Shown here: piece after piece, positions 1-64,000 of the stretch
Position numbering within the stretch: the first letter of the stretch is position 1
Layout: each line of letters starts with the position of its first letter
Assembly: GCF_014297445.1 (NCBI RefSeq)
Contig: NZ_JACORU010000003.1
Location: forward strand, 124,001-188,000
Source of the DNA: Ramlibacter albus
GTDB taxonomy: Bacteria; Pseudomonadota; Gammaproteobacteria; Burkholderiales; Burkholderiaceae_C
DNA length: 64,000 nt
Direction: 5' to 3'
Position numbers and translations under genes: made by a program
The notes under the pieces: generated by a model
Database searches by the model: none
Told to the model about the DNA's origin: nothing
What the model saw: the letters and a program-made list of their open reading frames with translations, nothing else

Positions 1-1
1 C

Positions 2-520
2 TACTACGTGGACGGCGCGCTGAAGAAGACCATGCACGCCTCGGTGGCCCTCGAGGACGGCGTGGACCTGATGCTGTGCCTGAATCCGCTCGTGCCCTTC
101 CGCGCCGCGCGGATCGTGGACGGCGGCCTGCCCGCGGTGCTCAGCCAGACCTTCCGCTCCATGATCCATTCCCGCATGGCGCTGGGGATGAAGCACTACG
201 AGCGCGCGTACCCCGGCACGGACATCGTGCTGGTGGAACCGGACCCGCTCGACACGCAACTGCACCGCGCGAACACCTTCAGCTACGGCCAGCGCCGGCA
301 GATGGCCGAGCACGCTTACCAGCAGACACGCGCGATGCTGCGCGCCCGCCACGCCGAGCTCTCGGCCAAGCTGCGCCGGCACGGCGTGAGCCTGCGCGCC
401 GACGTGCTGCACGACCCGGCGCGGCACCTCGTGGAGCCGCGCACGCCGCCCACGCGGTTCGGCCGCGCCGTCGCCTCGCTGCACGCGGGCCTGGACGAAC
501 TTTCCGTCGCCATTGCCTGA
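2..520 (+). CDS. Patatin-like phospholipase, C-terminal part
   Basis: The frame is open from the left edge, so the true start lies outside; a GTG at 8 falls inside a conserved stretch and is not a start. The first visible residues, YYVDGALKKT, fit the Asp-Gly-Ala/Gly motif that supplies the catalytic aspartate of patatins; the nucleophilic Ser motif must lie upstream. About 172 residues are visible. The family hydrolyses acyl ester bonds of membrane or storage lipids. A TetR regulator follows about 90 bases later on the same strand, separated by a dispersed repeat. The family call rests on the DGA context and the NPLVPF segment, without the N-terminal half. Confidence 0.7.
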   Translation, partial: YYVDGALKKTMHASVALEDGVDLMLCLNPLVPFRAARIVDGGLPAVLSQTFRSMIHSRMALGMKHYERAYPGTDIVLVEPDPLDTQLHRANTFSYGQRRQMAEHAYQQTRAMLRARHAELSAKLRRHGVSLRADVLHDPARHLVEPRTPPTRFGRAVASLHAGLDELSVAIA

Positions 521-529
521 AGAAATGTT

Positions 530-606
530 GACCCCCACGTTTGCCGCTTCGCGGACTGCACTGCCCCCCGAGGGGGCTTCAATCGCCTTCGGGCGGCCGG
601 GCGGCG
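530..606 (+). repeat. Dispersed GC-rich repeat, copy A
   Basis: The segment begins ACCCCCACG, continues through a CGCTTCGCGG-like part and centres on the inverted repeat CTGCCCCCCGAGGGGGC (about 571-587). A related copy lies in opposite orientation at 9058-9107. Repeats of this style are, to my recollection, scattered between genes in Comamonadaceae genomes. The strong palindrome directly after the patatin stop may also act as a transcription terminator, but no T-run follows. Confidence 0.6.
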
Positions 607-610
607 ATTG

Positions 611-1270
611 ATGGCCAAGAAAGCCCCACGCCGCACGGCCGAACGCATCCTCGAGGTGACACTCGATTTGTTCAACCGCTTCGGCGAACCCAACGTCTCC
701 ACCACGCTGATCTCGGCCGAGCTGAACATCAGCCCCGGCAACCTTTACTACCACTACCCGGCGAAGGACGAGCTGATCAACTCGCTCTTCGACCGCTACG
801 AGCGCTCCCTGTCGGAGCTGCTGAACGCGAGCGATGGCGTGCGCGACGTGGAGGACGCGTGGTTCTTCATGCACACGCTGTTCGAGCTGATCTGGCAATA
901 CCGCTTCCTGTACCGGGACCTGAACGACCTCCTGTCGAAGAACCGCCGCCTGGAGACCCACTTCCAGTGGGTGCTGAAGAACAAGACCCGCGCCATCCGC
1001 GCGCTGCTCGACGGCATGAGCCGCTCGGGCGCGATGTCGATCGACTCGCGCGAGGTGGAGGCGACGGCCACGAGCATGGTGGTGGTGCTCACCTACTGGT
1101 TGAGTTACGAGTACGTGCGGGATCCCCGCCGCGCGCTGGAGCCGGAGAGCGCGCAGCTCGCCCTCATGCGCGGCGCCCACCACGTGCTCAATCTGCTGGT
1201 ACCCTATCTCCAGCACGACCAGCGCGCGCATTTGCTCAAGCTGGTTTCGGCATACGGCAACGCAGGTTGA
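611..1270 (+). CDS. TetR/AcrR-family transcriptional regulator
   Basis: This 219-residue protein has an N-terminal helix-turn-helix (about residues 10-55) with the typical TetR pattern: AERILEVTLDLFNRFGEPNV, then SAELNISPGNLYYHYPAKDE, where NLYYHYPAKDEL is the recognition helix and following segment. The remaining 160 residues form the ligand-binding helical domain. ATG at 611 is chosen over a TTG one codon upstream. It probably acts as a cytoplasmic repressor. The ligand cannot be told; the patatin gene upstream and the TPR and hemerythrin genes downstream on the same strand are possible targets. A TPR-like gene follows after 16 bases, suggesting cotranscription. Confidence 0.88.
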   Translation: MAKKAPRRTAERILEVTLDLFNRFGEPNVSTTLISAELNISPGNLYYHYPAKDELINSLFDRYERSLSELLNASDGVRDVEDAWFFMHTLFELIWQYRFLYRDLNDLLSKNRRLETHFQWVLKNKTRAIRALLDGMSRSGAMSIDSREVEATATSMVVVLTYWLSYEYVRDPRRALEPESAQLALMRGAHHVLNLLVPYLQHDQRAHLLKLVSAYGNAG

Positions 1271-1286
1271 GGAGACGACGAACGAG

Positions 1287-2060
1287 ATGGCCAAGTGGTC
1301 GGCAGTTCCCCATTCGGGCGCTTTCGCCTATGACCCCGCCTCGCTGCGCAAGGTGTGGGACCGGCTGCACGCGGGCGATGCCGAACCGTGGCCGGCCGAC
1401 GCAGCCGTGGTGGACGCGTGGGTGCTGTTCCACAACGGTGAGTTCCAGAAGGCCGTGGACGCGGGGTTGCAGGCCGGCGGTCACGGCATCACGGTCGCGA
1501 ACAAGGCCACGTGCATTTACGCGAACTACCTCGAGAAAAAAGAGAAGGCCAAGCTCGAGCTGCTGATGGAGGCTGCGCAGCGCGCCGAGGCGCAGTCGCG
1601 CGAGCAGCCGGAGGCGCCCAACGCCTGGTACTGGCAGGCGTATGCGCTCGGCCGGTATAGCCAGGGCATCAGCGTCGCGAAGGCGCTGGCGCAGGGGCTC
1701 GGCACCAAGGTGAAGGAAGCGCTGGAGACCACCATCCGCCTTCAACCGCGCCATGCGGACGCGCACGTGGCGCTCGCCGCCTTCCATGCCGAAGTGATCG
1801 ACAAGGTCGGTTCACTAATCGGCGGCATGACGTATGGCGCAAAGAAGGACACGGGCCTGAAGCTGTACGAGGAAGCGCTGAAGATCAACCCGCACTCGGT
1901 GATCACGCTGATCGAATACGCCAACGGCCTTGTGATGCTCGAAGGCGAGAAGAAGATGAAGGAAGCCACGCGCCTGTACGAGCAGGCCGTGGCCATGAAG
2001 CCGCTCGATGCCACCGAGTGGCTGGATTGCGAGCTGGCGAAAGTCGAGCTGGCGAGCTGA
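1287..2060 (+). CDS. TPR-like hypothetical protein
   Basis: A 257-residue soluble protein without signal peptide. The C-terminal part has tetratricopeptide-like helical hairpins with the A/Y...A...P spacing, for example LKLYEEALKINPHSVITLIE (about residues 190-209) and ATRLYEQAVAMKPLDATEW further on. TPRs mediate protein-protein contacts; the partner is unknown. It starts 16 bases after the TetR gene and precedes a hemerythrin gene by 60 bases on the same strand, so the three may share a transcript. No catalytic motif was recognised. Confidence 0.7.
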   Translation: MAKWSAVPHSGAFAYDPASLRKVWDRLHAGDAEPWPADAAVVDAWVLFHNGEFQKAVDAGLQAGGHGITVANKATCIYANYLEKKEKAKLELLMEAAQRAEAQSREQPEAPNAWYWQAYALGRYSQGISVAKALAQGLGTKVKEALETTIRLQPRHADAHVALAAFHAEVIDKVGSLIGGMTYGAKKDTGLKLYEEALKINPHSVITLIEYANGLVMLEGEKKMKEATRLYEQAVAMKPLDATEWLDCELAKVELAS

Positions 2061-2120
2061 CGCCGCCTTTCGCCTGCGGACTACAGGGCCGCGGGGCCTG
2101 CGCGACCAGAATCGCGCCTC

Positions 2121-2591
2121 ATGGACATCTTCGAAGCCTTGCGCCTTTCGCACGACACGCAGCGTGCAATGGCGATGCAGATCCTCGACACCGCCACGCA
2201 GGACCCCAAGCGCGGCGAGCTCTTCACCGAATTCAAGCGCGAGCTCGGCGCGCATGCCGCCGCCGAGGAGCGCTGGTTCTACCTGCCGCTGATCGAGCAC
2301 GACTCCACCATGGGGCTCGCGCGCCACGGCATGGGCGAGCACCACGAAATGGACGAACTGGTCGCCGAACTGGAGAAGCTCGAGACGGCGTCGACCGAGT
2401 GGCTGGAGCACTTCCGCAAGCTGCAGGAGAAGGTGTTCCACCACCTCGACGACGAGGAAGAGGACTTCTTCCCCGTCGCGAAGCAGAAGCTCGAGCAGGG
2501 CCAGCAATCGGAGCTGGCGGTGGGCTACGAAGAGGACTTCGCCAAGTTCCGCATCGACAAGGAACCCGTGTCCTCCGCCGAGGACGACTAG
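2121..2591 (+). CDS. Hemerythrin HHE cation-binding domain protein
   Basis: A 156-residue four-helix protein with the His and Glu residues expected of a hemerythrin-like di-iron site: AHAAAEERWFYLPLIEHD, GMGEHHEMDELV and KVFHHLDDEEEDFFP. Such proteins bind oxygen, NO or iron, and some act in iron or redox stress; no specific substrate can be assigned. No signal peptide, so cytoplasmic. Its TAG stop shares the tetranucleotide CTAG with the stop of the convergent acyltransferase gene (overlap 2588-2591). Confidence 0.85.
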   Translation: MDIFEALRLSHDTQRAMAMQILDTATQDPKRGELFTEFKRELGAHAAAEERWFYLPLIEHDSTMGLARHGMGEHHEMDELVAELEKLETASTEWLEHFRKLQEKVFHHLDDEEEDFFPVAKQKLEQGQQSELAVGYEEDFAKFRIDKEPVSSAEDD

Positions 2592-4114
2592 GTCTCGCCC
2601 CAGGGCAGCATCAGCGTCACGAGCGAGAGCTTCGCGAACTCCGGCTCGAACTCGTCGATGATCTTCTGCGGATCCGGGCACAGCTGCGTGTCGGTGATCA
2701 CGCCGAACTGCACGCCGCCGCCATAACTGAGGATCGACACGCCCAGCCCGATGTCGCCGGACTGCGGCACCCAGAACATGCTCTGCTCCAGGGTCGAGCC
2801 CAGGAACTTGAGCTTCTCGCGCGGGCCGGGCACGTTGGTCATCACTGCCGTGGTCTTGCGGCCGAACAGGTTGAGCATCGCGTCCTGCGCGGGCTTGATC
2901 AGCAGGCCGGCGATCGCCAGCATGCCGAAAGCCAGCAACGGCTGCGTGCTGCCCTTGAGCGCGCTCATGCGGCGCCGCACCTCGTACACGCGCTCGATCG
3001 GGTTCTCGATGCCGATCGGCAACACCAGCGGCACCAGCCCGAAGCGGTTGCCCAGCTTGTAAGCCTGGTCCAGCGGGCGCAGGTTCACCGGGATCATCGC
3101 GCGGATCTCCTGCCCCTTCACGTCGTCGCCCTGCGACTTGAGGTATTCGCCGATGGCGCCGGCCACGCACGAGAGCAGGACGTCGTTGACCGAGCAGTTG
3201 AGCGCCTTGCCGACCGCCTTGACTTCATCCAGTGGCAGCGGCGGGCACCAGGCCACGCGCTTGGCGTTTCCGGGCTTGCCCTTCAGTCGCGTCTTGGAAT
3301 CGTCCGGCATCAACGCGAGCGAGGCCGCGTCGCTCACCACCTGGTAGGCCAGGCGAGCCATGTCGACGGAGCCGCCGAGCGCCTTCTGCGGGTCGTGCAG
3401 CAATCCGAGCGACTTCGCGGCGCCTTCGCCGGCCGCATCGAGCGCCTTGACGGTGATCTCCGTCAGCGGCTTGATCAGCGTGTCCGCGATCCAGTCCTCC
3501 GCACCCTCCGGCCGCTCGCGCTTGCGGCGCTCCGGCGGCGGCGCGCCGCCGTCCACGAGAGACATCGTCACCGAGATGAGCGCGATGCCGTCCGCGATGC
3601 AGTGGTGGATGCGCACGATCATCGCGCTGCCGCCCTCGTAGTCCTCCACGAGGTGGATCTGCCACAGCGGCCTCTTGCGGTCCAGCGGCACCATCGCAAG
3701 CTCGCCCACGCGGTCCTGCAGCAGCTCCTGCGCGGAGGCGCCTCGGCGCTTGCCGAGCTTTTCGCGCACGACGTGCTGGGTGACGTCGACGTCGTGTTCG
3801 ACCCACGTCGCGCCCGCCGCATCTTCCGACACGCGCTGGCGGAAGCGGTGGTACTTGAGGAGGCGCTCCTCCACGCGCTTGCACAGATCCGCGTAGGAGA
3901 CGCCCGGCTGCAGCGTCCACACGCCCACGATCATCATCAGGTTGGCCGCCGAGTCCATCCGCAGCCACGCCGTGTCCACCTTGGACATGCGCTCGCCCGC
4001 GAGCCCCAGCATGCCGGTGGCTGCGCGCGTGGCCTGCCGGCGCACGGTGCGCGCGGCTTTCGTGGCTTGGGCGGCGGCGTTGCCGGCGGCCTGGCGGGCG
4101 ATGCGGGTGACCAT
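2588..4114 (-). CDS. Wax ester synthase/diacylglycerol O-acyltransferase (WS/DGAT) family protein
   Basis: A 508-residue protein with the family's HHxxxDG active-site motif as HHCIADG (residues 170-176), which transfers acyl groups from acyl-CoA to an alcohol or diacylglycerol to form wax esters or triacylglycerol. The N-terminal 40 residues are an Ala/Arg-rich, probably amphipathic extension before the conserved MSKVDTAWL segment, longer than in many relatives. A Shine-Dalgarno AGGAG precedes the ATG. It is divergent from an acyl-CoA-binding protein, suggesting a shared role in acyl-CoA use or neutral lipid storage. The actual product is unknown; many paralogues have weak activity. Confidence 0.88.
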   Translation of the reverse strand: MVTRIARQAAGNAAAQATKAARTVRRQATRAATGMLGLAGERMSKVDTAWLRMDSAANLMMIVGVWTLQPGVSYADLCKRVEERLLKYHRFRQRVSEDAAGATWVEHDVDVTQHVVREKLGKRRGASAQELLQDRVGELAMVPLDRKRPLWQIHLVEDYEGGSAMIVRIHHCIADGIALISVTMSLVDGGAPPPERRKRERPEGAEDWIADTLIKPLTEITVKALDAAGEGAAKSLGLLHDPQKALGGSVDMARLAYQVVSDAASLALMPDDSKTRLKGKPGNAKRVAWCPPLPLDEVKAVGKALNCSVNDVLLSCVAGAIGEYLKSQGDDVKGQEIRAMIPVNLRPLDQAYKLGNRFGLVPLVLPIGIENPIERVYEVRRRMSALKGSTQPLLAFGMLAIAGLLIKPAQDAMLNLFGRKTTAVMTNVPGPREKLKFLGSTLEQSMFWVPQSGDIGLGVSILSYGGGVQFGVITDTQLCPDPQKIIDEFEPEFAKLSLVTLMLPWGET

Positions 4115-4271
4115 GGGGTGCGCTCCTGATTGTTTTGACGCTGCGCGTCTAATTCGAAGGCGGCCTCTATTCTGGGCAGCCCCGGAACCTTAAGATACCG
4201 CGAAGTTACCCGCAGCCTTGCCGCAAAGGTAGACGCGGGCCTCCACCCACAAGAAACCCAGGAGTCCTCAC

Positions 4272-4526
4272 ATGGCCGACCTCAACGCCGAATTCGAAGC
4301 CGCCGTGGCCAATTCCAAGAAGCTGTCGGAGCGCCCCGACAACACCACGCTGCTGAAGATCTACGGCCTGTACAAGCAGGCCACCGCCGGCGACAACACC
4401 GAAAAGAAGCCCGGCTTCGGCGACATGGTCGGCCGCGCCAAGTGGGACGCGTGGAACGGCTTCAAGGGCACTGCTGCCGACGACGCCAAGCAGCAGTACA
4501 TCGACCTGATCAAGTCGCTGAGCTGA
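4272..4526 (+). CDS. Acyl-CoA-binding protein (ACBP)
   Basis: An 84-residue protein, the usual ACBP length, with signature segments LLKIYGLYKQATAGD and KWDAWNGFKG, including the Tyr and Lys residues that contact the CoA moiety in known ACBPs. It binds long-chain acyl-CoA in the cytoplasm and buffers or delivers it. A GGAG Shine-Dalgarno at 4261-4264 fixes the ATG. Bacterial ACBPs are uncommon outside some Proteobacteria; here the gene is divergent from a WS/DGAT acyltransferase, a plausible acyl-CoA consumer. It ends three bases from the stop of the convergent TctC gene. Confidence 0.93.
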   Translation: MADLNAEFEAAVANSKKLSERPDNTTLLKIYGLYKQATAGDNTEKKPGFGDMVGRAKWDAWNGFKGTAADDAKQQYIDLIKSLS

Positions 4527-4529
4527 CGC

Positions 4530-5498
4530 TCACTCCGCCGTGATCTTCGCCTTGCGGATCACGGTGCCCCAGTAGTCGAGTTCCTTCTTCGTGAACGCCG
4601 CGAACTGCGCGGGCGTCATGGTCTCTACGGCCGTGCCGGAATCATCGGCCTTCTTCTTCACTTCGGGCATCGCGAGGATCTTCGCGATCTCGGCGTTCAG
4701 CTGGTTCACGATCTCCGGCGGCGTGCCCGCCGGCGCGTACAGCGCGAACCACGAATCGAGTTCGTAGCCGTTCAGGCCCGACTCCGCGGCCGTCGGTACA
4801 TTCGGCATCGACGCGAGGCGCTGCTTGCTCGTCACGGCCAGCGCCTTCAGCTTGCCCGCCTGCACCTGGCTGACCACACCCGCGGGCGTCGTGATGAACA
4901 GGTCCACCTGCCCGCCCATCAGGTCCTGCACCGCCGGGCCGGACCCCTTGTACGGGATATGCGTGATGAACACGCCGGTGAGCTGCTTGAGCAGTTCGCC
5001 CGCGATGTGCTGGATGGAGCCGTTGCCCGACGACGCGTAATTGAGCTTGCCCGGGTTGGCCTTCGCGTAGGCGATCAGCTCCTTGAGGTTGTTCACGGGC
5101 AGCGTCGGCCGCGCCGCGATCACCTGCGGCGCGCGCGTGAGCATCGCCACCGGCGCGAAGTCCTTGATCGGGTCCCAGCCGGCCTGCTTGAACAGGTGCG
5201 GGTTGCCCACGTGGTAGCCGCTGTACGAGAGCAGCAGCGTGTAGCCGTCCGGCTTGGCACGCGCGACGAACTGGTTGCCGATGTTGCCGGAGGCCCCGGG
5301 CTTGTTGTCGACGATCACCGGCTGGCCGAGCGCGCGCGACAGCGGGTCGGCGATCAGGCGCGCGGTGAAGTCGGTGCTCCCGCCGGGGGCCGTCGGCACC
5401 ACGATCGTGATGGGGCGCGAGGGGTACTTGCCCTGCGCGAAGGCTTGCGGCGTGACGGCAGCCGCTGCGGCCAGCGCGAGGAGGTGTCGGCGTTGCAT
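4530..5498 (-). CDS. TctC/Bug-family tripartite tricarboxylate transporter substrate-binding protein
   Basis: A 322-residue periplasmic binding protein: signal peptide MQRRHLLALAAAAAVTPQAFA, then YPSRPITIVVPTAPGGSTD, typical of the Bug/TctC family. These proteins capture carboxylates or related organic anions. No TctA or TctB gene is adjacent, the usual orphan state in Burkholderiales. I choose the ATG at 5498 because GGAG (5509-5512) precedes it; an ATG at 5531 overlapping the upstream lyase stop as ATGA would add 11 residues and spoil the signal peptide. Last gene of a probable operon with HMG-CoA lyase and a CoA-transferase, which suggests uptake of an organic acid that is then CoA-activated and cleaved. 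Confidence 0.9.
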   Translation of the reverse strand: MQRRHLLALAAAAAVTPQAFAQGKYPSRPITIVVPTAPGGSTDFTARLIADPLSRALGQPVIVDNKPGASGNIGNQFVARAKPDGYTLLLSYSGYHVGNPHLFKQAGWDPIKDFAPVAMLTRAPQVIAARPTLPVNNLKELIAYAKANPGKLNYASSGNGSIQHIAGELLKQLTGVFITHIPYKGSGPAVQDLMGGQVDLFITTPAGVVSQVQAGKLKALAVTSKQRLASMPNVPTAAESGLNGYELDSWFALYAPAGTPPEIVNQLNAEIAKILAMPEVKKKADDSGTAVETMTPAQFAAFTKKELDYWGTVIRKAKITAE

Positions 5499-5527
5499 GG
5501 TGGTTTGTCTCCTGGGACTTTTGAAAT

Positions 5528-6439
5528 TCATTGCACGGGGGCGGGATGCAGCTCGGTGATCAGGCCGGCCTTGGCGACCTGGCCCGGCACCCCGTGGCCC
5601 ACGATGGAAGGCAGCCGCCGCGCGGCGGCAAGCAGCCGGGCGAGGTCGACGCCGGTGTCGTAGCCCATCACCGCGAGCATGTGGACGGCGTCTTCGCTGC
5701 AGATGTTGCCGCTCGCGCCAGGCGCGTACGGGCAGCCGCCGAGGCCGCCGAGTGAGCCGTCGAAGCGGTCGATGCCGCCCTGCACGGCGGCCAGCACGTT
5801 GGCCAGCCCCATGCCGCGCGTGTTGTGGAAGTGCAGCGTAAGCTGCAGGTGTGCGAAGCGCTGGTTCAGCGCTTCGACCATGCGCGCCACCTGCGCCGGG
5901 TGCGCCATGCCGGTGGTGTCGCAGATCGTGAGGCCGCGCACGCCGAGGTCGGCGAAGCGCGCGCACCAGCGCAGCACTTCTTCCTGCGGCACGTCGCCCT
6001 CCATCGGGCAGCCGAAGGACGTGGAAAGAGACACGTTGATGGCGACCTGCCCCTCGACGCGGCGGATCACCTCGGCCAGCGACTCGAAGCTCTTTTCGCG
6101 CGTCATGCGCAGGTTGGCCAGGTTGTGGGTCTCCGAAGTGGACATCACGAGGTTGAACTCGTCCGGCTTCGATTCGAGCGCCCGCTCGGCGCCGCGCATG
6201 TTGGGCACGAGCACGGTGTACTCGACGCCCGGCACGCGGCGGATGCGTCCCATCACCTCTTCCGCGTCGCGCAGCGCGGGGATCGCCTTGGCGGAGGTGA
6301 ACGACGTCACCTCGATCTTGGCGTAGCCGCATGGCGACAGCTCGTCGATGAGCGCCACCTTGGCATCGGTGGGGATGAACTCCGGCTCGATCTGGAAGCC
6401 GTCGCGCGTGACGACCTCGTTGAAGAAGATGCGTTTCAT
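5528..6439 (-). CDS. Hydroxymethylglutaryl-CoA lyase family protein
   Basis: A 303-residue TIM-barrel lyase. Seen: metal- and base-binding TRDGFQ near the N-terminus, the barrel segment LHFHNTRGMGLAN with metal-binding histidines, and the flexible loop GGLGGCPYAPGASGN carrying the active-site cysteine. HMG-CoA lyase cleaves (S)-HMG-CoA to acetyl-CoA and acetoacetate; paralogues cleave related 3-hydroxyacyl-CoAs. Its ATG overlaps the CoA-transferase stop as ATGA, so translation is probably coupled. The pairing with a class III CoA-transferase suggests activation and retro-aldol cleavage of a dicarboxylic acid rather than leucine breakdown, but the substrate is inference. Confidence 0.88.
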   Translation of the reverse strand: MKRIFFNEVVTRDGFQIEPEFIPTDAKVALIDELSPCGYAKIEVTSFTSAKAIPALRDAEEVMGRIRRVPGVEYTVLVPNMRGAERALESKPDEFNLVMSTSETHNLANLRMTREKSFESLAEVIRRVEGQVAINVSLSTSFGCPMEGDVPQEEVLRWCARFADLGVRGLTICDTTGMAHPAQVARMVEALNQRFAHLQLTLHFHNTRGMGLANVLAAVQGGIDRFDGSLGGLGGCPYAPGASGNICSEDAVHMLAVMGYDTGVDLARLLAAARRLPSIVGHGVPGQVAKAGLITELHPAPVQ

Positions 6440-7656
6440 GGTTGCGAGGCGTCCTTGACGATGCCGCGCTGCTTGAGCTCGGCGACTTGGGCGTCGGTCA
6501 GGCCGATCTCGCGCAGGACGCTGTCGGTGTCCTGCCCGAGCTTCGGTGCGTTGCGCCGATGGCCGCCCGGCGTGAGCGAGAGCTTGGGCACGATGCCGGG
6601 CACGGTGAGCTGGCTGCCGTCGTCCATGGTCACCTGCTGCAGCATGCCGCGCGCGGCGTAGTGCGGGTCGGCGGCGATGTCGGCCACGGTGTAGATCCGG
6701 CCGGCCGGCACGGAAGCGGCATCCAGCGCGGCGAGCACCTCGTCGACGCTGCGCGTCTTCGTCCACTCGCCGATCGCGGCATCGATCTCCTCGACGCGCT
6801 TGACGCGGCCGGCGTTGTCCGCGAGCGCGGGGTCGGCGGCGAGGTCGTTGCGGCCGATCACGCCCATCAGGCGCTTGAAGATGCTGTCGCCGTTGCCGGC
6901 GACCAGCGCATACCCGCCGTCGTTGCACAGGTACGCATTGCTGGGTGCGATGCCCGGCAGCGCGCTGCCCGCCGGGCCGCGCACCGCGCCGAACGCGCTG
7001 TACTCCGGCAACAGGCTTTCCATGCAGTTGAACACCGACTCGTAGAGGGCCACGTCGATCACCTGCCCCTGCCCCGTGCGGTGGCGGTGCTGCAGCGCGA
7101 GCAGGATGCCGATCACGCCATGCAGCGCGGCCAGCGTGTCGCCGATGCTCACGCCCACGCGCACCGGCACGCGGCCGGGCTCGGCGGTGAGGTGGCGCAG
7201 GCCCCCCATCGCTTCACCGACGACGCCGAAACCGGGCCGGTCGCGATACGGCCCCGTCTGCCCATAGCCGCTGATGCGCAGCACGATGAGGCGCGGGTTC
7301 AGCGCCTGCAACGCTTCCGGCCCGAGCCCCCAGCCTTCCATCGCGCCGGGGCGGAAGTTCTCGATCAGCACGTCCGCTTCTGCCGCGAGCTTGCGCACGA
7401 TGTCCTGCGCCTGCTTGTCCTTCAGGTCCAGCGCGAGGGAGCGCTTGTTGCGCGCCTGCACCTGCCACCACACGGACGTGCCGTCCTTGATCAGCCGCCA
7501 GTTGCGCAGCGGGTCGCCGGCACCCGGCGGCTCGATCTTGACAACGTCGGCGCCGAAGTCGGCGAGCGTCTTGGCCGCGAACGGCCCGGCGATGAGCTGC
7601 CCGAGCTCGACAACCTTGAGGCCGGCCAGCGCGGACGGGGGGAGGGTCGTTTCCAT
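6436..7656 (-). CDS. CaiB/BaiF (class III) CoA-transferase
   Basis: A 406-residue enzyme of the CaiB/BaiF family. N-terminal LKVVELGQLIAGPFAAKTLADFGADVVKIEPP and the segment GVSIGDTLAALHG, whose Asp is the expected acyl-anhydride-forming residue, are clear. It transfers CoA between acids in the cytoplasm. ATG at 7656 gives METTLPP; an in-frame start at 7674 would add six residues, and neither has a convincing Shine-Dalgarno. It lies 33 bases after a LysR gene and overlaps the HMG-CoA lyase by ATGA, so LysR, CoA-transferase, lyase and binding protein likely form a catabolic unit. Confidence 0.92.
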   Translation of the reverse strand: METTLPPSALAGLKVVELGQLIAGPFAAKTLADFGADVVKIEPPGAGDPLRNWRLIKDGTSVWWQVQARNKRSLALDLKDKQAQDIVRKLAAEADVLIENFRPGAMEGWGLGPEALQALNPRLIVLRISGYGQTGPYRDRPGFGVVGEAMGGLRHLTAEPGRVPVRVGVSIGDTLAALHGVIGILLALQHRHRTGQGQVIDVALYESVFNCMESLLPEYSAFGAVRGPAGSALPGIAPSNAYLCNDGGYALVAGNGDSIFKRLMGVIGRNDLAADPALADNAGRVKRVEEIDAAIGEWTKTRSVDEVLAALDAASVPAGRIYTVADIAADPHYAARGMLQQVTMDDGSQLTVPGIVPKLSLTPGGHRRNAPKLGQDTDSVLREIGLTDAQVAELKQRGIVKDASQP

Positions 7657-7689
7657 CCCGCGGAGTCTGCGCAAGGCGGCGCGCTGCGT

Positions 7690-8628
7690 CTATTGCTTCT
7701 TGCGGCGGCGAGCGTTCGCAGCTTGCGAAGGCTGCACGAGGAAGTCCACCAGCGCCTGCGCGGCCGGCTCGGGCGAGGCGGCGGTCGCTACGAGGATGCG
7801 GCGCCGGGCCCAGGCATCGGCAAGGGGGCGCCAGTCGAGGTTCATCGCGCGCACGATGGGCAGCGCCGCTGCCTTCGGCAGCACCGCAAGGCCGAAGCCG
7901 GAAGCGACGAGGTGGCAGACCGCGTCGAAGCTGCGTACCTGCATGCGCAGCCGGAAGGGCCGGTTGGCGGCGAGCGCCGCCTCCTGCTGGCGCTGCAGCA
8001 TCGCGGCGCCGGTGTTCAGGCTGATCCAGTCCTCGTCCAGCGCATCGGCGAACGCGAGCCGCGACTTGCCGGCGAGGCGATGGCGGCGCGGCAGCACGAC
8101 CACGAGCTCGTCGTTGCGGAACACCTGCACTTGCAGGCCGCTCACGTCCGGCCCCTCCACGAACACGCCCACGTCCGCGCGTCCGTCGCGCAACGCGGCA
8201 GCGGCGGCATCCGACACCTGCTCCTCCAGGTCGATTCGAACTTGCGGTTCTCGTTTGGCGTACTCGGCCAGCAGCGGCGGCAGGAACTGGTTGATCGCCG
8301 CCGTGCTGGCGCACAGGCGCACATGACGGGCCACACCCTGGTGCAGGTCCGCCATCTCGGCGCCCATCTGCTCCAGCGTCTGCAGCAGCGCGAGGCCGTG
8401 CTTCACGAAGACGCGTCCCGCGGCCGTCACCGTGAGGCCGCGAGCATGCCGCTCGAACAGCGGCCCGCCGAGTGCGTCTTCCAGCTCGTGGATGCGGCGG
8501 CTCGCGGCCGCCAGCGCGAGGTGCGATTCGCGCGCCGCCGCCGTGAGACTGCCACTTTGCGCGCAGCTCACGGCCAGCCGCACCGAGAGCAGGTCGAACC
8601 GGGCCAGGTTGTAGCCCGTGCGGGCCAT
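7690..8628 (-). CDS. LysR-family transcriptional regulator
   Basis: A 312-residue LysR-type regulator: N-terminal winged helix-turn-helix (about residues 10-70; SGSLTAAARESHLALAAASR is the helix-turn-helix, followed by LEDALGGPLFERHARGLTVT), then a two-lobed effector-binding domain. It probably controls the adjacent CoA-transferase/lyase/TctC genes in response to their substrate. Unlike most LysR genes it is not divergent from its targets but lies upstream on the same strand. Its ATG overlaps the TGA of the upstream PHA-system gene as TGATG. The C-terminus is Arg/Lys-rich. Confidence 0.93.
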   Translation of the reverse strand: MARTGYNLARFDLLSVRLAVSCAQSGSLTAAARESHLALAAASRRIHELEDALGGPLFERHARGLTVTAAGRVFVKHGLALLQTLEQMGAEMADLHQGVARHVRLCASTAAINQFLPPLLAEYAKREPQVRIDLEEQVSDAAAAALRDGRADVGVFVEGPDVSGLQVQVFRNDELVVVLPRRHRLAGKSRLAFADALDEDWISLNTGAAMLQRQQEAALAANRPFRLRMQVRSFDAVCHLVASGFGLAVLPKAAALPIVRAMNLDWRPLADAWARRRILVATAASPEPAAQALVDFLVQPSQAANARRRKKQ

Positions 8629-9026
8629 CAGGCTTTCTTTCGCGCGGGCGCCTTCTTCGCGGCCTTTTTCGGGGAACCCGGCTCGCGACCGGCTTCGTGG
8701 TCCGCCAGCCCCTGCTTGAAAGCGGAGTGCGGATCCTTCTGCGCCAGCAGCAGGTCGAGGTTCTTGACGATCTCCGACTCGATGCGCTCCCTGAACAGCC
8801 CGAGCAGCATCCCGAGCTGGGCGTCCAGCACGAACGAGTTCTTCGTCACCTGCAGCTCGCCCTTGCAGCCCGGCCGCGTGAACGTGACGACGTCCGCCGC
8901 CTTGCCTTCCTCGTACGTGCACTCCATGTCCAGCTTCTGCTCCGCGGCTTCGGCCCACTGGAACGCGAGCTTGCGCGCGGCGGGCAGGCCCAGCGAATGT
9001 TGCCGCTCGATGTGGATGTCAGGCAC
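8628..9026 (-). CDS. Polyhydroxyalkanoic acid system family protein (PHA granule-region type)
   Basis: A 132-residue protein resembling the small family often encoded near PHA granule genes: PDIHIERQHSLGLPAARKLA at the N-terminus and a DAQLGMLLGLFRERIESEI core. The C-terminus is a Lys/Ala/Pro-rich tail (about residues 115-132) like those of PHA-granule or DNA-binding proteins. The start is GTG at 9026. The function is not settled; a role in PHA granule organisation is inferred from the family name only. No phaC or phasin is in the window. It is the first gene of the LysR/CoA-transferase run, overlapping LysR by one base. Confidence 0.75.
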   Translation of the reverse strand: MPDIHIERQHSLGLPAARKLAFQWAEAAEQKLDMECTYEEGKAADVVTFTRPGCKGELQVTKNSFVLDAQLGMLLGLFRERIESEIVKNLDLLLAQKDPHSAFKQGLADHEAGREPGSPKKAAKKAPARKKA

Positions 9027-9057
9027 CGCGGCCTCCCGCCGAGCCGCCTCTAGGGAG

Positions 9058-9107
9058 GCCAGCCCCCTCGGGGGGCAGCGACGACACGAAGTGCGGAGCG
9101 TGGGGGC
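9058..9107 (-). repeat. Dispersed GC-rich repeat, copy B
   Basis: Read on the minus strand it runs GCCCCCACGCTCCGCACTTC, then through a variable part to the same CTGCCCCCCGAGGGGGC core as copy A at 530-606. It fills the gap between the aminopeptidase stop and the PHA-system gene start. The two copies are inverted relative to each other and bracket about 8.5 kb. The G/C palindrome could end the aminopeptidase transcript. Confidence 0.6.
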
Positions 9108-10199
9108 TCATTGTTTCTCCTTCAGTTTTTTATGACGCTCTTCCTTCGGCACTTGGGAGAGCGCTTTGGCCGCATCATAGAACCGCTTCCAGTCCCCGCC
9201 CACGCTCGCGAACAGCGCCTCGAAGCCGGGCACCAGTTCGTCATAGGCGGCCTGCGCGCCGAAGGCCGCGTTGTTCGCCTTGTCGACCCAGTCGTTGTAG
9301 CCGCGCCAGCGCGCCGGGTCGCCGCCCCAGCTCGTTCGCAGGGCGACGAACTGCGCGCGGAATTCGTCGAGGATGCGCTTCTTCTCCACGGCCTTCTGCG
9401 CCACGGGAAGCTGCTGCTGCTCGTACAGCACCTTGAGCTTCTCGCGCGTGGCCAGGCGCAGCGCATTGAACTGCTTGCGGCGGCCGTCGTAGTCGGCGTA
9501 CTCGGCGCGCGCCTGGGGCGATGCCTGCGTCGCGAGCCAGCGCGAGCCCCCGAGCCGCTCCACCGCCGTCGCGAACGACTCGTTGAACATCGTGTCGCCG
9601 CTCGCGTACACCACCTGGTGCGCCAGCTCGTGGAAGATCAGGCGCGCGAGTTCGCCCTCGGGATAGTTGATGAAGGTGGAGAGCAGCGGGTCGCCACCGG
9701 CCCAGTTGGACCAGCCGAGCGTGGAGTACGCCGGCACCGGGTACACGCTCACCTCCCAGCCCTGCGACGCGAGGAAGTCGCCTTCGGCCCGCGCCTTCTT
9801 CTCGTCGAAGTAGCCGCGGTAGCCGACGCAGCCCGTCACCGGGAAGCACCATGTCTTGAGCGTCACCGAATATTCCGGCGCGGCCACCACGTTCCACACC
9901 ACCGCGCTTCGATGCAGGTCCGCGTAACGCCGGTAGCTCGGGTTGTCCGGCAGGTGCAGCTCGCGCGCGGCGTATTCGCGGATGCGGCGCGCGAGTTCGA
10001 GCTTGCGCTTGACCGGCTCCGGCGTGGCGCTGTCGTCCAGCCACTCCTGCACCGGCTTGGCGGCATTGAGCACCTTCAGGTGGCCCGTCACCGACTGCCA
10101 GTAGTAGCCCATGTTGGCGCAGCCCGTGAGGCACACGGCCGCCACGACCGCCAGCCCTGCCGAAGCGAATGCCGTCAAGACCCAGGCCTTCCGCTTCAC
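9108..10199 (-). CDS. Putative zinc aminopeptidase lipoprotein (COG4324-type)
   Basis: A 363-residue protein with a lipoprotein signal: positively charged start KRKAW, hydrophobic stretch, and lipobox LTGC near residue 24. The zinc motif HELAHQVVYA followed by NESFATAVE matches predicted aminopeptidases of this COG. It is likely anchored to a membrane facing the periplasm. The start is GTG at 10199, overlapping the TGA of the upstream molybdopterin oxidoreductase as GTGA; the frame stays open far upstream but that part is antisense-like shadow. The C-terminus is lysine-rich. Substrate unknown. Confidence 0.85.
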   Translation of the reverse strand: MKRKAWVLTAFASAGLAVVAAVCLTGCANMGYYWQSVTGHLKVLNAAKPVQEWLDDSATPEPVKRKLELARRIREYAARELHLPDNPSYRRYADLHRSAVVWNVVAAPEYSVTLKTWCFPVTGCVGYRGYFDEKKARAEGDFLASQGWEVSVYPVPAYSTLGWSNWAGGDPLLSTFINYPEGELARLIFHELAHQVVYASGDTMFNESFATAVERLGGSRWLATQASPQARAEYADYDGRRKQFNALRLATREKLKVLYEQQQLPVAQKAVEKKRILDEFRAQFVALRTSWGGDPARWRGYNDWVDKANNAAFGAQAAYDELVPGFEALFASVGGDWKRFYDAAKALSQVPKEERHKKLKEKQ

Positions 10200-12271
10200 G
10201 CCGCCTGGACTTGGACGCGGCAGTCGTAGAACACCGGCGCGCGGCCGATGTCCGTCAGCCGCTGGCTCGTCAGCTCGTTGACGTTGGTGCCGCGCGGCCC
10301 GAACTTGCGCCACCACACGCCGAGCCCGTTGACCACGCCGGGGCGCGCGCGGTCGGTGACCTGCGCCTTGCAGAAATATTCGCCGCGGTCGTTGAACACG
10401 CGCACCACGCTGCCGTCGGCGATGCCCCGCGCCGCCGCGTCCTGCACGTTGATCTCCAGCACCGGCTCGCGCTCGATGTCGCGCAGGCTGGTCACGTTGA
10501 CGAAGGTGGAGTTGAGGAAGTTGCGCGCCGGCGGCGAGATCATGGCCAGCGGGTACACCTCCGACGTGCCGCCCGGCTCGTAGTTGGGCAGGTGGTCCGG
10601 CAGCCCGTCCAGGCCTTCGCGCGCGAGGCGCTCGCTGAAGAACTCGCACTTGCCCGACGCGGTGGGGAAGCCGCCGTTGGCAAATGGCGCATCCGGGATC
10701 GCCAGCGGCGAGAAGCCTTCCTGCACGAGCTCGTCGAAATCGACCTTGTCGCCGTAGGCCGTGCGGCACAGCTGCAGGTCGCTGTCCTCGAAGCACGGGT
10801 CCTCGAAACCCATGCGCCGCGCCAGTTCGCGGAACACCTGGGTGTTCGGTTTCGCTTCGCCCACGGGCGCGATGGCGGGGCGATTGAGCGTCACGTCGGT
10901 GTGGCCGTACGCGAGGTGGATGTCCCAGTGCTCCAGTTGCGTCGTGGCCGGCAGGATGTAGTCCGCGTAATCGGCCGTGTCGGTCTGGAAGTGCTCCAGC
11001 ACCACGGTGAACAGGTCCTCGCGCGCGAAGCCCGCGACCACCTTGCCCGATTGCGGGGCCACCGCCACCGGGTTGCTGTTGTAGACCACCACCGCTTCCA
11101 CCTTCGGGCCGAACGCCGTGGAAGACGGCCGCAGCAGGTCGTCGCCGATGGTGCTCATGTTGATCGTGCGCGGCGTGCGCCCCGCCAGCAGGTCGGGACG
11201 CTGCAGCGCGGCGCGGTCCACCGGGAACATCCCCGAGCTCGAAAGCAGCACCCCGCCCGCGCGATGGCGCCACGCACCGGTGAGGGCCGGCAGCGAAACG
11301 ATGGCACGCGCCGCATTGCCGCCGCCGCGCACGCGTTGCATGCCGTAGTTGACGCGGATCGCGGCCGGCTTGATCGTGCCGTAGTCGCGCGCGAGCGAGC
11401 GGACCTGCTCCACCGGCACGCCGCACACCTGCGCCGCGCGCTCGGGCGTCCAGCGCAGCGCGCGCTCGCGCATCGCTTCCCAGCCGAGGGTGTGGTCCCG
11501 CAGGTACTCGTGGTCCAGCCAGTCGTTCACGATGAGTTCGTGCATCACGGCCAGGGCCAGCGCCGCGTCGGTGCCGGGCAGCAACTGGATGTGCTCGTGG
11601 CACTTCTCCGCCGTCTCGGTGCGGCGCGGGTCGATGCAGATGAGCTTCGCGCCGGCGCGCTTGGCCTCCTGCGCCACGCGCCAGAAGTGCAGGTTGCTCG
11701 CGATCGAGTTGCTGCCCCAGATGACGACCAGCTTCGACTCGGCGAAGAACTGCACCTTCATGCCGACCTTGCCGCCCAGTGTCTGCACCAGCGCCTCGCC
11801 GCCGGCGGCGGAGCAGATCGTGCGGTCCAGCAGCGACGCGCCCAGCTTGTGGAAGAAGCGCGCGGAGATGCTCTCGCCTTGCACGAGCCCCATCGTGCCC
11901 GCGTAGCTATACGGAAGGATGGCTTGCGGATCGCGCGCAGCGATTATCTTCAGCCGTGCAGCGATGTCGTCCAGTGCCTCGTCCCAGCTGACCGGCTCGA
12001 AACGCCCCGCGCCCTTCGGGCCCGCGCGGCGCAGCGGCCGCAGGATGCGGTCGCGGTGATAGGTGCGCTCGGTGTAGCGGGAAACCTTCGTGCACAGCAC
12101 GCCACCCGTGGCGCGGTGTTCGGGATTGCCCTGAACCTTGATGGCAACCCCGTCACTTACCGTGGTGAGCAGGGCGCAGGTGTCGGGGCAGTCGTGCGGG
12201 CAGGCGCCGCGCACCACGCCCGAGCCTGTCGGCGCGCTGACGTCGGTGGAGATGCCGATGGTGTCTTGCAT
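10196..12271 (-). CDS. Molybdopterin oxidoreductase family protein with N-terminal [4Fe-4S] domain
   Basis: A 691-residue member of the DMSO reductase superfamily. Residues C24, C28, C32 (CPHDCPDTC) and C60 fit the N-terminal [4Fe-4S] cluster site; the following regions hold the molybdopterin-binding folds, for example VVIWGSNSIASNLHFW and ICIDPRRTETAE, and a C-terminal dinucleotide-binding domain. C153 in DRTICSAAGGEAL could be the molybdenum ligand. There is no twin-arginine signal, so it is cytoplasmic. No partner electron-transfer subunit is adjacent; instead the next gene is a lipoprotein peptidase overlapping by GTGA. The substrate cannot be read from the sequence; formate dehydrogenase- or thiosulfate reductase-like activities are options. 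Confidence 0.88.
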   Translation of the reverse strand: MQDTIGISTDVSAPTGSGVVRGACPHDCPDTCALLTTVSDGVAIKVQGNPEHRATGGVLCTKVSRYTERTYHRDRILRPLRRAGPKGAGRFEPVSWDEALDDIAARLKIIAARDPQAILPYSYAGTMGLVQGESISARFFHKLGASLLDRTICSAAGGEALVQTLGGKVGMKVQFFAESKLVVIWGSNSIASNLHFWRVAQEAKRAGAKLICIDPRRTETAEKCHEHIQLLPGTDAALALAVMHELIVNDWLDHEYLRDHTLGWEAMRERALRWTPERAAQVCGVPVEQVRSLARDYGTIKPAAIRVNYGMQRVRGGGNAARAIVSLPALTGAWRHRAGGVLLSSSGMFPVDRAALQRPDLLAGRTPRTINMSTIGDDLLRPSSTAFGPKVEAVVVYNSNPVAVAPQSGKVVAGFAREDLFTVVLEHFQTDTADYADYILPATTQLEHWDIHLAYGHTDVTLNRPAIAPVGEAKPNTQVFRELARRMGFEDPCFEDSDLQLCRTAYGDKVDFDELVQEGFSPLAIPDAPFANGGFPTASGKCEFFSERLAREGLDGLPDHLPNYEPGGTSEVYPLAMISPPARNFLNSTFVNVTSLRDIEREPVLEINVQDAAARGIADGSVVRVFNDRGEYFCKAQVTDRARPGVVNGLGVWWRKFGPRGTNVNELTSQRLTDIGRAPVFYDCRVQVQAA

Positions 12272-12303
12272 TTCGTAGGCCTATAGTTCGCGCGCAGGAG
12301 ACC

Positions 12304-12323
12304 CGGCCCCCGGGCCGAAGGAG
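12304..12323 (+). promoter_or_regulatory. Hairpin and strong Shine-Dalgarno before the ABC binding-protein gene
   Basis: CGGCCC (12304-12309) and GGGCCG (12312-12317) form a perfect six-base stem that ends exactly where the Shine-Dalgarno AAGGAG (12318-12323) begins, seven bases before the ATG at 12330. The ribosome site fixes the start; the hairpin may stabilise or modulate it. Confidence 0.5.
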
Positions 12324-12329
12324 CAACAC

Positions 12330-13457
12330 ATGAAGTTCGCCGCAGCAGTCGTTCGAATCGTGATGGTAGCGGCGCTGGCCGCCGCGGGTGTAACCACCCA
12401 CGCGCAGGACGGCGTGGGCAAGTCGTCCATCACCATCGGGCAGTCGCTCGCGCTCACGGGCCCCGGCTCGGCGCTCGCGACGCAGTTCCACCAGGGCGCG
12501 AAGATGTACTTCGACCGCCTCAACGCGGCCGGCGGTGTCAACGGGCGCAAGATCGAGCTGGTGACGATGGACGACCGCGGCAACGCCGAGACCACCGCCG
12601 CCAACACGAAGAAGCTCATCGAGCAGGGCGTGTTCGCCCTCTTCGGCTACTACGGCTCCCCGCAGGTCACCGCGGCCTACCCCTCGTTCAAGGACACCGA
12701 CCTGCTGCTCTTCGCCCCGATGGCGGCGGCCGACGAGTTCCGCGGCGCGGCCTACGGCAACGTGTTCTCGCTGCGGCCCGGCTACGCCGAGGAAGCCGCC
12801 GCGATCACGCGCCACGCCGAAACGCTCGGCGCGCGCAAGCTCGGCATCCTGCACGCGCAGGACGGCGAGTCGCTGGCCGCGCTCGACTCCGCCCAGCGCA
12901 CCATGACCAGCATGGGCGCGAACCTGCTGGTGACCTCCGCGATGGGCGCGGGCTCCGTGGCCAACGCCGTCACGAAGGCAATTGCTGCCAAGCCGGAGTC
13001 GCTGCTCGTCGTGGGCGACGCCGCCATCGCCGCCAGCGCCGTGCGCGACTTGCGCGCCAAGGGCTTCCGCGGCCCGATCTACGGCTTCTCCAACGCGGGC
13101 GAGAGCCTGCTGGCCGAGGCGCTCGGCCCGGCGGGCGCCGGCGTCGTGGTCGTGCGCGTGGTGCCGAGGAGCGACACGGCCAAGGTCCCGGTGGTGCGCG
13201 AGCTGATGGAGGACGCGAAAGCTGCCGGGGCCAAGCCCAACGTGTACATGCTCGAAGGCTACATCGCCGCGCGGGTGTTCGCCGAGGCGCTGCGTCGCCT
13301 GCCGCAGGCTCCGACCCGCGCGAAGTTCCGCAAGGCGCTCGAAGGCATGGAGGAGCTCAGCGTGGGCGGCTTCCGCATCAACTTCGCGGACGACCGCGTG
13401 GGCTCCAAGCTCGTGCAGCTGAGCCTGATCGACTCACAAGGCAAGGTGAGGGAATGA
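12330..13457 (+). CDS. ABC transporter substrate-binding protein, branched-chain amino acid type
   Basis: A 375-residue periplasmic binding protein of the Leu/Ile/Val-binding (Peripla_BP_6) family. Signal peptide at residues 1-25 ending THAQ, then ITIGQSLALTGPGSALATQF and a GGVNGRKIELVTMDD segment typical of the fold. No permease or ATPase gene is adjacent, so it either feeds a distant transporter or acts as a sensor. It is divergent from the molybdopterin oxidoreductase and stops one base before the convergent argE-like gene. Neighbouring peptidases suggest an amino-acid or amide ligand; this is inference. Confidence 0.88.
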   Translation: MKFAAAVVRIVMVAALAAAGVTTHAQDGVGKSSITIGQSLALTGPGSALATQFHQGAKMYFDRLNAAGGVNGRKIELVTMDDRGNAETTAANTKKLIEQGVFALFGYYGSPQVTAAYPSFKDTDLLLFAPMAAADEFRGAAYGNVFSLRPGYAEEAAAITRHAETLGARKLGILHAQDGESLAALDSAQRTMTSMGANLLVTSAMGAGSVANAVTKAIAAKPESLLVVGDAAIAASAVRDLRAKGFRGPIYGFSNAGESLLAEALGPAGAGVVVVRVVPRSDTAKVPVVRELMEDAKAAGAKPNVYMLEGYIAARVFAEALRRLPQAPTRAKFRKALEGMEELSVGGFRINFADDRVGSKLVQLSLIDSQGKVRE

Positions 13458-13458
13458 C

Positions 13459-14625
13459 CTAGGCCAGCTCCCGCGTCGCCGCGAGCTGCTGCATGAAGCG
13501 CTCGCAGCGGCCGAGCTGCTCCAGCGTCACGTACTCGTCGGGCTGGTGCGCCTGCACGATGCTGCCGGGCCCGCACACCACCGTGGGGATGCCGGCGTTC
13601 TTGAAGAGGCCCGCCTCCGTGCCGAACGCCACGAGCGTCGTGCGAGCCTCGCCCGACAGGCGCTGCGCCAGCCGCGTGACCGCGTCGGCTTCGGAGCCGA
13701 GGAAACTCGGGATCTCGCAGATGGTGTCGAACGCGATGCCCGCCTCGGGCGCCACGCGCTTCATCGCGGGTTCCAGCGAGCGCGCATAGGCGACCACCTC
13801 CGCCTGCATCGCACGCGCGTCGGCCGTCGGCAGGTCGCGGAATTCGTAGCGGAACTCGGCGTCGCGCGGCACCACGTTGTCCGCGATGCCGCCGTGGAAC
13901 TGCCCCACGCTCGCGGTGGAGAACGGCACGTCGAAGCCTTCGTAGCGCGGCTCCTCGCGCTCGAAGCGCTCGGCCATGTCCCGCACCCGCCCGACCACGC
14001 GCGCCGCCATCTCGATGGCATTCACCGAGGCCGGCGTGAGGGATGAATGCGCCTCCTTGCCGCGCACGCAGCAGCGGTACCGGTACACGCCCTTGTGCGC
14101 GATGGCGGGCACCATGTTCGTCGGCTCGCCCACGATGCAGGCCAGGGGCTTGATGCCCGCTTCTCGCATGTCGGCGATCAGCTCCTTCACGCCGAAGCAG
14201 CCCACCTCCTCGTCGTAGCTGAACGCGAAGTGCAGCGCGAAAGGCGCGTCGGCATCGAGGAACCGCTGCGCGTTCGCCACCGCGATCGCGATGAAGCTCT
14301 TCATGTCCGCCGAGCCGCGCCCGTAGAGCCGCCCGTCGCGTACCGTGGCGGCCAGCGGGTCGTCGGTCCACGCCTGCCCGTCCCAGGGCACCGTGTCCGT
14401 GTGGCCGGAGAGGATCAACCCGGCCGGCTTGCCTGCGCCGAGCGTGGCGAACAGGTTGGCCTTGGTCTTTTCCGCGTTGAAGGTCAGGCGGCTTTTCACG
14501 CCCAGCCGCGCCAGCTCGTCGCGGATCGTTTCGATGAGGGCGAGGTTGCTGTTGGCGCTGACGGTATTCAGGCGCACGAAGCTGCGCGCCAGCTCGAGCG
14601 CGCGGTCGGAAAGCGGGAACTGCAT
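13459..14625 (-). CDS. argE: Acetylornithine deacetylase (ArgE-type M20 peptidase)
   Basis: A 388-residue M20 metallopeptidase close to acetylornithine deacetylase. Metal-binding signatures are present: SGHTDTVPWDGQAW, the bridging Asp in YGRGSADMKSF, and YDEEVGCFGVKEL with the catalytic Glu; GEPTNM and a C-terminal AHQPDEYV supply further ligands. ArgE releases acetate from N-acetylornithine in arginine synthesis. Many Burkholderiales make ornithine by ArgJ, so this copy may serve broader N-acyl amino acid scavenging, consistent with the amidohydrolase divergent from it 87 bases away. Start at ATG 14625, MQFPLSD. Confidence 0.85.
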   Translation of the reverse strand: MQFPLSDRALELARSFVRLNTVSANSNLALIETIRDELARLGVKSRLTFNAEKTKANLFATLGAGKPAGLILSGHTDTVPWDGQAWTDDPLAATVRDGRLYGRGSADMKSFIAIAVANAQRFLDADAPFALHFAFSYDEEVGCFGVKELIADMREAGIKPLACIVGEPTNMVPAIAHKGVYRYRCCVRGKEAHSSLTPASVNAIEMAARVVGRVRDMAERFEREEPRYEGFDVPFSTASVGQFHGGIADNVVPRDAEFRYEFRDLPTADARAMQAEVVAYARSLEPAMKRVAPEAGIAFDTICEIPSFLGSEADAVTRLAQRLSGEARTTLVAFGTEAGLFKNAGIPTVVCGPGSIVQAHQPDEYVTLEQLGRCERFMQQLAATRELA

Positions 14626-14712
14626 GGCCGGATTCTGGCGGAATCTTCCCGATGGCGCCCGGCGCCCCTGCTCGATAGACTGTGGGGCTCCCGCAGTACC
14701 CAGGACCCACCC

Positions 14713-15906
14713 ATGAACCTGCTCGATTCGATCGTGACGCAAGCCGCGTCCATCGCCGCGGTCCGCCGCGACCTCCATGCCCACCCCGAGTTGTGCTTCC
14801 AGGAAGTGCGCACCGCCGACGTCGTCGCCGCCAAGCTCACGGAATGGGGCATCCCCATCCACCGGGGCCTGGGCAAGACGGGCGTGGTGGGCATCGTGAA
14901 GAACGGCACCAGCTCGCGCGCCGTGGGCCTGCGCGCCGACATGGACGCGCTGCCGATGCAGGAGTTCAACACCTTCGCGCACGCCAGCCAGCACGCCGGC
15001 AAGATGCACGCCTGCGGGCACGACGGGCACACGGCCATGCTGCTCGCCGCGGCGCAGCATTTCGCGAAGAACCGCAATTTCGACGGCACGGTGTACCTGA
15101 TCTTCCAGCCCGCCGAGGAAGGCGGCGGCGGCGCGCACGAGATGATCAAGGACGGCCTGTTCGAGAAGTTCCCGATGGAGGCCGCTTTCGGCATGCACAA
15201 CTGGCCCGGCATGGCCGTGGGCCAGTTCGCCGTCGCGCCGGGGCCGGTGATGGCGTCCACCGCGGAATTCAAGGTGACCATCCGCGGCCGCGGCTCCCAC
15301 GCCGCGCTGCCGCACAACGGCATCGACCCGGTGCCGATCGCCTGCCAGATGGTGCAGGCCTTCCAGACCATCATCAGCCGCAACAAGAAGCCGATCGACG
15401 CGGCCGTCATCTCCGTGACGATGATCCACGCCGGCGAAGCCACCAACGTGGTGCCGGACAGCTGCGAGCTGCAGGGCACGGTACGCACGTTCACGACCGA
15501 AGTGCAGGACATGATCGAGCGCCGCATGAAGCAGGTGGCCGAGCACACCTGCGCGGCCCACGACGCGCAGTGCACGTTCGAGTTCAAGCGCAACTACCCG
15601 CCCACGGTCAACTCGGCGGCCGAAGCCGAGTTCGCGCGCTCGGTGATGGCGTCGATCGTCGGCTCGGACAACGTCAAGGTGCAGGAGCCCACGATGGGCG
15701 CGGAGGACTTCGCGTTCATGCTGCAGGCCAAGCCCGGCGCGTACTGCTTCATCGGCAACGGCGACGGCACGCATCGCGAGATGGGCCATGGCGGCGGGCC
15801 GTGCATGCTGCACAACCCGAGCTACGACTTCAACGACGAGCTGATCCCGCTGGGCGCCACTTACTGGGTGCGCCTGGCCGAAGCCTGGCTCGCGAAGGCC
15901 CGCTGA
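14713..15906 (+). CDS. M20-family amidohydrolase (hippurate hydrolase/N-acyl amino acid amidohydrolase type)
   Basis: A 397-residue M20D amidohydrolase. Signatures: DLHAHPELCFQE, LRADMDALPMQE, HACGHDGHTAMLL with the metal-binding Cys and His, and QPAEEGGGGAHEMI with the catalytic Glu pair. The family splits N-acyl amino acids such as hippurate, or processes IAA-amino acid conjugates. Cytoplasmic. ATG at 14713 begins MNLLDSIV; the frame is open upstream but overlaps the divergent argE start. Its TGA overlaps the ATG of the M14-like gene as TGATG, so the two are translated together. Confidence 0.9.
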   Translation: MNLLDSIVTQAASIAAVRRDLHAHPELCFQEVRTADVVAAKLTEWGIPIHRGLGKTGVVGIVKNGTSSRAVGLRADMDALPMQEFNTFAHASQHAGKMHACGHDGHTAMLLAAAQHFAKNRNFDGTVYLIFQPAEEGGGGAHEMIKDGLFEKFPMEAAFGMHNWPGMAVGQFAVAPGPVMASTAEFKVTIRGRGSHAALPHNGIDPVPIACQMVQAFQTIISRNKKPIDAAVISVTMIHAGEATNVVPDSCELQGTVRTFTTEVQDMIERRMKQVAEHTCAAHDAQCTFEFKRNYPPTVNSAAEAEFARSVMASIVGSDNVKVQEPTMGAEDFAFMLQAKPGAYCFIGNGDGTHREMGHGGGPCMLHNPSYDFNDELIPLGATYWVRLAEAWLAKAR

Positions 15907-17006
15907 TGGCCGAGGCGATCGACAGCCACTTTTCCGCCAGTTACGCCGAAGCCCGCAGCAAGTTCCTCGCCGCCGTGCGCGAGCGCTCCATTCCCGTGGA
16001 GTCGCTGGTGCATCCCGAAAAGGGGCGGGACGGCGAGGAGCTCGCAATGGACGTCGCGCGCGAGGGCGACCCCAATGCGCAGCGCGTGCTCATCCTCTCC
16101 AGCGGCTGCCACGGCGTGGAAGGCTACTGCGGCAGCGGGGTACAACTTGCGACGCTGCACGACGAGGAACCGCGCCGCCGCGCCCGCGAAGCCGGCGTGG
16201 CGCTGCTCTACATCCACGCGCTGAATCCCTACGGCTTCTCGCACGTGCGGCGTGTGACGCACGAGAACGTGGACATCAACCGCAACTTCCACGATTTCTC
16301 CAGGCCCTTGCCCCGCAACCCGGCGTACGCGGAGATCCACCCGTGGCTCGTGCCTGCGCAGTGGCCGCCCACGCAGGAGAACGAAGCGGCCTTGATGAAG
16401 TTCGTGGCCGAACGCGGCCAGGCCGCCTACCAGGCCGCGGTGAGCGGCGGGCAGCACGAGTTCCCCGACGGTCTTTTCTTCGGCGGGACCGCGCCCACGT
16501 GGAGCAACCGCCAGCTGCGCGAAGTGCTGCGCGCGCACGGCCGCCGCGCCGCGCGCATCGCGTGGATCGACATCCACACGGGCCTGGGGCCCAGCGGCGT
16601 CGGCGAGCGGATCTACGCCGGCGTGGACGACGCAGCAACTGTCGCTCGTGCGCGCAAGTGGTGGGACGGCGGCGGCCGCACGCCGGTTACTTCGATCTTC
16701 GACGGCTCGTCCACGTCCGCCTTCCTCACCGGCCTCATGTGGAACTCGGTCTACGACGAGTGCCCGCAGTCCGAGTACACCGGCATCGCGATGGAATACG
16801 GCACGGTGCCCGTGATGCAGACGGTGAACGCGCTGCGCGCCGAGCAATGGCTGCACACGCACCCAGGCGCACCGCCGGAGATAGCGCGGCAGATCAAGCA
16901 GCAGATGATGGACGCGTTCTACACCGACACGCACGAGTGGAAAGAAGCGGTGCTCGTGCAGGCGCGCGAGGCGTTGCTGCAGGCGATCGAAGGGCTGGCC
17001 GCCTGA
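15906..17006 (+). CDS. M14-like zinc carboxypeptidase family protein (DUF2817)
   Basis: A 366-residue protein of the M14-related DUF2817 group. The zinc-binding pair is in SSGCHGVEGYCGSG (HxxE), the third His in WIDIHTGLGPSG, and NVDINRNFHDF matches the M14 substrate-binding NPDGxxxxxR-like region. It should remove or cleave C-terminal residues from a small peptide or amide, but the true substrate is not known. No signal peptide. It is coupled to the upstream amidohydrolase (TGATG) and its TGA is immediately followed by the convergent coaX stop, the two making TGATCA. Confidence 0.82.
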   Translation: MAEAIDSHFSASYAEARSKFLAAVRERSIPVESLVHPEKGRDGEELAMDVAREGDPNAQRVLILSSGCHGVEGYCGSGVQLATLHDEEPRRRAREAGVALLYIHALNPYGFSHVRRVTHENVDINRNFHDFSRPLPRNPAYAEIHPWLVPAQWPPTQENEAALMKFVAERGQAAYQAAVSGGQHEFPDGLFFGGTAPTWSNRQLREVLRAHGRRAARIAWIDIHTGLGPSGVGERIYAGVDDAATVARARKWWDGGGRTPVTSIFDGSSTSAFLTGLMWNSVYDECPQSEYTGIAMEYGTVPVMQTVNALRAEQWLHTHPGAPPEIARQIKQQMMDAFYTDTHEWKEAVLVQAREALLQAIEGLAA

Positions 17007-17780
17007 TCAGGTGGGCCAGCGGTGCTGCGCTATCTCCAGCAGCCCGTCGAGGATCAGGCTCTCCACCAGCTCGAAGCGCTCCGCCAGGTGCGGCGCCATC
17101 TTCCAGCCCGCGCCGCCGGTGAGGAAGCACACCGGGTCCTGCCCGCTCCTGCTTCGCATGTGCTGCACCATGCGCTCGATCGCGCCCGCGATGGCGAAGG
17201 TGCCGCCGCTCGTGAGCGCATCGCTCGTGTTGGTGGGGAACTCGCGCACGTCACCCGTGGGCACGTGCAGGCCGGCGGTGCCGGACTCCAGCGCGCGCAG
17301 CATGATGCCGTGGCCGGGCAGGATGAAGCCGCCCAGGAAGCGGCCCTGCGGATCGACGGCCTCGACGGTGACCGCCGTGCCGATCATCGCCAGCACCATC
17401 GGCCGCGGCGGCTCCTTGCGCGCCTGCAGGCGGTGCCATGCGCCGATCATCGCGACCCAGCGGTCCGCGCCGAGCCGCGTGGGGTGGTCGTAGCCGTTGG
17501 TGAGGCCCGCCTCCGCGGCGCTGGAGACGACCCAGTGCGCGGGCACGTCCCACAGCTCCTCCATCTGCTCCTCGACGCGGCGCTTCACTGCGTCGGCGGC
17601 GACCGAGCAGCCCAGCATGCGCTGCGGCGCGCTGAACGCCTGCCAAGGACCATCGGAGAGCTTGTCGATGTTCTCGAGGAATTCGGCGCCGTGCGCCAGC
17701 ATGGGCGCATGCGGCCGGCCGGCTTCGTACAGCGCCCACTTAAGGCGCGTGTTGCCGACGTCGATGGCCAGGAAGGTCAT
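17007..17780 (-). CDS. coaX: Type III pantothenate kinase
   Basis: A 257-residue ASKHA-fold kinase: phosphate-binding loop [16 protein letters not shown] at the N-terminus, [11 protein letters not shown] with the catalytic Asp, [10 protein letters not shown] and the [12 protein letters not shown] segment. It phosphorylates pantothenate in the first step of CoA synthesis. In most family members the GTATT(V/I)DxVD position has Asp where this protein has Glu in TVEAVD, a mild variation. Start at ATG 17780; 18 more in-frame codons upstream are ignored because they are not family-like. It lies downstream of a coiled-coil gene (16-base gap). Confidence 0.93.
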
Positions 17781-17796
17781 GGTGGCGCGACCGCCG

Positions 17797-18738
17797 CTAC
17801 ATCGCGGCGCGCAGGTGCTCGGCGAGGGCCGCAACGCCCTCGGCCTGCGACTTCTCGGCTTCGCGCAACTGGCCGCAGTCCGCGATGGCCTCGCCCAGGT
17901 GCTGCTTGAGCACGCGCTGCGCTTCCTGCGGGCCCTCGAGGGCAGGCGCTGGCGAGCTGCCTTCGCCGGCCGCGGCGGCGACGGGCGACATGCGTGCCTG
18001 CCACTCCTTCACGTCACCGGCGATGCGCTGCTGCAGAGACTGCACGAGCGCGAGCCGCCGCGCCGCGGTGGCCTGCACCGCCTGGCGTGCCTGCTGCGCG
18101 GCGCTGCTCGCGGCGCGCAGGAGCTTCAGGCGGGCGACCAGCAGTTCGCAGCGCGCGGCGTCTTCCTTGACCTGCTGCAGCTTCTCCTCGTCGCCGCCGG
18201 CCTCGGCCTGGCGCGTCTTGAGCTGGCCGCGCATGTCCTGCAGCCAGCGCGCGCCCTGGTCGATGATCTTCTCCAGGCCGTTGGTCTCGACCTCGAACTC
18301 CACCAGCGCGCGGTCGGCCGCCGCGGCCTGTGCCTGCTGGTGCGTGGCGAGCTTCTTCGCCTGCACGCTCACGCGCTCGGCCGCCTCGAGGACCTGCTCG
18401 TACTGCCGCGCGAATTCCGCGCCGGCGGTCTTGCCCTTGCCGGTCATGCGCGCGAAGAGGCCCTTGTTCTGGCCGAGCAGGGAAAAGTCGAGGCGGTCGA
18501 GCGCCGTGCCCGCTTCGGCGAGGCTGTCGGTGCAGCCCTGCAGGTCGCCGCCGCCGGGCTGCGCCTCGAACTGCGCGCGCAGCTCCATCAGGCGGGCCAC
18601 GTGCACGGCACCGGCGTCGCTCGCCATCTTGTCGAGCCATGCCGCCGGGGTGGCCGCGGGCTTGGGCTTGGACTGCGCCAGCTGCGCCAGCTTCGCCGGC
18701 GTCATGAGGGAGGCAGTGCGGTCGGCATCGTCGCTCAT
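17797..18738 (-). CDS. Coiled-coil protein, weakly TelA-like
   Basis: A 313-residue, Ala/Gln/Glu/Lys-rich protein predicted to be almost entirely helical with long coiled coils (about residues 120-290). The segment around residues 78-115, with [21 protein letters not shown] followed by [13 protein letters not shown], recalls the N-terminal part of TelA-type toxic-anion-resistance proteins (LDP...GFLGKLFGK...RY), but the resemblance is by eye. There are no membrane segments or signal peptide. It sits between coaX and a LuxR-type regulator on the same strand. Function unknown. Confidence 0.6.
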
Positions 18739-18770
18739 GGCGGAGCAATATACCCCTTCCGGGGTGGCGA

Positions 18771-19439
18771 TCAAATCGCCCCGAGCCAGCAGGCGCGCTG
18801 GATGGCGGCCATCTTGTTGTCCACGCGCAGCTTGTTCATCGCGTTGGAGATGTGGTAGTTGATCGTGCGTTCGGAGCAGCGCAGCCTCTGCGCGCTCTCC
18901 TTGGCGGTCCTGCCTTCGAAGGCGAGCATGAGGCACTCGCGCTCGCGCGGGCTGAGCATCGAACGCGCCGTGGCGATCGAGCGCCTCACCAGCGGCCAGA
19001 TGTTCATCGCGGACCACACGATCGACGCGGCCTCGGCGCGGTCGGTGAGCTCGCGCGGGCTGAACATGAAGCACTCGAACGCGCGGCCCACCGGCAGCGG
19101 GAACTCCACGCGCACGACGGTCTGGAAGCCGTGCGCGAGCCACAACTGGCGCCAGCGGCTCGTGTCGAGGCTGTCCGACTTGGCGATGTGCTGCCACGCG
19201 ACCAGGGGCGCGTCGGACGCGCGCCACGGCGCGCCGAAGTCGTGGCTGTCGGCCAGTGCCTTCGCGGCGTCGGCGAGCAGCGGCGGATGCACCGCCACCA
19301 CCTGCCTGTCCTCCACGCCGCCGAAGGGATCGGGCCCGAGGACCACGACCGCTTCCACGGAAAACTCGCGCAATGCACTCAACCAGTCGCTGAGCAGCCC
19401 GTCCAGGCTCACACTGTCAAAGTTAACAGGTAGATGCAT
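18771..19439 (-). CDS. LuxR-family transcriptional regulator (possible LuxR solo)
   Basis: A 222-residue regulator with a C-terminal LuxR/GerE helix-turn-helix (about residues 158-220): LSPRERECLMLAFEGRTAKE, then RLRCSERTINYHISNAMNKL. The N-terminal 150 residues have the size of an autoinducer-binding domain, but the usual W-x3-Y...D-P signature of acyl-homoserine-lactone receptors is not evident, so its ligand may be different. No luxI is in the window. It is divergent from a response regulator gene; 18-base dyads resembling lux boxes occur inside its own 5' end (19413-19430) and after the response regulator (20601-20618). Start ATG 19439. Confidence 0.85.
   Translation of the reverse strand: MHLPVNFDSVSLDGLLSDWLSALREFSVEAVVVLGPDPFGGVEDRQVVAVHPPLLADAAKALADSHDFGAPWRASDAPLVAWQHIAKSDSLDTSRWRQLWLAHGFQTVVRVEFPLPVGRAFECFMFSPRELTDRAEAASIVWSAMNIWPLVRRSIATARSMLSPRERECLMLAFEGRTAKESAQRLRCSERTINYHISNAMNKLRVDNKMAAIQRACWLGAI
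19413..19430. promoter_or_regulatory. Lux-box-like dyad in the luxR 5' end
   Basis: ACTGTCAAAGTTAACAGG carries CTGT...ACAG arms, and 12 of the 16 bases of its core fit an inverted repeat. It matches the better dyad at 20601-20618 in CTGTCA and ACAGG with the same 18-base length. It lies within codons 4-9 of the LuxR-type gene, where a bound regulator could block its own transcription. Weak on its own. Confidence 0.35.
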
Positions 19440-19538
19440 CGACGGTTATCGAAAGAACCGGGACAATAGCATGGACCCATGCATCGACAGCCGCGTGCGC
19501 ACGCAGCGACCGGTTGGTCTGAGGCACCTCCCCATTCC

Positions 19539-20516
19539 ATGAGCTTCCCCCTCTTTCATCGCCCCGGCACCCTCGTCTTCCTCGACGACGACCCGGACTA
19601 CCTCGAGATGCTCGCGATGGTGCTGCCGCGCCAGTGGCACGTGAAGCTGTTCCAGCGCCCGTCCGCATGCATCTCCTACCTGCAGCAGGAGCCCCCGTTC
19701 TGGGAGGCCGATGCGTGGAACCAGCACGAGCTGATCGAGCGCTGGCGCGAGGGCAAGCCGCTCGTGCCGCAGGTGCTCGCGTACTGGTCCAAGTACACCG
19801 AGCGCTACGCGCTCACGCGCGTGTGCGTGGTGGACTATTCGATGCCGGGCATGGACGGCCTGCAGGTGCTCGGCGAGCTGGTGGACTGGCCCGGCTCGCG
19901 CGTGCTGCTCACGGGGCAGGCGGACGAACAGGTCGCGGTGCGCGCGTTCAACCGCGGGCTCATCGACCAGTTCATCCCCAAGCAGACGCCCGACATCTCG
20001 CGCCGCCTGATCGAGGCGGTGGAGCACCTGCTCACGACCCCGCACGCGCGGCATGCGCAGATCTGGCGCGCGACGCTGAAACCGGAGCACAACGCGCTGC
20101 TTCGCACGACGGCCGTCGCCGACGAGCTCGCGGCCTTCGTGGGCAAGCGCTGGGTGGAGCACGTCGTGCTCGGCGAGCCGTTCGGCGTGCTCGGGATGGA
20201 CAGCGCCGGCAACGTCGGCTGGCTGCAGCTGGAGACGGGCGACGGGCTGGTTGCGCAGGCGGAGCTCGCGCAGCTGGAGGGGCTGGACGCGGAGGCGATC
20301 GAGGACATCCGCGCCGGCCGCCGCCTGACAAGCATCGAGCTGCGGCAGGCGCTCGGCGGCGCGGGCGAGATCGAACTCGCCACCGCGTTCCGGGTGACCA
20401 AGGACGCGAACCTGTACGGCGCCGTCTTCGCGCTCGACCCGCAGCACTGCCCCGACCCGAGCAGCAGCTACGCGAACTGGCTCGCGCGGCAGGAGAAGCG
20501 GCAGGTCCAGCCCTGA
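19539..20516 (+). CDS. Response regulator with expanded receiver domain and unknown output domain
   Basis: A 325-residue protein. An intact receiver is visible: acidic cluster D16-D18 in VFLDDDPDY, phosphoacceptor D99 in CVVDYSMPGMDG, T125 in LLTGQAD and K148 in FIPKQ. The spacing from the acidic cluster to D99 is about 82 residues, against about 44 in CheY, so some 40 extra residues (near 50-90, Trp-rich) are inserted. Residues 160-325 show no known DNA-binding or enzymatic motif. ATG 19539 is chosen because MSFPLF leads straight into the receiver; ATG 19479 would add 20 non-conserved residues. Divergent from the LuxR-type gene; no histidine kinase is nearby. Confidence 0.75.
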   Translation: MSFPLFHRPGTLVFLDDDPDYLEMLAMVLPRQWHVKLFQRPSACISYLQQEPPFWEADAWNQHELIERWREGKPLVPQVLAYWSKYTERYALTRVCVVDYSMPGMDGLQVLGELVDWPGSRVLLTGQADEQVAVRAFNRGLIDQFIPKQTPDISRRLIEAVEHLLTTPHARHAQIWRATLKPEHNALLRTTAVADELAAFVGKRWVEHVVLGEPFGVLGMDSAGNVGWLQLETGDGLVAQAELAQLEGLDAEAIEDIRAGRRLTSIELRQALGGAGEIELATAFRVTKDANLYGAVFALDPQHCPDPSSSYANWLARQEKRQVQP

Positions 20517-20600
20517 CCGCCGGCGTTCACGCATCCGTCCCCTCCCGGTGTGGTTCCAGACCGCATTGGAGGCGCAAACGTGCGCCGGCGCTGCACGCAC

Positions 20601-20618
20601 CCTGTCAGGTCTGACAGG
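20601..20618. promoter_or_regulatory. Perfect lux-box-like dyad
   Basis: CCTGTCAGGTCTGACAGG is a perfect inverted repeat with eight-base arms and a two-base centre, the size and CTG...CAG character of LuxR-type operator sites. It lies between the convergent stops of the response regulator and secA. With a two-base centre and no T-run on either side it makes a poor intrinsic terminator. Binding by the nearby LuxR-type protein is inference. Confidence 0.45.
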
Positions 20619-20631
20619 TCATCGAAAGTCC

Positions 20632-23415
<2,784 letters not shown>

Positions 23416-23518
23416 GCGCGGTGCGGCCCTGCGGGGCAGCGCAATCCTTTTGTTCGTCGTGAGGACATGGGGGCCCCGGAGCCGTTTGCAACGGCCGGCG
23501 CACCCAAAGCGAGGGATT

Positions 23519-24469
23519 TTACCTGTGCAGGCCGGCCGGCGTGGCCTGCGCCACCGGGGGCATGTTCTGCCCGGCCGCCAGGAATTTCTGCGGGTCCTGC
23601 GGCACGCCCTGCACCAGCACCTCGAAGTGCAGGTGCGGCCCGGTCGAGCGGCCCGTGGTGCCCACCTCGGCGATCTTCTGGCCGCGCTTGATGAGGTCGC
23701 CCTTCCTGACGAGCAGCTTCGATGCGTGGGCGTAGCGCGTGACGAGGTCGTTGCCGTGGTCCACCTCGACCATGTTGCCGTAGGCGGGGTGCACTTCGGA
23801 GGTGACCACCACGCCGCCGGCCGCCGAATGGATCGCCGTGCCGACGTCGGCCTGGAAGTCCAGGCCGGTGTGCAAGGCCGAGCGGCCGGTGAACGGGTCG
23901 ATGCGCCAGCCGAAGGACGAGCCGAGGTTGCCCGATTGGACCGGCTGCTGCGTGGGCACCATCATCTTGCGGATCTTCGCGTCGAAGAGGCGGGACTCCA
24001 TCACCGTGAGCAGGTCGGCGCGGCTGGCAGTGAGTTCGTCGAGGTCGGCCAGCGTCTTCTGCAGTTCTTCCAGGGTGAGCGGGCGGCCTTCCACGAGGGC
24101 GCCGCCGCGGCCGGCGACCGCGCGGATTTCGGCGGGGTTGACGCCCGCGAGGCCAGACACGCGCTCGCCGAGCGCTTCGAGCTGGACCATCTTGGCCTGC
24201 ATCTCGCCGAGCTTGCGCGCCATGGCGTCGAGGTTCTCGCGCATGAACCGGTCGCGCTGCTCGAACTCGTCCTTGACGACCAGGCGCAGCATGCTGCCCA
24301 CCACCGGCCAGCCTTCGCGCGCGCCCTTGAGGAACACCCAGTGGTAGAGGCCCGCCGCGCAGAGCATCAGCGCGAACGACAGCCCGACGAGGGCGAGCAC
24401 GAGCTTGGTGCCGCTCAGGTGGATCGCGCGGCTCTTGGCGAGCCACGCGTCCGTGATAATGAAGTGCAC
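23519..24469 (-). CDS. M23-family peptidoglycan metallopeptidase, membrane-anchored
   Basis: A 316-residue protein with one N-terminal membrane segment (about residues 22-46, [20 protein letters not shown]), a coiled-coil region (about 70-160) and a C-terminal LytM domain: [21 protein letters not shown] with the first zinc ligands and [16 protein letters not shown] with the HxH motif. It therefore cuts peptidoglycan cross-links from the periplasmic face, or activates an amidase. The start is GTG at 24469. It is divergent from a DciA-like gene with 19 bases between starts, and upstream of secA. Confidence 0.93.
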
Positions 24470-24488
24470 TTGCCTATCCCCTCACTGC

Positions 24489-24800
24489 ATGCAGACGCCC
24501 GTGAACCGCCGCCACCCCGTCAGCCTGCAACAGGCTGCGGACGAGTCGCCGACCCTCGCACGGCTGGCGCAACGCGCGCGCGAGTCCGGCGAGCGGCTCA
24601 AGGCCATCGAATTCCTGATTCCCCTCCAGCTCCGCGCCGCCGTCAGGCCGGGCCCGATCGAAGGGGCCGACTGGTGCCTGCTGGTCGACAACAGTGCCGC
24701 CGCGGCCAAGCTGAGGCAGGTGGTGCCTGCTTTGGTGTCCGAGCTCAGCCGGCGGGGATGCGAGGTTAACTCAATCCGCCTGAAGGTGGGAAGGGGTTGA
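24489..24800 (+). CDS. DUF721/DciA-like protein
   Basis: A 103-residue basic protein with a DUF721-type core: LKAIEFLIPLQLRAAVRPGP, then LLVDNSAAAAKLRQVVPALV and a terminal VNSIRLKV strand. The related DciA proteins load or operate the replicative helicase DnaB in bacteria lacking DnaC. In Betaproteobacteria this gene commonly sits beside the M23 peptidase and secA, as here. ATG 24489 gives MQTPVNRR; upstream codons overlap the divergent peptidase gene and are excluded. The assignment depends largely on context plus the short core. Confidence 0.7.
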   Translation: MQTPVNRRHPVSLQQAADESPTLARLAQRARESGERLKAIEFLIPLQLRAAVRPGPIEGADWCLLVDNSAAAAKLRQVVPALVSELSRRGCEVNSIRLKVGRG

Positions 24801-24809
24801 CGGGTCCGG

Positions 24810-24831
24810 ATTGAGGCCTAAAGGCTTCAAT
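24810..24831. terminator. Hairpin between convergent genes, possible bidirectional terminator
   Basis: ATTGAGGCCT (24810-24819) and AGGCTTCAAT (24822-24831) pair over ten positions with one G-U, separated by AA. It lies between the converging stops of the DciA-like gene (24800) and the methyltransferase (24858). No clear T-run follows, so efficiency is uncertain. Confidence 0.45.
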
Positions 24832-24857
24832 TCGCCCGCGTAAAGTGCTACCAGTCG

Positions 24858-26357
24858 TCAGGTGAGGCCCAGGCGCCGCCAGACGGGCGCCCGGTGGGTG
24901 ATGAAGGGCTCCGCACGGCGCTCCAGCGCCTCCGCCGTCTCGCCGCACCAGGGCGCCACGGCCCGCGCGATTTCGGGCGCGGTGCGTGCGCCCTCGTGCC
25001 ACGCCAGCCAGAACAGCCGGTCATGGCGGCCCGCATCGACGCCGGCGCCGGCAACCGGCGAGGCGAGGTAGCGCAGCGAGTCGCCGTGCAATGCGCGCGT
25101 TGCGATCGCCATGTTCATTTCGTTGGCCGCCGACGCCGTGGCGCAGGCCGCGTCGTCCGCGAACACCGGCGCGATATCGCGGCGCGCAACGAGGCGGGAG
25201 AGGTGGAGCACGAGGTCTTCCGGTGACCAGCCCTCGAGTTCGGGTATGCCACGCAACTCGGCGAGGGTGATGGCCCCATCGGCCTCGCCCAGCCGCTGCA
25301 GCAGCGGGCGCAGGCGCGATTCGTCCATCGCCATCTGGCCGTAAGGCGTGGTGAGGAACATGCCCACTTCGGCCGCGGGGCGCAGCGGCACGAAAGCGAC
25401 TTCGTCGAGCATCGCCCAGCGCTGCGACGGCGTGAGCATCACCGAGCCGCGCATGAAGATGTCGCGCCGGAAGCGCCGGCCCAGCACGAAGTCGGCCGCG
25501 GTTTCCCGCATGCGCATGCCGGAGGCGAGCTGCTCCAGGCCGGAACCGGCGAGCCGCTCGCGCACTTCCCCGGACACGTCGGACATGTGGACGGAGCACG
25601 CGAAGCGCAGGCTCGCGGCCTGCAGCGTGCGCTCGACGTCCGCGAAGTACGTGAGCCACCACGAGCTGTTGAAGTATTCGTGCGCGAGGCTGCCGGGCTC
25701 CTGGCGCAGCATGTCGTCGAGCGCCTTGCTCGCGCGCGCGTTGTCGGTGAAGAAGGCGCAGCCGTGGCGGCGCAGCGCGCGCGCGAACTGCAATGCGTTG
25801 GCGATGCGTTCCGGCGTCGGGGCGTCGGGCGCGCCCTCGTGTTCCGCGTGCATGAAGAGCAGGTCGCGCAGCGGCTTCTCGGCGTTCCACCCGGGCAGCA
25901 CGTTGTAGCTGATGTAGACGAGCCCGCCCGGCTTGAGCTTGCGCCGCATGATCTCCACCAGCGCATGCTGCGCGGCGGGGCTCACCCATGACCAGACGCC
26001 GTGCAGCACGATGAAGTCGAAGTGCGGGGTTGACGCGTCAAGGAAATCTTCGAAGCTGTCGCCGTGCCAATGCGCCTGCAGGCCGCCCTCGTGCGCGAGC
26101 GAGCGCGCGTTCAGCACATGGTCCGGGTTGAAGTCGGTGCCCCAGAACTCGCCGCGCGGGTTGGCGGCCGCATGGATGTTCGCCGAGACGCCCTGTCCGA
26201 AGCCCAGCTCGCAATACGTGTAGCGCCCGCCATCCGAGGGACACGCGCGGCCGTTCACGAGCAGGTGGTAGCGCAGGTACGCGGGCGCCAGCTCATGGAA
26301 GTAGCCGTGCGAGTAAGTGATGTCGGATACGTAGCCGTCGGCCCAGTCGCGTTTCAT
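24858..26357 (-). CDS. Class I SAM-dependent methyltransferase with methyltransferase-regulatory domain
   Basis: A 499-residue protein. SAM-binding motif I is YCELGFGQGVSANIHAA (about residues 48-64), with GTDFNPDHVLNA as the acidic second strand. After the catalytic domain (to about residue 215) comes a second domain of the methyltransferase-regulatory type, then a helical C-terminus. The substrate is unknown; relatives are often found near glycan or surface-modification genes, but here the neighbours are tRNA-Thr upstream (75 bases) and a convergent DciA-like gene. No membrane segments. ATG 26357. Confidence 0.85.
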   Translation of the reverse strand: MKRDWADGYVSDITYSHGYFHELAPAYLRYHLLVNGRACPSDGGRYTYCELGFGQGVSANIHAAANPRGEFWGTDFNPDHVLNARSLAHEGGLQAHWHGDSFEDFLDASTPHFDFIVLHGVWSWVSPAAQHALVEIMRRKLKPGGLVYISYNVLPGWNAEKPLRDLLFMHAEHEGAPDAPTPERIANALQFARALRRHGCAFFTDNARASKALDDMLRQEPGSLAHEYFNSSWWLTYFADVERTLQAASLRFACSVHMSDVSGEVRERLAGSGLEQLASGMRMRETAADFVLGRRFRRDIFMRGSVMLTPSQRWAMLDEVAFVPLRPAAEVGMFLTTPYGQMAMDESRLRPLLQRLGEADGAITLAELRGIPELEGWSPEDLVLHLSRLVARRDIAPVFADDAACATASAANEMNMAIATRALHGDSLRYLASPVAGAGVDAGRHDRLFWLAWHEGARTAPEIARAVAPWCGETAEALERRAEPFITHRAPVWRRLGLT

Positions 26358-26431
26358 GGCATCTCCACGTTGACGCGGAGCATCTTGCTCGCGCGTCTCG
26401 CGACGCGGAACCAGCCATTGGTATCGGGGAG

Positions 26432-26507
26432 TGGTGCCGATTGTCCGAATCGAACGGACGACCTACCGCTTACAAGGCGGTTGCTCTACCAACTGAGCTA
26501 AATCGGC
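26432..26507 (-). tRNA. tRNA-Thr (anticodon TGT)
   Basis: On the minus strand the 76-base cloverleaf is complete: acceptor arms GCCGATT and AATCGGC, D-arm around AGCTCAGTTGGTAGAGC, anticodon stem ACCGC/GCGGT with loop CTTGTAA (anticodon TGT, reads ACA and other Thr ACN codons), T-arm GTCCG-TTCGATT-CGGAC, discriminator A and encoded CCA. It lies 13 bases downstream of the sspB stop, so it may be read through from the bc1/ssp transcript or have its own promoter. Confidence 0.97.
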
Positions 26508-26520
26508 TCGACAGCGATTC

Positions 26521-27015
26521 TTACTTGATTCGCTTCAATGCGGGGCGTGGCCCGCCGGAAGGCTTGGGCGGCTCGTCGTCCGGCGCGCCCGGCTCCGGAT
26601 TGACCAGCTGCACGACCTTGCCCTCCTCGGCGCCGCCGGCCGCCGGCACGCTCGAAAGCGGCGAAGGCTTGGGCGCATCTTCGGCCGCCGCGGTCACCGG
26701 CACCGGGAACGCCATGCCCTGCCCGTTCTCGCGCGCATAGATCGCGATCACGCGGTTGACGGGCACCATGATCTCGCGCGCCGTGCCCGCGAAGCGCGCC
26801 TTGAACTCGATGAACTCGTTGCCCAGCTTGAGCGACGAGGTCGCGTCGAAGCTGATGTTCAGCACGATCTCGCCGTTCTTCACGTACTCGCGCGGCACCT
26901 GCACGGTGTCGTCCACCAGCACCGCGACGTACGGCGTGAAGCCGTTGTCGGTGCACCAGTCGTACAGGGCCCGAATGAGGTACGGGCGGGTGGACGTGGA
27001 CTCGAGTGCGTTCAT
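26521..27015 (-). CDS. sspB: ClpXP protease specificity-enhancing factor SspB
   Basis: A 164-residue protein. The N-terminal 105 residues form the SspB fold (TRPYLIRALYDWCTDNGFTP, then LNISFDATSSLKLGNEFIEF with the ssrA-tag groove), followed by an Ala/Pro-rich linker and a C-terminal basic PRPALKRIK tail that should dock on ClpX. It delivers ssrA-tagged proteins to ClpXP. The gene directly follows sspA (10-base gap), the usual order. ATG 27015. Confidence 0.95.
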   Translation of the reverse strand: MNALESTSTRPYLIRALYDWCTDNGFTPYVAVLVDDTVQVPREYVKNGEIVLNISFDATSSLKLGNEFIEFKARFAGTAREIMVPVNRVIAIYARENGQGMAFPVPVTAAAEDAPKPSPLSSVPAAGGAEEGKVVQLVNPEPGAPDDEPPKPSGGPRPALKRIK

Positions 27016-27025
27016 TCCGGCGAGA

Positions 27026-27637
27026 TTACTTGCGCATCACCTTTTCCGAAGGCGTGAGCGCTTCGATATAGGCGGGGCGCGAGAAGATGCGCTCGGCGTA
27101 CTTCAGCAACGGCGCCGCGTTCTTCGACAGCTCGATGCCATAGTAATCCAGGCGCCACAGCAGGGGCGCGATGGCCACGTCGAGCATCGAGAAATTCTCG
27201 CCCAGCATGTACTTGTTCTTCAGGAACACGGGCGCGAGCTGCGTGAGGCGGTCGCGGATGTGGTTGCGCGCCTTCTCCAGCAGCTTCTCGTTCGACTTGG
27301 CGGCGCGCGACTCCAGCGTGCTCACGTGCACGAACAGCTCCTTCTCGAAATTGAGCAGGAACAGGCGCACGCGCGCGCGGTCCACCGGGTCGCCGGGCAT
27401 CAGCTGCGGGTGCGGGAAGCGCTCGTCGATGTACTCGTTGATGATGTTCGACTCGTACAGGATCAGGTCGCGCTCCACGAGGATCGGGACCTGGCCGTAC
27501 GGGTTCATCACGTTGATGTCCTCCGGCTTGTTGTACAGGTCCACGTCGCGGATCTCGAAGTCCATGCCCTTTTCGAACAGGACGAAGCGGCAGCGGTGGG
27601 AAAAGGGGCAGGTGGTTCCCGAGTAAAGCACCATCAT
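27026..27637 (-). CDS. sspA: Stringent starvation protein A (GST-fold RNA polymerase partner)
   Basis: A 203-residue GST-fold protein: N-terminal thioredoxin-like domain LYSGTTCPFSHRCRFVLFEKG with YGQVPILVERDLILYESNII, then the helical domain with LFVHVSTLESRA. SspA binds RNA polymerase and modulates transcription under starvation or acid stress; it lacks GST activity. Slightly shorter than the E. coli protein (212). ATG 27637, with a second ATG one codon later equally possible. It follows petC by about 76 bases containing a hairpin, so the bc1 and ssp genes may be partly uncoupled. Confidence 0.95.
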   Translation of the reverse strand: MMVLYSGTTCPFSHRCRFVLFEKGMDFEIRDVDLYNKPEDINVMNPYGQVPILVERDLILYESNIINEYIDERFPHPQLMPGDPVDRARVRLFLLNFEKELFVHVSTLESRAAKSNEKLLEKARNHIRDRLTQLAPVFLKNKYMLGENFSMLDVAIAPLLWRLDYYGIELSKNAAPLLKYAERIFSRPAYIEALTPSEKVMRK

Positions 27638-27661
27638 GATGGGGGCTCCTTGAAAGCTGAA

Positions 27662-27693
27662 AACACGGTCGGCCTTGCGGCGTCGACCGTGTT
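27662..27693 (-). terminator. Hairpin between petC and sspA
   Basis: On the minus strand AACACGGTCG pairs perfectly with CGACCGTGTT (ten base pairs; arms at 27684-27693 and 27662-27671) around a 12-base loop, and the 3' arm runs into TTTTC. This is the form of a rho-independent terminator or attenuator after the bc1 operon. The short T-run suggests partial readthrough into sspA. Confidence 0.6.
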
Positions 27694-27713
27694 GGAAAGG
27701 GGGGCGCGAAGGG

Positions 27714-28472
27714 TTACTTCACGTTTCTCCAGAAAGCGGCATTGAGGCGCCACGCGATGACGGTGAAGAGCGCCAGGAAAACCAGCACCCACACGCCGAC
27801 GCGCACGCGGCTGTTGGCGGCGGGCTCGCCCATCCACTCGAGGTACGCCACGAGGTCGCCGACCGCCTGGTCGTACTGCTGCGGCGTCATCGTGCCGGGG
27901 CTCACCTGCTTCCAGCCCTTGAACACCTGCGTCTCGTGGCCGTGGCTCATCATCTTCTCGAACACCGGCTCGCGCACGCCCTGCAATTCCCACAGCGCGT
28001 GGGGCATGCCGACGTTGGGGAACACGAGGTTGTTCCAGCCCGTGGCCTTGGCGGGGTCGCGGTAGTAGGTGCGCAGGTACGTGTACACGTAGTCGGCGCC
28101 CGTGCCGCCGTGGCCGGAGCGCGAACGCGTGATCAGCGTGAGGTCGGGCGGGTTGCCGCCGAACCACTCCTTGGCTTCCTTCGGGTCGATGGCGGCCTTC
28201 ATGGTCTCGCCGACCTTGGCGTCGCCGAAGAGGAGGTTGTCCTTGATCTGCTGCTCCGACAGGCCGATGTCCTTCAGGCGGTTGTAGCGCTGGAAGGCGG
28301 CCGAGTGGCAGTTCAGGCAGTAGTTGACGAACAGCTTCGCGCCGTTCTGCAGCGAGGGCAGGTCGTTCGTGCGGCCCGGCGCCTTGTCCCAGTGGACGGT
28401 GTCGCCGCCGGAGGCGTGCGCGCCGGCCACGAGGCCCAGCGCGGCGATGAGGGTCAGGAGGATCTTTTTCAT
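27714..28472 (-). CDS. petC: Ubiquinol-cytochrome c reductase, cytochrome c1 subunit
   Basis: A 252-residue cytochrome c1. Signal peptide MKKILLTLIAALGLVAGAHA, heme-binding CLNCH (about residues 52-56), a later Met ligand region, and one C-terminal membrane anchor VGVWVLVFLALFTVIAW. It passes electrons from the Rieske protein to a soluble cytochrome c in the periplasm. GGAGG (28481-28485 region) precedes the ATG at 28472. Third gene of petABC, 16 bases after petB. Confidence 0.96.
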   Translation of the reverse strand: MKKILLTLIAALGLVAGAHASGGDTVHWDKAPGRTNDLPSLQNGAKLFVNYCLNCHSAAFQRYNRLKDIGLSEQQIKDNLLFGDAKVGETMKAAIDPKEAKEWFGGNPPDLTLITRSRSGHGGTGADYVYTYLRTYYRDPAKATGWNNLVFPNVGMPHALWELQGVREPVFEKMMSHGHETQVFKGWKQVSPGTMTPQQYDQAVGDLVAYLEWMGEPAANSRVRVGVWVLVFLALFTVIAWRLNAAFWRNVK

Positions 28473-28488
28473 GCTGTCGTCCTCCTGC

Positions 28489-29904
28489 TCAGTGGCCCGC
28501 GAACACGATGCGCTCGGGCGGCGTGTCGAACTTGCCGACACGGCTCCACCACGGCATCAGCAGGAAGAAGCCGAAGTAATAGATGGTGCCGACCTGCGCG
28601 ATGATCGTGCCGATCTCCGAAGGCGGCTGGATGCCCAGGTAGCCGAGCACGAAGAAGTTGGCCACGAAGATGCCGTACATCCACCAGTGCCAGCGCGGGC
28701 GGTAGCGGATCGACTTGACCGGGCTGTGGTCCAGCCAGGGCAGCGCGAACAGGATGATGACCGCCAGGCCCATCACGACCACGCCCCAGAACTTCGGGTC
28801 GAAGGCCTTGAGCAGCAGGATGCCGACGACGGCAGCGACGATCACCGCGATCTTGGCGAACCCGGGCAGTTTGCCCTTGATGAACGTGAAGATCGCGGCA
28901 ATGGCGGCCAGCAGGCACAGCACGTTGACCATGGTTTCGGTCGTCGCGCGCAGCATCGAGTAGTACGGCGTGAAGTACCACACCGGCGCGATGTGCGGCG
29001 GCGTCTTCAGCGGGTCGGCCGGGATGAAGTTGTTGTACTCGAGGAAGTACCCGCCCAGCTCCGGCGCGAAGAAGATGATCGCGGTGAAGACGATCAGGAA
29101 CACCGACACGCCCAGGATGTCGTGCACGGTGTAGTACGGGTGGAAGGGGATGCCGTCGACCGGGTGGCCGTGCTCGTCCATCTTCGCGTTCGGGCCCTTG
29201 ATCTCGACGCCGTCCGGGTTGTTAGAGCCGACGTCGTGCAGCGCCAGGATGTGCGCGGCCACGAGGCCGATGATCACCAGCGGGATCGCGATCACGTGGA
29301 AGCTGAAGAAGCGGTTGAGCGTCGCATCGCTCACCACGTAGTCGCCGCGGATCCACAGGGACAGCTCGGGGCCGATGAAGGGGATGGCGGAGAACAGGTT
29401 CACGATCACCTGCGCGCCCCAGTAGGACATCTGGCCCCACGGGAGCAGGTAGCCGAAGAAGGCCTCGCCCATCAGCGACAGGAAGATCGCGCAGCCGAAG
29501 ATCCACACCAGCTCGCGCGGCTTGCGGTAGCTGCCGTAGATGAGGCCGCGGTACATGTGCAGGTACACGACGATGAAGAACGCCGAGGCGCCCGTCGAGT
29601 GCATGTAGCGGATCAGCCAGCCCCAGGGCACGTCGCGCATGATGTACTCGACCGAGCCGAACGCCAGGCTGGCGTCGGGCTTGTAGTGCATCACGAGGAA
29701 GATGCCGGTGACGATCTGGATGACCAGCACCAGCAGCGACAGCGAGCCGAAGAAGTACCAGAAGTTGAAGTTCTTCGGAGCGTAGTACTCCGACATGTGC
29801 TTCTTGTATTCGACCGTCGCCGTCGGGAAGCGGCTGTCGAACCAGTTGTACAGCTTGGCCGTGAGCGGGGCGTTCGGGGAGATTTCGCGTTCCTGGAATG
29901 CCAT
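28489..29904 (-). CDS. petB: Ubiquinol-cytochrome c reductase, cytochrome b subunit
   Basis: A 471-residue membrane protein with about eight to nine transmembrane helices. It carries the heme-ligating His pairs (ASAFFIVVYLHMYRGLIYGS; RFFSFHVIAIPLVIIGLVAA) and the Qo-site PEWY-like loop (here PVWYFTPYYSMLRA). It oxidises ubiquinol and reduces quinone in the bc1 complex. The length is that of a fused full-length cytochrome b. Four bases separate it from petA. ATG 29904. Confidence 0.97.
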   Translation of the reverse strand: MAFQEREISPNAPLTAKLYNWFDSRFPTATVEYKKHMSEYYAPKNFNFWYFFGSLSLLVLVIQIVTGIFLVMHYKPDASLAFGSVEYIMRDVPWGWLIRYMHSTGASAFFIVVYLHMYRGLIYGSYRKPRELVWIFGCAIFLSLMGEAFFGYLLPWGQMSYWGAQVIVNLFSAIPFIGPELSLWIRGDYVVSDATLNRFFSFHVIAIPLVIIGLVAAHILALHDVGSNNPDGVEIKGPNAKMDEHGHPVDGIPFHPYYTVHDILGVSVFLIVFTAIIFFAPELGGYFLEYNNFIPADPLKTPPHIAPVWYFTPYYSMLRATTETMVNVLCLLAAIAAIFTFIKGKLPGFAKIAVIVAAVVGILLLKAFDPKFWGVVVMGLAVIILFALPWLDHSPVKSIRYRPRWHWWMYGIFVANFFVLGYLGIQPPSEIGTIIAQVGTIYYFGFFLLMPWWSRVGKFDTPPERIVFAGH

Positions 29905-29908
29905 GGTG

Positions 29909-30505
29909 TCAGGCCTTCTTGTCTTCGCCGATCAGGAGGCGAGTGTCGGAGAGGAACATGTACGGCGGCACCTCGAGGTTGTCCGGCGCCGGCTTGTTCT
30001 TGAACACGCGGCCGGCCAGGTCGAAGGTGGAGCCGTGGCAGGGGCACAGGAAACCGCCCTGCCAGTCATCGGGCAGCGAGGGCTGCGGGCCGGACTGGAA
30101 CTTGTCCGTGGGCGAGCAGCCCAGGTGCGAGCAGATGCCCACAGCGACGAAGTACTCGGGCTTGATCGAGCGGTACTCATTCTTCGCGTAGTCGGGCGTG
30201 GGGAAGGCGGTGCGCTCGGACTTGGGGTCGGCCACCTGCGGATCGGTCTTCTTGAGCGAGGCCAGCTGCTCGGGCGTGCGGCGCACGATCCACACGGGCT
30301 TGCCGCGCCACTCCACCGTCATCTTCTCGCCGGGCTTGAGCTGCGAGATGTCCGCTTCCACCGCGGCACCGGCGGCCTTGGCTCGTTCGGAGGGCTGGAA
30401 GCTGCTGACGAAGGGCACGGCGGTCAAAGCGCCGCCCACGACGCCGGCGCAGCCGGAGGCGATGAGCCAAGTCCGTTTGCTGGCGTCCTCGGGGGAGTTG
30501 CTCAT
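29909..30505 (-). CDS. petA: Ubiquinol-cytochrome c reductase, Rieske iron-sulfur subunit
   Basis: A 198-residue Rieske protein. N-terminal membrane anchor and translocation signal (residues about 11-36), then the [2Fe-2S] boxes CSHLGCSP and CPCHGSTFD with the two Cys and two His ligands. Rieske proteins usually use a twin-arginine signal; here the motif reads SKRTWLIAS, Lys-Arg rather than Arg-Arg. The tatABC genes lie in the same window at 34.2-35.7 kb. First gene of petABC; a sigma-70-like promoter is seen at 30556-30585. Confidence 0.96.
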   Translation of the reverse strand: MSNSPEDASKRTWLIASGCAGVVGGALTAVPFVSSFQPSERAKAAGAAVEADISQLKPGEKMTVEWRGKPVWIVRRTPEQLASLKKTDPQVADPKSERTAFPTPDYAKNEYRSIKPEYFVAVGICSHLGCSPTDKFQSGPQPSLPDDWQGGFLCPCHGSTFDLAGRVFKNKPAPDNLEVPPYMFLSDTRLLIGEDKKA

Positions 30506-30555
30506 GGAGTCCTCGGGAGGGAATTGCTGGGAAGCTGAATCAGGGTCAACCCGCG

Positions 30556-30585
30556 ATTGTAGCGGAGCGGTTGTGACGGATTCAA
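30556..30585 (-). promoter_or_regulatory. Putative sigma-70 promoter of petABC
   Basis: On the minus strand TTGAAT (30580-30585) and TACAAT (30556-30561) are separated by 18 bases and lie about 50 bases upstream of the petA start. The -35 box overlaps the pdxA stop codon, so petABC would start transcription right at the end of pdxA. Judged by eye from consensus only. Confidence 0.5.
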
Positions 30586-31628
30586 CGCTGCAGCTGCCGG
30601 GCCACCCTCACCGCTTCGACGAGGCTGGACGCATCGGCGCGGCCGGTGCCCGCGATGTCGAAAGCGGTTCCGTGGTCGGGGCTGGTGCGCACGAGCGGCA
30701 GCCCCAGCGTGACGTTCACGCCCTTCTCGACACCCAGATATTTGACCGGGATCAGACCCTGGTCGTGGTACATGGCCACCACGACGTCGAATTCGCCCTT
30801 GCGCGCGCGCATGAACACGGTGTCCGGCGCGAAGGGGCCGTGCGCATCGACGCCCTTCGCACGCGCGGCCGCGATGGCGGGCACGATCACGTCGATCTCC
30901 TCGCGCCCGAACAGCCCGCCCTCGCCCGCGTGGGGGTTCAGGCCCGCCACCGCGATGCGCGGCGCGCGGCCCAGCGAGCGCGAGAGCGATTCGTGCGTGA
31001 TTCGCAGCGTGGTGCCCACGTTGTCCGGCGTCACCGCGTTGAGCGCGTCGCGCAGCGAGACGTGGATGCTGACCAGCACCGTTCGCAGTTCGTCGTTGGC
31101 CAGCATCATGCGCACCGGCATGTCGGCCAGCGGCACGCCCCGGTGCGCCGCGGCTTCGGCCTGCAGCAGCTCGGTGTGGCCGGGATAAGGCAGCCCTGCG
31201 GCCGCAAGCGCTTCCTTGTTCAGCGGCGCGGTCACGAGGCCGGCGACGCGCCCGCCGAGTGCCGCGCGCGCGGCCCACAGCACCGCCTGCGCCGCCATGC
31301 GGCCGGCGCGCGCGTCGACGCGGCCCACGGGCGGCGGCTCGCCGGTATCGACCACCTGCAGCACGGGGATGCAGCCGGGGGGCGCGTCCAGCGCTTCCTG
31401 CGGTTCGTCCAGCACCACCACCGGCAGGGGCGGCGCCGCGCCCGCGACCCACGCGGCCGCGCGGCGGATGCAGGCCACGTCGCCCGCGACGAAGCAGCCC
31501 GCGAGTTGGGAAGGCGCGTCGCGAAACGATTTCGCGAGGATCTCGGGGCCGATCCCGGCGGGGTCGCCCAGCGTCAAGGCAAGAGGGGGTTGGGGCACGC
31601 GCCCGATTGTCGTACGGGTCGGCCCCAT
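30582..31628 (-). CDS. pdxA: 4-hydroxythreonine-4-phosphate dehydrogenase
   Basis: A 348-residue dehydrogenase of pyridoxal phosphate synthesis. Conserved: LALTLGDPAGIGPEI at the start, the metal-binding histidines in YPGHTELL, AGLNPHAGEGGLFG and AMYHDQGLIPVKY. It oxidises 4-phosphooxy-threonine. I take ATG 31628; GTG 31598, immediately before PQPPLALT, would give the more usual length (338) and is equally plausible, as neither has a strong Shine-Dalgarno. The region upstream is shared with the divergent GGDEF-like gene. Confidence 0.94.
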   Translation of the reverse strand: MGPTRTTIGRVPQPPLALTLGDPAGIGPEILAKSFRDAPSQLAGCFVAGDVACIRRAAAWVAGAAPPLPVVVLDEPQEALDAPPGCIPVLQVVDTGEPPPVGRVDARAGRMAAQAVLWAARAALGGRVAGLVTAPLNKEALAAAGLPYPGHTELLQAEAAAHRGVPLADMPVRMMLANDELRTVLVSIHVSLRDALNAVTPDNVGTTLRITHESLSRSLGRAPRIAVAGLNPHAGEGGLFGREEIDVIVPAIAAARAKGVDAHGPFAPDTVFMRARKGEFDVVVAMYHDQGLIPVKYLGVEKGVNVTLGLPLVRTSPDHGTAFDIAGTGRADASSLVEAVRVARQLQR

Positions 31629-31687
31629 GTCGCGCGCGGGAGCGCTCCGGATAATGGACCAGGTTCGACATGCCGTAAGGGGAGGCG

Positions 31688-32968
31688 ATGAGCCCGGTCG
31701 AAGTCGTGATCTGGAGCATGGCAACCGGCGCCATCGGCACCGTCGTGCTGCTCGGCCTGGCGGAAGTCGCCTTCGGCCGCACGGTGGCGGGCCTGCAAGG
31801 CACCGCCTACCACGCGCTGGCGCTCCTCTTCGTCTTCCTCCTGAGCGGCCTGCCGCGCGAAATCTGGCCCGGGCTCGACGAGCGCTGGCTGCGCGTGATG
31901 CAGGTCATGATCGGGCCCATCTGCAACACGCTGGGCAACTACTGGGTGCGCGGCTGGCTCGGCGCGCACTATCGCGACAGCCTGATGGAAGCGGGGCTGC
32001 GCTGGGCGGGGTGGGTCTCGCCGTTCGCGGGCCTGGCCTGCCTGCTGCTGCCGTGGCCGCAGCAACTGCCGGCCGCCGGCGCGATCTGCCTGCTCAACGC
32101 CGCCCTGCTCTTCTGGCTCACGACGCGCGGTTTCCTGCTGGGCGACCGCATGGCCGCGGGCATGGTGGTGGGCAGCGGCTTCGCGCTCCCGGCCATCCTG
32201 GGGCTGTACGGCGTCGCGCTGCGGCTGTGGGAGCTGCCCATCGGCGTGCAGGTGCTCATCGCGCTGTGCGCCGTGCTGTGCACCTGCTGCGTGAGCGTGA
32301 TGGTGTGGCTGCGCGCGCACCCGCACGTGCTGTCGCGCCCCGACCCCGAGTCGTCGCTGCGGCACGACCCGGTCACCAAGCTGTACAGCGGCATCGCGCT
32401 CGTGCAGAAGATGATCAAGGCGCAGCGCCGGCGCCGGCGCACGCGGCGCGACGGCGCCATCGTCGCGGTGATCGTGTTCGACCTCGACCGCATCGCCGAG
32501 CAGTTGGGCCCCAACGGCCTCAACGAGCTGTTCATCGCCGTCGGCAACCGCATCCAGCGCCAGGTGGGCGTCGTGAACCCGGTGGGCCGCTACTGGGACC
32601 GGTGCTTCGTCTCGCTGGTCGAGACGATCCCCTCGCCCTCCTGGCTGCGCACGCTGGGCCTGCGCGTGTCGTCCAACCTGCGCCGGCCCATCGAGGTCAG
32701 CGGGCCGAACGGCACGCGCGTGTCCGTGCGCCCGGACATCGGCGTGGGCGTGGTGCACCTGCTGCCCGGGCACACCGCGGTCGAGGACATCCTGCACGAC
32801 GCGCAGCGGCTGGCCGAGGCCGCGCGCGGGATGCGTTCGCGCGCGGCCACGCTCGACCTGGCCACCGGCGAAGTGGTGGCTGTCGAGGAGGCCAACCTCG
32901 GGCCGCGGCGGCGCGGCCAGGCGAACCATGTTCCCCACTCCACCCCTGCGAGAGGCGCGGCAGTCTAA
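31688..32968 (+). CDS. Membrane protein with degenerate GGDEF domain
   Basis: A 426-residue protein: six or so transmembrane helices in residues 1-210, then a diguanylate-cyclase-like domain starting at LRHDPVTKLYSG (about 224). The metal-binding strand VIVFDLDRIAEQL (about 262-274) is kept, but the catalytic motif reads RYWDRCF (301-307) where RYGGDEF is expected, so cyclase activity is very unlikely; it may bind nucleotide or act as a scaffold. The C-terminal 40 residues are low in order. The degQ-like protease gene follows after nine bases on the same strand, suggesting an operon. Confidence 0.75.
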   Translation: MSPVEVVIWSMATGAIGTVVLLGLAEVAFGRTVAGLQGTAYHALALLFVFLLSGLPREIWPGLDERWLRVMQVMIGPICNTLGNYWVRGWLGAHYRDSLMEAGLRWAGWVSPFAGLACLLLPWPQQLPAAGAICLLNAALLFWLTTRGFLLGDRMAAGMVVGSGFALPAILGLYGVALRLWELPIGVQVLIALCAVLCTCCVSVMVWLRAHPHVLSRPDPESSLRHDPVTKLYSGIALVQKMIKAQRRRRRTRRDGAIVAVIVFDLDRIAEQLGPNGLNELFIAVGNRIQRQVGVVNPVGRYWDRCFVSLVETIPSPSWLRTLGLRVSSNLRRPIEVSGPNGTRVSVRPDIGVGVVHLLPGHTAVEDILHDAQRLAEAARGMRSRAATLDLATGEVVAVEEANLGPRRRGQANHVPHSTPARGAAV

Positions 32969-32977
32969 ACTGCACGG

Positions 32978-34162
32978 ATGCGACGTTACTGGCTCGTCTT
33001 CTCCCAGGCGGTCACGGTCCTCCTGGCCGCCTGGTTCGTGGTCGCGACGCTCAAGCCCGAGTGGCTGAACAAGCGTTCGGCGGTGTCCTCCAGCACCGGC
33101 GTGGCGCTCGTCGAGTCGACCGCGCCCGCGTCCGGCCCCGCGCCGCTGGGCAGCCTGCGCAACGCGGCGCTGCGCGCGTCGGCGGCCGTGGTGAGCATCA
33201 ACACGACCAAGGCCGTGGCGAAGCACCCGTACGCCAACGACCCGTGGTTCCGTTTCTTCTTCGGCGACCAGGGCGCGGGCGCCGAGCCGCAGGCCGGGCT
33301 TGGCAGCGGCGTGATCCTCAGCACCGACGGCTACATCCTCACGAACAACCACGTGGTCGAGGGCGCCGACGAGATCGAGGTCGTGCTGCAGGACAGCCGC
33401 CGCACGCGCGCCAAGGTGATCGGCACCGACCCGGAGAGCGACCTCGCGGTGCTGAAGGTCACGCTCGACCGCCTGCCCGTCATCACGCTCGGCAACTCCG
33501 ACTCGCTGCAGGTGGGCGACTACGTGCTGGCCATCGGCAACCCGTTCGGCGTGGGCCAGACGGTGACGCACGGCATCGTGAGCGCCGTGGGCCGCAACCA
33601 GCTGGGCATCAACACCTTCGAGAACTTCATCCAGACCGATGCGGCGATCAATCCCGGCAACTCGGGCGGCGCGCTGGTGGACGTCAACGGCAACCTGATG
33701 GGCATCAACACGGCCATCTACTCGCGCTCGGGCGGCAGCATGGGCATCGGCTTCGCCATCCCCGTCTCCACGGCCAAGCAGGTGCTCGAAGGCATCGTGA
33801 AGGAAGGCGTGGTCACGCGCGGCTGGATCGGCGTGGAGCCCGCGGAGCTCTCGCCCGAGCTGATGGAAACGTTCGGCGTGAAGGCGAAGAAGGGCGTGCT
33901 GATCACGGGCGTGCTGCAGAACGGCCCGGCCGCGCAAGCCGGCGTGAAGCCCGGCGACGTGATCGTCGACGTGGGCGGCAAGTCGGTGAGCACCGTCGGC
34001 GAGCTGCTGTCCAGCGTCGCCGGCCTCAAACCGGGCGCGCCGACGAAATTCCACGTGCAGCGGCGCGACGACACGGTGGAAGTGACGGTGACACCCGGCA
34101 AGCGCCCGAAACCGCGAGCAATGCCGCGCGGGCAGCAACAGCCGGTGCCGGAAGGCCGCTAG
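32978..34162 (+). CDS. HtrA/DegQ-type serine protease with one PDZ domain
   Basis: A 394-residue periplasmic protease anchored by an N-terminal segment (about residues 6-24). The catalytic triad is H125 (LTNNHVVEGA), D155 (PESDLAVLK) and S229 (NPGNSGGAL). A single PDZ domain (about 278-370; GVLQNGPAAQAGVKPGDVIV) makes it DegS/MucD-like in layout. It degrades misfolded envelope proteins or cleaves an anti-sigma factor; which is not visible. It follows the degenerate GGDEF gene and its stop shares CTAG with the convergent tatC stop. Confidence 0.93.
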   Translation: MRRYWLVFSQAVTVLLAAWFVVATLKPEWLNKRSAVSSSTGVALVESTAPASGPAPLGSLRNAALRASAAVVSINTTKAVAKHPYANDPWFRFFFGDQGAGAEPQAGLGSGVILSTDGYILTNNHVVEGADEIEVVLQDSRRTRAKVIGTDPESDLAVLKVTLDRLPVITLGNSDSLQVGDYVLAIGNPFGVGQTVTHGIVSAVGRNQLGINTFENFIQTDAAINPGNSGGALVDVNGNLMGINTAIYSRSGGSMGIGFAIPVSTAKQVLEGIVKEGVVTRGWIGVEPAELSPELMETFGVKAKKGVLITGVLQNGPAAQAGVKPGDVIVDVGGKSVSTVGELLSSVAGLKPGAPTKFHVQRRDDTVEVTVTPGKRPKPRAMPRGQQQPVPEGR

Positions 34163-34950
34163 GAGCTGGCCTTTTCGCCGGCTTCTTCCGGCGCCTTGGT
34201 GTGCTTGATGAACACCTGCGCGGCCCAGATGCCCGCCTCGTACAGCAGGCACATCGGGATGGCCAGGGCCAGTTGCGACACCACGTCCGGCGGCGTGATC
34301 ACCGCGGCGATGATGAACGCCAGCACGACGAAGTAGCCGCGGAACTCCTTGAGTTTCTCGACGGACACCAGCCCCATGCGCGCCAGCACGACCACCACGA
34401 CCGGCACTTCGAATGCGGCGCCGAACGCCAGGAACATCGTGAGCACGAAGCTGAGGTACGCCTCGATGTCCGGCGCGGCGGTGATGCTCTTGGGCGCGAA
34501 GCTCTGGATGAACGAGAACACCTGCCCGAACACGAAGAAGTAGCAGAAGGCCACGCCGACGAAGAACAGGATGGTGCTGGAGATGACCAGCGGCATCACC
34601 AGCTTCTTCTCGTGCGAGTACAGCCCCGGCGCGACGAACGCCCACGCCTGGTACAGCACGACGGGCAGCGCGAGCAGGAACGCGGCCATCAGCAGGATCT
34701 TCAGCGGCACGATGAAGGGCGAGATCACCGAGGTGGCGATCAGCGTCGCGCCCTTGGGCAGGTGCGCGATCAGCGGCTGGGCAAGCAGGTCGTACAGGTG
34801 CGCGGGGCCGGGCCAGATGGCCAGCACCCCGGCCATCACGCCGATGGCGATGATGGCCTTGATGAGGCGGTCGCGCAGCTCCACGAGGTGGGCCACGAAC
34901 GGCTGCTCGGTACCCGCGAGCTCGTCTTCCTTGTCTTGGGGATCGGCCAT
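34159..34950 (-). CDS. tatC: Twin-arginine translocase subunit TatC
   Basis: A 263-residue polytopic protein with six membrane helices and the conserved N-terminal FVAHLVELRDRLIKAI segment that recognises the twin-arginine signal, plus PFEVPVVV-like (here AAFEVPVVVVVLARMG) in the middle. It is the receptor of the Tat pathway for folded proteins. ATG 34950 (MADPQDKE) is chosen; codons further upstream belong to the tatB end. Last gene of tatABC, 13 bases after tatB; it overlaps the convergent protease stop by four bases. Confidence 0.96.
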   Translation of the reverse strand: MADPQDKEDELAGTEQPFVAHLVELRDRLIKAIIAIGVMAGVLAIWPGPAHLYDLLAQPLIAHLPKGATLIATSVISPFIVPLKILLMAAFLLALPVVLYQAWAFVAPGLYSHEKKLVMPLVISSTILFFVGVAFCYFFVFGQVFSFIQSFAPKSITAAPDIEAYLSFVLTMFLAFGAAFEVPVVVVVLARMGLVSVEKLKEFRGYFVVLAFIIAAVITPPDVVSQLALAIPMCLLYEAGIWAAQVFIKHTKAPEEAGEKASS

Positions 34951-34963
34951 GCGGCCCGGACTT

Positions 34964-35413
34964 TCAGTTGAATTTGTGCGGACGGTACTTTGCCACACGG
35001 GCGGCGCCCGACAGCGCCTTCGTGCGAACGCCCGCGCGGGCCTTGTACCAGTGCGGCACGGCGCCCTGCTTCAGGCGCCACTTTTTCTTCGGGTGCTTGT
35101 ACTCGGGAAAGGACGGCGGCTCCTCGAGCGCGGTGGACGTGACGTTCTGCCACTCCTTCTCGAACTCGGCGGCCGTGGTGGACACGGACGTCTCCACTTC
35201 GCGCGCGGCTTGCTCCACCGTCTCCTTCATCTTCTTGAGCTCGTCGAGCTCCATCGAGCGGTTGACCTCCGCCTTCACGTCGTTGACGTAGCGCTGGGCC
35301 TTGCCCAGGAGCGTGCCCACCGTGCGCGCGACGCGCGGCAGTTTCTCCGGGCCGATGACGATCAGCGCCACGGCGCCGATCAATGCCATCTTGGAAAGGC
35401 CGAGGTCGATCAC
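34964..35413 (-). CDS. tatB: Twin-arginine translocase subunit TatB
   Basis: A 149-residue protein: N-terminal membrane helix with [20 protein letters not shown], the hinge and an amphipathic helix ([20 protein letters not shown]), then a long charged helix and a basic C-terminus. TatB works with TatC in signal recognition. The start is GTG at 35413. Eleven bases separate it from tatA. Confidence 0.94.
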
Positions 35414-35424
35414 GTGCTAGGGCT

Positions 35425-35670
35425 TCAGGACTTGTTGCGCGCTTCGACGTCGATGGTGGTCTTGTCGGCGGCCGGCGGCTGCTGGCTGGCCGTGACCTGC
35501 CCCGCGGGCGGCACGGGCTGCTCCGGCGTGGAACCGTCCTTCATGCCGTCCTTGAAGCCCTTGACGGCGCCGCCGAGGTCCTGCCCGATGTTCTTGAGCT
35601 TCTTCGTGCCGAAGACCAGCACGACGATCAGCAGCACGATCAGCCAGTGCCAGATGGAAAACGAACCCAT
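35425..35670 (-). CDS. tatA: Twin-arginine translocase subunit TatA
   Basis: An 81-residue protein with the TatA layout: one N-terminal membrane helix ([20 protein letters not shown]), [20 protein letters not shown] hinge and amphipathic helix, then a Pro/Gln-rich tail. It forms the pore of the Tat system. A Shine-Dalgarno-like AGGAGA precedes the ATG at 35670. First gene of tatABC, 48 bases after hinT. Confidence 0.95.
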
Positions 35671-35718
35671 GGATCTCTCCTGTACAGACTTGGGTGGATT
35701 CTAGTTGCCGGGCTAAGT

Positions 35719-36078
35719 TCAGCCCTTGAGCCACGGACGCGGGCCGCCGATGACGTGGAAGTGCAGGTGCGGCACTTCCTGGCCGCCGTCGCCGCCGGTG
35801 TTACAGACGAGCCGGAACCCGCCCTCGGGGTACGGGCGGCAGCCCTCCTGCTTCGCGAGTTTCGGCACGAGGGCCATCATCTTGCCGAGCAGGGCCGCAT
35901 GCGAATCCTCCACGTGCGCCATCGACGTGATGTGCGCCTTGGGGATGATGAGGAAGTGCACCGGCGCCCACGGGTGGATGTCGTGGAACGCGAGGATCTC
36001 GTCGTCCTCGTGGACCTTCTTCGAGGGGATTTTTCCTTCGGCGATCTTGCAGAAGATGCAGTTCGGGTCGTGCGACAT
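35719..36078 (-). CDS. hinT: Histidine triad (HIT) nucleotide-binding protein
   Basis: A 119-residue HIT protein: CIFCKIAEGKIPSKKVHEDD at the N-terminus and the triad HLHFHVIGG near the C-terminus. HinT-type enzymes hydrolyse purine nucleoside phosphoramidates and adenylates. In Burkholderiales it commonly follows the his genes and precedes tatABC, as here. Three bases separate it from the upstream membrane-protein gene. ATG 36078. Confidence 0.94.
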   Translation of the reverse strand: MSHDPNCIFCKIAEGKIPSKKVHEDDEILAFHDIHPWAPVHFLIIPKAHITSMAHVEDSHAALLGKMMALVPKLAKQEGCRPYPEGGFRLVCNTGGDGGQEVPHLHFHVIGGPRPWLKG

Positions 36079-36081
36079 GTC

Positions 36082-36438
36082 TCAGGTGGGCGGGACGTGG
36101 TTGCTGAAACGCAGCCATCCGCGCACGAACCGGTACACGTACCAGACGCCGATGATGGACCACGCGACGAAGCCGGGGATGAGGAAGGCCAGGAACAGCG
36201 GCGACGTCAGCACCAGCCAGAGGATCGTCCACCAGAAGGTGGAGATCATGTAGTTGTGGTGCATGACGTAGAGGGCATCGTGCTCGTCGCCACGCTTGAT
36301 GTAGTTGACGACGAGCGCCACGACGGACAGTGACCACATCGTGAACGGCGCGACGGCGTGCAGGCCGTACAGCACGTTCATGACCGAACGGTCCTGCGGC
36401 GACTTCATCTCGAACTGGGCGTAGTCGGTTTCCGGCAT
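36082..36438 (-). CDS. Small membrane protein (DUF4870-like)
   Basis: A 118-residue protein with about three membrane helices: VAPFTMWSLSVVALVVNYIK, STFWWTILWLVLTSPLFLAF and FVAWSIIGVWYVYRFVRGWL. The N-terminus is hydrophilic (MPETDYAQFEM). The helix pattern and the conserved small-residue ends recall DUF4870/Tic20-like proteins. It is packed between hisE (two bases) and hinT (three bases), a conserved place in related genomes as far as I recall. Function unknown. ATG 36438. Confidence 0.75.
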   Translation of the reverse strand: MPETDYAQFEMKSPQDRSVMNVLYGLHAVAPFTMWSLSVVALVVNYIKRGDEHDALYVMHHNYMISTFWWTILWLVLTSPLFLAFLIPGFVAWSIIGVWYVYRFVRGWLRFSNHVPPT

Positions 36439-36440
36439 CT

Positions 36441-36785
36441 TCAGTCCCCTTCGCGTTCGCGCACCTTGCGCAAGGCCTTCTCCTCCAGGCCGCTCATGCC
36501 CTCGCGGCGCTCGAGCTCGCGGATGACGTCGGCCGGCGTGAGGCCGTAATGCGCCAGCGCGATCATCGAGTGGAACCACAGGTCGGCCACTTCGTTGACG
36601 ATCTTCGTGGGCTCGCCGTCCTTGGCGGCCATCACCACCTCGGTCGCCTCCTCGCCGATCTTCTTGAGGAACGCGTCCGGGCCCTTCGCCAGCAGGCGGG
36701 CCACGTAGCTCTTGTCCGGGTCGCCGCCCTTGCGGCTTTCGATGACCGCGGCCAGGCGCGCGAGCGAGTCGTTGGAGGTGGTCAC
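36441..36785 (-). CDS. hisE: Phosphoribosyl-ATP pyrophosphatase
   Basis: A 114-residue MazG-fold pyrophosphatase: [36 protein letters not shown] and [20 protein letters not shown] with the acidic metal ligands. It converts phosphoribosyl-ATP to phosphoribosyl-AMP, step two of histidine synthesis. The start is GTG at 36785, overlapping the hisI TGA as GTGA. Last his gene of the operon. Confidence 0.95.
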
Positions 36786-37171
36786 TTGTAGATGCTCTCC
36801 GGGTCCTTCAGCACGGGCTCCACGGCTTCCCATTTTCCGTCGCGATAGCGCTGGAAGAAGCAGCTGTGGCGGCCCGTGTGGCAGGCGATGGAGGGATCAT
36901 GCCCCAGCTGCGTCACCTTCAGCAGCACCACGTCGTTGTCGCAATCGAGCCGGATCTCGTGCACCTGCTGCACGTGGCCCGACTCCTCGCCCTTGAACCA
37001 CAGCTTGCCGCGCGAGCGGCTGAAGTAGACGGCCCGGCCCAGCTCCGCGGTCTTCGCGAGCGCCTCGCGGTTCATCCACGCGAACATGAGCACGTCGCCC
37101 GTCGCCCGTTCCTGGGCGATGACGGGAACGAGCCCCTGCGCGTCCCAGCGGATGTCATTGAGCCAATCCAT
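36782..37171 (-). CDS. hisI: Phosphoribosyl-AMP cyclohydrolase
   Basis: A 129-residue His[12 protein letters not shown] (here [16 protein letters not shown]), [12 protein letters not shown] with metal-binding Asp/Cys residues, and [12 protein letters not shown] with the zinc Cys. It opens the purine ring of phosphoribosyl-AMP, step three of histidine synthesis. It is separate from hisE, unlike the fused enterobacterial enzyme. ATG 37171; 23 bases after hisF. Confidence 0.96.
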
Positions 37172-37194
37172 GTGGCCCTATTGTCGGCGATTGG

Positions 37195-37953
37195 TTAAAG
37201 CCGTACGGGAATCCCGCGTTCGGCCATGCGCTGCTTGGCTTGCGCCACGGTGTACTCGCCGTAGTGGAAGATGCTGGCGGCCAGCACGGCATCGGCGCCG
37301 CCCTTCTGGATGCCGTCGGCGAGGTGGTCGAGGTTGCCGACGCCGCCGGACGCGATCACGGGAACCGGCACCGCGTCGCTGACGGCGCGGGTGAGTTCGA
37401 GGTCGAAACCGGCCTTGGTGCCGTCGCGGTCCATGCTGGTGAGAAGGATTTCGCCGGCGCCGCGCTTTGCCATCTCGGTGGCCCAGGCCACGGCGTCCAG
37501 GCCGGTATTCTTGCGCCCGCCGTGGCTGTAGACGTCCCAGCCGCCGCCTTCGCGGCGCTTGGCGTCGATGGCCACCACGATGCACTGCGCGCCGTACTTG
37601 TCGGATGCTGCGTCGATCACGTCCGGGTTGGCGATGGCCGCGGAGTTGAAGCTCGTCTTGTCGGCGCCCGCGTTCAGCAGCCGGCGCACGTCTTCCACGG
37701 TCCGCACGCCGCCGCCCACGGTCAGCGGGATGAACACCTGCGAAGCGACCGCCTCGATGATGTGCAGGATCAGGTCGCGCTCGTCGCTCGTCGCGGTGAT
37801 GTCGAGGAAGGTGAGTTCGTCCGCGCCCTGCTCGTTGTAGCGCGCGGCGATCTCCACCGGGTCGCCGGCGTCACGCAGTTCGAGGAAGTTGACGCCCTTG
37901 ACGACCCGGCCGCCGGTGACGTCCAGGCAGGGGATGATGCGTTTTGCGAGCAC
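37195..37953 (-). CDS. hisF: Imidazole glycerol phosphate synthase, cyclase subunit HisF
   Basis: A 252-residue TIM barrel: [19 protein letters not shown] with the catalytic Asp at the start, [20 protein letters not shown], and [17 protein letters not shown] with the second catalytic Asp and phosphate sites. With HisH it makes imidazole glycerol phosphate and AICAR. The start is GTG at 37953, one base after the hisA stop. Confidence 0.97.
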
Positions 37954-37954
37954 G

Positions 37955-38695
37955 TTATGAGCCGAGCTCGTCGGCGAGTTCCTGCGCCTTCACGAAGTCC
38001 AGGTCGCCGGAATAGATGGCGCGGCCGCAGATCACGCCCTCGATGCCCTCGTCCTCCACCGCGCACAGCTTGCGGATGTCTTCGAGGTTCGACAGGCCGC
38101 CGGAGGCGATCACGGGGATGGTGAGCGACTGCGCGAGCTTGACCGTGGCGTCGATGTTGATGCCCGAGAGCATGCCGTCGCGGCCGATGTCGGTGTACAC
38201 GATCGCGTCCACGCCGTAGTCCTCGAACTTCTTCGCGAGGTCGACCACCTCGTGGCCGGTCAGCTTGCTCCAGCCGTCCGTGGCCACCTTGCCGTCCTTG
38301 GCGTCCAGGCCCACGATCACGTGGCCGCCGAAGGCGCTGCATGCGTCCTTGAGGAAGCCCGGGTTCTTGACGGCGGCCGTGCCGATGATCACGTAGCGCA
38401 GGCCGCTGTCGATGTATTTCTCGATGGTGTCCAGGTCGCGGATGCCGCCGCCCAGCTGCACCGGGATCTCCTCGCCCACCTCGGCGAGGATCGCCTTGAT
38501 GGCGGCGAGGTTCTGCGGCTTGCCGGCGAAGGCGCCGTTCAGGTCCACCAGGTGCAGGCGGCGCGCGCCCTTGCCCAGCCACGCCCGCGCCATGGCGGCG
38601 GGGTCCTCGCTGAAGGTGGTGGCCTGGTCCATGTCACCCTGTTTCAGGCGGACGCAGTGGCCGTCCTTCAGGTCAATCGCGGGGATCAAAAGCAT
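37955..38695 (-). CDS. hisA: Phosphoribosylformimino-5-aminoimidazole carboxamide ribotide isomerase
   Basis: A 246-residue half-barrel-repeat TIM barrel: [20 protein letters not shown] with the catalytic Asp, [20 protein letters not shown], and [16 protein letters not shown] with the second Asp. It isomerises ProFAR to PRFAR. ATG 38695. It lies between hisH and hisF. Confidence 0.97.
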
Positions 38696-38718
38696 CGGGG
38701 GGAGCGGCTCGCGCGGCG

Positions 38719-39363
38719 TCAGGGGTTCCAGTGGAGGAAGTTTCGGTAGAGGGCGAGCCCCTGGTCGGCGCTTTTTTCGGGGTGGAACTGGGTCGCAAAA
38801 ATATTATCGCGGGCGATGGCGGCGGTAAAGCGGGCGCCGTAGTCGGCTTCCCCCACGCTGTGGCGCGCATCCGACGGCCGCGCGTAGTAGCTGTGGACGA
38901 AGTAGAAGTACGCGCCGTCCTCCACGCCCTGCCAGATGGGGTGGGCGCCCGTCTGCCAGACCCGGTTCCAGCCCATTTGCGGCACCTTGTAGCGGCTGCC
39001 ATCGGGCTGCATCCTGCCCGCCAGGTCGAACTTGAGAACCTCGCCGTGGATCAGCCCGAGGCCGTCTGTGGGGCCTTCGGCGCTGCGATCCAGCAGCATC
39101 TGCATGCCCACGCACACCCCGAAGAGCGGCTTGGCGGCGGCGGCCTCCAGCACGGGGGCCAGCAGGCCGGAATCGCGCAGCTCGCGCATGCAGTCCGGCA
39201 TGGCGCCCTGCCCCGGCAGCACGACGCGCTCGGCCGCGCGCACTTCGTCGGGCCTGGAAGTGACCAGCGTGCGGAAGCCCTCGGCCGCGGCGACGTGCGC
39301 CACCGCCTGCGACACCGAGCGCAGGTTGCCCATGCCGTAGTCGACCACCGCCACGGTCTTCAC
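38719..39363 (-). CDS. hisH: Imidazole glycerol phosphate synthase, glutaminase subunit HisH
   Basis: A 214-residue class I glutamine amidotransferase: [17 protein letters not shown] at the start, nucleophile Cys in [13 protein letters not shown], and the His/Glu pair in ATQFHPEKS. It supplies ammonia to HisF. GTG 39363 (VKTVAVVD) is taken as start, two bases after the hisB stop; no ATG lies at a family-consistent place. Confidence 0.95.
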
Positions 39364-39365
39364 GT

Positions 39366-39965
39366 TCAAAGGCTGCCCTTCGTGGAGGGGATGGAGCCGG
39401 CGGCGCGCGGGTCGAACTCGGCGGCCGCGCGCAGCGCGCGCGCGAAGGCCTTGAAGACGGTTTCGCACTGGTGGTGCGCGTTCTCGCCCTTGAGGTTGTC
39501 GATGTGCAGCGTCACGAACGCGTGGTTGGCGAAGCCCTGGAAGAACTCGTGGGCCAGCTGGGTGTCGAAGGCACCGATCATGCCGCTCTTGAAAGGCACG
39601 TTCATGACGAGCCCCGGGCGCCCGGAGAAGTCGATGACCACGCGCGAGAGCGCCTCGTCGAGCGGCACGTAGGCATGCCCGTAGCGGCGGATGCCCTTCT
39701 TGTCGCCGATGGCCTTGTGCACCGCCTGGCCGAGCGTGATGCCGACGTCCTCCACCGTGTGGTGGCCGTCGATGTGCAAATCGCCCTTGGCTTCGACTGT
39801 GAGGTCGACCAGGCCGTGGCGGGCGATCTGGTCCAGCATGTGGTCGAAGAAGCCGATGCCGGTGGAAAGCTTGGCCACGCCGGTGCCGTCGAGGTTGACG
39901 GCCACGGTGATCTGCGTCTCCGCGGTGTTGCGGGTGACTTCGGCGGTGCGTTGGGGTGCGGTCAT
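39366..39965 (-). CDS. hisB: Imidazoleglycerol-phosphate dehydratase
   Basis: A 199-residue monofunctional HisB dehydratase: [40 protein letters not shown] with manganese-binding His residues, and a C-terminal [13 protein letters not shown]. It lacks the phosphatase domain fused in enteric bacteria. ATG 39965 overlaps the hisC stop as ATGA. Confidence 0.97.
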
Positions 39966-41035
39966 AGGGAGGCCTGCAGGGCCGCGAGCATCTGCGTGTT
40001 CTCGTCGGCGGTGCCGACGGTCAGGCGCAGGCAGTTGGCCAGCAATGGATGCATTCTAGAAACGTTCTTCACCAGGACGCCGCGGGCCTTCATGCCGTCG
40101 AAGGCGCGGGCCGCGTCGGGCACGCGAACGAGGATCATGTTGGCGTCGCTCGGCCACGCCTTCACGCCGGGCATGCGCGACAACTCGCGCTGGATGCGTG
40201 AACGCTCCTCGCGGATTTCCTGCGCCTGCGCGGCGAACACGCTTTCGTGCTCGAGCGCGAAGAGCGCCGCCTCGCAGTTGAGGACGCTGATGTTGTACGG
40301 CGGGCGCACCTTGTCGATCTCGGCGACGAGCGCGGCCGGGCCCATCATGTAGCCGATGCGCACGCCGGCCAGCCCGAACTTGCTCATCGTGCGCATGAGA
40401 AGCACGTGCTCGTGCTTCGCGACCCGGTCGATGTAGCTGCGGCTGGCGAAGGGCTGGTAAGCCTCGTCGATGACCACGAGGCCGGGCGCGGCCTGCACGA
40501 TCTTCTCGATGACCGCGTCGTCCCACAGGTTGGCGGTGGGGTTGTTCGGGTAGGCGAGGTAGACGACGGAGGGCTGGTGCTGCTCGATCGCGGCGAGCAT
40601 CGCGCGTTCGTCCAGCTCGAAGTCGGGCGTGAGGTCCACGCCGATGAACTTCAGCCCCTGCAGCTGCGCGCTCATCGCGTACATCACGAAGCCGGGCAGC
40701 GGCGCGAGGATGGAGGCACCGGGCACGTCGCAGGCCATCGCCACCAGCGAGATCAGCTCGTCGGAGCCGTTGCCCAGCATCAGGCTGAAGCCTTCGGGCA
40801 TCTTCGCGTGGCGGGCCAGCGCGGCGCGCAGTTCGTCGATGCGGGCGCCGGGGTAGCGGTTGAGCGCGACTTCGGCGAGGCGCTCGCCCAGCTGCCTGCG
40901 CAAATCGGGCGACAAGCGATGGGGGTTCTCCATCGCATCCAGCTTCACGAGGCCGCGCGACTCCTGGATGGCGTAGGCGTGCATGGACTGCACGTCCTGG
41001 CGGATGCGGGTGGCGATGAGGTTTGACCGGTTCAC
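39962..41035 (-). CDS. hisC: Histidinol-phosphate aminotransferase
   Basis: A 357-residue PLP aminotransferase: [44 protein letters not shown] and the PLP-binding lysine in [17 protein letters not shown]. It makes histidinol phosphate from imidazole acetol phosphate. The start is GTG at 41035 ([14 protein letters not shown]), overlapping the stop of the upstream PIN-domain gene as GTGA. In most relatives hisC directly follows hisD; here a toxin-antitoxin pair lies between. Confidence 0.95.
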
Positions 41036-41478
41036 TTGAGCGTATCGAGGACTGAGGGGGGGTGCCGGAACGGATCGAGGACCTTGACCATGCCGTACAT
41101 CTGGCCGTCCGCAAGGTCCTCGGAGAGCAGGACCGAGCAGTCGAGATGCTGGGCAGCAGCCACGATCAGGCTGTCCCAAAAATGAAGCCCATACCTCGCC
41201 TCGACTGCCCACGCAGTCTCGATGACGCTGTGGTCGATCACGAGCGGCGTCCAGGCCTGGAATCGACGTATCTTCGCCCGCGCCTCACCGCGGTCCAGCG
41301 GTGGCCGCAATTTGCGCGTGGCGTTGACATAGAACTCGTTGAGCGTTTGTGTCGAGAGATGCCCGACATGGTGCGACCAGAGAGCCTCCAGCCAAGCCAG
41401 AGCGCGTTCCTTCTTTTCGGGTTCGCGGCCGTCCTCGCTATACACAAGAACGTTGGAGTCGACGAAAACGGAGGGCAT
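41032..41478 (-). CDS. vapC: PIN-domain toxin (VapC-like ribonuclease)
   Basis: A 148-residue PIN-domain protein. The acidic active-site residues are present: D7 (VFVDSNVLVYS), E48 (TLNEFY), D102 (FWDSLIVAAA) and D121 (SEDLADG). Such toxins cleave RNA, often tRNA, when freed from antitoxin. Its ATG overlaps the antitoxin stop as TGATG, and its TGA overlaps the hisC start as GTGA, embedding the cassette in the his operon with translational coupling at both ends. All catalytic residues seem intact. Confidence 0.88.
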   Translation of the reverse strand: MPSVFVDSNVLVYSEDGREPEKKERALAWLEALWSHHVGHLSTQTLNEFYVNATRKLRPPLDRGEARAKIRRFQAWTPLVIDHSVIETAWAVEARYGLHFWDSLIVAAAQHLDCSVLLSEDLADGQMYGMVKVLDPFRHPPSVLDTLK

Positions 41479-41717
41479 CAGCTCTTGCTGCCTCGTTCGT
41501 ACAACTCCTCGCGCTTCGGGTACGGCTGGCCATCGGAGCTCCACGTGCGCGTGTCGTTCTTCCACTCGTGGTACGCACGCATGTACGCGTCGTCACGCCT
41601 GCGCATTTCCGAAATGAAGGAGCCGACGAGCTTCGACACACTGGTGTTGCGCTTTGCCGCCTCGACGCGCGCCCATTCCAGCGCGTCGTCTTCAACCGTG
41701 ATGGTGACGTTTCTCAT
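41478..41717 (-). CDS. vapB: Ribbon-helix-helix antitoxin (VapB-like)
   Basis: A 79-residue protein: N-terminal ribbon-helix-helix VTITVEDDALEWARVEAAKR, then NTSVSKLVGSFISEMRRRDD, followed by a polar C-terminal tail that should wrap around the toxin. It binds and inhibits the PIN-domain protein and represses its own transcription. A twin palindrome just upstream (41731-41759) is the likely operator. The stretch looks less GC-rich than the his genes on both sides, which fits acquisition. Confidence 0.85.
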   Translation of the reverse strand: MRNVTITVEDDALEWARVEAAKRNTSVSKLVGSFISEMRRRDDAYMRAYHEWKNDTRTWSSDGQPYPKREELYERGSKS

Positions 41718-41730
41718 TCGGCAGAGTTTA

Positions 41731-41759
41731 CACGAATTTCGTGTTCCACGAAATTCGTG
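41731..41759. promoter_or_regulatory. Twin palindromic operator of the toxin-antitoxin pair
   Basis: CACGAATTTCGTG (41731-41743) and CACGAAATTCGTG (41747-41759) are each palindromic around one central base and differ only at that base; TTC separates them, so centres are 16 bases apart. Together they also form a perfect larger inverted repeat (41730-41760). This is the layout expected for two ribbon-helix-helix dimers, 13 bases upstream of the antitoxin start, and it directly abuts the hisD stop codon. It could also fold as a hairpin after hisD. Confidence 0.7.
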
Positions 41760-43079
41760 TCACTTCTTCAGCCGCATCTCCGCTGCGCGGGCATGCGCCT
41801 GCAGCCCTTCGCCATAGGCCAGCTCTGCCGCGATCACGCCTAGCTGGTTAGCACCCGCTTCGCTCACTTCGATGATGCTGCTTCGCTTCTGGAAATCGTA
41901 GACCCCCAGCGGGCTGGAAAAACGCGCGGTCGTGCTGGTGGGCAGCACGTGATTGGGTCCGGCGCAGTAGTCGCCCAGCGACTCGCTCGTGAAGCCGCCC
42001 AGGAAGATCGCGCCGGCATGCCTGAGCAGCGGCTCCCAGCGATGCGGCTCGGTGCTGGCGATCTCCAGGTGCTCCGGCGCGATGCGGTTGCTGATCTCGC
42101 ACGCTTCTTCCATCGAGCGCGTGTGGATCAGCGCGCCGCGGCCATTGAGGGACTTCGCGATGATCTCGGCGCGCGGCATCTCGTTCAGCAGCCGGTAGAT
42201 CGCGCCTTGCACCGCGTCGATGTAGTAGGGGTCGGGGCACAGCAGGATGCTTTGCGCGAGTTCGTCGTGCTCGGCCTGCGAAAACAGGTCCATCGCCACC
42301 CACTCGGCAGGCGTGCTGCCGTCGGCCAGCACGAGGATCTCGCTGGGGCCCGCGATCATGTCGATGCCGACCTGCCCGAACACCCGGCGCTTGGCCGAGG
42401 CGACGTAGGCGTTGCCCGGGCCGGTGATCTTGTCGACGCGCGGCACGGTCTCGGTGCCGTATGCGAGGGCTGCCACCGCCTGCGCGCCACCGACCGTGAA
42501 CGCACGCGACACGCCGGCGACGTGCGCGGCCGCGAGCACCAGCGGGTTCTTCTCGCCGCGCGGCGTCGGCACCACCATGATGATCTCGCCCACACCCGCC
42601 ACGTGCGCAGGGATGGCATTCATCAGCACCGATGACGGATAAGCCGCCTTGCCACCGGGCACGTAGATGCCCACGCGGTCCAGCGGCGTGACCTTCTGGC
42701 CGAGCAGGGAGCCGTCCGAATCGCGATACGACCAGCTCTCGCCGGACGCCTTCTTCTGCGCCTCGTGGTAGCTGCGCACGCGCTGGGCGGCGAACTGCAA
42801 CGCGACCCGCTGCTTGTCGGGCAAGCCCTCGAAAGCCGCCTTCAACTCCGCCGGCTTGAGTTCGAGCTGGTCCATGCCGACCACGCTCAGCCCGTCGAAG
42901 CGATGCGTGTAGTCCAGCACCGCCGCGTCGCCGCGCTTGCGCACGTCGGCCAGGATCTTCGTGACCGCGTCCTCGACCTGCGAGTCCGTCTCGGCGGACC
43001 AATGCAGCCGTGCCTTGAGCGCCGCATCGAAGCCGGCATCGGACGTGGCAAGGCGCAGCGGTTTCGCTTGGAAGGTCAT
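41760..43079 (-). CDS. hisD: Histidinol dehydrogenase
   Basis: A 439-residue enzyme: [54 protein letters not shown], the catalytic [12 protein letters not shown] with zinc-binding residues and [14 protein letters not shown] near the end. It oxidises histidinol to histidine with two NAD+. ATG 43079, one base after hisG. Its TGA shares its last base position with the twin operator, so the toxin-antitoxin cassette begins at once. Confidence 0.97.
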
Positions 43080-43080
43080 G

Positions 43081-43722
43081 TCATTGCTTCGCGATCGCGG
43101 AAGCGAAATTGTCGATCAGGTGCCGGATGGGGGCCTGCTTCAGCTTGAGCGCGGCCTGGTTGACCACGAGCCGCGAGCTGATGTCCATGATGCGCTCGAC
43201 CTCGACCAGGTTGTTGGCCTTGAGCGTGCCGCCGGTGGACACCAGGTCCACGATGGCGTCGGCCAGTCCCGTCAAGGGAGCCAGCTCCATGCTGCCGTAA
43301 AGCTTGATCAGGTCGACGTGCACGCCCTTGGCCGCGAAGAACTCGCGCGCGATGCCCACGTACTTGGTCGCCACCTTCAGGCGCGAGCCCTGGCGCACGG
43401 CGCTCGCGTAGTCGAAGTCGCTGCGCACGGCCACGCTGACGCGGCACTTGGCGATCTGCAGGTCCAGCGGCTGGTACAGGCCCGCGCCACCGTGCTCGAT
43501 CAGCGTATCGAACCCCGTGACCCCCAGGTCCGCACCGCCGTACTGCACGTACGTGGGCACGTCGGTCGCCCGCACGATCACGACCCGCACCTCGGGGTTG
43601 GTCGTGCCGATGATCAGCTTGCGCGACTTGTCCGGGTCTTCCAGCACCTCGATCCCGGCGGCCTTGAGCAGCGGCAGGGTCTCGTCGAAGATGCGGCCCT
43701 TCGAGAGGGCGAGGGTGATCAA
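43081..43722 (-). CDS. hisG: ATP phosphoribosyltransferase, short form
   Basis: A 213-residue His[21 protein letters not shown] at the start, [20 protein letters not shown] and [19 protein letters not shown] with the PRPP-binding loop. The short form lacks the regulatory domain and normally needs HisZ, which is not in the window. The start is TTG at 43722, directly after and in frame with the murA TAA (TAATTG). First his gene of the operon. Confidence 0.95.
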
Positions 43723-44985
43723 TTACTGGACTCGTTCGATGTCGGCGCCGATGGAGCGCAATTTCGTCTCCATCTGTTCGTACCCACGGTCGAGATGATA
43801 GATGCGATCGACCAGGGTCTCGCCGTCCGCCACCAGCCCGGCGATCACCAGGCTGGCGGATGCGCGCAGGTCGGTGGCCATCACCACCGCGCCCGACAGC
43901 CGCTTCACGCCGTGGACCACCGCGAACTTGCCCTCCACGTGGATGTCCGCGCCGAGGCGCACGAGCTCGTTCACGTGCATGTAGCGGTTCTCGAAGATGT
44001 TCTCCGTGATCTTCGACGAGCCTTCCGAAATGCAGTTGAGCGCCATGAACTGCGCCTGCATGTCGGTGGGGAAACCGGGGTACTCCGTGGTGCGGAAGCT
44101 CTGGGCCGTCAGGCGCCCTTCGGACTGGATGCGGATGCCGCCATCGACGGCCGTCACTTTCGCACCGGCCTCGCGCAGCAGGTCGATGACCGCGCCAAGA
44201 TGGTCGGCGCGCCCGTGCTTGAGCAGCACATCGCCGCCCGTGGCAGCCACGGCGCAAAGGAAGGTGCCGCACTCGATGCGGTCGCTCACCACGCGGTGCG
44301 TGCAGCCATGCAGCTTGTCCACGCCCTGGATGCGGATCTTCGGCGTGCCGTGGCCCTCGATCTTCGCGCCCATCCTGATGAGCATCTCGGCCAGGTCGAC
44401 GATCTCCGGCTCCTGCGCCGCGTTCTCCAGCACCGTCTCGCCCTCGGCCAGCGACGCGGCCATCATGAAGTTCTCGGTGCCCGTGACCGTGATCATGTCG
44501 GTGGTGATGCTGGCGCCCTTCAGGCGCTCGCGCCCCTTCGGCAGCTTGGCGATCATGTAGCCGTGCTCCAGCACGATCTCGGCGCCCATCTGCTGCAGGC
44601 CCTTGATGTGCTGGTCCACCGGGCGCGAGCCGATCGCGCAGCCGCCCGGCAGCGAGACCGTGGCTTCACCGAAGCGGGCGAGCAGCGGGCCCAGCGCGAG
44701 CACCGACGCGCGCATGGTCTTCACCATCTCGTACGGCGCTTCGGGGAAGCTCAGGGGCCCGGCGTCGATCGTCACCGTATGGCCGTCGGTCGTCACGTCC
44801 ACGCGCATGTTGCGGATGAGCTTGATCATCGTGGCCACGTCCTGCAGGCGCGGCACGTTCTGCAGCGTCACCGGTTCGGCCGTGAGCAACGCGGCGCACA
44901 GCTCCGGCAGGGCGGCGTTCTTGGCGCCGGAAACCTCGACCTCGCCGCGGAGCTGTTTGCCCCCGCGAATCAGCAGCTTGTCCAT
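43723..44985 (-). CDS. murA: UDP-N-acetylglucosamine 1-carboxyvinyltransferase
   Basis: A 420-residue MurA with the nucleotide-binding start [20 protein letters not shown], catalytic C116 in [19 protein letters not shown] (the fosfomycin target) and later [19 protein letters not shown]. It commits UDP-GlcNAc to peptidoglycan synthesis. ATG 44985. It sits between a bolA-type gene and hisG; gene spacing suggests one long transcript. Confidence 0.97.
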
Positions 44986-44995
44986 TGGAAATTCT

Positions 44996-45244
44996 TCAGT
45001 TGGGGTCGGTGCGCGCGGCCCACTCGGCCGGCGTGAATGTCTTCATCGACAAGGCATGCACCTCGTCGGTCTGCATTCTCGCACCCAGCGTCGCGTAAAC
45101 GCGCTGGTGCCGCTGGATCGGACGCTTTCCGTCGAACTCGGCTGACACGATGAGCGCCTCCCAGTGGCGGCCGTCGCCCTGCACTTCGATGTGGTCGCAC
45201 TTCAGGCCCGACGAAATGAGGGTCTTCAACTCATCAGCAGTCAT
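44996..45244 (-). CDS. BolA-family protein (IbaG-like)
   Basis: An 82-residue BolA-fold protein: [40 protein letters not shown], then [13 protein letters not shown] with the conserved His. IbaG-type BolA proteins pair with monothiol glutaredoxin in iron-sulfur handling and are typically next to murA and the mla genes, as here. ATG 45244; it starts three bases after the ABC permease stop. Confidence 0.92.
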
Positions 45245-45247
45245 GTT

Positions 45248-46003
45248 TCAGTTCCGGATCTTGTAGCCGATGCGAAGCAGGTGCACCGCGATGCCGCTCA
45301 CGACGAGGAAGGCCGTGCCGACGATGCCCAGGCTCACCCACGGCGAGACGTCGCTCACGCCGAAGAAGCCGTAGCGGAAGCCGTCGATCATGTAGAAGAA
45401 CGGGTTGAGGTGGCTCACACCCTGCCAGAAATCGGGCAGCGAGTGGATGGAATAGAACACGCCCGAGAGGAACGTCATCGGCATGATGATGAAGTTCTGG
45501 AAGGCGGCCATCTGGTCGAACTTCTCGGCCCACAGGCCGGCGATGACGCCGAGCGCGCCCAGCATGCCCGCGCCCAGCAGCCCGAAGGTGAGGATCCACA
45601 GCGGCGCCGCGAAACCCACCTTCGTGAACAAGGCCGTCACGATGAACACCCCGGTGCCCACGCACAGCCCGCGCGCGATCGACGAGCCCACGTAGGCCAC
45701 GAACCAGCTCCAGTGCGACAGCGGCGTGAGCAGCAGGAAGACCAGGCTGCCCATGATCTTGCTCTGGATCAGCGACGACGAGCTGTTGGCGAACGAGTTC
45801 TGCAGCACGCTCATCATCACGAGCCCGGGCACGAGGAAGGCCGTGTAGTCGATGCGGTCGTAGACCTTCACGCGGCCTTCGAGCACGTGGCCGAAGATAA
45901 GCAGGTAAAGCAGCGCGGTGAGCACCGGTGCGGCGACGGTCTGGAACGCAACCTTCCAGAAGCGCAGCACCTCTTTGTAGAGAAGGGTCTGCCAACCGTT
46001 CAT
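45248..46003 (-). CDS. ABC-2 type transporter permease (YadH-like)
   Basis: A 251-residue membrane protein with six predicted helices and the ABC-2 signature near the C-terminal third: QNFIIMPMTFLSGVFYSIHS. Starts MNGWQTLLYKEVLRFWK, the cytoplasmic elbow helix. It pairs with the ATPase upstream, whose stop it overlaps as ATGA, to form an exporter of unknown substrate. The pair is a conserved neighbour of mla and murA in Burkholderiales. ATG 46003. Confidence 0.9.
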   Translation of the reverse strand: MNGWQTLLYKEVLRFWKVAFQTVAAPVLTALLYLLIFGHVLEGRVKVYDRIDYTAFLVPGLVMMSVLQNSFANSSSSLIQSKIMGSLVFLLLTPLSHWSWFVAYVGSSIARGLCVGTGVFIVTALFTKVGFAAPLWILTFGLLGAGMLGALGVIAGLWAEKFDQMAAFQNFIIMPMTFLSGVFYSIHSLPDFWQGVSHLNPFFYMIDGFRYGFFGVSDVSPWVSLGIVGTAFLVVSGIAVHLLRIGYKIRN

Positions 46004-46911
46004 ACGGCGGCCTTCTCGGCCATCACGTCGAGGAACACGTCCTCGAGGTCGGCCTTGCGCACTTCGACATCCTCGACGCTCAGGCCTGCTTCGCGGATCA
46101 CGGCGAGGTATTGCTCGATCTCGTGTGCGTCGTGCGCGGGCAGCTGCACGATGCGGCCGGTGACGCGCGCCTTGTTCTCGAATTCGGCCGGCAGCGCGCC
46201 ATCGAGCTTGAAGCGCAGCACGTTGCTGGAGGCGGCCTTGAGCAGGTCGCTCGTGCGCTCCAGCGCCACCACGCGCCCTTGCTTGAGCATGGCGATGCGG
46301 CCGCACAGCGCCTCGGCTTCTTCGAGATAGTGCGTGGTGAGCAGCACGGTGTGGCCCTGCTTGTTCAGGCGCGCGATGAACTGCCACAGCGTCTGGCGCA
46401 GCTCGACGTCCACACCGGCGGTGGGTTCGTCGAGCACGATCACGGGCGGGCGATGCACGAGTGCTTGCGCGACGAGCACCCGGCGCTTCATGCCGCCGGA
46501 GAGCTGGCGCATGTTCGCCTTCGCCTTGTCGGCGAGGCCCAGGCTTTCCAGCAGCTCGTCGATCCACGCATCGTTGTTGCGCACGCCGAAGTAGCCGGAC
46601 TGGATGCGCAATGCCTCGCGCACGGTGAAGAAGGGGTCGAAGACGAGCTCCTGCGGCACGACGCCGAGCTTGCGGCGCGCATCGGCGTAGTCGGCCTGCA
46701 CGTCGTGGCCGTGCACGCGCACGCTACCCGACGTCGCCCGCACGAGGCCCGCGAGGATGCTGATGAGGGTGGTCTTGCCTGCGCCGTTCGGCCCGAGCAG
46801 GCCGAAGAACTCGCCCTCCTCGATGTCGAAGCTCACGCCGTCGAGGGCCTTGAAGGCACCGCGCCCGGCGGCATAGGTCTTGGAGACGGACTGGAAGGAG
46901 ACTGCCGGCAT
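46000..46911 (-). CDS. ABC transporter ATP-binding protein (YadG-like)
   Basis: A 303-residue ABC ATPase: Walker A GLLGPNGAGKTTLIS, signature RQLSGGMKRRVLVAQAL, Walker B VIVLDEPTAGVD, H-loop LLTTHYLEEAE. The C-terminal 85 residues form the extra domain common in ABC-2 exporters. Translation of the permease is coupled (ATGA). Starts at ATG 46911, 35 bases after mlaB. The substrate is unknown. Confidence 0.93.
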   Translation of the reverse strand: MPAVSFQSVSKTYAAGRGAFKALDGVSFDIEEGEFFGLLGPNGAGKTTLISILAGLVRATSGSVRVHGHDVQADYADARRKLGVVPQELVFDPFFTVREALRIQSGYFGVRNNDAWIDELLESLGLADKAKANMRQLSGGMKRRVLVAQALVHRPPVIVLDEPTAGVDVELRQTLWQFIARLNKQGHTVLLTTHYLEEAEALCGRIAMLKQGRVVALERTSDLLKAASSNVLRFKLDGALPAEFENKARVTGRIVQLPAHDAHEIEQYLAVIREAGLSVEDVEVRKADLEDVFLDVMAEKAAV

Positions 46912-46946
46912 GGGAAGCCGGTGATTTTATCGGGCGGCCGAAAGGC

Positions 46947-47219
46947 TTACGGCGCGGCGGGTAGGAGCTCGCCCACGCCATAGAGCGTGGCGAGGTCCCG
47001 CAACCGCGAAGGCATGCCGTGCACGGCGAAGGTCTTGCCCAGCGCCAATGCCTCGCGCCGGCAGTCCAGAAGCACGGCCAGGGCGGAGGAATCGAACGCC
47101 CGCAAGGCCGATGCATCGGCAATCGCCTGCGCACCGGGAATCGCGCGCAGCCCCTGCGCGAGCATGCGGCAGCAGGCGGCCGCGTGCTCGTGCGTCAACT
47201 GCGCGGGAAGGACCAGCAT
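46947..47219 (-). CDS. mlaB: STAS-domain protein MlaB
   Basis: A 90-residue STAS domain protein with DASALRAFDSSALAVLLDCR, including the conserved Asp-Ser-Ser, and a helix ending in LYGVGELLPA. MlaB binds the MlaF ATPase and is needed for its activity in the phospholipid transporter. ATG 47219 overlaps the mlaC TGA as TGATG. Last mla gene. Confidence 0.88.
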   Translation of the reverse strand: MLVLPAQLTHEHAAACCRMLAQGLRAIPGAQAIADASALRAFDSSALAVLLDCRREALALGKTFAVHGMPSRLRDLATLYGVGELLPAAP

Positions 47220-47860
47220 CAGCCCTTCTTCGCGTTGGACTTGTTGCGTTCGGCGAGCGCGGCGATCAGGCCGTCCACGCCCTTGCTGTTGATCTCCTGC
47301 GCGAACTGGCTGCGGTACGTTTCCACCAGCCAGACGCCCAGCACGTTCAGGTTGTAGATCTTCCAGCCCGCGCCCTGCCCCGGAGTCTTCTCCAGGCGGT
47401 AGTCGAGCTGGATCGGGTCGCCGCGGCCGCGGATCTCGGTGCGCACGACGACCTCGGGGTCGGTGGGCGACGCACGCAGCGGTTTCACCGACACCGTCTG
47501 GTCGTCCACCTGCGCCAGCGCGCCGGAGTACGTGCGCACGAGCAGCGTCTTGAACTCGTCCTGCAGGCGCTTCTGCTGCTCGGGCGTCGCCTGGCGCCAC
47601 GCGGGGCCAACCGCGGCAGCGGTCATGCGCTGGAAGTTCACGTTCGGCATGATCTTGCTGTCGACCAGCAGCATGATCTTCGACACGTCGCCACTTTGCA
47701 GGCTCTTGTCGGCCTTGATGCTGGCGAGCACGTCGTCCGACAGGCGCTTGATCAGCGCGTCGGGCGCTTCGTCGGCCGCCATGGCAACCGGCGCAACACC
47801 GGCCATGAACGCCACGGTGGCGAAGGCGGCGGCCCAGCGGCCGAGTACACGTCGTTTCAT
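47219..47860 (-). CDS. mlaC: Phospholipid shuttle protein MlaC
   Basis: A 213-residue periplasmic protein: signal peptide at residues 1-28 ending VAMAADE, then MlaC core with VNFQRMTAAAVGPAWRQATP and GWKIYNLNVLGVWLVETYRS. It carries phospholipids between the MlaA outer-membrane complex and the MlaFEDB inner-membrane complex. C-terminus is Lys-rich. ATG 47860, following mlaA by 66 bases, a gap with a small GC hairpin but no T-run. Confidence 0.95.
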   Translation of the reverse strand: MKRRVLGRWAAAFATVAFMAGVAPVAMAADEAPDALIKRLSDDVLASIKADKSLQSGDVSKIMLLVDSKIMPNVNFQRMTAAAVGPAWRQATPEQQKRLQDEFKTLLVRTYSGALAQVDDQTVSVKPLRASPTDPEVVVRTEIRGRGDPIQLDYRLEKTPGQGAGWKIYNLNVLGVWLVETYRSQFAQEINSKGVDGLIAALAERNKSNAKKG

Positions 47861-47926
47861 TCGAATCCTTTCAACGCAAAGGCTGTGCAGTGCAATTGGA
47901 GCCCGCCCGGACGGCGGGGTTCCCCC

Positions 47927-48700
47927 TTAACGCGTGGGCGCGCTGGCGGGTTGTCCGGGCGTTTGCGCCGGCGGCTCATCCTTCGGGGTCTGGCCGTCGG
48001 TGCGGTCGTCCTGCTTTTCGCGGCCGATCTCGGCGCGCCGGCGCTGCAGGTACGCGTCCCGGGTGAAGGTGTACCTGTCGAGCGAGGCTTCGTTCAGCAC
48101 CTCGCCGACACGCAGCAGGTTGGCGCGCTGGTCCACGGCGCGGATGCCGTACAGCGTGTGGCGCACCCCCTCGTTGCTGGTGTAGTGCACGAGGTCGCCG
48201 CGGCGGTCGACCGGCAGCGCCAGCGTGTCGCGCAGCGTGGAGGGGCCGAGGAAGGGCAGCACGATGTAGGGGCCGGCCGGCACGCCGTAGCGCCCCAGCG
48301 TCTGGCCGAAATCCTCCTTGTGGCGCTCGATGTTGAATTCGCTCGCGAGGTCGAGGATGCCGCCGAGGCCGAAGACGGTGTTCACGTGGAACCGCATCAG
48401 GTTCTCGAACGCGTTGGGGATCTTCAGTTGCAGCGCACTGTTCGCGGCCGACCACAGGTCGCCGAGGTTGCCGAAGAAGTTGGACACGCCCGTGCGCACC
48501 AGCGGCGGCACCGCCCTCCGGTAGGCCGTGGCCACCGGCTTGAGCAGCATCTGGTCGAGGCCGTCGTTGAACTTCGTGATCTCGCGGTTCATGGGTTCGA
48601 ACGGGTCCGCGGGGTTGCGTTCGGCGAGCGAGGCGCAGCCGCCCAGGCCGGCGAGGGCCACGGCGGCCAGTGCGAGCACGAAGAGTTTCTTGATCTTCAT
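47927..48700 (-). CDS. mlaA: Outer-membrane lipoprotein MlaA (VacJ)
   Basis: A 257-residue lipoprotein: lipobox LGGC near residue 22, then NPADPFEPMNREITKFND, the MlaA signature, and PYIVLPFLGPSTLRD. The last 40 residues are a hydrophilic Pro/Gln/Asp tail. It removes misplaced phospholipid from the outer leaflet. In E. coli mlaA is elsewhere; here it is inside the operon between mlaD and mlaC. ATG 48700 overlaps the mlaD stop as ATGA. Confidence 0.95.
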   Translation of the reverse strand: MKIKKLFVLALAAVALAGLGGCASLAERNPADPFEPMNREITKFNDGLDQMLLKPVATAYRRAVPPLVRTGVSNFFGNLGDLWSAANSALQLKIPNAFENLMRFHVNTVFGLGGILDLASEFNIERHKEDFGQTLGRYGVPAGPYIVLPFLGPSTLRDTLALPVDRRGDLVHYTSNEGVRHTLYGIRAVDQRANLLRVGEVLNEASLDRYTFTRDAYLQRRRAEIGREKQDDRTDGQTPKDEPPAQTPGQPASAPTR

Positions 48701-49161
48701 TTCTTCCCTTCGGCCGCCTTGTTGTACAGGAATTGCCCGATCAGGTTCTCGAGCACGACGGCCGACTGTGTAGTAGTAATGGTATCCCCAGCCGCCAAAA
48801 CCTTGTCGTCCGCTCCGGCTTCCACGCCGATATATTGCTCGCCGAGCAGGCCGCTCGTCAGGATCTTCAGGGAGCTGTCCTTGGGGAAGCGGTAGCTGTT
48901 GTCGAGCGCCAGCGTCACGCGGGCCTGGTAGCTCTTGTCGTCGAAGCCGATGGATTCCACCCGGCCGACCACGACGCCCGCGCTCTTGACCGCCGCTCGC
49001 GGCTTGAGGCCGCCGATGTTGTCGAACTTCGCGGTGACCTTGTACGTCGGCTGGAAGCTGAGGGACAGCAGGTTGGCCGACTGCAGCGCGAGGAAGAGCA
49101 CGGCGGCCGCGCCGATGAGCACGAACAGGCCGACCCACAAATCGTTCTTCGAGCGTTCCAT
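48697..49161 (-). CDS. mlaD: MCE-domain protein MlaD
   Basis: A 154-residue protein with one N-terminal membrane helix (DLWVGLFVLIGAAAVLFLAL) and an MCE domain (about 38-125; GGLKPRAAVKSAGVVVGRVE). It forms the hexameric ring of the inner-membrane phospholipid transporter. Codons for the TITTTQ stretch near 48775 are unusually AT-rich for this genome. ATG 49161; ten bases after mlaE. Confidence 0.95.
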   Translation of the reverse strand: MERSKNDLWVGLFVLIGAAAVLFLALQSANLLSLSFQPTYKVTAKFDNIGGLKPRAAVKSAGVVVGRVESIGFDDKSYQARVTLALDNSYRFPKDSSLKILTSGLLGEQYIGVEAGADDKVLAAGDTITTTQSAVVLENLIGQFLYNKAAEGKK

Positions 49162-49171
49162 AGCCGATCCC

Positions 49172-49954
49172 CTAGATACTGAACATCAATGCGGTGAGGA
49201 CGAAGTCGAGCCCCAGCACCGCGAGCGAGGCCATCACGACCGTGCGCGTGGTCGCCCGCGACACGCCTTCTGGCGTGGGCTGCGCCACGTAGCCTTGCAG
49301 CAGCGCGACGAAGGTGACCGTCACGCCGAACACGAAGCTCTTGACGATGCCGTTGCCGACGTCCTTGAACACGTCGACGCCGCCTTGCATCTGGCTCCAG
49401 AAGGCGCCGGCATCGACACCGATCATCACGACGCCCACGACATAGCCGCCGAGGATGCCGACCGCGCTGAACACCGCGGCGAGCAGCGGCATCGCGATGA
49501 CGCCGGCCCAGAAGCGCGGCGCGAGGATGCGGCGCACCGGGTCCACGGCCATCATCTCCATCGCCGAGAGCTGCTCGCCGGCCTTCATGAGGCCGATCTC
49601 CGCTGTCAGCGAGGTGCCCGCGCGGCCCGCGAACAGCAAGGCGGTGACGACCGGCCCCAGCTCGCGCACCAGGCTCAGGGCGACCAGCAGGCCGAGTGCT
49701 TCGGAGGAACCGTAGCGTTGCAGCGTGTAGTAACCCTGCAGGCCGAGCACGAAGCCGACGAACAGCCCCGACACCGTGATGATCGCCAGCGAGTAGTTGC
49801 CGAGGAAATGCACCTGGTCGCGCACGAGGCCGAAGCGGCGCATGGTGGCGCCGAACAGCGCGACGAGCCGCTGGAACAAGCGCGTGGCGTAGCCGATGTC
49901 GGCCAGCTTGGAGCGCGCGGCGAAGCCGACGTCGGCGGGGTTGTACCAGCTCAT
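49172..49954 (-). CDS. mlaE: Phospholipid transporter permease MlaE
   Basis: A 260-residue permease with five or so membrane helices: [21 protein letters not shown] (conserved EIGxM cytoplasmic helix), [20 protein letters not shown] and a C-terminal [19 protein letters not shown]. It forms the membrane core of MlaFEDB. ATG 49954 overlaps the mlaF stop as ATGA. Confidence 0.96.
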
Positions 49955-50766
49955 CCGAGGCCTCCGCCGAAGTCCTGCGCGACCGTGGGGCCGGGGTAGT
50001 GGAAGTGCACGGGGCCCTCGGGCTCGGCGTTCACGAACTGGTGCACGAGCGGGTTGGTGGAGGCCTTGACTTCCGCCGGTGTGCCCTGCGCAGCGATCTT
50101 GCCGTTGGCCAGGATGATCACCTGGTCGGCGATGTGGAAGGTTTCCTCGAGGTCGTGCGAGACGACGATGCTCGTGATGCCCAGCGTGTCGTTCAGCCGC
50201 CGGATCAGTTGCGCCGCCGTGCCAAGCGAGATCGGGTCAAGCCCCGCGAAGGGTTCGTCGTACATGACGAGGTCGGGGTCGAGCGCGATCGCACGCGCCA
50301 GCGCCACGCGCCGCGCCATGCCGCCCGACACCTCGGAGGGCATCAGGTCGCGCGCGCCGCGCAGGCCCACGGCGTTGAGCTTCATGAGCACGATGTCGCG
50401 GATGAGGGCCTCGGGCAGCTCCGTGTGTTCACGCAATGGGAACGCGACGTTGTCGAACACCGAGAGGTCGGTGAAGAGCGCACCGAACTGGAACAGCATG
50501 CCCATGCGGCGCCGCGCCGCATAGAGGCCTGCCGGGTCCAGCTTGCCGACATCCTGCCCGTCGAAGAGCAGCTCGCCCTTGTTCGGCCGCACCTGCCCGC
50601 CCACGAGGCGCAGCACCGTCGTCTTGCCGCCGCCGGACGCACCCATGAGCGCCGTCACCTTGCCGCGCGGCACGGTGAAACTCACGTTGTCGAGGATCAG
50701 GCGCTGGCCGTAGCCGAACGAGAGGTTGCGGCATTCGACCAGCACCGACGGGTCGGTTGCGGTCAT
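49951..50766 (-). CDS. mlaF: Phospholipid transporter ATP-binding protein MlaF
   Basis: A 271-residue ABC ATPase: Walker [16 protein letters not shown], signature [15 protein letters not shown], Walker [14 protein letters not shown]-loop VVSHDLEE. It powers the Mla phospholipid transporter. First mla gene. Its ATG (50764-50766) lies within the arm of a perfect nine-base hairpin (50764-50795), and there is no clear Shine-Dalgarno, so a GTG a few codons later (VLVECRNL) is a possible alternative. Confidence 0.95.
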
Positions 50767-50795
50767 CCGGGGATGGGTCAGGGAAACCCCGGATG
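50764..50795 (-). promoter_or_regulatory. Hairpin covering the mlaF start codon
   Basis: On the minus strand CATCCGGGG pairs perfectly with CCCCGGATG around a 14-base loop; the last three bases of the second arm are the mlaF ATG. It sits between the gltD stop and mlaF. It may end the gltBD transcript (no T-run follows), or hide the mlaF start from ribosomes and so regulate translation. Confidence 0.55.
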
Positions 50796-50821
50796 ATACG
50801 GGTTCGGATCTTTTCTGATTG

Positions 50822-52288
<1,467 letters not shown>

Positions 52289-52309
52289 GACTCTTGATTC
52301 CTCGTCCTC

Positions 52310-57040
<4,731 letters not shown>

Positions 57041-57070
57041 GGCGCACTCCTTCTAATCCGGGGAAACCCG

Positions 57071-57100
57071 AGGATAGTGCACCGCAACACCCTTTGCCAA
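57071..57100 (-). promoter_or_regulatory. Putative sigma-70 promoter of gltBD
   Basis: On the minus strand TTGGCA (57095-57100) and TATCCT (57071-57076) are 18 bases apart, placing the transcript start about 25 bases before the gltB ATG. The left REP-like element (57108-57128) begins eight bases upstream of the -35 box. Confidence 0.5.
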
Positions 57101-57107
57101 GCAAATT

Positions 57108-57128
57108 AATTGGGGTCAGATTCCAATT
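57108..57128 (+). repeat. REP-like terminal repeat, left copy
   Basis: AATTGGGGTCAGATTCCAAT plus a final T (21 bases). It is an exact inverted match to 57871-57891 on the other side of the transposase gene. The ends AATTGG/CCAATT make it partly self-complementary, as REP elements are. Confidence 0.8.
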
Positions 57129-57154
57129 TTCTTGGTGGCTCGACGCTGCAAACT

Positions 57155-57176
57155 AAATTGGGGACAGATTAAATCT
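57155..57176 (+). repeat. REP-like repeat overlapping the transposase stop
   Basis: AATTGGGGACAGATT (57156-57170) differs from the terminal copies by one base (A for T) over the shared 15 bases, then continues AAATCT. The transposase TAA (57169-57171) lies inside it. Confidence 0.65.
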
Positions 57177-57858
57177 CTTTCCGGGGCCTCCCCGAACGTG
57201 CCTTGGTGATACGGCGCTCGGTGCGCCGCTGGAGGTCGGCGACATAGTCCGGCTCACCCAGCGCCCAGCCGCGGAGGGCCGAATCCGTGAGCACCCTCTG
57301 CTGCTCCGCGGAAACGCCGTGCTGGACAAGTTGCTGGTAAGCGGCCTCGCGCGCGAACGGCGTGTTTCCCATCTCCCAATAGATCGGGTGCGGCGTGACG
57401 AGACGGTCCGGCCGGCGCCCGGCATACATGCCATAGCTGGACCATGGATAAAGCCCTGGCTCGGAAACGAGCCCCGCCCGGACCGGGTTCAGGTCGATGT
57501 ACGCCATGCACGCGAGCAGGTAGCGCTCGGCCTGGATCAGCGTCGACTTGTAGCGCCCCTCCCAGAGCGTCCCGGTGCGCGACTGCCGCTGGTTGAAGTA
57601 GCGCACGTAGCGCCGCCCCACCGACTGCATCACCTGCGGGATGCCCTCCACCGTGTCCGGCGTTGCCAGCAGGTGGAAGTGATTGCTCATCAACACGTAG
57701 GCATGGATCGCCACGTGTTCCTTCTTCGAGTGCTCCAGCAGCATGTCCAGCAGGACTTCGTAGTCCGCCGTGGCCGCGAAGATGGCCTGCCGGTTGTTGC
57801 CGCGCTGGATGATGTGGTGGGGGTAGCCTGCGACGGTCAGGCGCGGGAGGCGGGCCAT
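57169..57858 (-). CDS. REP-associated tyrosine transposase (RAYT, IS200-like Y1 family)
   Basis: A 229-residue single-copy-type transposase. The HUH motif is H60-F61-H62 (LMSNHFHLLATP) and the candidate nucleophile is Y120 in AYIDLNPVRAGL, both intact. N-terminal ARLPRLTVAGYPHHIIQRGN is typical of the family. RAYTs act on REP palindromes and are usually domesticated rather than freely mobile. Inverted 21-base repeats flank it exactly and a third partial copy overlaps its stop. It sits between gltB and a small membrane-protein gene. ATG 57858. Confidence 0.92.
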   Translation of the reverse strand: MARLPRLTVAGYPHHIIQRGNNRQAIFAATADYEVLLDMLLEHSKKEHVAIHAYVLMSNHFHLLATPDTVEGIPQVMQSVGRRYVRYFNQRQSRTGTLWEGRYKSTLIQAERYLLACMAYIDLNPVRAGLVSEPGLYPWSSYGMYAGRRPDRLVTPHPIYWEMGNTPFAREAAYQQLVQHGVSAEQQRVLTDSALRGWALGEPDYVADLQRRTERRITKARSGRPRKEI

Positions 57859-57870
57859 CGGGCGATCATA

Positions 57871-57891
57871 AATTGGAATCTGACCCCAATT
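57871..57891 (-). repeat. REP-like terminal repeat, right copy
   Basis: Read on the minus strand this is identical over all 21 bases to 57108-57128. It lies 13 bases upstream of the transposase start, where it may contain or affect its promoter. Confidence 0.8.
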
Positions 57892-57963
57892 TTTGGCGGC
57901 GGCGGCTGACAGGGCTGCGGCCCCCGGACGAGCAACATGGCGACTGCGAAAAGGGAGAAAGCC

Positions 57964-58146
57964 ATGTCGTTTGCCCTCTACATGCTGGGCTTCCTGGTCT
58001 TCATCGCGGGCGTCATCTGGGCGTGCGTGGTGGCCGGGGTGCCGCAGCTCTACATCATGATCGGCGCGGTGATCCTGCTCGGGATCGGCATCCTGTCGGC
58101 GGTGAGCCGCACGCGGGCCAAGGACCCGCCGGTGCCGCGCGACTAA
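57964..58146 (+). CDS. Small two-helix membrane protein
   Basis: A 60-residue protein with two membrane helices: ALYMLGFLVFIAGVIWACVV and YIMIGAVILLGIGILSAV, then a short basic tail. GGGAGA just before ATG 57964 decides the start over ATG 57937. No family was recognised with certainty. Convergent with the methyltransferase gene four bases away. Confidence 0.65.
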   Translation: MSFALYMLGFLVFIAGVIWACVVAGVPQLYIMIGAVILLGIGILSAVSRTRAKDPPVPRD

Positions 58147-58150
58147 GCGA

Positions 58151-58990
58151 TCAGTCCGGCAGGCCCGGGTAGCGCAACGCTTCCAGGCCGCCGAGCCCGA
58201 ACTCCGCGAGAATCGCCCGCAGGCGAGCGGCCGCGCTGCGCTTGCGCTGGCCCGTGCGCCTGGCCACGATCAGCTCGTTCTTCAGGCTGTGCTCCCAGCC
58301 CACGAGCTCGGTCACGGTCACCTGGTAGCCCATTGCCTCCAGGTAAAGGCAGCGCAGCACGTTGGTGAGCTGGCTGCCCAGCTCGCGCGTGTGCAGCGGG
58401 TGCCGCCACAGCTCCGCGAGCGGCGTTCGTGCCAGCGCCAGTGCCTTGTCCTGCCGCAGGCACGCAGCCACTTCCGCCTGGCAGCAAGGCACCAGCACCA
58501 TGAATTTCGCCTGCTTGCGCAGGCCGAACGCAATCGCATCGTCGGTCGCGGTATCGCACGCATGCAGCGCGGTGACCACGTCGATCTGCGCCGGCAGCGC
58601 TTCGGCCTGCGACGCATCCGCCGCGCTGATCGCGAGGAACGACATGCGATCGAACCCGAGCTTGCGCGCGAGCGCAGTGGATTTCTCCACCAGCTCGGCA
58701 CGCGTCTCGATCCCGTAGATGTGGCCCTTGCCCAGCGCCTTGAAGTACAGGTCGTACAGGATGAACCCCAGGTACGACTTGCCCGCGCCGTGGTCCGCTA
58801 GCGTCGGCCCGCTCGCGGACTCGGGCACTTCGTGCAGCACCTTCTCGATGAACTGCACGAGGTGGTTCACCTGCTTGAGCTTGCGCCGCGAGTCCTGGTT
58901 GATGCGCCCGTCGCGCGTGAGGATGTGCAGTTCCTTCAGCAGCTCGAGCGATTGCCCCGGCTTGAGGTCCAGCTGTTCGGCGACGCTCAT
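58151..58990 (-). CDS. SAM-dependent methyltransferase (Methyltransf_32-like)
   Basis: A 279-residue protein. Motif I is LADHGAGKSYLGFILYDLY, followed by GHIYGIETRAELVEKS; later VVTALHACDTATDDAI and LVPCCQAEV fit the HACG...PCC pattern of Methyltransf_32 proteins. The substrate is unknown; an RNA or small-molecule target is possible. The N-terminal 60 residues are a separate helical region. ATG 58990 overlaps the DUF1415 stop as ATGA. Confidence 0.78.
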   Translation of the reverse strand: MSVAEQLDLKPGQSLELLKELHILTRDGRINQDSRRKLKQVNHLVQFIEKVLHEVPESASGPTLADHGAGKSYLGFILYDLYFKALGKGHIYGIETRAELVEKSTALARKLGFDRMSFLAISAADASQAEALPAQIDVVTALHACDTATDDAIAFGLRKQAKFMVLVPCCQAEVAACLRQDKALALARTPLAELWRHPLHTRELGSQLTNVLRCLYLEAMGYQVTVTELVGWEHSLKNELIVARRTGQRKRSAAARLRAILAEFGLGGLEALRYPGLPD

Positions 58991-59526
58991 GGGTGCGCCC
59001 CGACGTCCAGCGCATCCCAGCCTTCGCGGCCCAGCCGCCGCAGCGCTTCGATGTTCGCGCCATAGATCGCTTCGGCCTCGGGGAACGCGGCCACCGCGCG
59101 GTCGATGCTCTCCTCGCGCAGCAAGTGCAGCGTCGGGTACGGCGAGCGGTTGGTGAAGTTGGTGATGTCGTCCACGTCGGTGTCCGCGAACTGGAAGCGC
59201 GGATGGAAGCTCGCGAGCTGCAGCACACCTTCGAGCCGCTTCTTGCGCAGCAGCCGCTCACCGCGCGCGACAACGTCGTCGAACTCGATGAAGTCCTGCA
59301 GGCAGTGCGGCACCACAAGCAGCGTTGTATCGCGTTCGCTCGCGGGCGTCGCCACCAGCTCGTCCGCCTCGCGCGCCAGGTCCTCCAGCACGCCGGCCGC
59401 ATCGGTCGCTTCGCTCACCGCGACGCGCACCTGCTTCTTCACATGCACGGCCTTCGCAAAGGGGCAGAGGTTCAATCCGATCACCGCCCGTTCGAGCCAG
59501 TGGATCGTGTCCTGCGCGGGGTTCAC
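58987..59526 (-). CDS. DUF1415-family protein
   Basis: A 179-residue protein: IHWLERAVIGLNLCPFAKAV near the N-terminus with the conserved Cys-Pro-Phe, and LQLASFHPRFQFADTDVDDI, then TNRSPYPTLHLLREES. This matches DUF1415, whose function is not established. The start is GTG at 59526, overlapping the upstream stop as GTGA; the next gene overlaps by ATGA. Part of a tight three-gene unit. Confidence 0.85.
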   Translation of the reverse strand: MNPAQDTIHWLERAVIGLNLCPFAKAVHVKKQVRVAVSEATDAAGVLEDLAREADELVATPASERDTTLLVVPHCLQDFIEFDDVVARGERLLRKKRLEGVLQLASFHPRFQFADTDVDDITNFTNRSPYPTLHLLREESIDRAVAAFPEAEAIYGANIEALRRLGREGWDALDVGAHP

Positions 59527-60170
59527 ACGAAGCGGCTCGGCTGCGAGCAGATGCGCTTGGCCAGCTCGTCCAGCACTTCGGTGGTCACCTTGGCCGCCGG
59601 CCAGGGCGCGCTCACCACCTCGAAACCCGCCGTGTTGGCGAGCCGGAACACCAGCATCGCCTTGTCGTGCTCCGCCGTCACGGTGACGCTGCCGCGCGTG
59701 GCGGGCTCGTACGTGAAGCGCACCTCCTGCAGCACGTTCTTCTCGGGATGGCGGATCTCCTTGCGGTCGTAACGGATGCCGCTCATCACCAGGCGCGACT
59801 CCACCCGCTGCAGGTCCGGCAGGAAATTCACGCTCACCGTCCCGGGCACCACCTTGCCGGCCTGCGGCACCACCTGCCAGCCCATGCCGATGTAGTCGAA
59901 GACTTCCTTGTCGCGCAGCTTCTTGCGCCGCGCATCGACGCGGAAGTCGCGCAGCTTCATCGGCGGGAACGGCACCTTGCCGTCCAGGCTCAACGTCGGC
60001 GCGGGCGGCTCGATCACGCTCAGCTGGCGCGCCGCCTCCTGCAGGTAGGCGAGCACGCGGCGGCAGGCGTCTTCCGTCTGCGCCATCTTCTCCCCGAGCT
60101 CGGCGTCGTTCTGCACACGCTCGCTTTGCAGCGCCGTGGCTTGCGACTTCAGCTGGTTCAGGAAGCTCAT
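59523..60170 (-). CDS. Conserved hypothetical protein, 215 residues
   Basis: No family recognised. The N-terminal 50 residues are a charged helix, likely coiled (LKSQATALQSERVQNDAELG), the rest is mixed alpha/beta with many Val/Arg strands. No signal peptide or membrane segment. First gene of a coupled unit with DUF1415 and a methyltransferase (GTGA, then ATGA), 59 bases downstream of dgt. Start ATG 60170. Confidence 0.65.
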   Translation of the reverse strand: MSFLNQLKSQATALQSERVQNDAELGEKMAQTEDACRRVLAYLQEAARQLSVIEPPAPTLSLDGKVPFPPMKLRDFRVDARRKKLRDKEVFDYIGMGWQVVPQAGKVVPGTVSVNFLPDLQRVESRLVMSGIRYDRKEIRHPEKNVLQEVRFTYEPATRGSVTVTAEHDKAMLVFRLANTAGFEVVSAPWPAAKVTTEVLDELAKRICSQPSRFV

Positions 60171-60229
60171 GGTTCGTGCGTCTTTGTAGCAATTCTAGGG
60201 AAGCATGCGGTTTTATGTGACCGGCCGTA

Positions 60230-61360
60230 TCAGACAAGACGCCGTTCGCCGGTCAGCCGCTCGTGCTCCCGCGCGGCAAAGCGGTCGGTCATGCCGGCGA
60301 TGTAGTCGGCCACGGCCCGGGGTGTATCTTCCCGCGCGGCGAAAGCGGCCTGCATCTCGCGCGGGTTGGCCAGGTAGGCGGCGAAGAGTGCGCGCACGAC
60401 CTCCTTGGCCTGGCCCGTCATGTCCATGACCTGCGGATGGCGGTAGAGGTTGTGCAGCAGGAAGCCCTTGAGTTGCGTCGAAGCCTCCCGCATCGCGGCG
60501 CTGAAGCTCACCAGCGGCCCCGCACGGCGCGTCTCGTCCGCGCTGCCCGGCGCCTTGGACGCGATCGCCGCGCGCGTCGCATCGATCATGTCGTAAACCT
60601 GCGCGCTGAGCATCCGGCGGATCGACTCGTAGAGCAGCCGCCGGCCCTGCAGCCGCGGATGTTCCGCCAGCGCTTCGCCGCAATGCCCGTCGAACAGCGG
60701 CACGGTCCGAACCTGCTCCACGGTGATCAGCCCCGAACGCACACCGTCGTCGATGTCGTGCGCGTTGTACGCCACTTCGTCGGCCAGGTTGCACAGCTGC
60801 GCCTCCAGGCTCGGTTGCGTGCCTTCGAGGAAGCGGCGCCCCACGCCGCCCGGCTCGCGCGCCTCGAGCCGCTGCGCGTTCGCACGCGAACAGTGCTTGA
60901 GGATGCCCTCGCGCGATTCGAAACTGAGGTTCAGGCCATCGAACGCCGGGTAGCGCTCCTCCAGTTCGTCGACCACGCGCAGGCTCTGGAAGTTGTGCTC
61001 GAACCCGCCGTGCTCCCGCATGCATTCGTTCAGCGCGTCCTGCCCCGCGTGGCCGAACGGCGTGTGGCCCAGGTCGTGCGCGAGCGCGATCGCTTCGACG
61101 AGGTCCTCGTTCAGCCCGAGCGGCCGCGCGACCGAGCGCGCGAGTTGCGCGACCTCGATCGAGTGCGTCAGGCGCGTGCGGAACAGGTCGCCCTCGTGGT
61201 TCAGGAACACCTGCGTCTTGTAGACGAGGCGGCGGAACGCGGTGGAGTGGACGATGCGGTCGCGGTCGCGCTGGAAAGCGGTGCGCGTCGGCGCCGGCGG
61301 CTCCTGGAACCTGCGGCCGCGCGAGTTCGCGGGGTCGCAGGCATAGGGCGCGAGGTCCAT
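60230..61360 (-). CDS. dgt: Deoxyguanosinetriphosphate triphosphohydrolase
   Basis: A 376-residue HD-domain dNTPase: R-T-R-L-T-H-S-I-E (metal-binding His), HDLGHTPFGHAGQDALNE with the HD pair, EVAYNAHDIDDGVRSGLI with the last Asp. It splits dNTPs into deoxynucleosides and triphosphate. ATG 61360 overlaps the aroB TGA as TGATG. The order aroK-aroB-dgt is common in Betaproteobacteria. Confidence 0.95.
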   Translation of the reverse strand: MDLAPYACDPANSRGRRFQEPPAPTRTAFQRDRDRIVHSTAFRRLVYKTQVFLNHEGDLFRTRLTHSIEVAQLARSVARPLGLNEDLVEAIALAHDLGHTPFGHAGQDALNECMREHGGFEHNFQSLRVVDELEERYPAFDGLNLSFESREGILKHCSRANAQRLEAREPGGVGRRFLEGTQPSLEAQLCNLADEVAYNAHDIDDGVRSGLITVEQVRTVPLFDGHCGEALAEHPRLQGRRLLYESIRRMLSAQVYDMIDATRAAIASKAPGSADETRRAGPLVSFSAAMREASTQLKGFLLHNLYRHPQVMDMTGQAKEVVRALFAAYLANPREMQAAFAAREDTPRAVADYIAGMTDRFAAREHERLTGERRLV

Positions 61361-62436
61361 CAGGTGCAGGCGGCGAGCACGTCGCGCACCATCGCATCGG
61401 GTGCGCCCTGCACCACCGCACGGCCCGGCGGCGAGATGACGACGAACTTGATCTCGCCGCCCTCGGCTTTCTTGTCGACGCGCATCAGCTCCAGGTAGCG
61501 GTCGGCGCCCAGCGCGGGGCCGCGCACGGGCAGCTGCGCGCGCTCGATGAGGCGAGTGACACGCGCCACGAAGGCGTCATCCACACCGCCCAGCCTGCGC
61601 GAAAGCTGCAGCGCCATCACCATCCCGCAACCCACCGCTTCACCGTGCAGCCATTCGCCATAGCCGAGGCCGGCTTCGATCGCATGCCCGAACGTGTGGC
61701 CGAAATTGAGGATCGCGCGCAGCCCGGATTCGCGCTCGTCCTGGCCGACGACCCACGCCTTGATCTCGCAGCTGCGCCGCACCGCGTGCGCCAGCGCATC
61801 CACGTCGCGCGCCAAGAGCGCGTCGATGTTGGCCTCGATCCAGTCGAGGAACGCGAGGTCCGCGATCGGGCCGTACTTGATCACCTCCGCCAGCCCCGCG
61901 CTGAATTCGCGCGGCGGCAACGTGCGCAAGGTATCGAGGTCGCACACCACGCGCTGCGGCTGGTAGAACGCGCCGATCATGTTCTTGCCCAGCGGGTGGT
62001 TGATGGCCGTCTTGCCGCCCACGGACGAGTCGACCTGCGCGAGCAGCGTGGTGGGCACCTGCACGAAGGGCACGCCGCGCATGTAGCTCGCTGCCGCGAA
62101 GCCGGCCATGTCGCCGACCACGCCGCCGCCCAGCGCGTAGATGACCGTCTTGCGGTCGCAGCCATTGGCGAGCAGCGCGTCGAAGACGAGGTTGAGCGTC
62201 TGCCACTCCTTGAACTTCTCGCCGTCGGGCAGCACGGCCTCGTGCACCGTGCGGTAGTGCGGCGCGATGGCTTCGCGCAGCTGCCGCGCATACAGCGGCT
62301 GCACGGTTTCGTTGGTGACGATGAGGGCGGCCGCCGCGCGCGGCAGGCCCGCGTAGCTGGCCGCCTGCCCGAGCAGGCCGCTGCCGACGAGGATGTCGTA
62401 GCTGCGCTCGCCGAGCTCGATGCGAACTGGATCCAT
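61360..62436 (-). CDS. aroB: 3-dehydroquinate synthase
   Basis: A 358-residue Aro[21 protein letters not shown] (NAD and substrate site), [27 protein letters not shown] with the catalytic region, and [14 protein letters not shown] with zinc-binding His. It converts DAHP to 3-dehydroquinate in the shikimate pathway. ATG 62436, ten bases after aroK. Confidence 0.97.
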
Positions 62437-62446
62437 CCCCCCGAGT

Positions 62447-62956
62447 TTAAGGGGCGAGGTCCAGCTGCATCAGGATCATGTTGACCAGCGTGGCAACGCT
62501 GGGCCTCCCGGTTTCCAGCACGTAGTGCGCTGTCTCGCGATAGAGCGGGTCACGCTCCGCATACATCTGCCGCAGCCGCGCCAGCGGGTCGGCCACCTGC
62601 AGCAGCGGCCGCTGCGTGTCGTGCCGCAGGCGCCGGAAGAGGTCTTCGGGGGACGAACGCAGGTAGATCACGTGGCCGCCCGCGCGCAGGTGCTCGCGGT
62701 TCGCGGGCCGCAGCACGGCGCCGCCACCGGTCGCGAGCACGGCATCGGGCAGCGCCGCGAGCTCGCCGATCACCTGCTCTTCGATGTCGCGGAAAGCCGC
62801 TTCGCCTTCGCGCGCGAAGAAGTCGCGGATCGAGCAGCCGATGCGCTGCTCGATCGCGTGGTCCGAATCGTGGAAAGGGCGCCCGAGGCGCCTTGCGAGG
62901 TTACGCCCGACAGTGGACTTGCCACTGCCGGGCATCCCGACGAGGGAGATGGACAA
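62447..62956 (-). CDS. aroK: Shikimate kinase
   Basis: A 169-residue P-loop kinase: Walker [26 protein letters not shown] with the metal/substrate Asp, and [12 protein letters not shown]. It phosphorylates shikimate. The only family-consistent start is TTG at 62956 (SISLVGM follows); it is in frame with and two codons beyond the TGA of the upstream Ig-like gene, so no ATG is available before the P-loop's first strand. Confidence 0.93.
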
Positions 62957-62959
62957 AGG

Positions 62960-64000
62960 TCAGGGCGGGCAGACGGAGTTGTCGGAGTTGACCACCGTGA
63001 TGGTGCTCCTGCCCACCGCGCCGTTCTGGTCCACCGCGGAGATCGTGACCGCGAGGTCGCCGCCGCAAACGGTGGCCGCCGACTTGGTGAGCGTGACCGC
63101 CGTGCCCGACGACGAGCCCGTCACCGGCGTGGTCGCCGCGATCAGGCCGGGGTGCGTCGAGAAGATGTTCGTGGTGCCGTTGGCGCCGTACAGCATGAGC
63201 TGGATGGTGCCCGCGTACGCCTCGGAAATCGACAGCGTGCTCGGCGACAGCGCGATCGCGTTGGTCGCGGCGGACGCGGTCAGCGAGATGTTCGCGGTGC
63301 TGCCCGTCGAGTCGCTCACGATGATGCTGCCGCTGCCCACCGCCTGCTTCACGCGGATGCGCACGATGTTGCCCAGCGGGTTGGCCGTGAAGACGCCGGT
63401 GGACGACAGCGTGCCGATGGTCGCCTCGGCCACGTCGGGGAAGCCGCTGATCGCGCTGTACGGGCCCACGCCGCCCTGGATCACGGAATAGAGCACGTCA
63501 CCGACGAAGGCGGTGTACGCGGTCGGGTTGAGCGTGATCGGCGCGGAAGCGACCGTCGCGGCGATCGTGGTCGTGCCGCCGGCGGCGTCGCGAACGACGA
63601 TCGACGCGCTGCCGTTGCCCACCGGCGTGAGGGTCAGCGTGGTGCCGCTCACGGCGACGTTCAGCACGCCCGTGTTGCTGCTCGTTGCCGTGTAAGGCGC
63701 GGTGCCGCCGCCGATGGTGTAGGTCGGCGCGGTGCCGCGCGAGACGGTCAGCGTCGAAGGTGCCGTGGTGAACAGCGCGGTGCCCGTGGAGGCGCTGACC
63801 GTGATGCCGGCCGTGACGGATGCGTTCGCGGAATCCGTGATCTGGATCGTGGCCGAACCGGCGGCCAGGCCCGTGAGCGTCACCTTGTTGCCGCTGACGG
63901 ACGCGGACAGCACGCTCGGGTTGCTGCTGACCACGTTGTACGGGGACACGCCGCCCGTGACGGTGTAGGTCTGGGAGCCGGTCGTGCCGATCGGCAGGAT
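62960..64000 (-). CDS. Repetitive Ig-like/bacterial surface protein, C-terminal part
   Basis: The frame is open to the right edge; a GTG at 63949 lies inside a repeat and is not the start. 346 residues are visible, very rich in Thr, Ser, Gly, Val and Ala. Units of about 80 residues recur, each with a GGxxPY motif (GGVSPY, GGTAPY, GGVGPY) followed by a beta-rich VTLTGLAAGSATIQITDS-type strand pattern. This is the look of tandem Ig-like (Big_2-type) domains in secreted or adhesin-like proteins. The C-terminus ends with a Cys-Pro-Pro after a Cys about 50 residues earlier, so one disulfide is possible. Not an identified gene. Confidence 0.75.
   Translation of the reverse strand: MLPIGTTGSQTYTVTGGVSPYNVVSSNPSVLSASVSGNKVTLTGLAAGSATIQITDSANASVTAGITVSASTGTALFTTAPSTLTVSRGTAPTYTIGGGTAPYTATSSNTGVLNVAVSGTTLTLTPVGNGSASIVVRDAAGGTTTIAATVASAPITLNPTAYTAFVGDVLYSVIQGGVGPYSAISGFPDVAEATIGTLSSTGVFTANPLGNIVRIRVKQAVGSGSIIVSDSTGSTANISLTASAATNAIALSPSTLSISEAYAGTIQLMLYGANGTTNIFSTHPGLIAATTPVTGSSSGTAVTLTKSAATVCGGDLAVTISAVDQNGAVGRSTITVVNSDNSVCPP

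Follow-up and report, generated by a model that had tools for sequence, protein, structure and literature searches.

Lux-box-like dyads beside LuxR-type and LqsR-like regulator genes in Ramlibacter albus: a likely output half of an alpha-hydroxyketone quorum-sensing locus

What do two lux-box-like dyads serve at a locus of Ramlibacter albus that carries a LuxR-type regulator and a response regulator, and no luxI? The original prediction, made from the letters of a 64,000-nucleotide stretch of contig NZ_JACORU010000003.1 (the window), was a LuxR solo with local autoregulation. Our analysis makes it highly probable that the dyads are operators of the LuxR-type protein, and that an ancestral alpha-hydroxyketone (AHK) locus has here lost its kinase and synthase while retaining the output half. 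As far as sequence can tell, the dyads hold as genuine elements owing to comparison between genomes, not to their palindromy.

The locus and its regulators

Both 18-mers were read from the sequence at the coordinates originally given (Table 1); they bracket the response regulator gene, the second lying inside the LuxR-type gene, as had been proposed. Dyad 1, which lies between the stop codons at which the response regulator gene and secA converge, is indeed a perfect inverted repeat with eight-base arms (8+2+8); dyad 2 pairs at only 6 of 9 positions. The two are versions of one lux-box-like motif, CTGTCAR-NN-YTGACAG (CTG-N10-CAG), whose form and position upstream of genes fit a presumed lux-box operator.

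Table 1. Features of the locus (window coordinates)
Feature	Position	Strand	Description
Dyad 1	20601..20618	.	Box CCTGTCAGGTCTGACAGG; in relatives, the cqsA promoter box, between the secA stop and the cqsA start
Dyad 2	19413..19430	.	Box within luxR codons 4-9; minus strand CCTGTTAACTTTGACAGT; DNA-level constraint across 73 orthologues
LuxR-type regulator	18771..19439	-	222 aa; GerE HTH; N-domain with a predicted autoinducer-binding fold; presumed box binder
LqsR-like response regulator	19539..20516	+	325 aa; receiver domain; without a recognised DNA-binding domain
Scar	19440..19538	.	In most relatives the interval holds a CqsS-like histidine kinase gene of ~1.4 kb
Scar	20517..20631	.	In most relatives, a cqsA/lqsA-type synthase gene of ~1.3 kb on the minus strand; here its promoter alone is left
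Relic -10-like element TCCAAT	20565..20570	-	CCAAT starts 32 nt past dyad 1; intact cqsA promoters have TCAAT
secA	20632..23415	-	Syntenic landmark, outside the system

The LuxR-type identity assigned to the 222-aa protein was borne out by its C-terminal GerE HTH domain (PF00196, 60.5 bits), and a predicted structure (pLDDT 84.5) suggests the fold of LuxR quorum receptors. The model aligns with QscR, RhlR, SdiA and TraR over both domains (VIA Z about 12-13.5, rmsd 6-7.4 Å, about 200 residues), with whole-chain TM-scores of only 0.4-0.5, and its N-domain aligns with the CepR2 LBD (Z 11.9, 3.2 Å, 147 residues, 6% identity). No Pfam match to PF03472 was found in the protein. An autoinducer-receptor fold is predicted, and a shared fold is no proof of a ligand. 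When the window luxR was compared with those of three intact-locus relatives, dN/dS was 0.12-0.21, versus 0.05-0.07 between intact loci, which suggests a constraint that is weaker yet still purifying; other pairs lacking cqsA gave 0.13 (L027-L029) and 0.05 (L038-L050). The response regulator matches PDB 6sy9 (E 9.4e-20 over residues 2-261), an entry described as "Response regulator" that we take to be Legionella LqsR, and the homology spans the receiver and the C-terminal part, as LqsR-family membership demands.

As predicted, no luxI was found in the window, and cqsA is likewise absent. The genome's only luxI-family match lies on another contig, beside its own luxR. The proposal of a LuxR solo therefore stands in that no cognate luxI was found for the LuxR-type protein of the window; it does not stand in that the genome carries a luxI/luxR pair elsewhere and the synthase proper to the locus is of the CqsA/LqsA type. 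The search for luxI and other synthases likewise turned out otherwise than the original prediction implied: luxI is present on contig C3, and what the locus has lost is its AHK synthase and CqsS-like kinase. On the same contig of this genome (L113:7215-10178, G000:C3), luxI and luxR adjoin a further LqsR-like gene, whose product is 42% identical, so that AHL and LqsR components are combined; in another stretch (L114:6427-11699, G000:C3), a CqsS-like kinase and a LuxR-HTH protein accompany a haem-oxygenase-like enzyme and two LqsR-like proteins, of which one scores below the receiver cut-off and the other has no Pfam match.

Loss of synthase and kinase, and conservation of the boxes

Comparison with 79 orthologous loci reveals what is missing. 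The usual gene order in relatives is luxR (-), kinase (+), regulator (+) and cqsA (-), followed in many by secA (-); a CqsS-like kinase gene (at least 45% identity to the L004 kinase) is present at 73 of the loci and cqsA at 68. The L004 synthase scores 562 bits against NF005526 (cut-off 428) and matches the PDB CAI-1 synthase with an E value of 5.5e-98. The distance between luxR and the regulator gene, measurable at 74 of the 79 loci, is 1.3-1.6 kb in 68 and below 200 bp in 6; in the window it is 99 bp, versus about 1.4 kb in relatives. No CqsA/LqsA-type synthase was found in the window or the genome (best NF005526 score 18.7 bits, 0 matches at 1e-10), nor any CqsS/LqsS-type kinase orthologue in the genome (best matches 5.8e-35 and 1.7e-25); across the genus, the kinase yields 27 matches in 26 genomes at 5e-125 or better. 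Loss-only parsimony, applied to 80 response regulators in a tree with L074 as its root, counts five kinase losses and nine synthase losses (L059 included), the window being a separate loss among intact relatives. L059 retains kinase and regulator and has a two-mismatch box at 7083, but neither cqsA nor luxR turned up in the 13 kb examined; the LuxR-type protein is therefore not always the survivor.

The original prediction had named the absence of the dyads from orthologous loci as evidence against it; both are conserved there. For dyad 1, 74 of the 79 loci were usable (L020, L047, L051, L059 and L073 were left out). Among the 65 that carry cqsA, the best box upstream of this gene has 0 mismatches in 46, 1 in 9, 2 in 5, 3 in 4 and 4 in 1, so that 60 of 65 fall within two mismatches; five Polaromonas-type loci have cqsA boxes at 3-4 mismatches only. 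A box with 0-1 mismatch persists near the secA stop in seven of the nine usable cqsA-less loci, and none was found there in the other two, L018 and L048. By comparison, 20 permuted palindromes searched in the same regions of the 74 loci hit a mean of 0.05 loci at up to one mismatch and 1.6 at up to two. All 60 cqsA promoters with a box at up to two mismatches have [TC][CT]AAT 31-33 nt past it, an element that the window retains as CCAAT. Because the box lies upstream of cqsA in relatives and the element at 32 nt is kept, dyad 1 is best read, from these alignments, as a promoter box left behind when the synthase gene was lost and not as a site serving the response regulator gene. One weak sigma-70-like site was detected between 17000 and 24000. 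In L004 and other cqsA leaders, the sequence from TTCAAT to the start looks by eye able to pair with the ribosome-binding site. At L012, L027 and L029, the box is kept near the secA stop though cqsA and the TTCAAT element are gone; a pure cqsA-promoter role fails to explain these three boxes.

Dyad 2 is also under constraint. Of its 18 bases, the 73 orthologues with a visible luxR start retain 14-18 (all 18 in 22 orthologues, 17 in 31, 16 in 12, 15 in 6 and 14 in 2), and the motif has 0 mismatches in 19, 1 in 40, 2 in 13 and 4 in 1, i.e., up to two in 72 of 73. Among 56 full-length genes, the six-codon window at luxR codon 4 ranks 1st of 217 in overall conservation and 2nd of 217 in third-position conservation. 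Since one dyad lies within luxR itself, the local autoregulation originally suggested is plausible. This copy is in coding DNA, and it could be retained for mRNA reasons (see below).

The box is no universal mark of AHK loci, since five other lqs-type or luxR-type loci (L213 to L217) show none at up to two mismatches. The genome of L213 has four exact boxes, all elsewhere than at L213, a locus of another family in which an LqsR-like gene lies beside a PF03472-positive LuxR.

Boxes across genomes, a putative small RNA and replacement modules

Scanning the genome with the motif, as the original prediction had suggested, revealed enrichment over control: nine exact sites versus 0 for the reversed control, four further one-mismatch sites (dyad 2 among them), and, with a smaller margin, 26 sites versus 11 at up to two mismatches. 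Exact sites occur in 33 of 61 genomes, the control yielding one site in all; in a draw of 399 family genomes, 66 have an exact site and 7 a control site. A luxR orthologue is detected at E <= 1e-20 in 34 of the 61 genomes. With orthology set at 65% identity or more, 30 of 33 genomes with luxR carry an exact box versus 3 of 28 others (Fisher p 1e-10). The exceptions are G006, G028 and G030, with the orthologue and no exact box; G010 and G018, with an exact box and no orthologue at that identity, whose genomes are 75-76% complete; and G043, with four exact boxes and no close orthologue. We infer that the LuxR-type protein binds the boxes.

The context of 52 boxes (49 exact, 3 with one mismatch) was surveyed in 49 stretches outside the lqs locus, nine of this genome and 40 chosen among the sites listed for other genomes. 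With a simple gene caller, 51 of the 52 proved intergenic in this selection, and several precede genes. Within this genome, the distance by which the box precedes the gene is 67-87 bp for two tandem acyltransferase-SGNH genes, a PhyH-like dioxygenase gene and a gene for an uncharacterised protein, 133 bp for rsmD, and 35 and 261 bp for two more genes; at one mismatch, boxes are found 65-83 bp ahead of a fatty-acid desaturase gene and of uncharacterised genes.

The box upstream of rsmD, or of an rsmD-coaD pair, recurs in 15 stretches, this genome included, and an M16 peptidase gene precedes it where visible (Pfam names were obtained for L132 only). NAAT lies 33 nt past the box in 13 of the 15, matching the spacing at cqsA promoters (44 of 60). 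In the 14 sequences aligned (L200, without a clear T run, was left out), CTGTCAC comes next, without variation, and then a G+C stem accompanied by a T run. For each of the 10 stem pairs, at least one sequence has both bases substituted and still pairs. A putative box-driven small RNA with a covarying terminator thus appears to be encoded at L132:4995-5143 (-) and in 14 other stretches. Rfam gave no match for it at six loci, and only a tRNA on the window. Although the element would be an RNA gene, judging from its sequence, its terminator could instead end the message of the upstream gene. In its logic, the putative small RNA would resemble the Qrr RNAs of Vibrio; in sequence, it does not.

Synthase and sensor have also been exchanged. 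At L038 and L050, kinase and cqsA are replaced by genes for a haem-oxygenase-like protein, a FeeM-like acyltransferase-like protein, a CqsS-like hybrid kinase and a REC-kinase (both kinases named by similarity), the haem-oxygenase-like gene standing under the old cqsA box. In this genome, contig C12 carries the acyltransferase-like gene, preceded by an exact box, with the hybrid kinase and the REC-kinase; the haem-oxygenase-like gene lies apart from this set, on C3. This suggests that the C12 module is where new input might come from. More tentatively, there may exist in the Comamonadaceae an AHK output core (an LqsR-type and a LuxR-type regulator, a lux-box regulon and a small RNA) onto which interchangeable signal and sensor modules fit, and which here would serve the module on the other contig and a different signal; we regard this extension as a possibility that falls short of even chances. 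An identical A8 run (CTCGAAAAAAAAGAGA) divides the FeeM-like gene, over the Pfam cut-off in L050 only, into two frames in L135:9758-10400 (G000:C12), L050, L038, L174 and L191; this split, found in all five genomes read, may be a conserved frameshift or slippage signal.

Alternative readings, known systems and significance

Could the dyads be something other than LuxR operators? If they were chance palindromes, two unrelated 18-mers of which one happens to fall in coding sequence, palindromy would be expected at chance level, and it is: the window has four repeats with 8-bp arms and a 2-bp spacer, versus 3.7 +/- 1.8 in 30 shuffles. The shared motif occurs twice at up to two mismatches, against 0.57 expected, and 6 of 100 shuffles reach two. 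However, because the dyads keep sequence and position across dozens of orthologous loci and are enriched genome-wide (nine exact sites, control 0), chance can practically be dismissed. Neither is dyad 1 at all likely to act as an RNA hairpin, that is, as a bidirectional terminator. It does lie between convergent stops and would form a 7-bp stem on both strands, but it lacks a T run, its folding z is only -0.6 and -1.6, a scan of 17000-24000 found no terminator-like site, in relatives the element is found ahead of cqsA, and further copies stand before gene starts. An mRNA role is easier to entertain for the luxR copy, which might be kept for a role in the message, as a small-RNA target or at the start of translation, and not as an operator. 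Its right half (TTTGACAG) is steadier than its left in the 73 orthologues, and the putative small RNA, with CTGTCAC near its 5' end, could pair with UGACAG. Yet both halves match the intergenic boxes in consensus and spacing, and the pairing, judged by eye, spans only about 6 bp in this genome; we give this reading a modest minority chance.

Whether the boxes belong to the neighbouring protein is a separate matter. They might instead be bound by some other repressor that recognises palindromes, LexA being the foremost candidate; the motif formally fits its consensus, CTGT-N8-ACAG. The site upstream of lexA in this genome (CTGTTCAAAAATACAG) is, however, five mismatches from the motif, 23 of 24 genomes from other genera of the order have no exact box, box presence follows the luxR orthologue, and no SOS gene appears among the Pfam names of the targets scanned. 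The exact AT-rich LexA pattern had no match, a result that is uninformative as a test. Given the divergent lexA-upstream site and the way the boxes follow luxR, LexA ownership was set aside as quite improbable. Alternatively, the protein may be an autoregulating LuxR solo of the AHL type that senses the AHL of the genome's own luxI, as its predicted autoinducer-receptor fold and the luxI/luxR pair on C3, adjoining another LqsR-like gene, would allow. Against this, the protein has no PF03472 match, its profile alignment to the genome's AHL-type LuxR spans the HTH only, and its conserved neighbours are AHK genes, not luxI. Moreover, the luxI/luxR stretch has no motif match at up to two mismatches, and a looser CTG-N10-CAG-type pattern matches it once, far from the luxI-luxR gap. 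We therefore consider an AHL solo unlikely, and what survives at the locus looks like the output side of an AHK system.

In the reading that we favor, with operators of the LuxR-type protein and a reduced AHK locus, the box CCTGTCAR-NN-YTGACAGG would be the operator of the regulator encoded at 18771-19439. The ancestral locus would have been a complete AHK quorum-sensing system in which the signal, made by a CqsA-type synthase, was sensed by a CqsS-like kinase that acted on the LqsR-like response regulator. The LuxR-type protein would be the DNA-binding output, with control over a regulon, over its own gene and, as feedback, over cqsA. Kinase and synthase have been deleted in this genome; the two regulators, the two boxes and the relic cqsA promoter are still there. 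Since these persist, together with boxes genome-wide, the output half is probably still working, under another input. The motif, how it is conserved, which genes are missing, the set of boxes and their joint occurrence with luxR are computed results; that the LqsR-like and LuxR-type proteins act together, the direction of control and the nature of the present input are what we infer.

LuxR solos and their lux boxes are known for the LuxR-family fold (a predicted one in our protein), the CTG-N10-CAG dyad and an autoregulatory position, all reminiscent of this locus; they differ in that the protein described here is linked to AHK, not AHL, genes and has no PF03472 match. With the Lqs, Cqs and Jqs systems of Legionella, Vibrio and Janthinobacterium, the relatives share a cluster of synthase, CqsS/LqsS-type kinase and LqsR-type regulator, whereas the present cluster also includes a LuxR-type protein and a common operator, and has lost kinase and synthase. 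In Janthinobacterium, jqsA is linked to jqsS, itself flanked by jqsR, and LuxR is nowhere mentioned in that paper (PMC3566124). A JAI-1 motif, TTGAN6/7TCAA, is described there upstream of AHK-regulated genes, the synthase gene included (PMC5080296); like our box it is palindromic and precedes AHK-regulated genes, but its sequence and spacing differ, and the excerpted text names no binder. PhcX, an LqsR orthologue kept in Ralstonia after the breakdown of Lqs (PMC10653808), is likewise an LqsR-type regulator that has outlasted the synthase and sensors. PhcX differs in lying beside the phc operon, an arrangement in which phcX/lqsR adjoins phc genes in several genera, Hydrogenophaga among them, and that study has no mention of LuxR and describes no such partner (PMC10653808). 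A LuxR-type protein and such a box joined to an AHK locus were not found in the titles and abstracts that our searches of open-licence papers listed.

LqsR-type regulators have no recognised DNA-binding output. A LuxR-type partner with a presumed operator would offer a testable route from AHK signals to promoters in bacteria of soil and water. Synthase and sensor have repeatedly been lost or exchanged where regulator and operators stayed, which may represent a natural experiment in the rewiring of quorum sensing.
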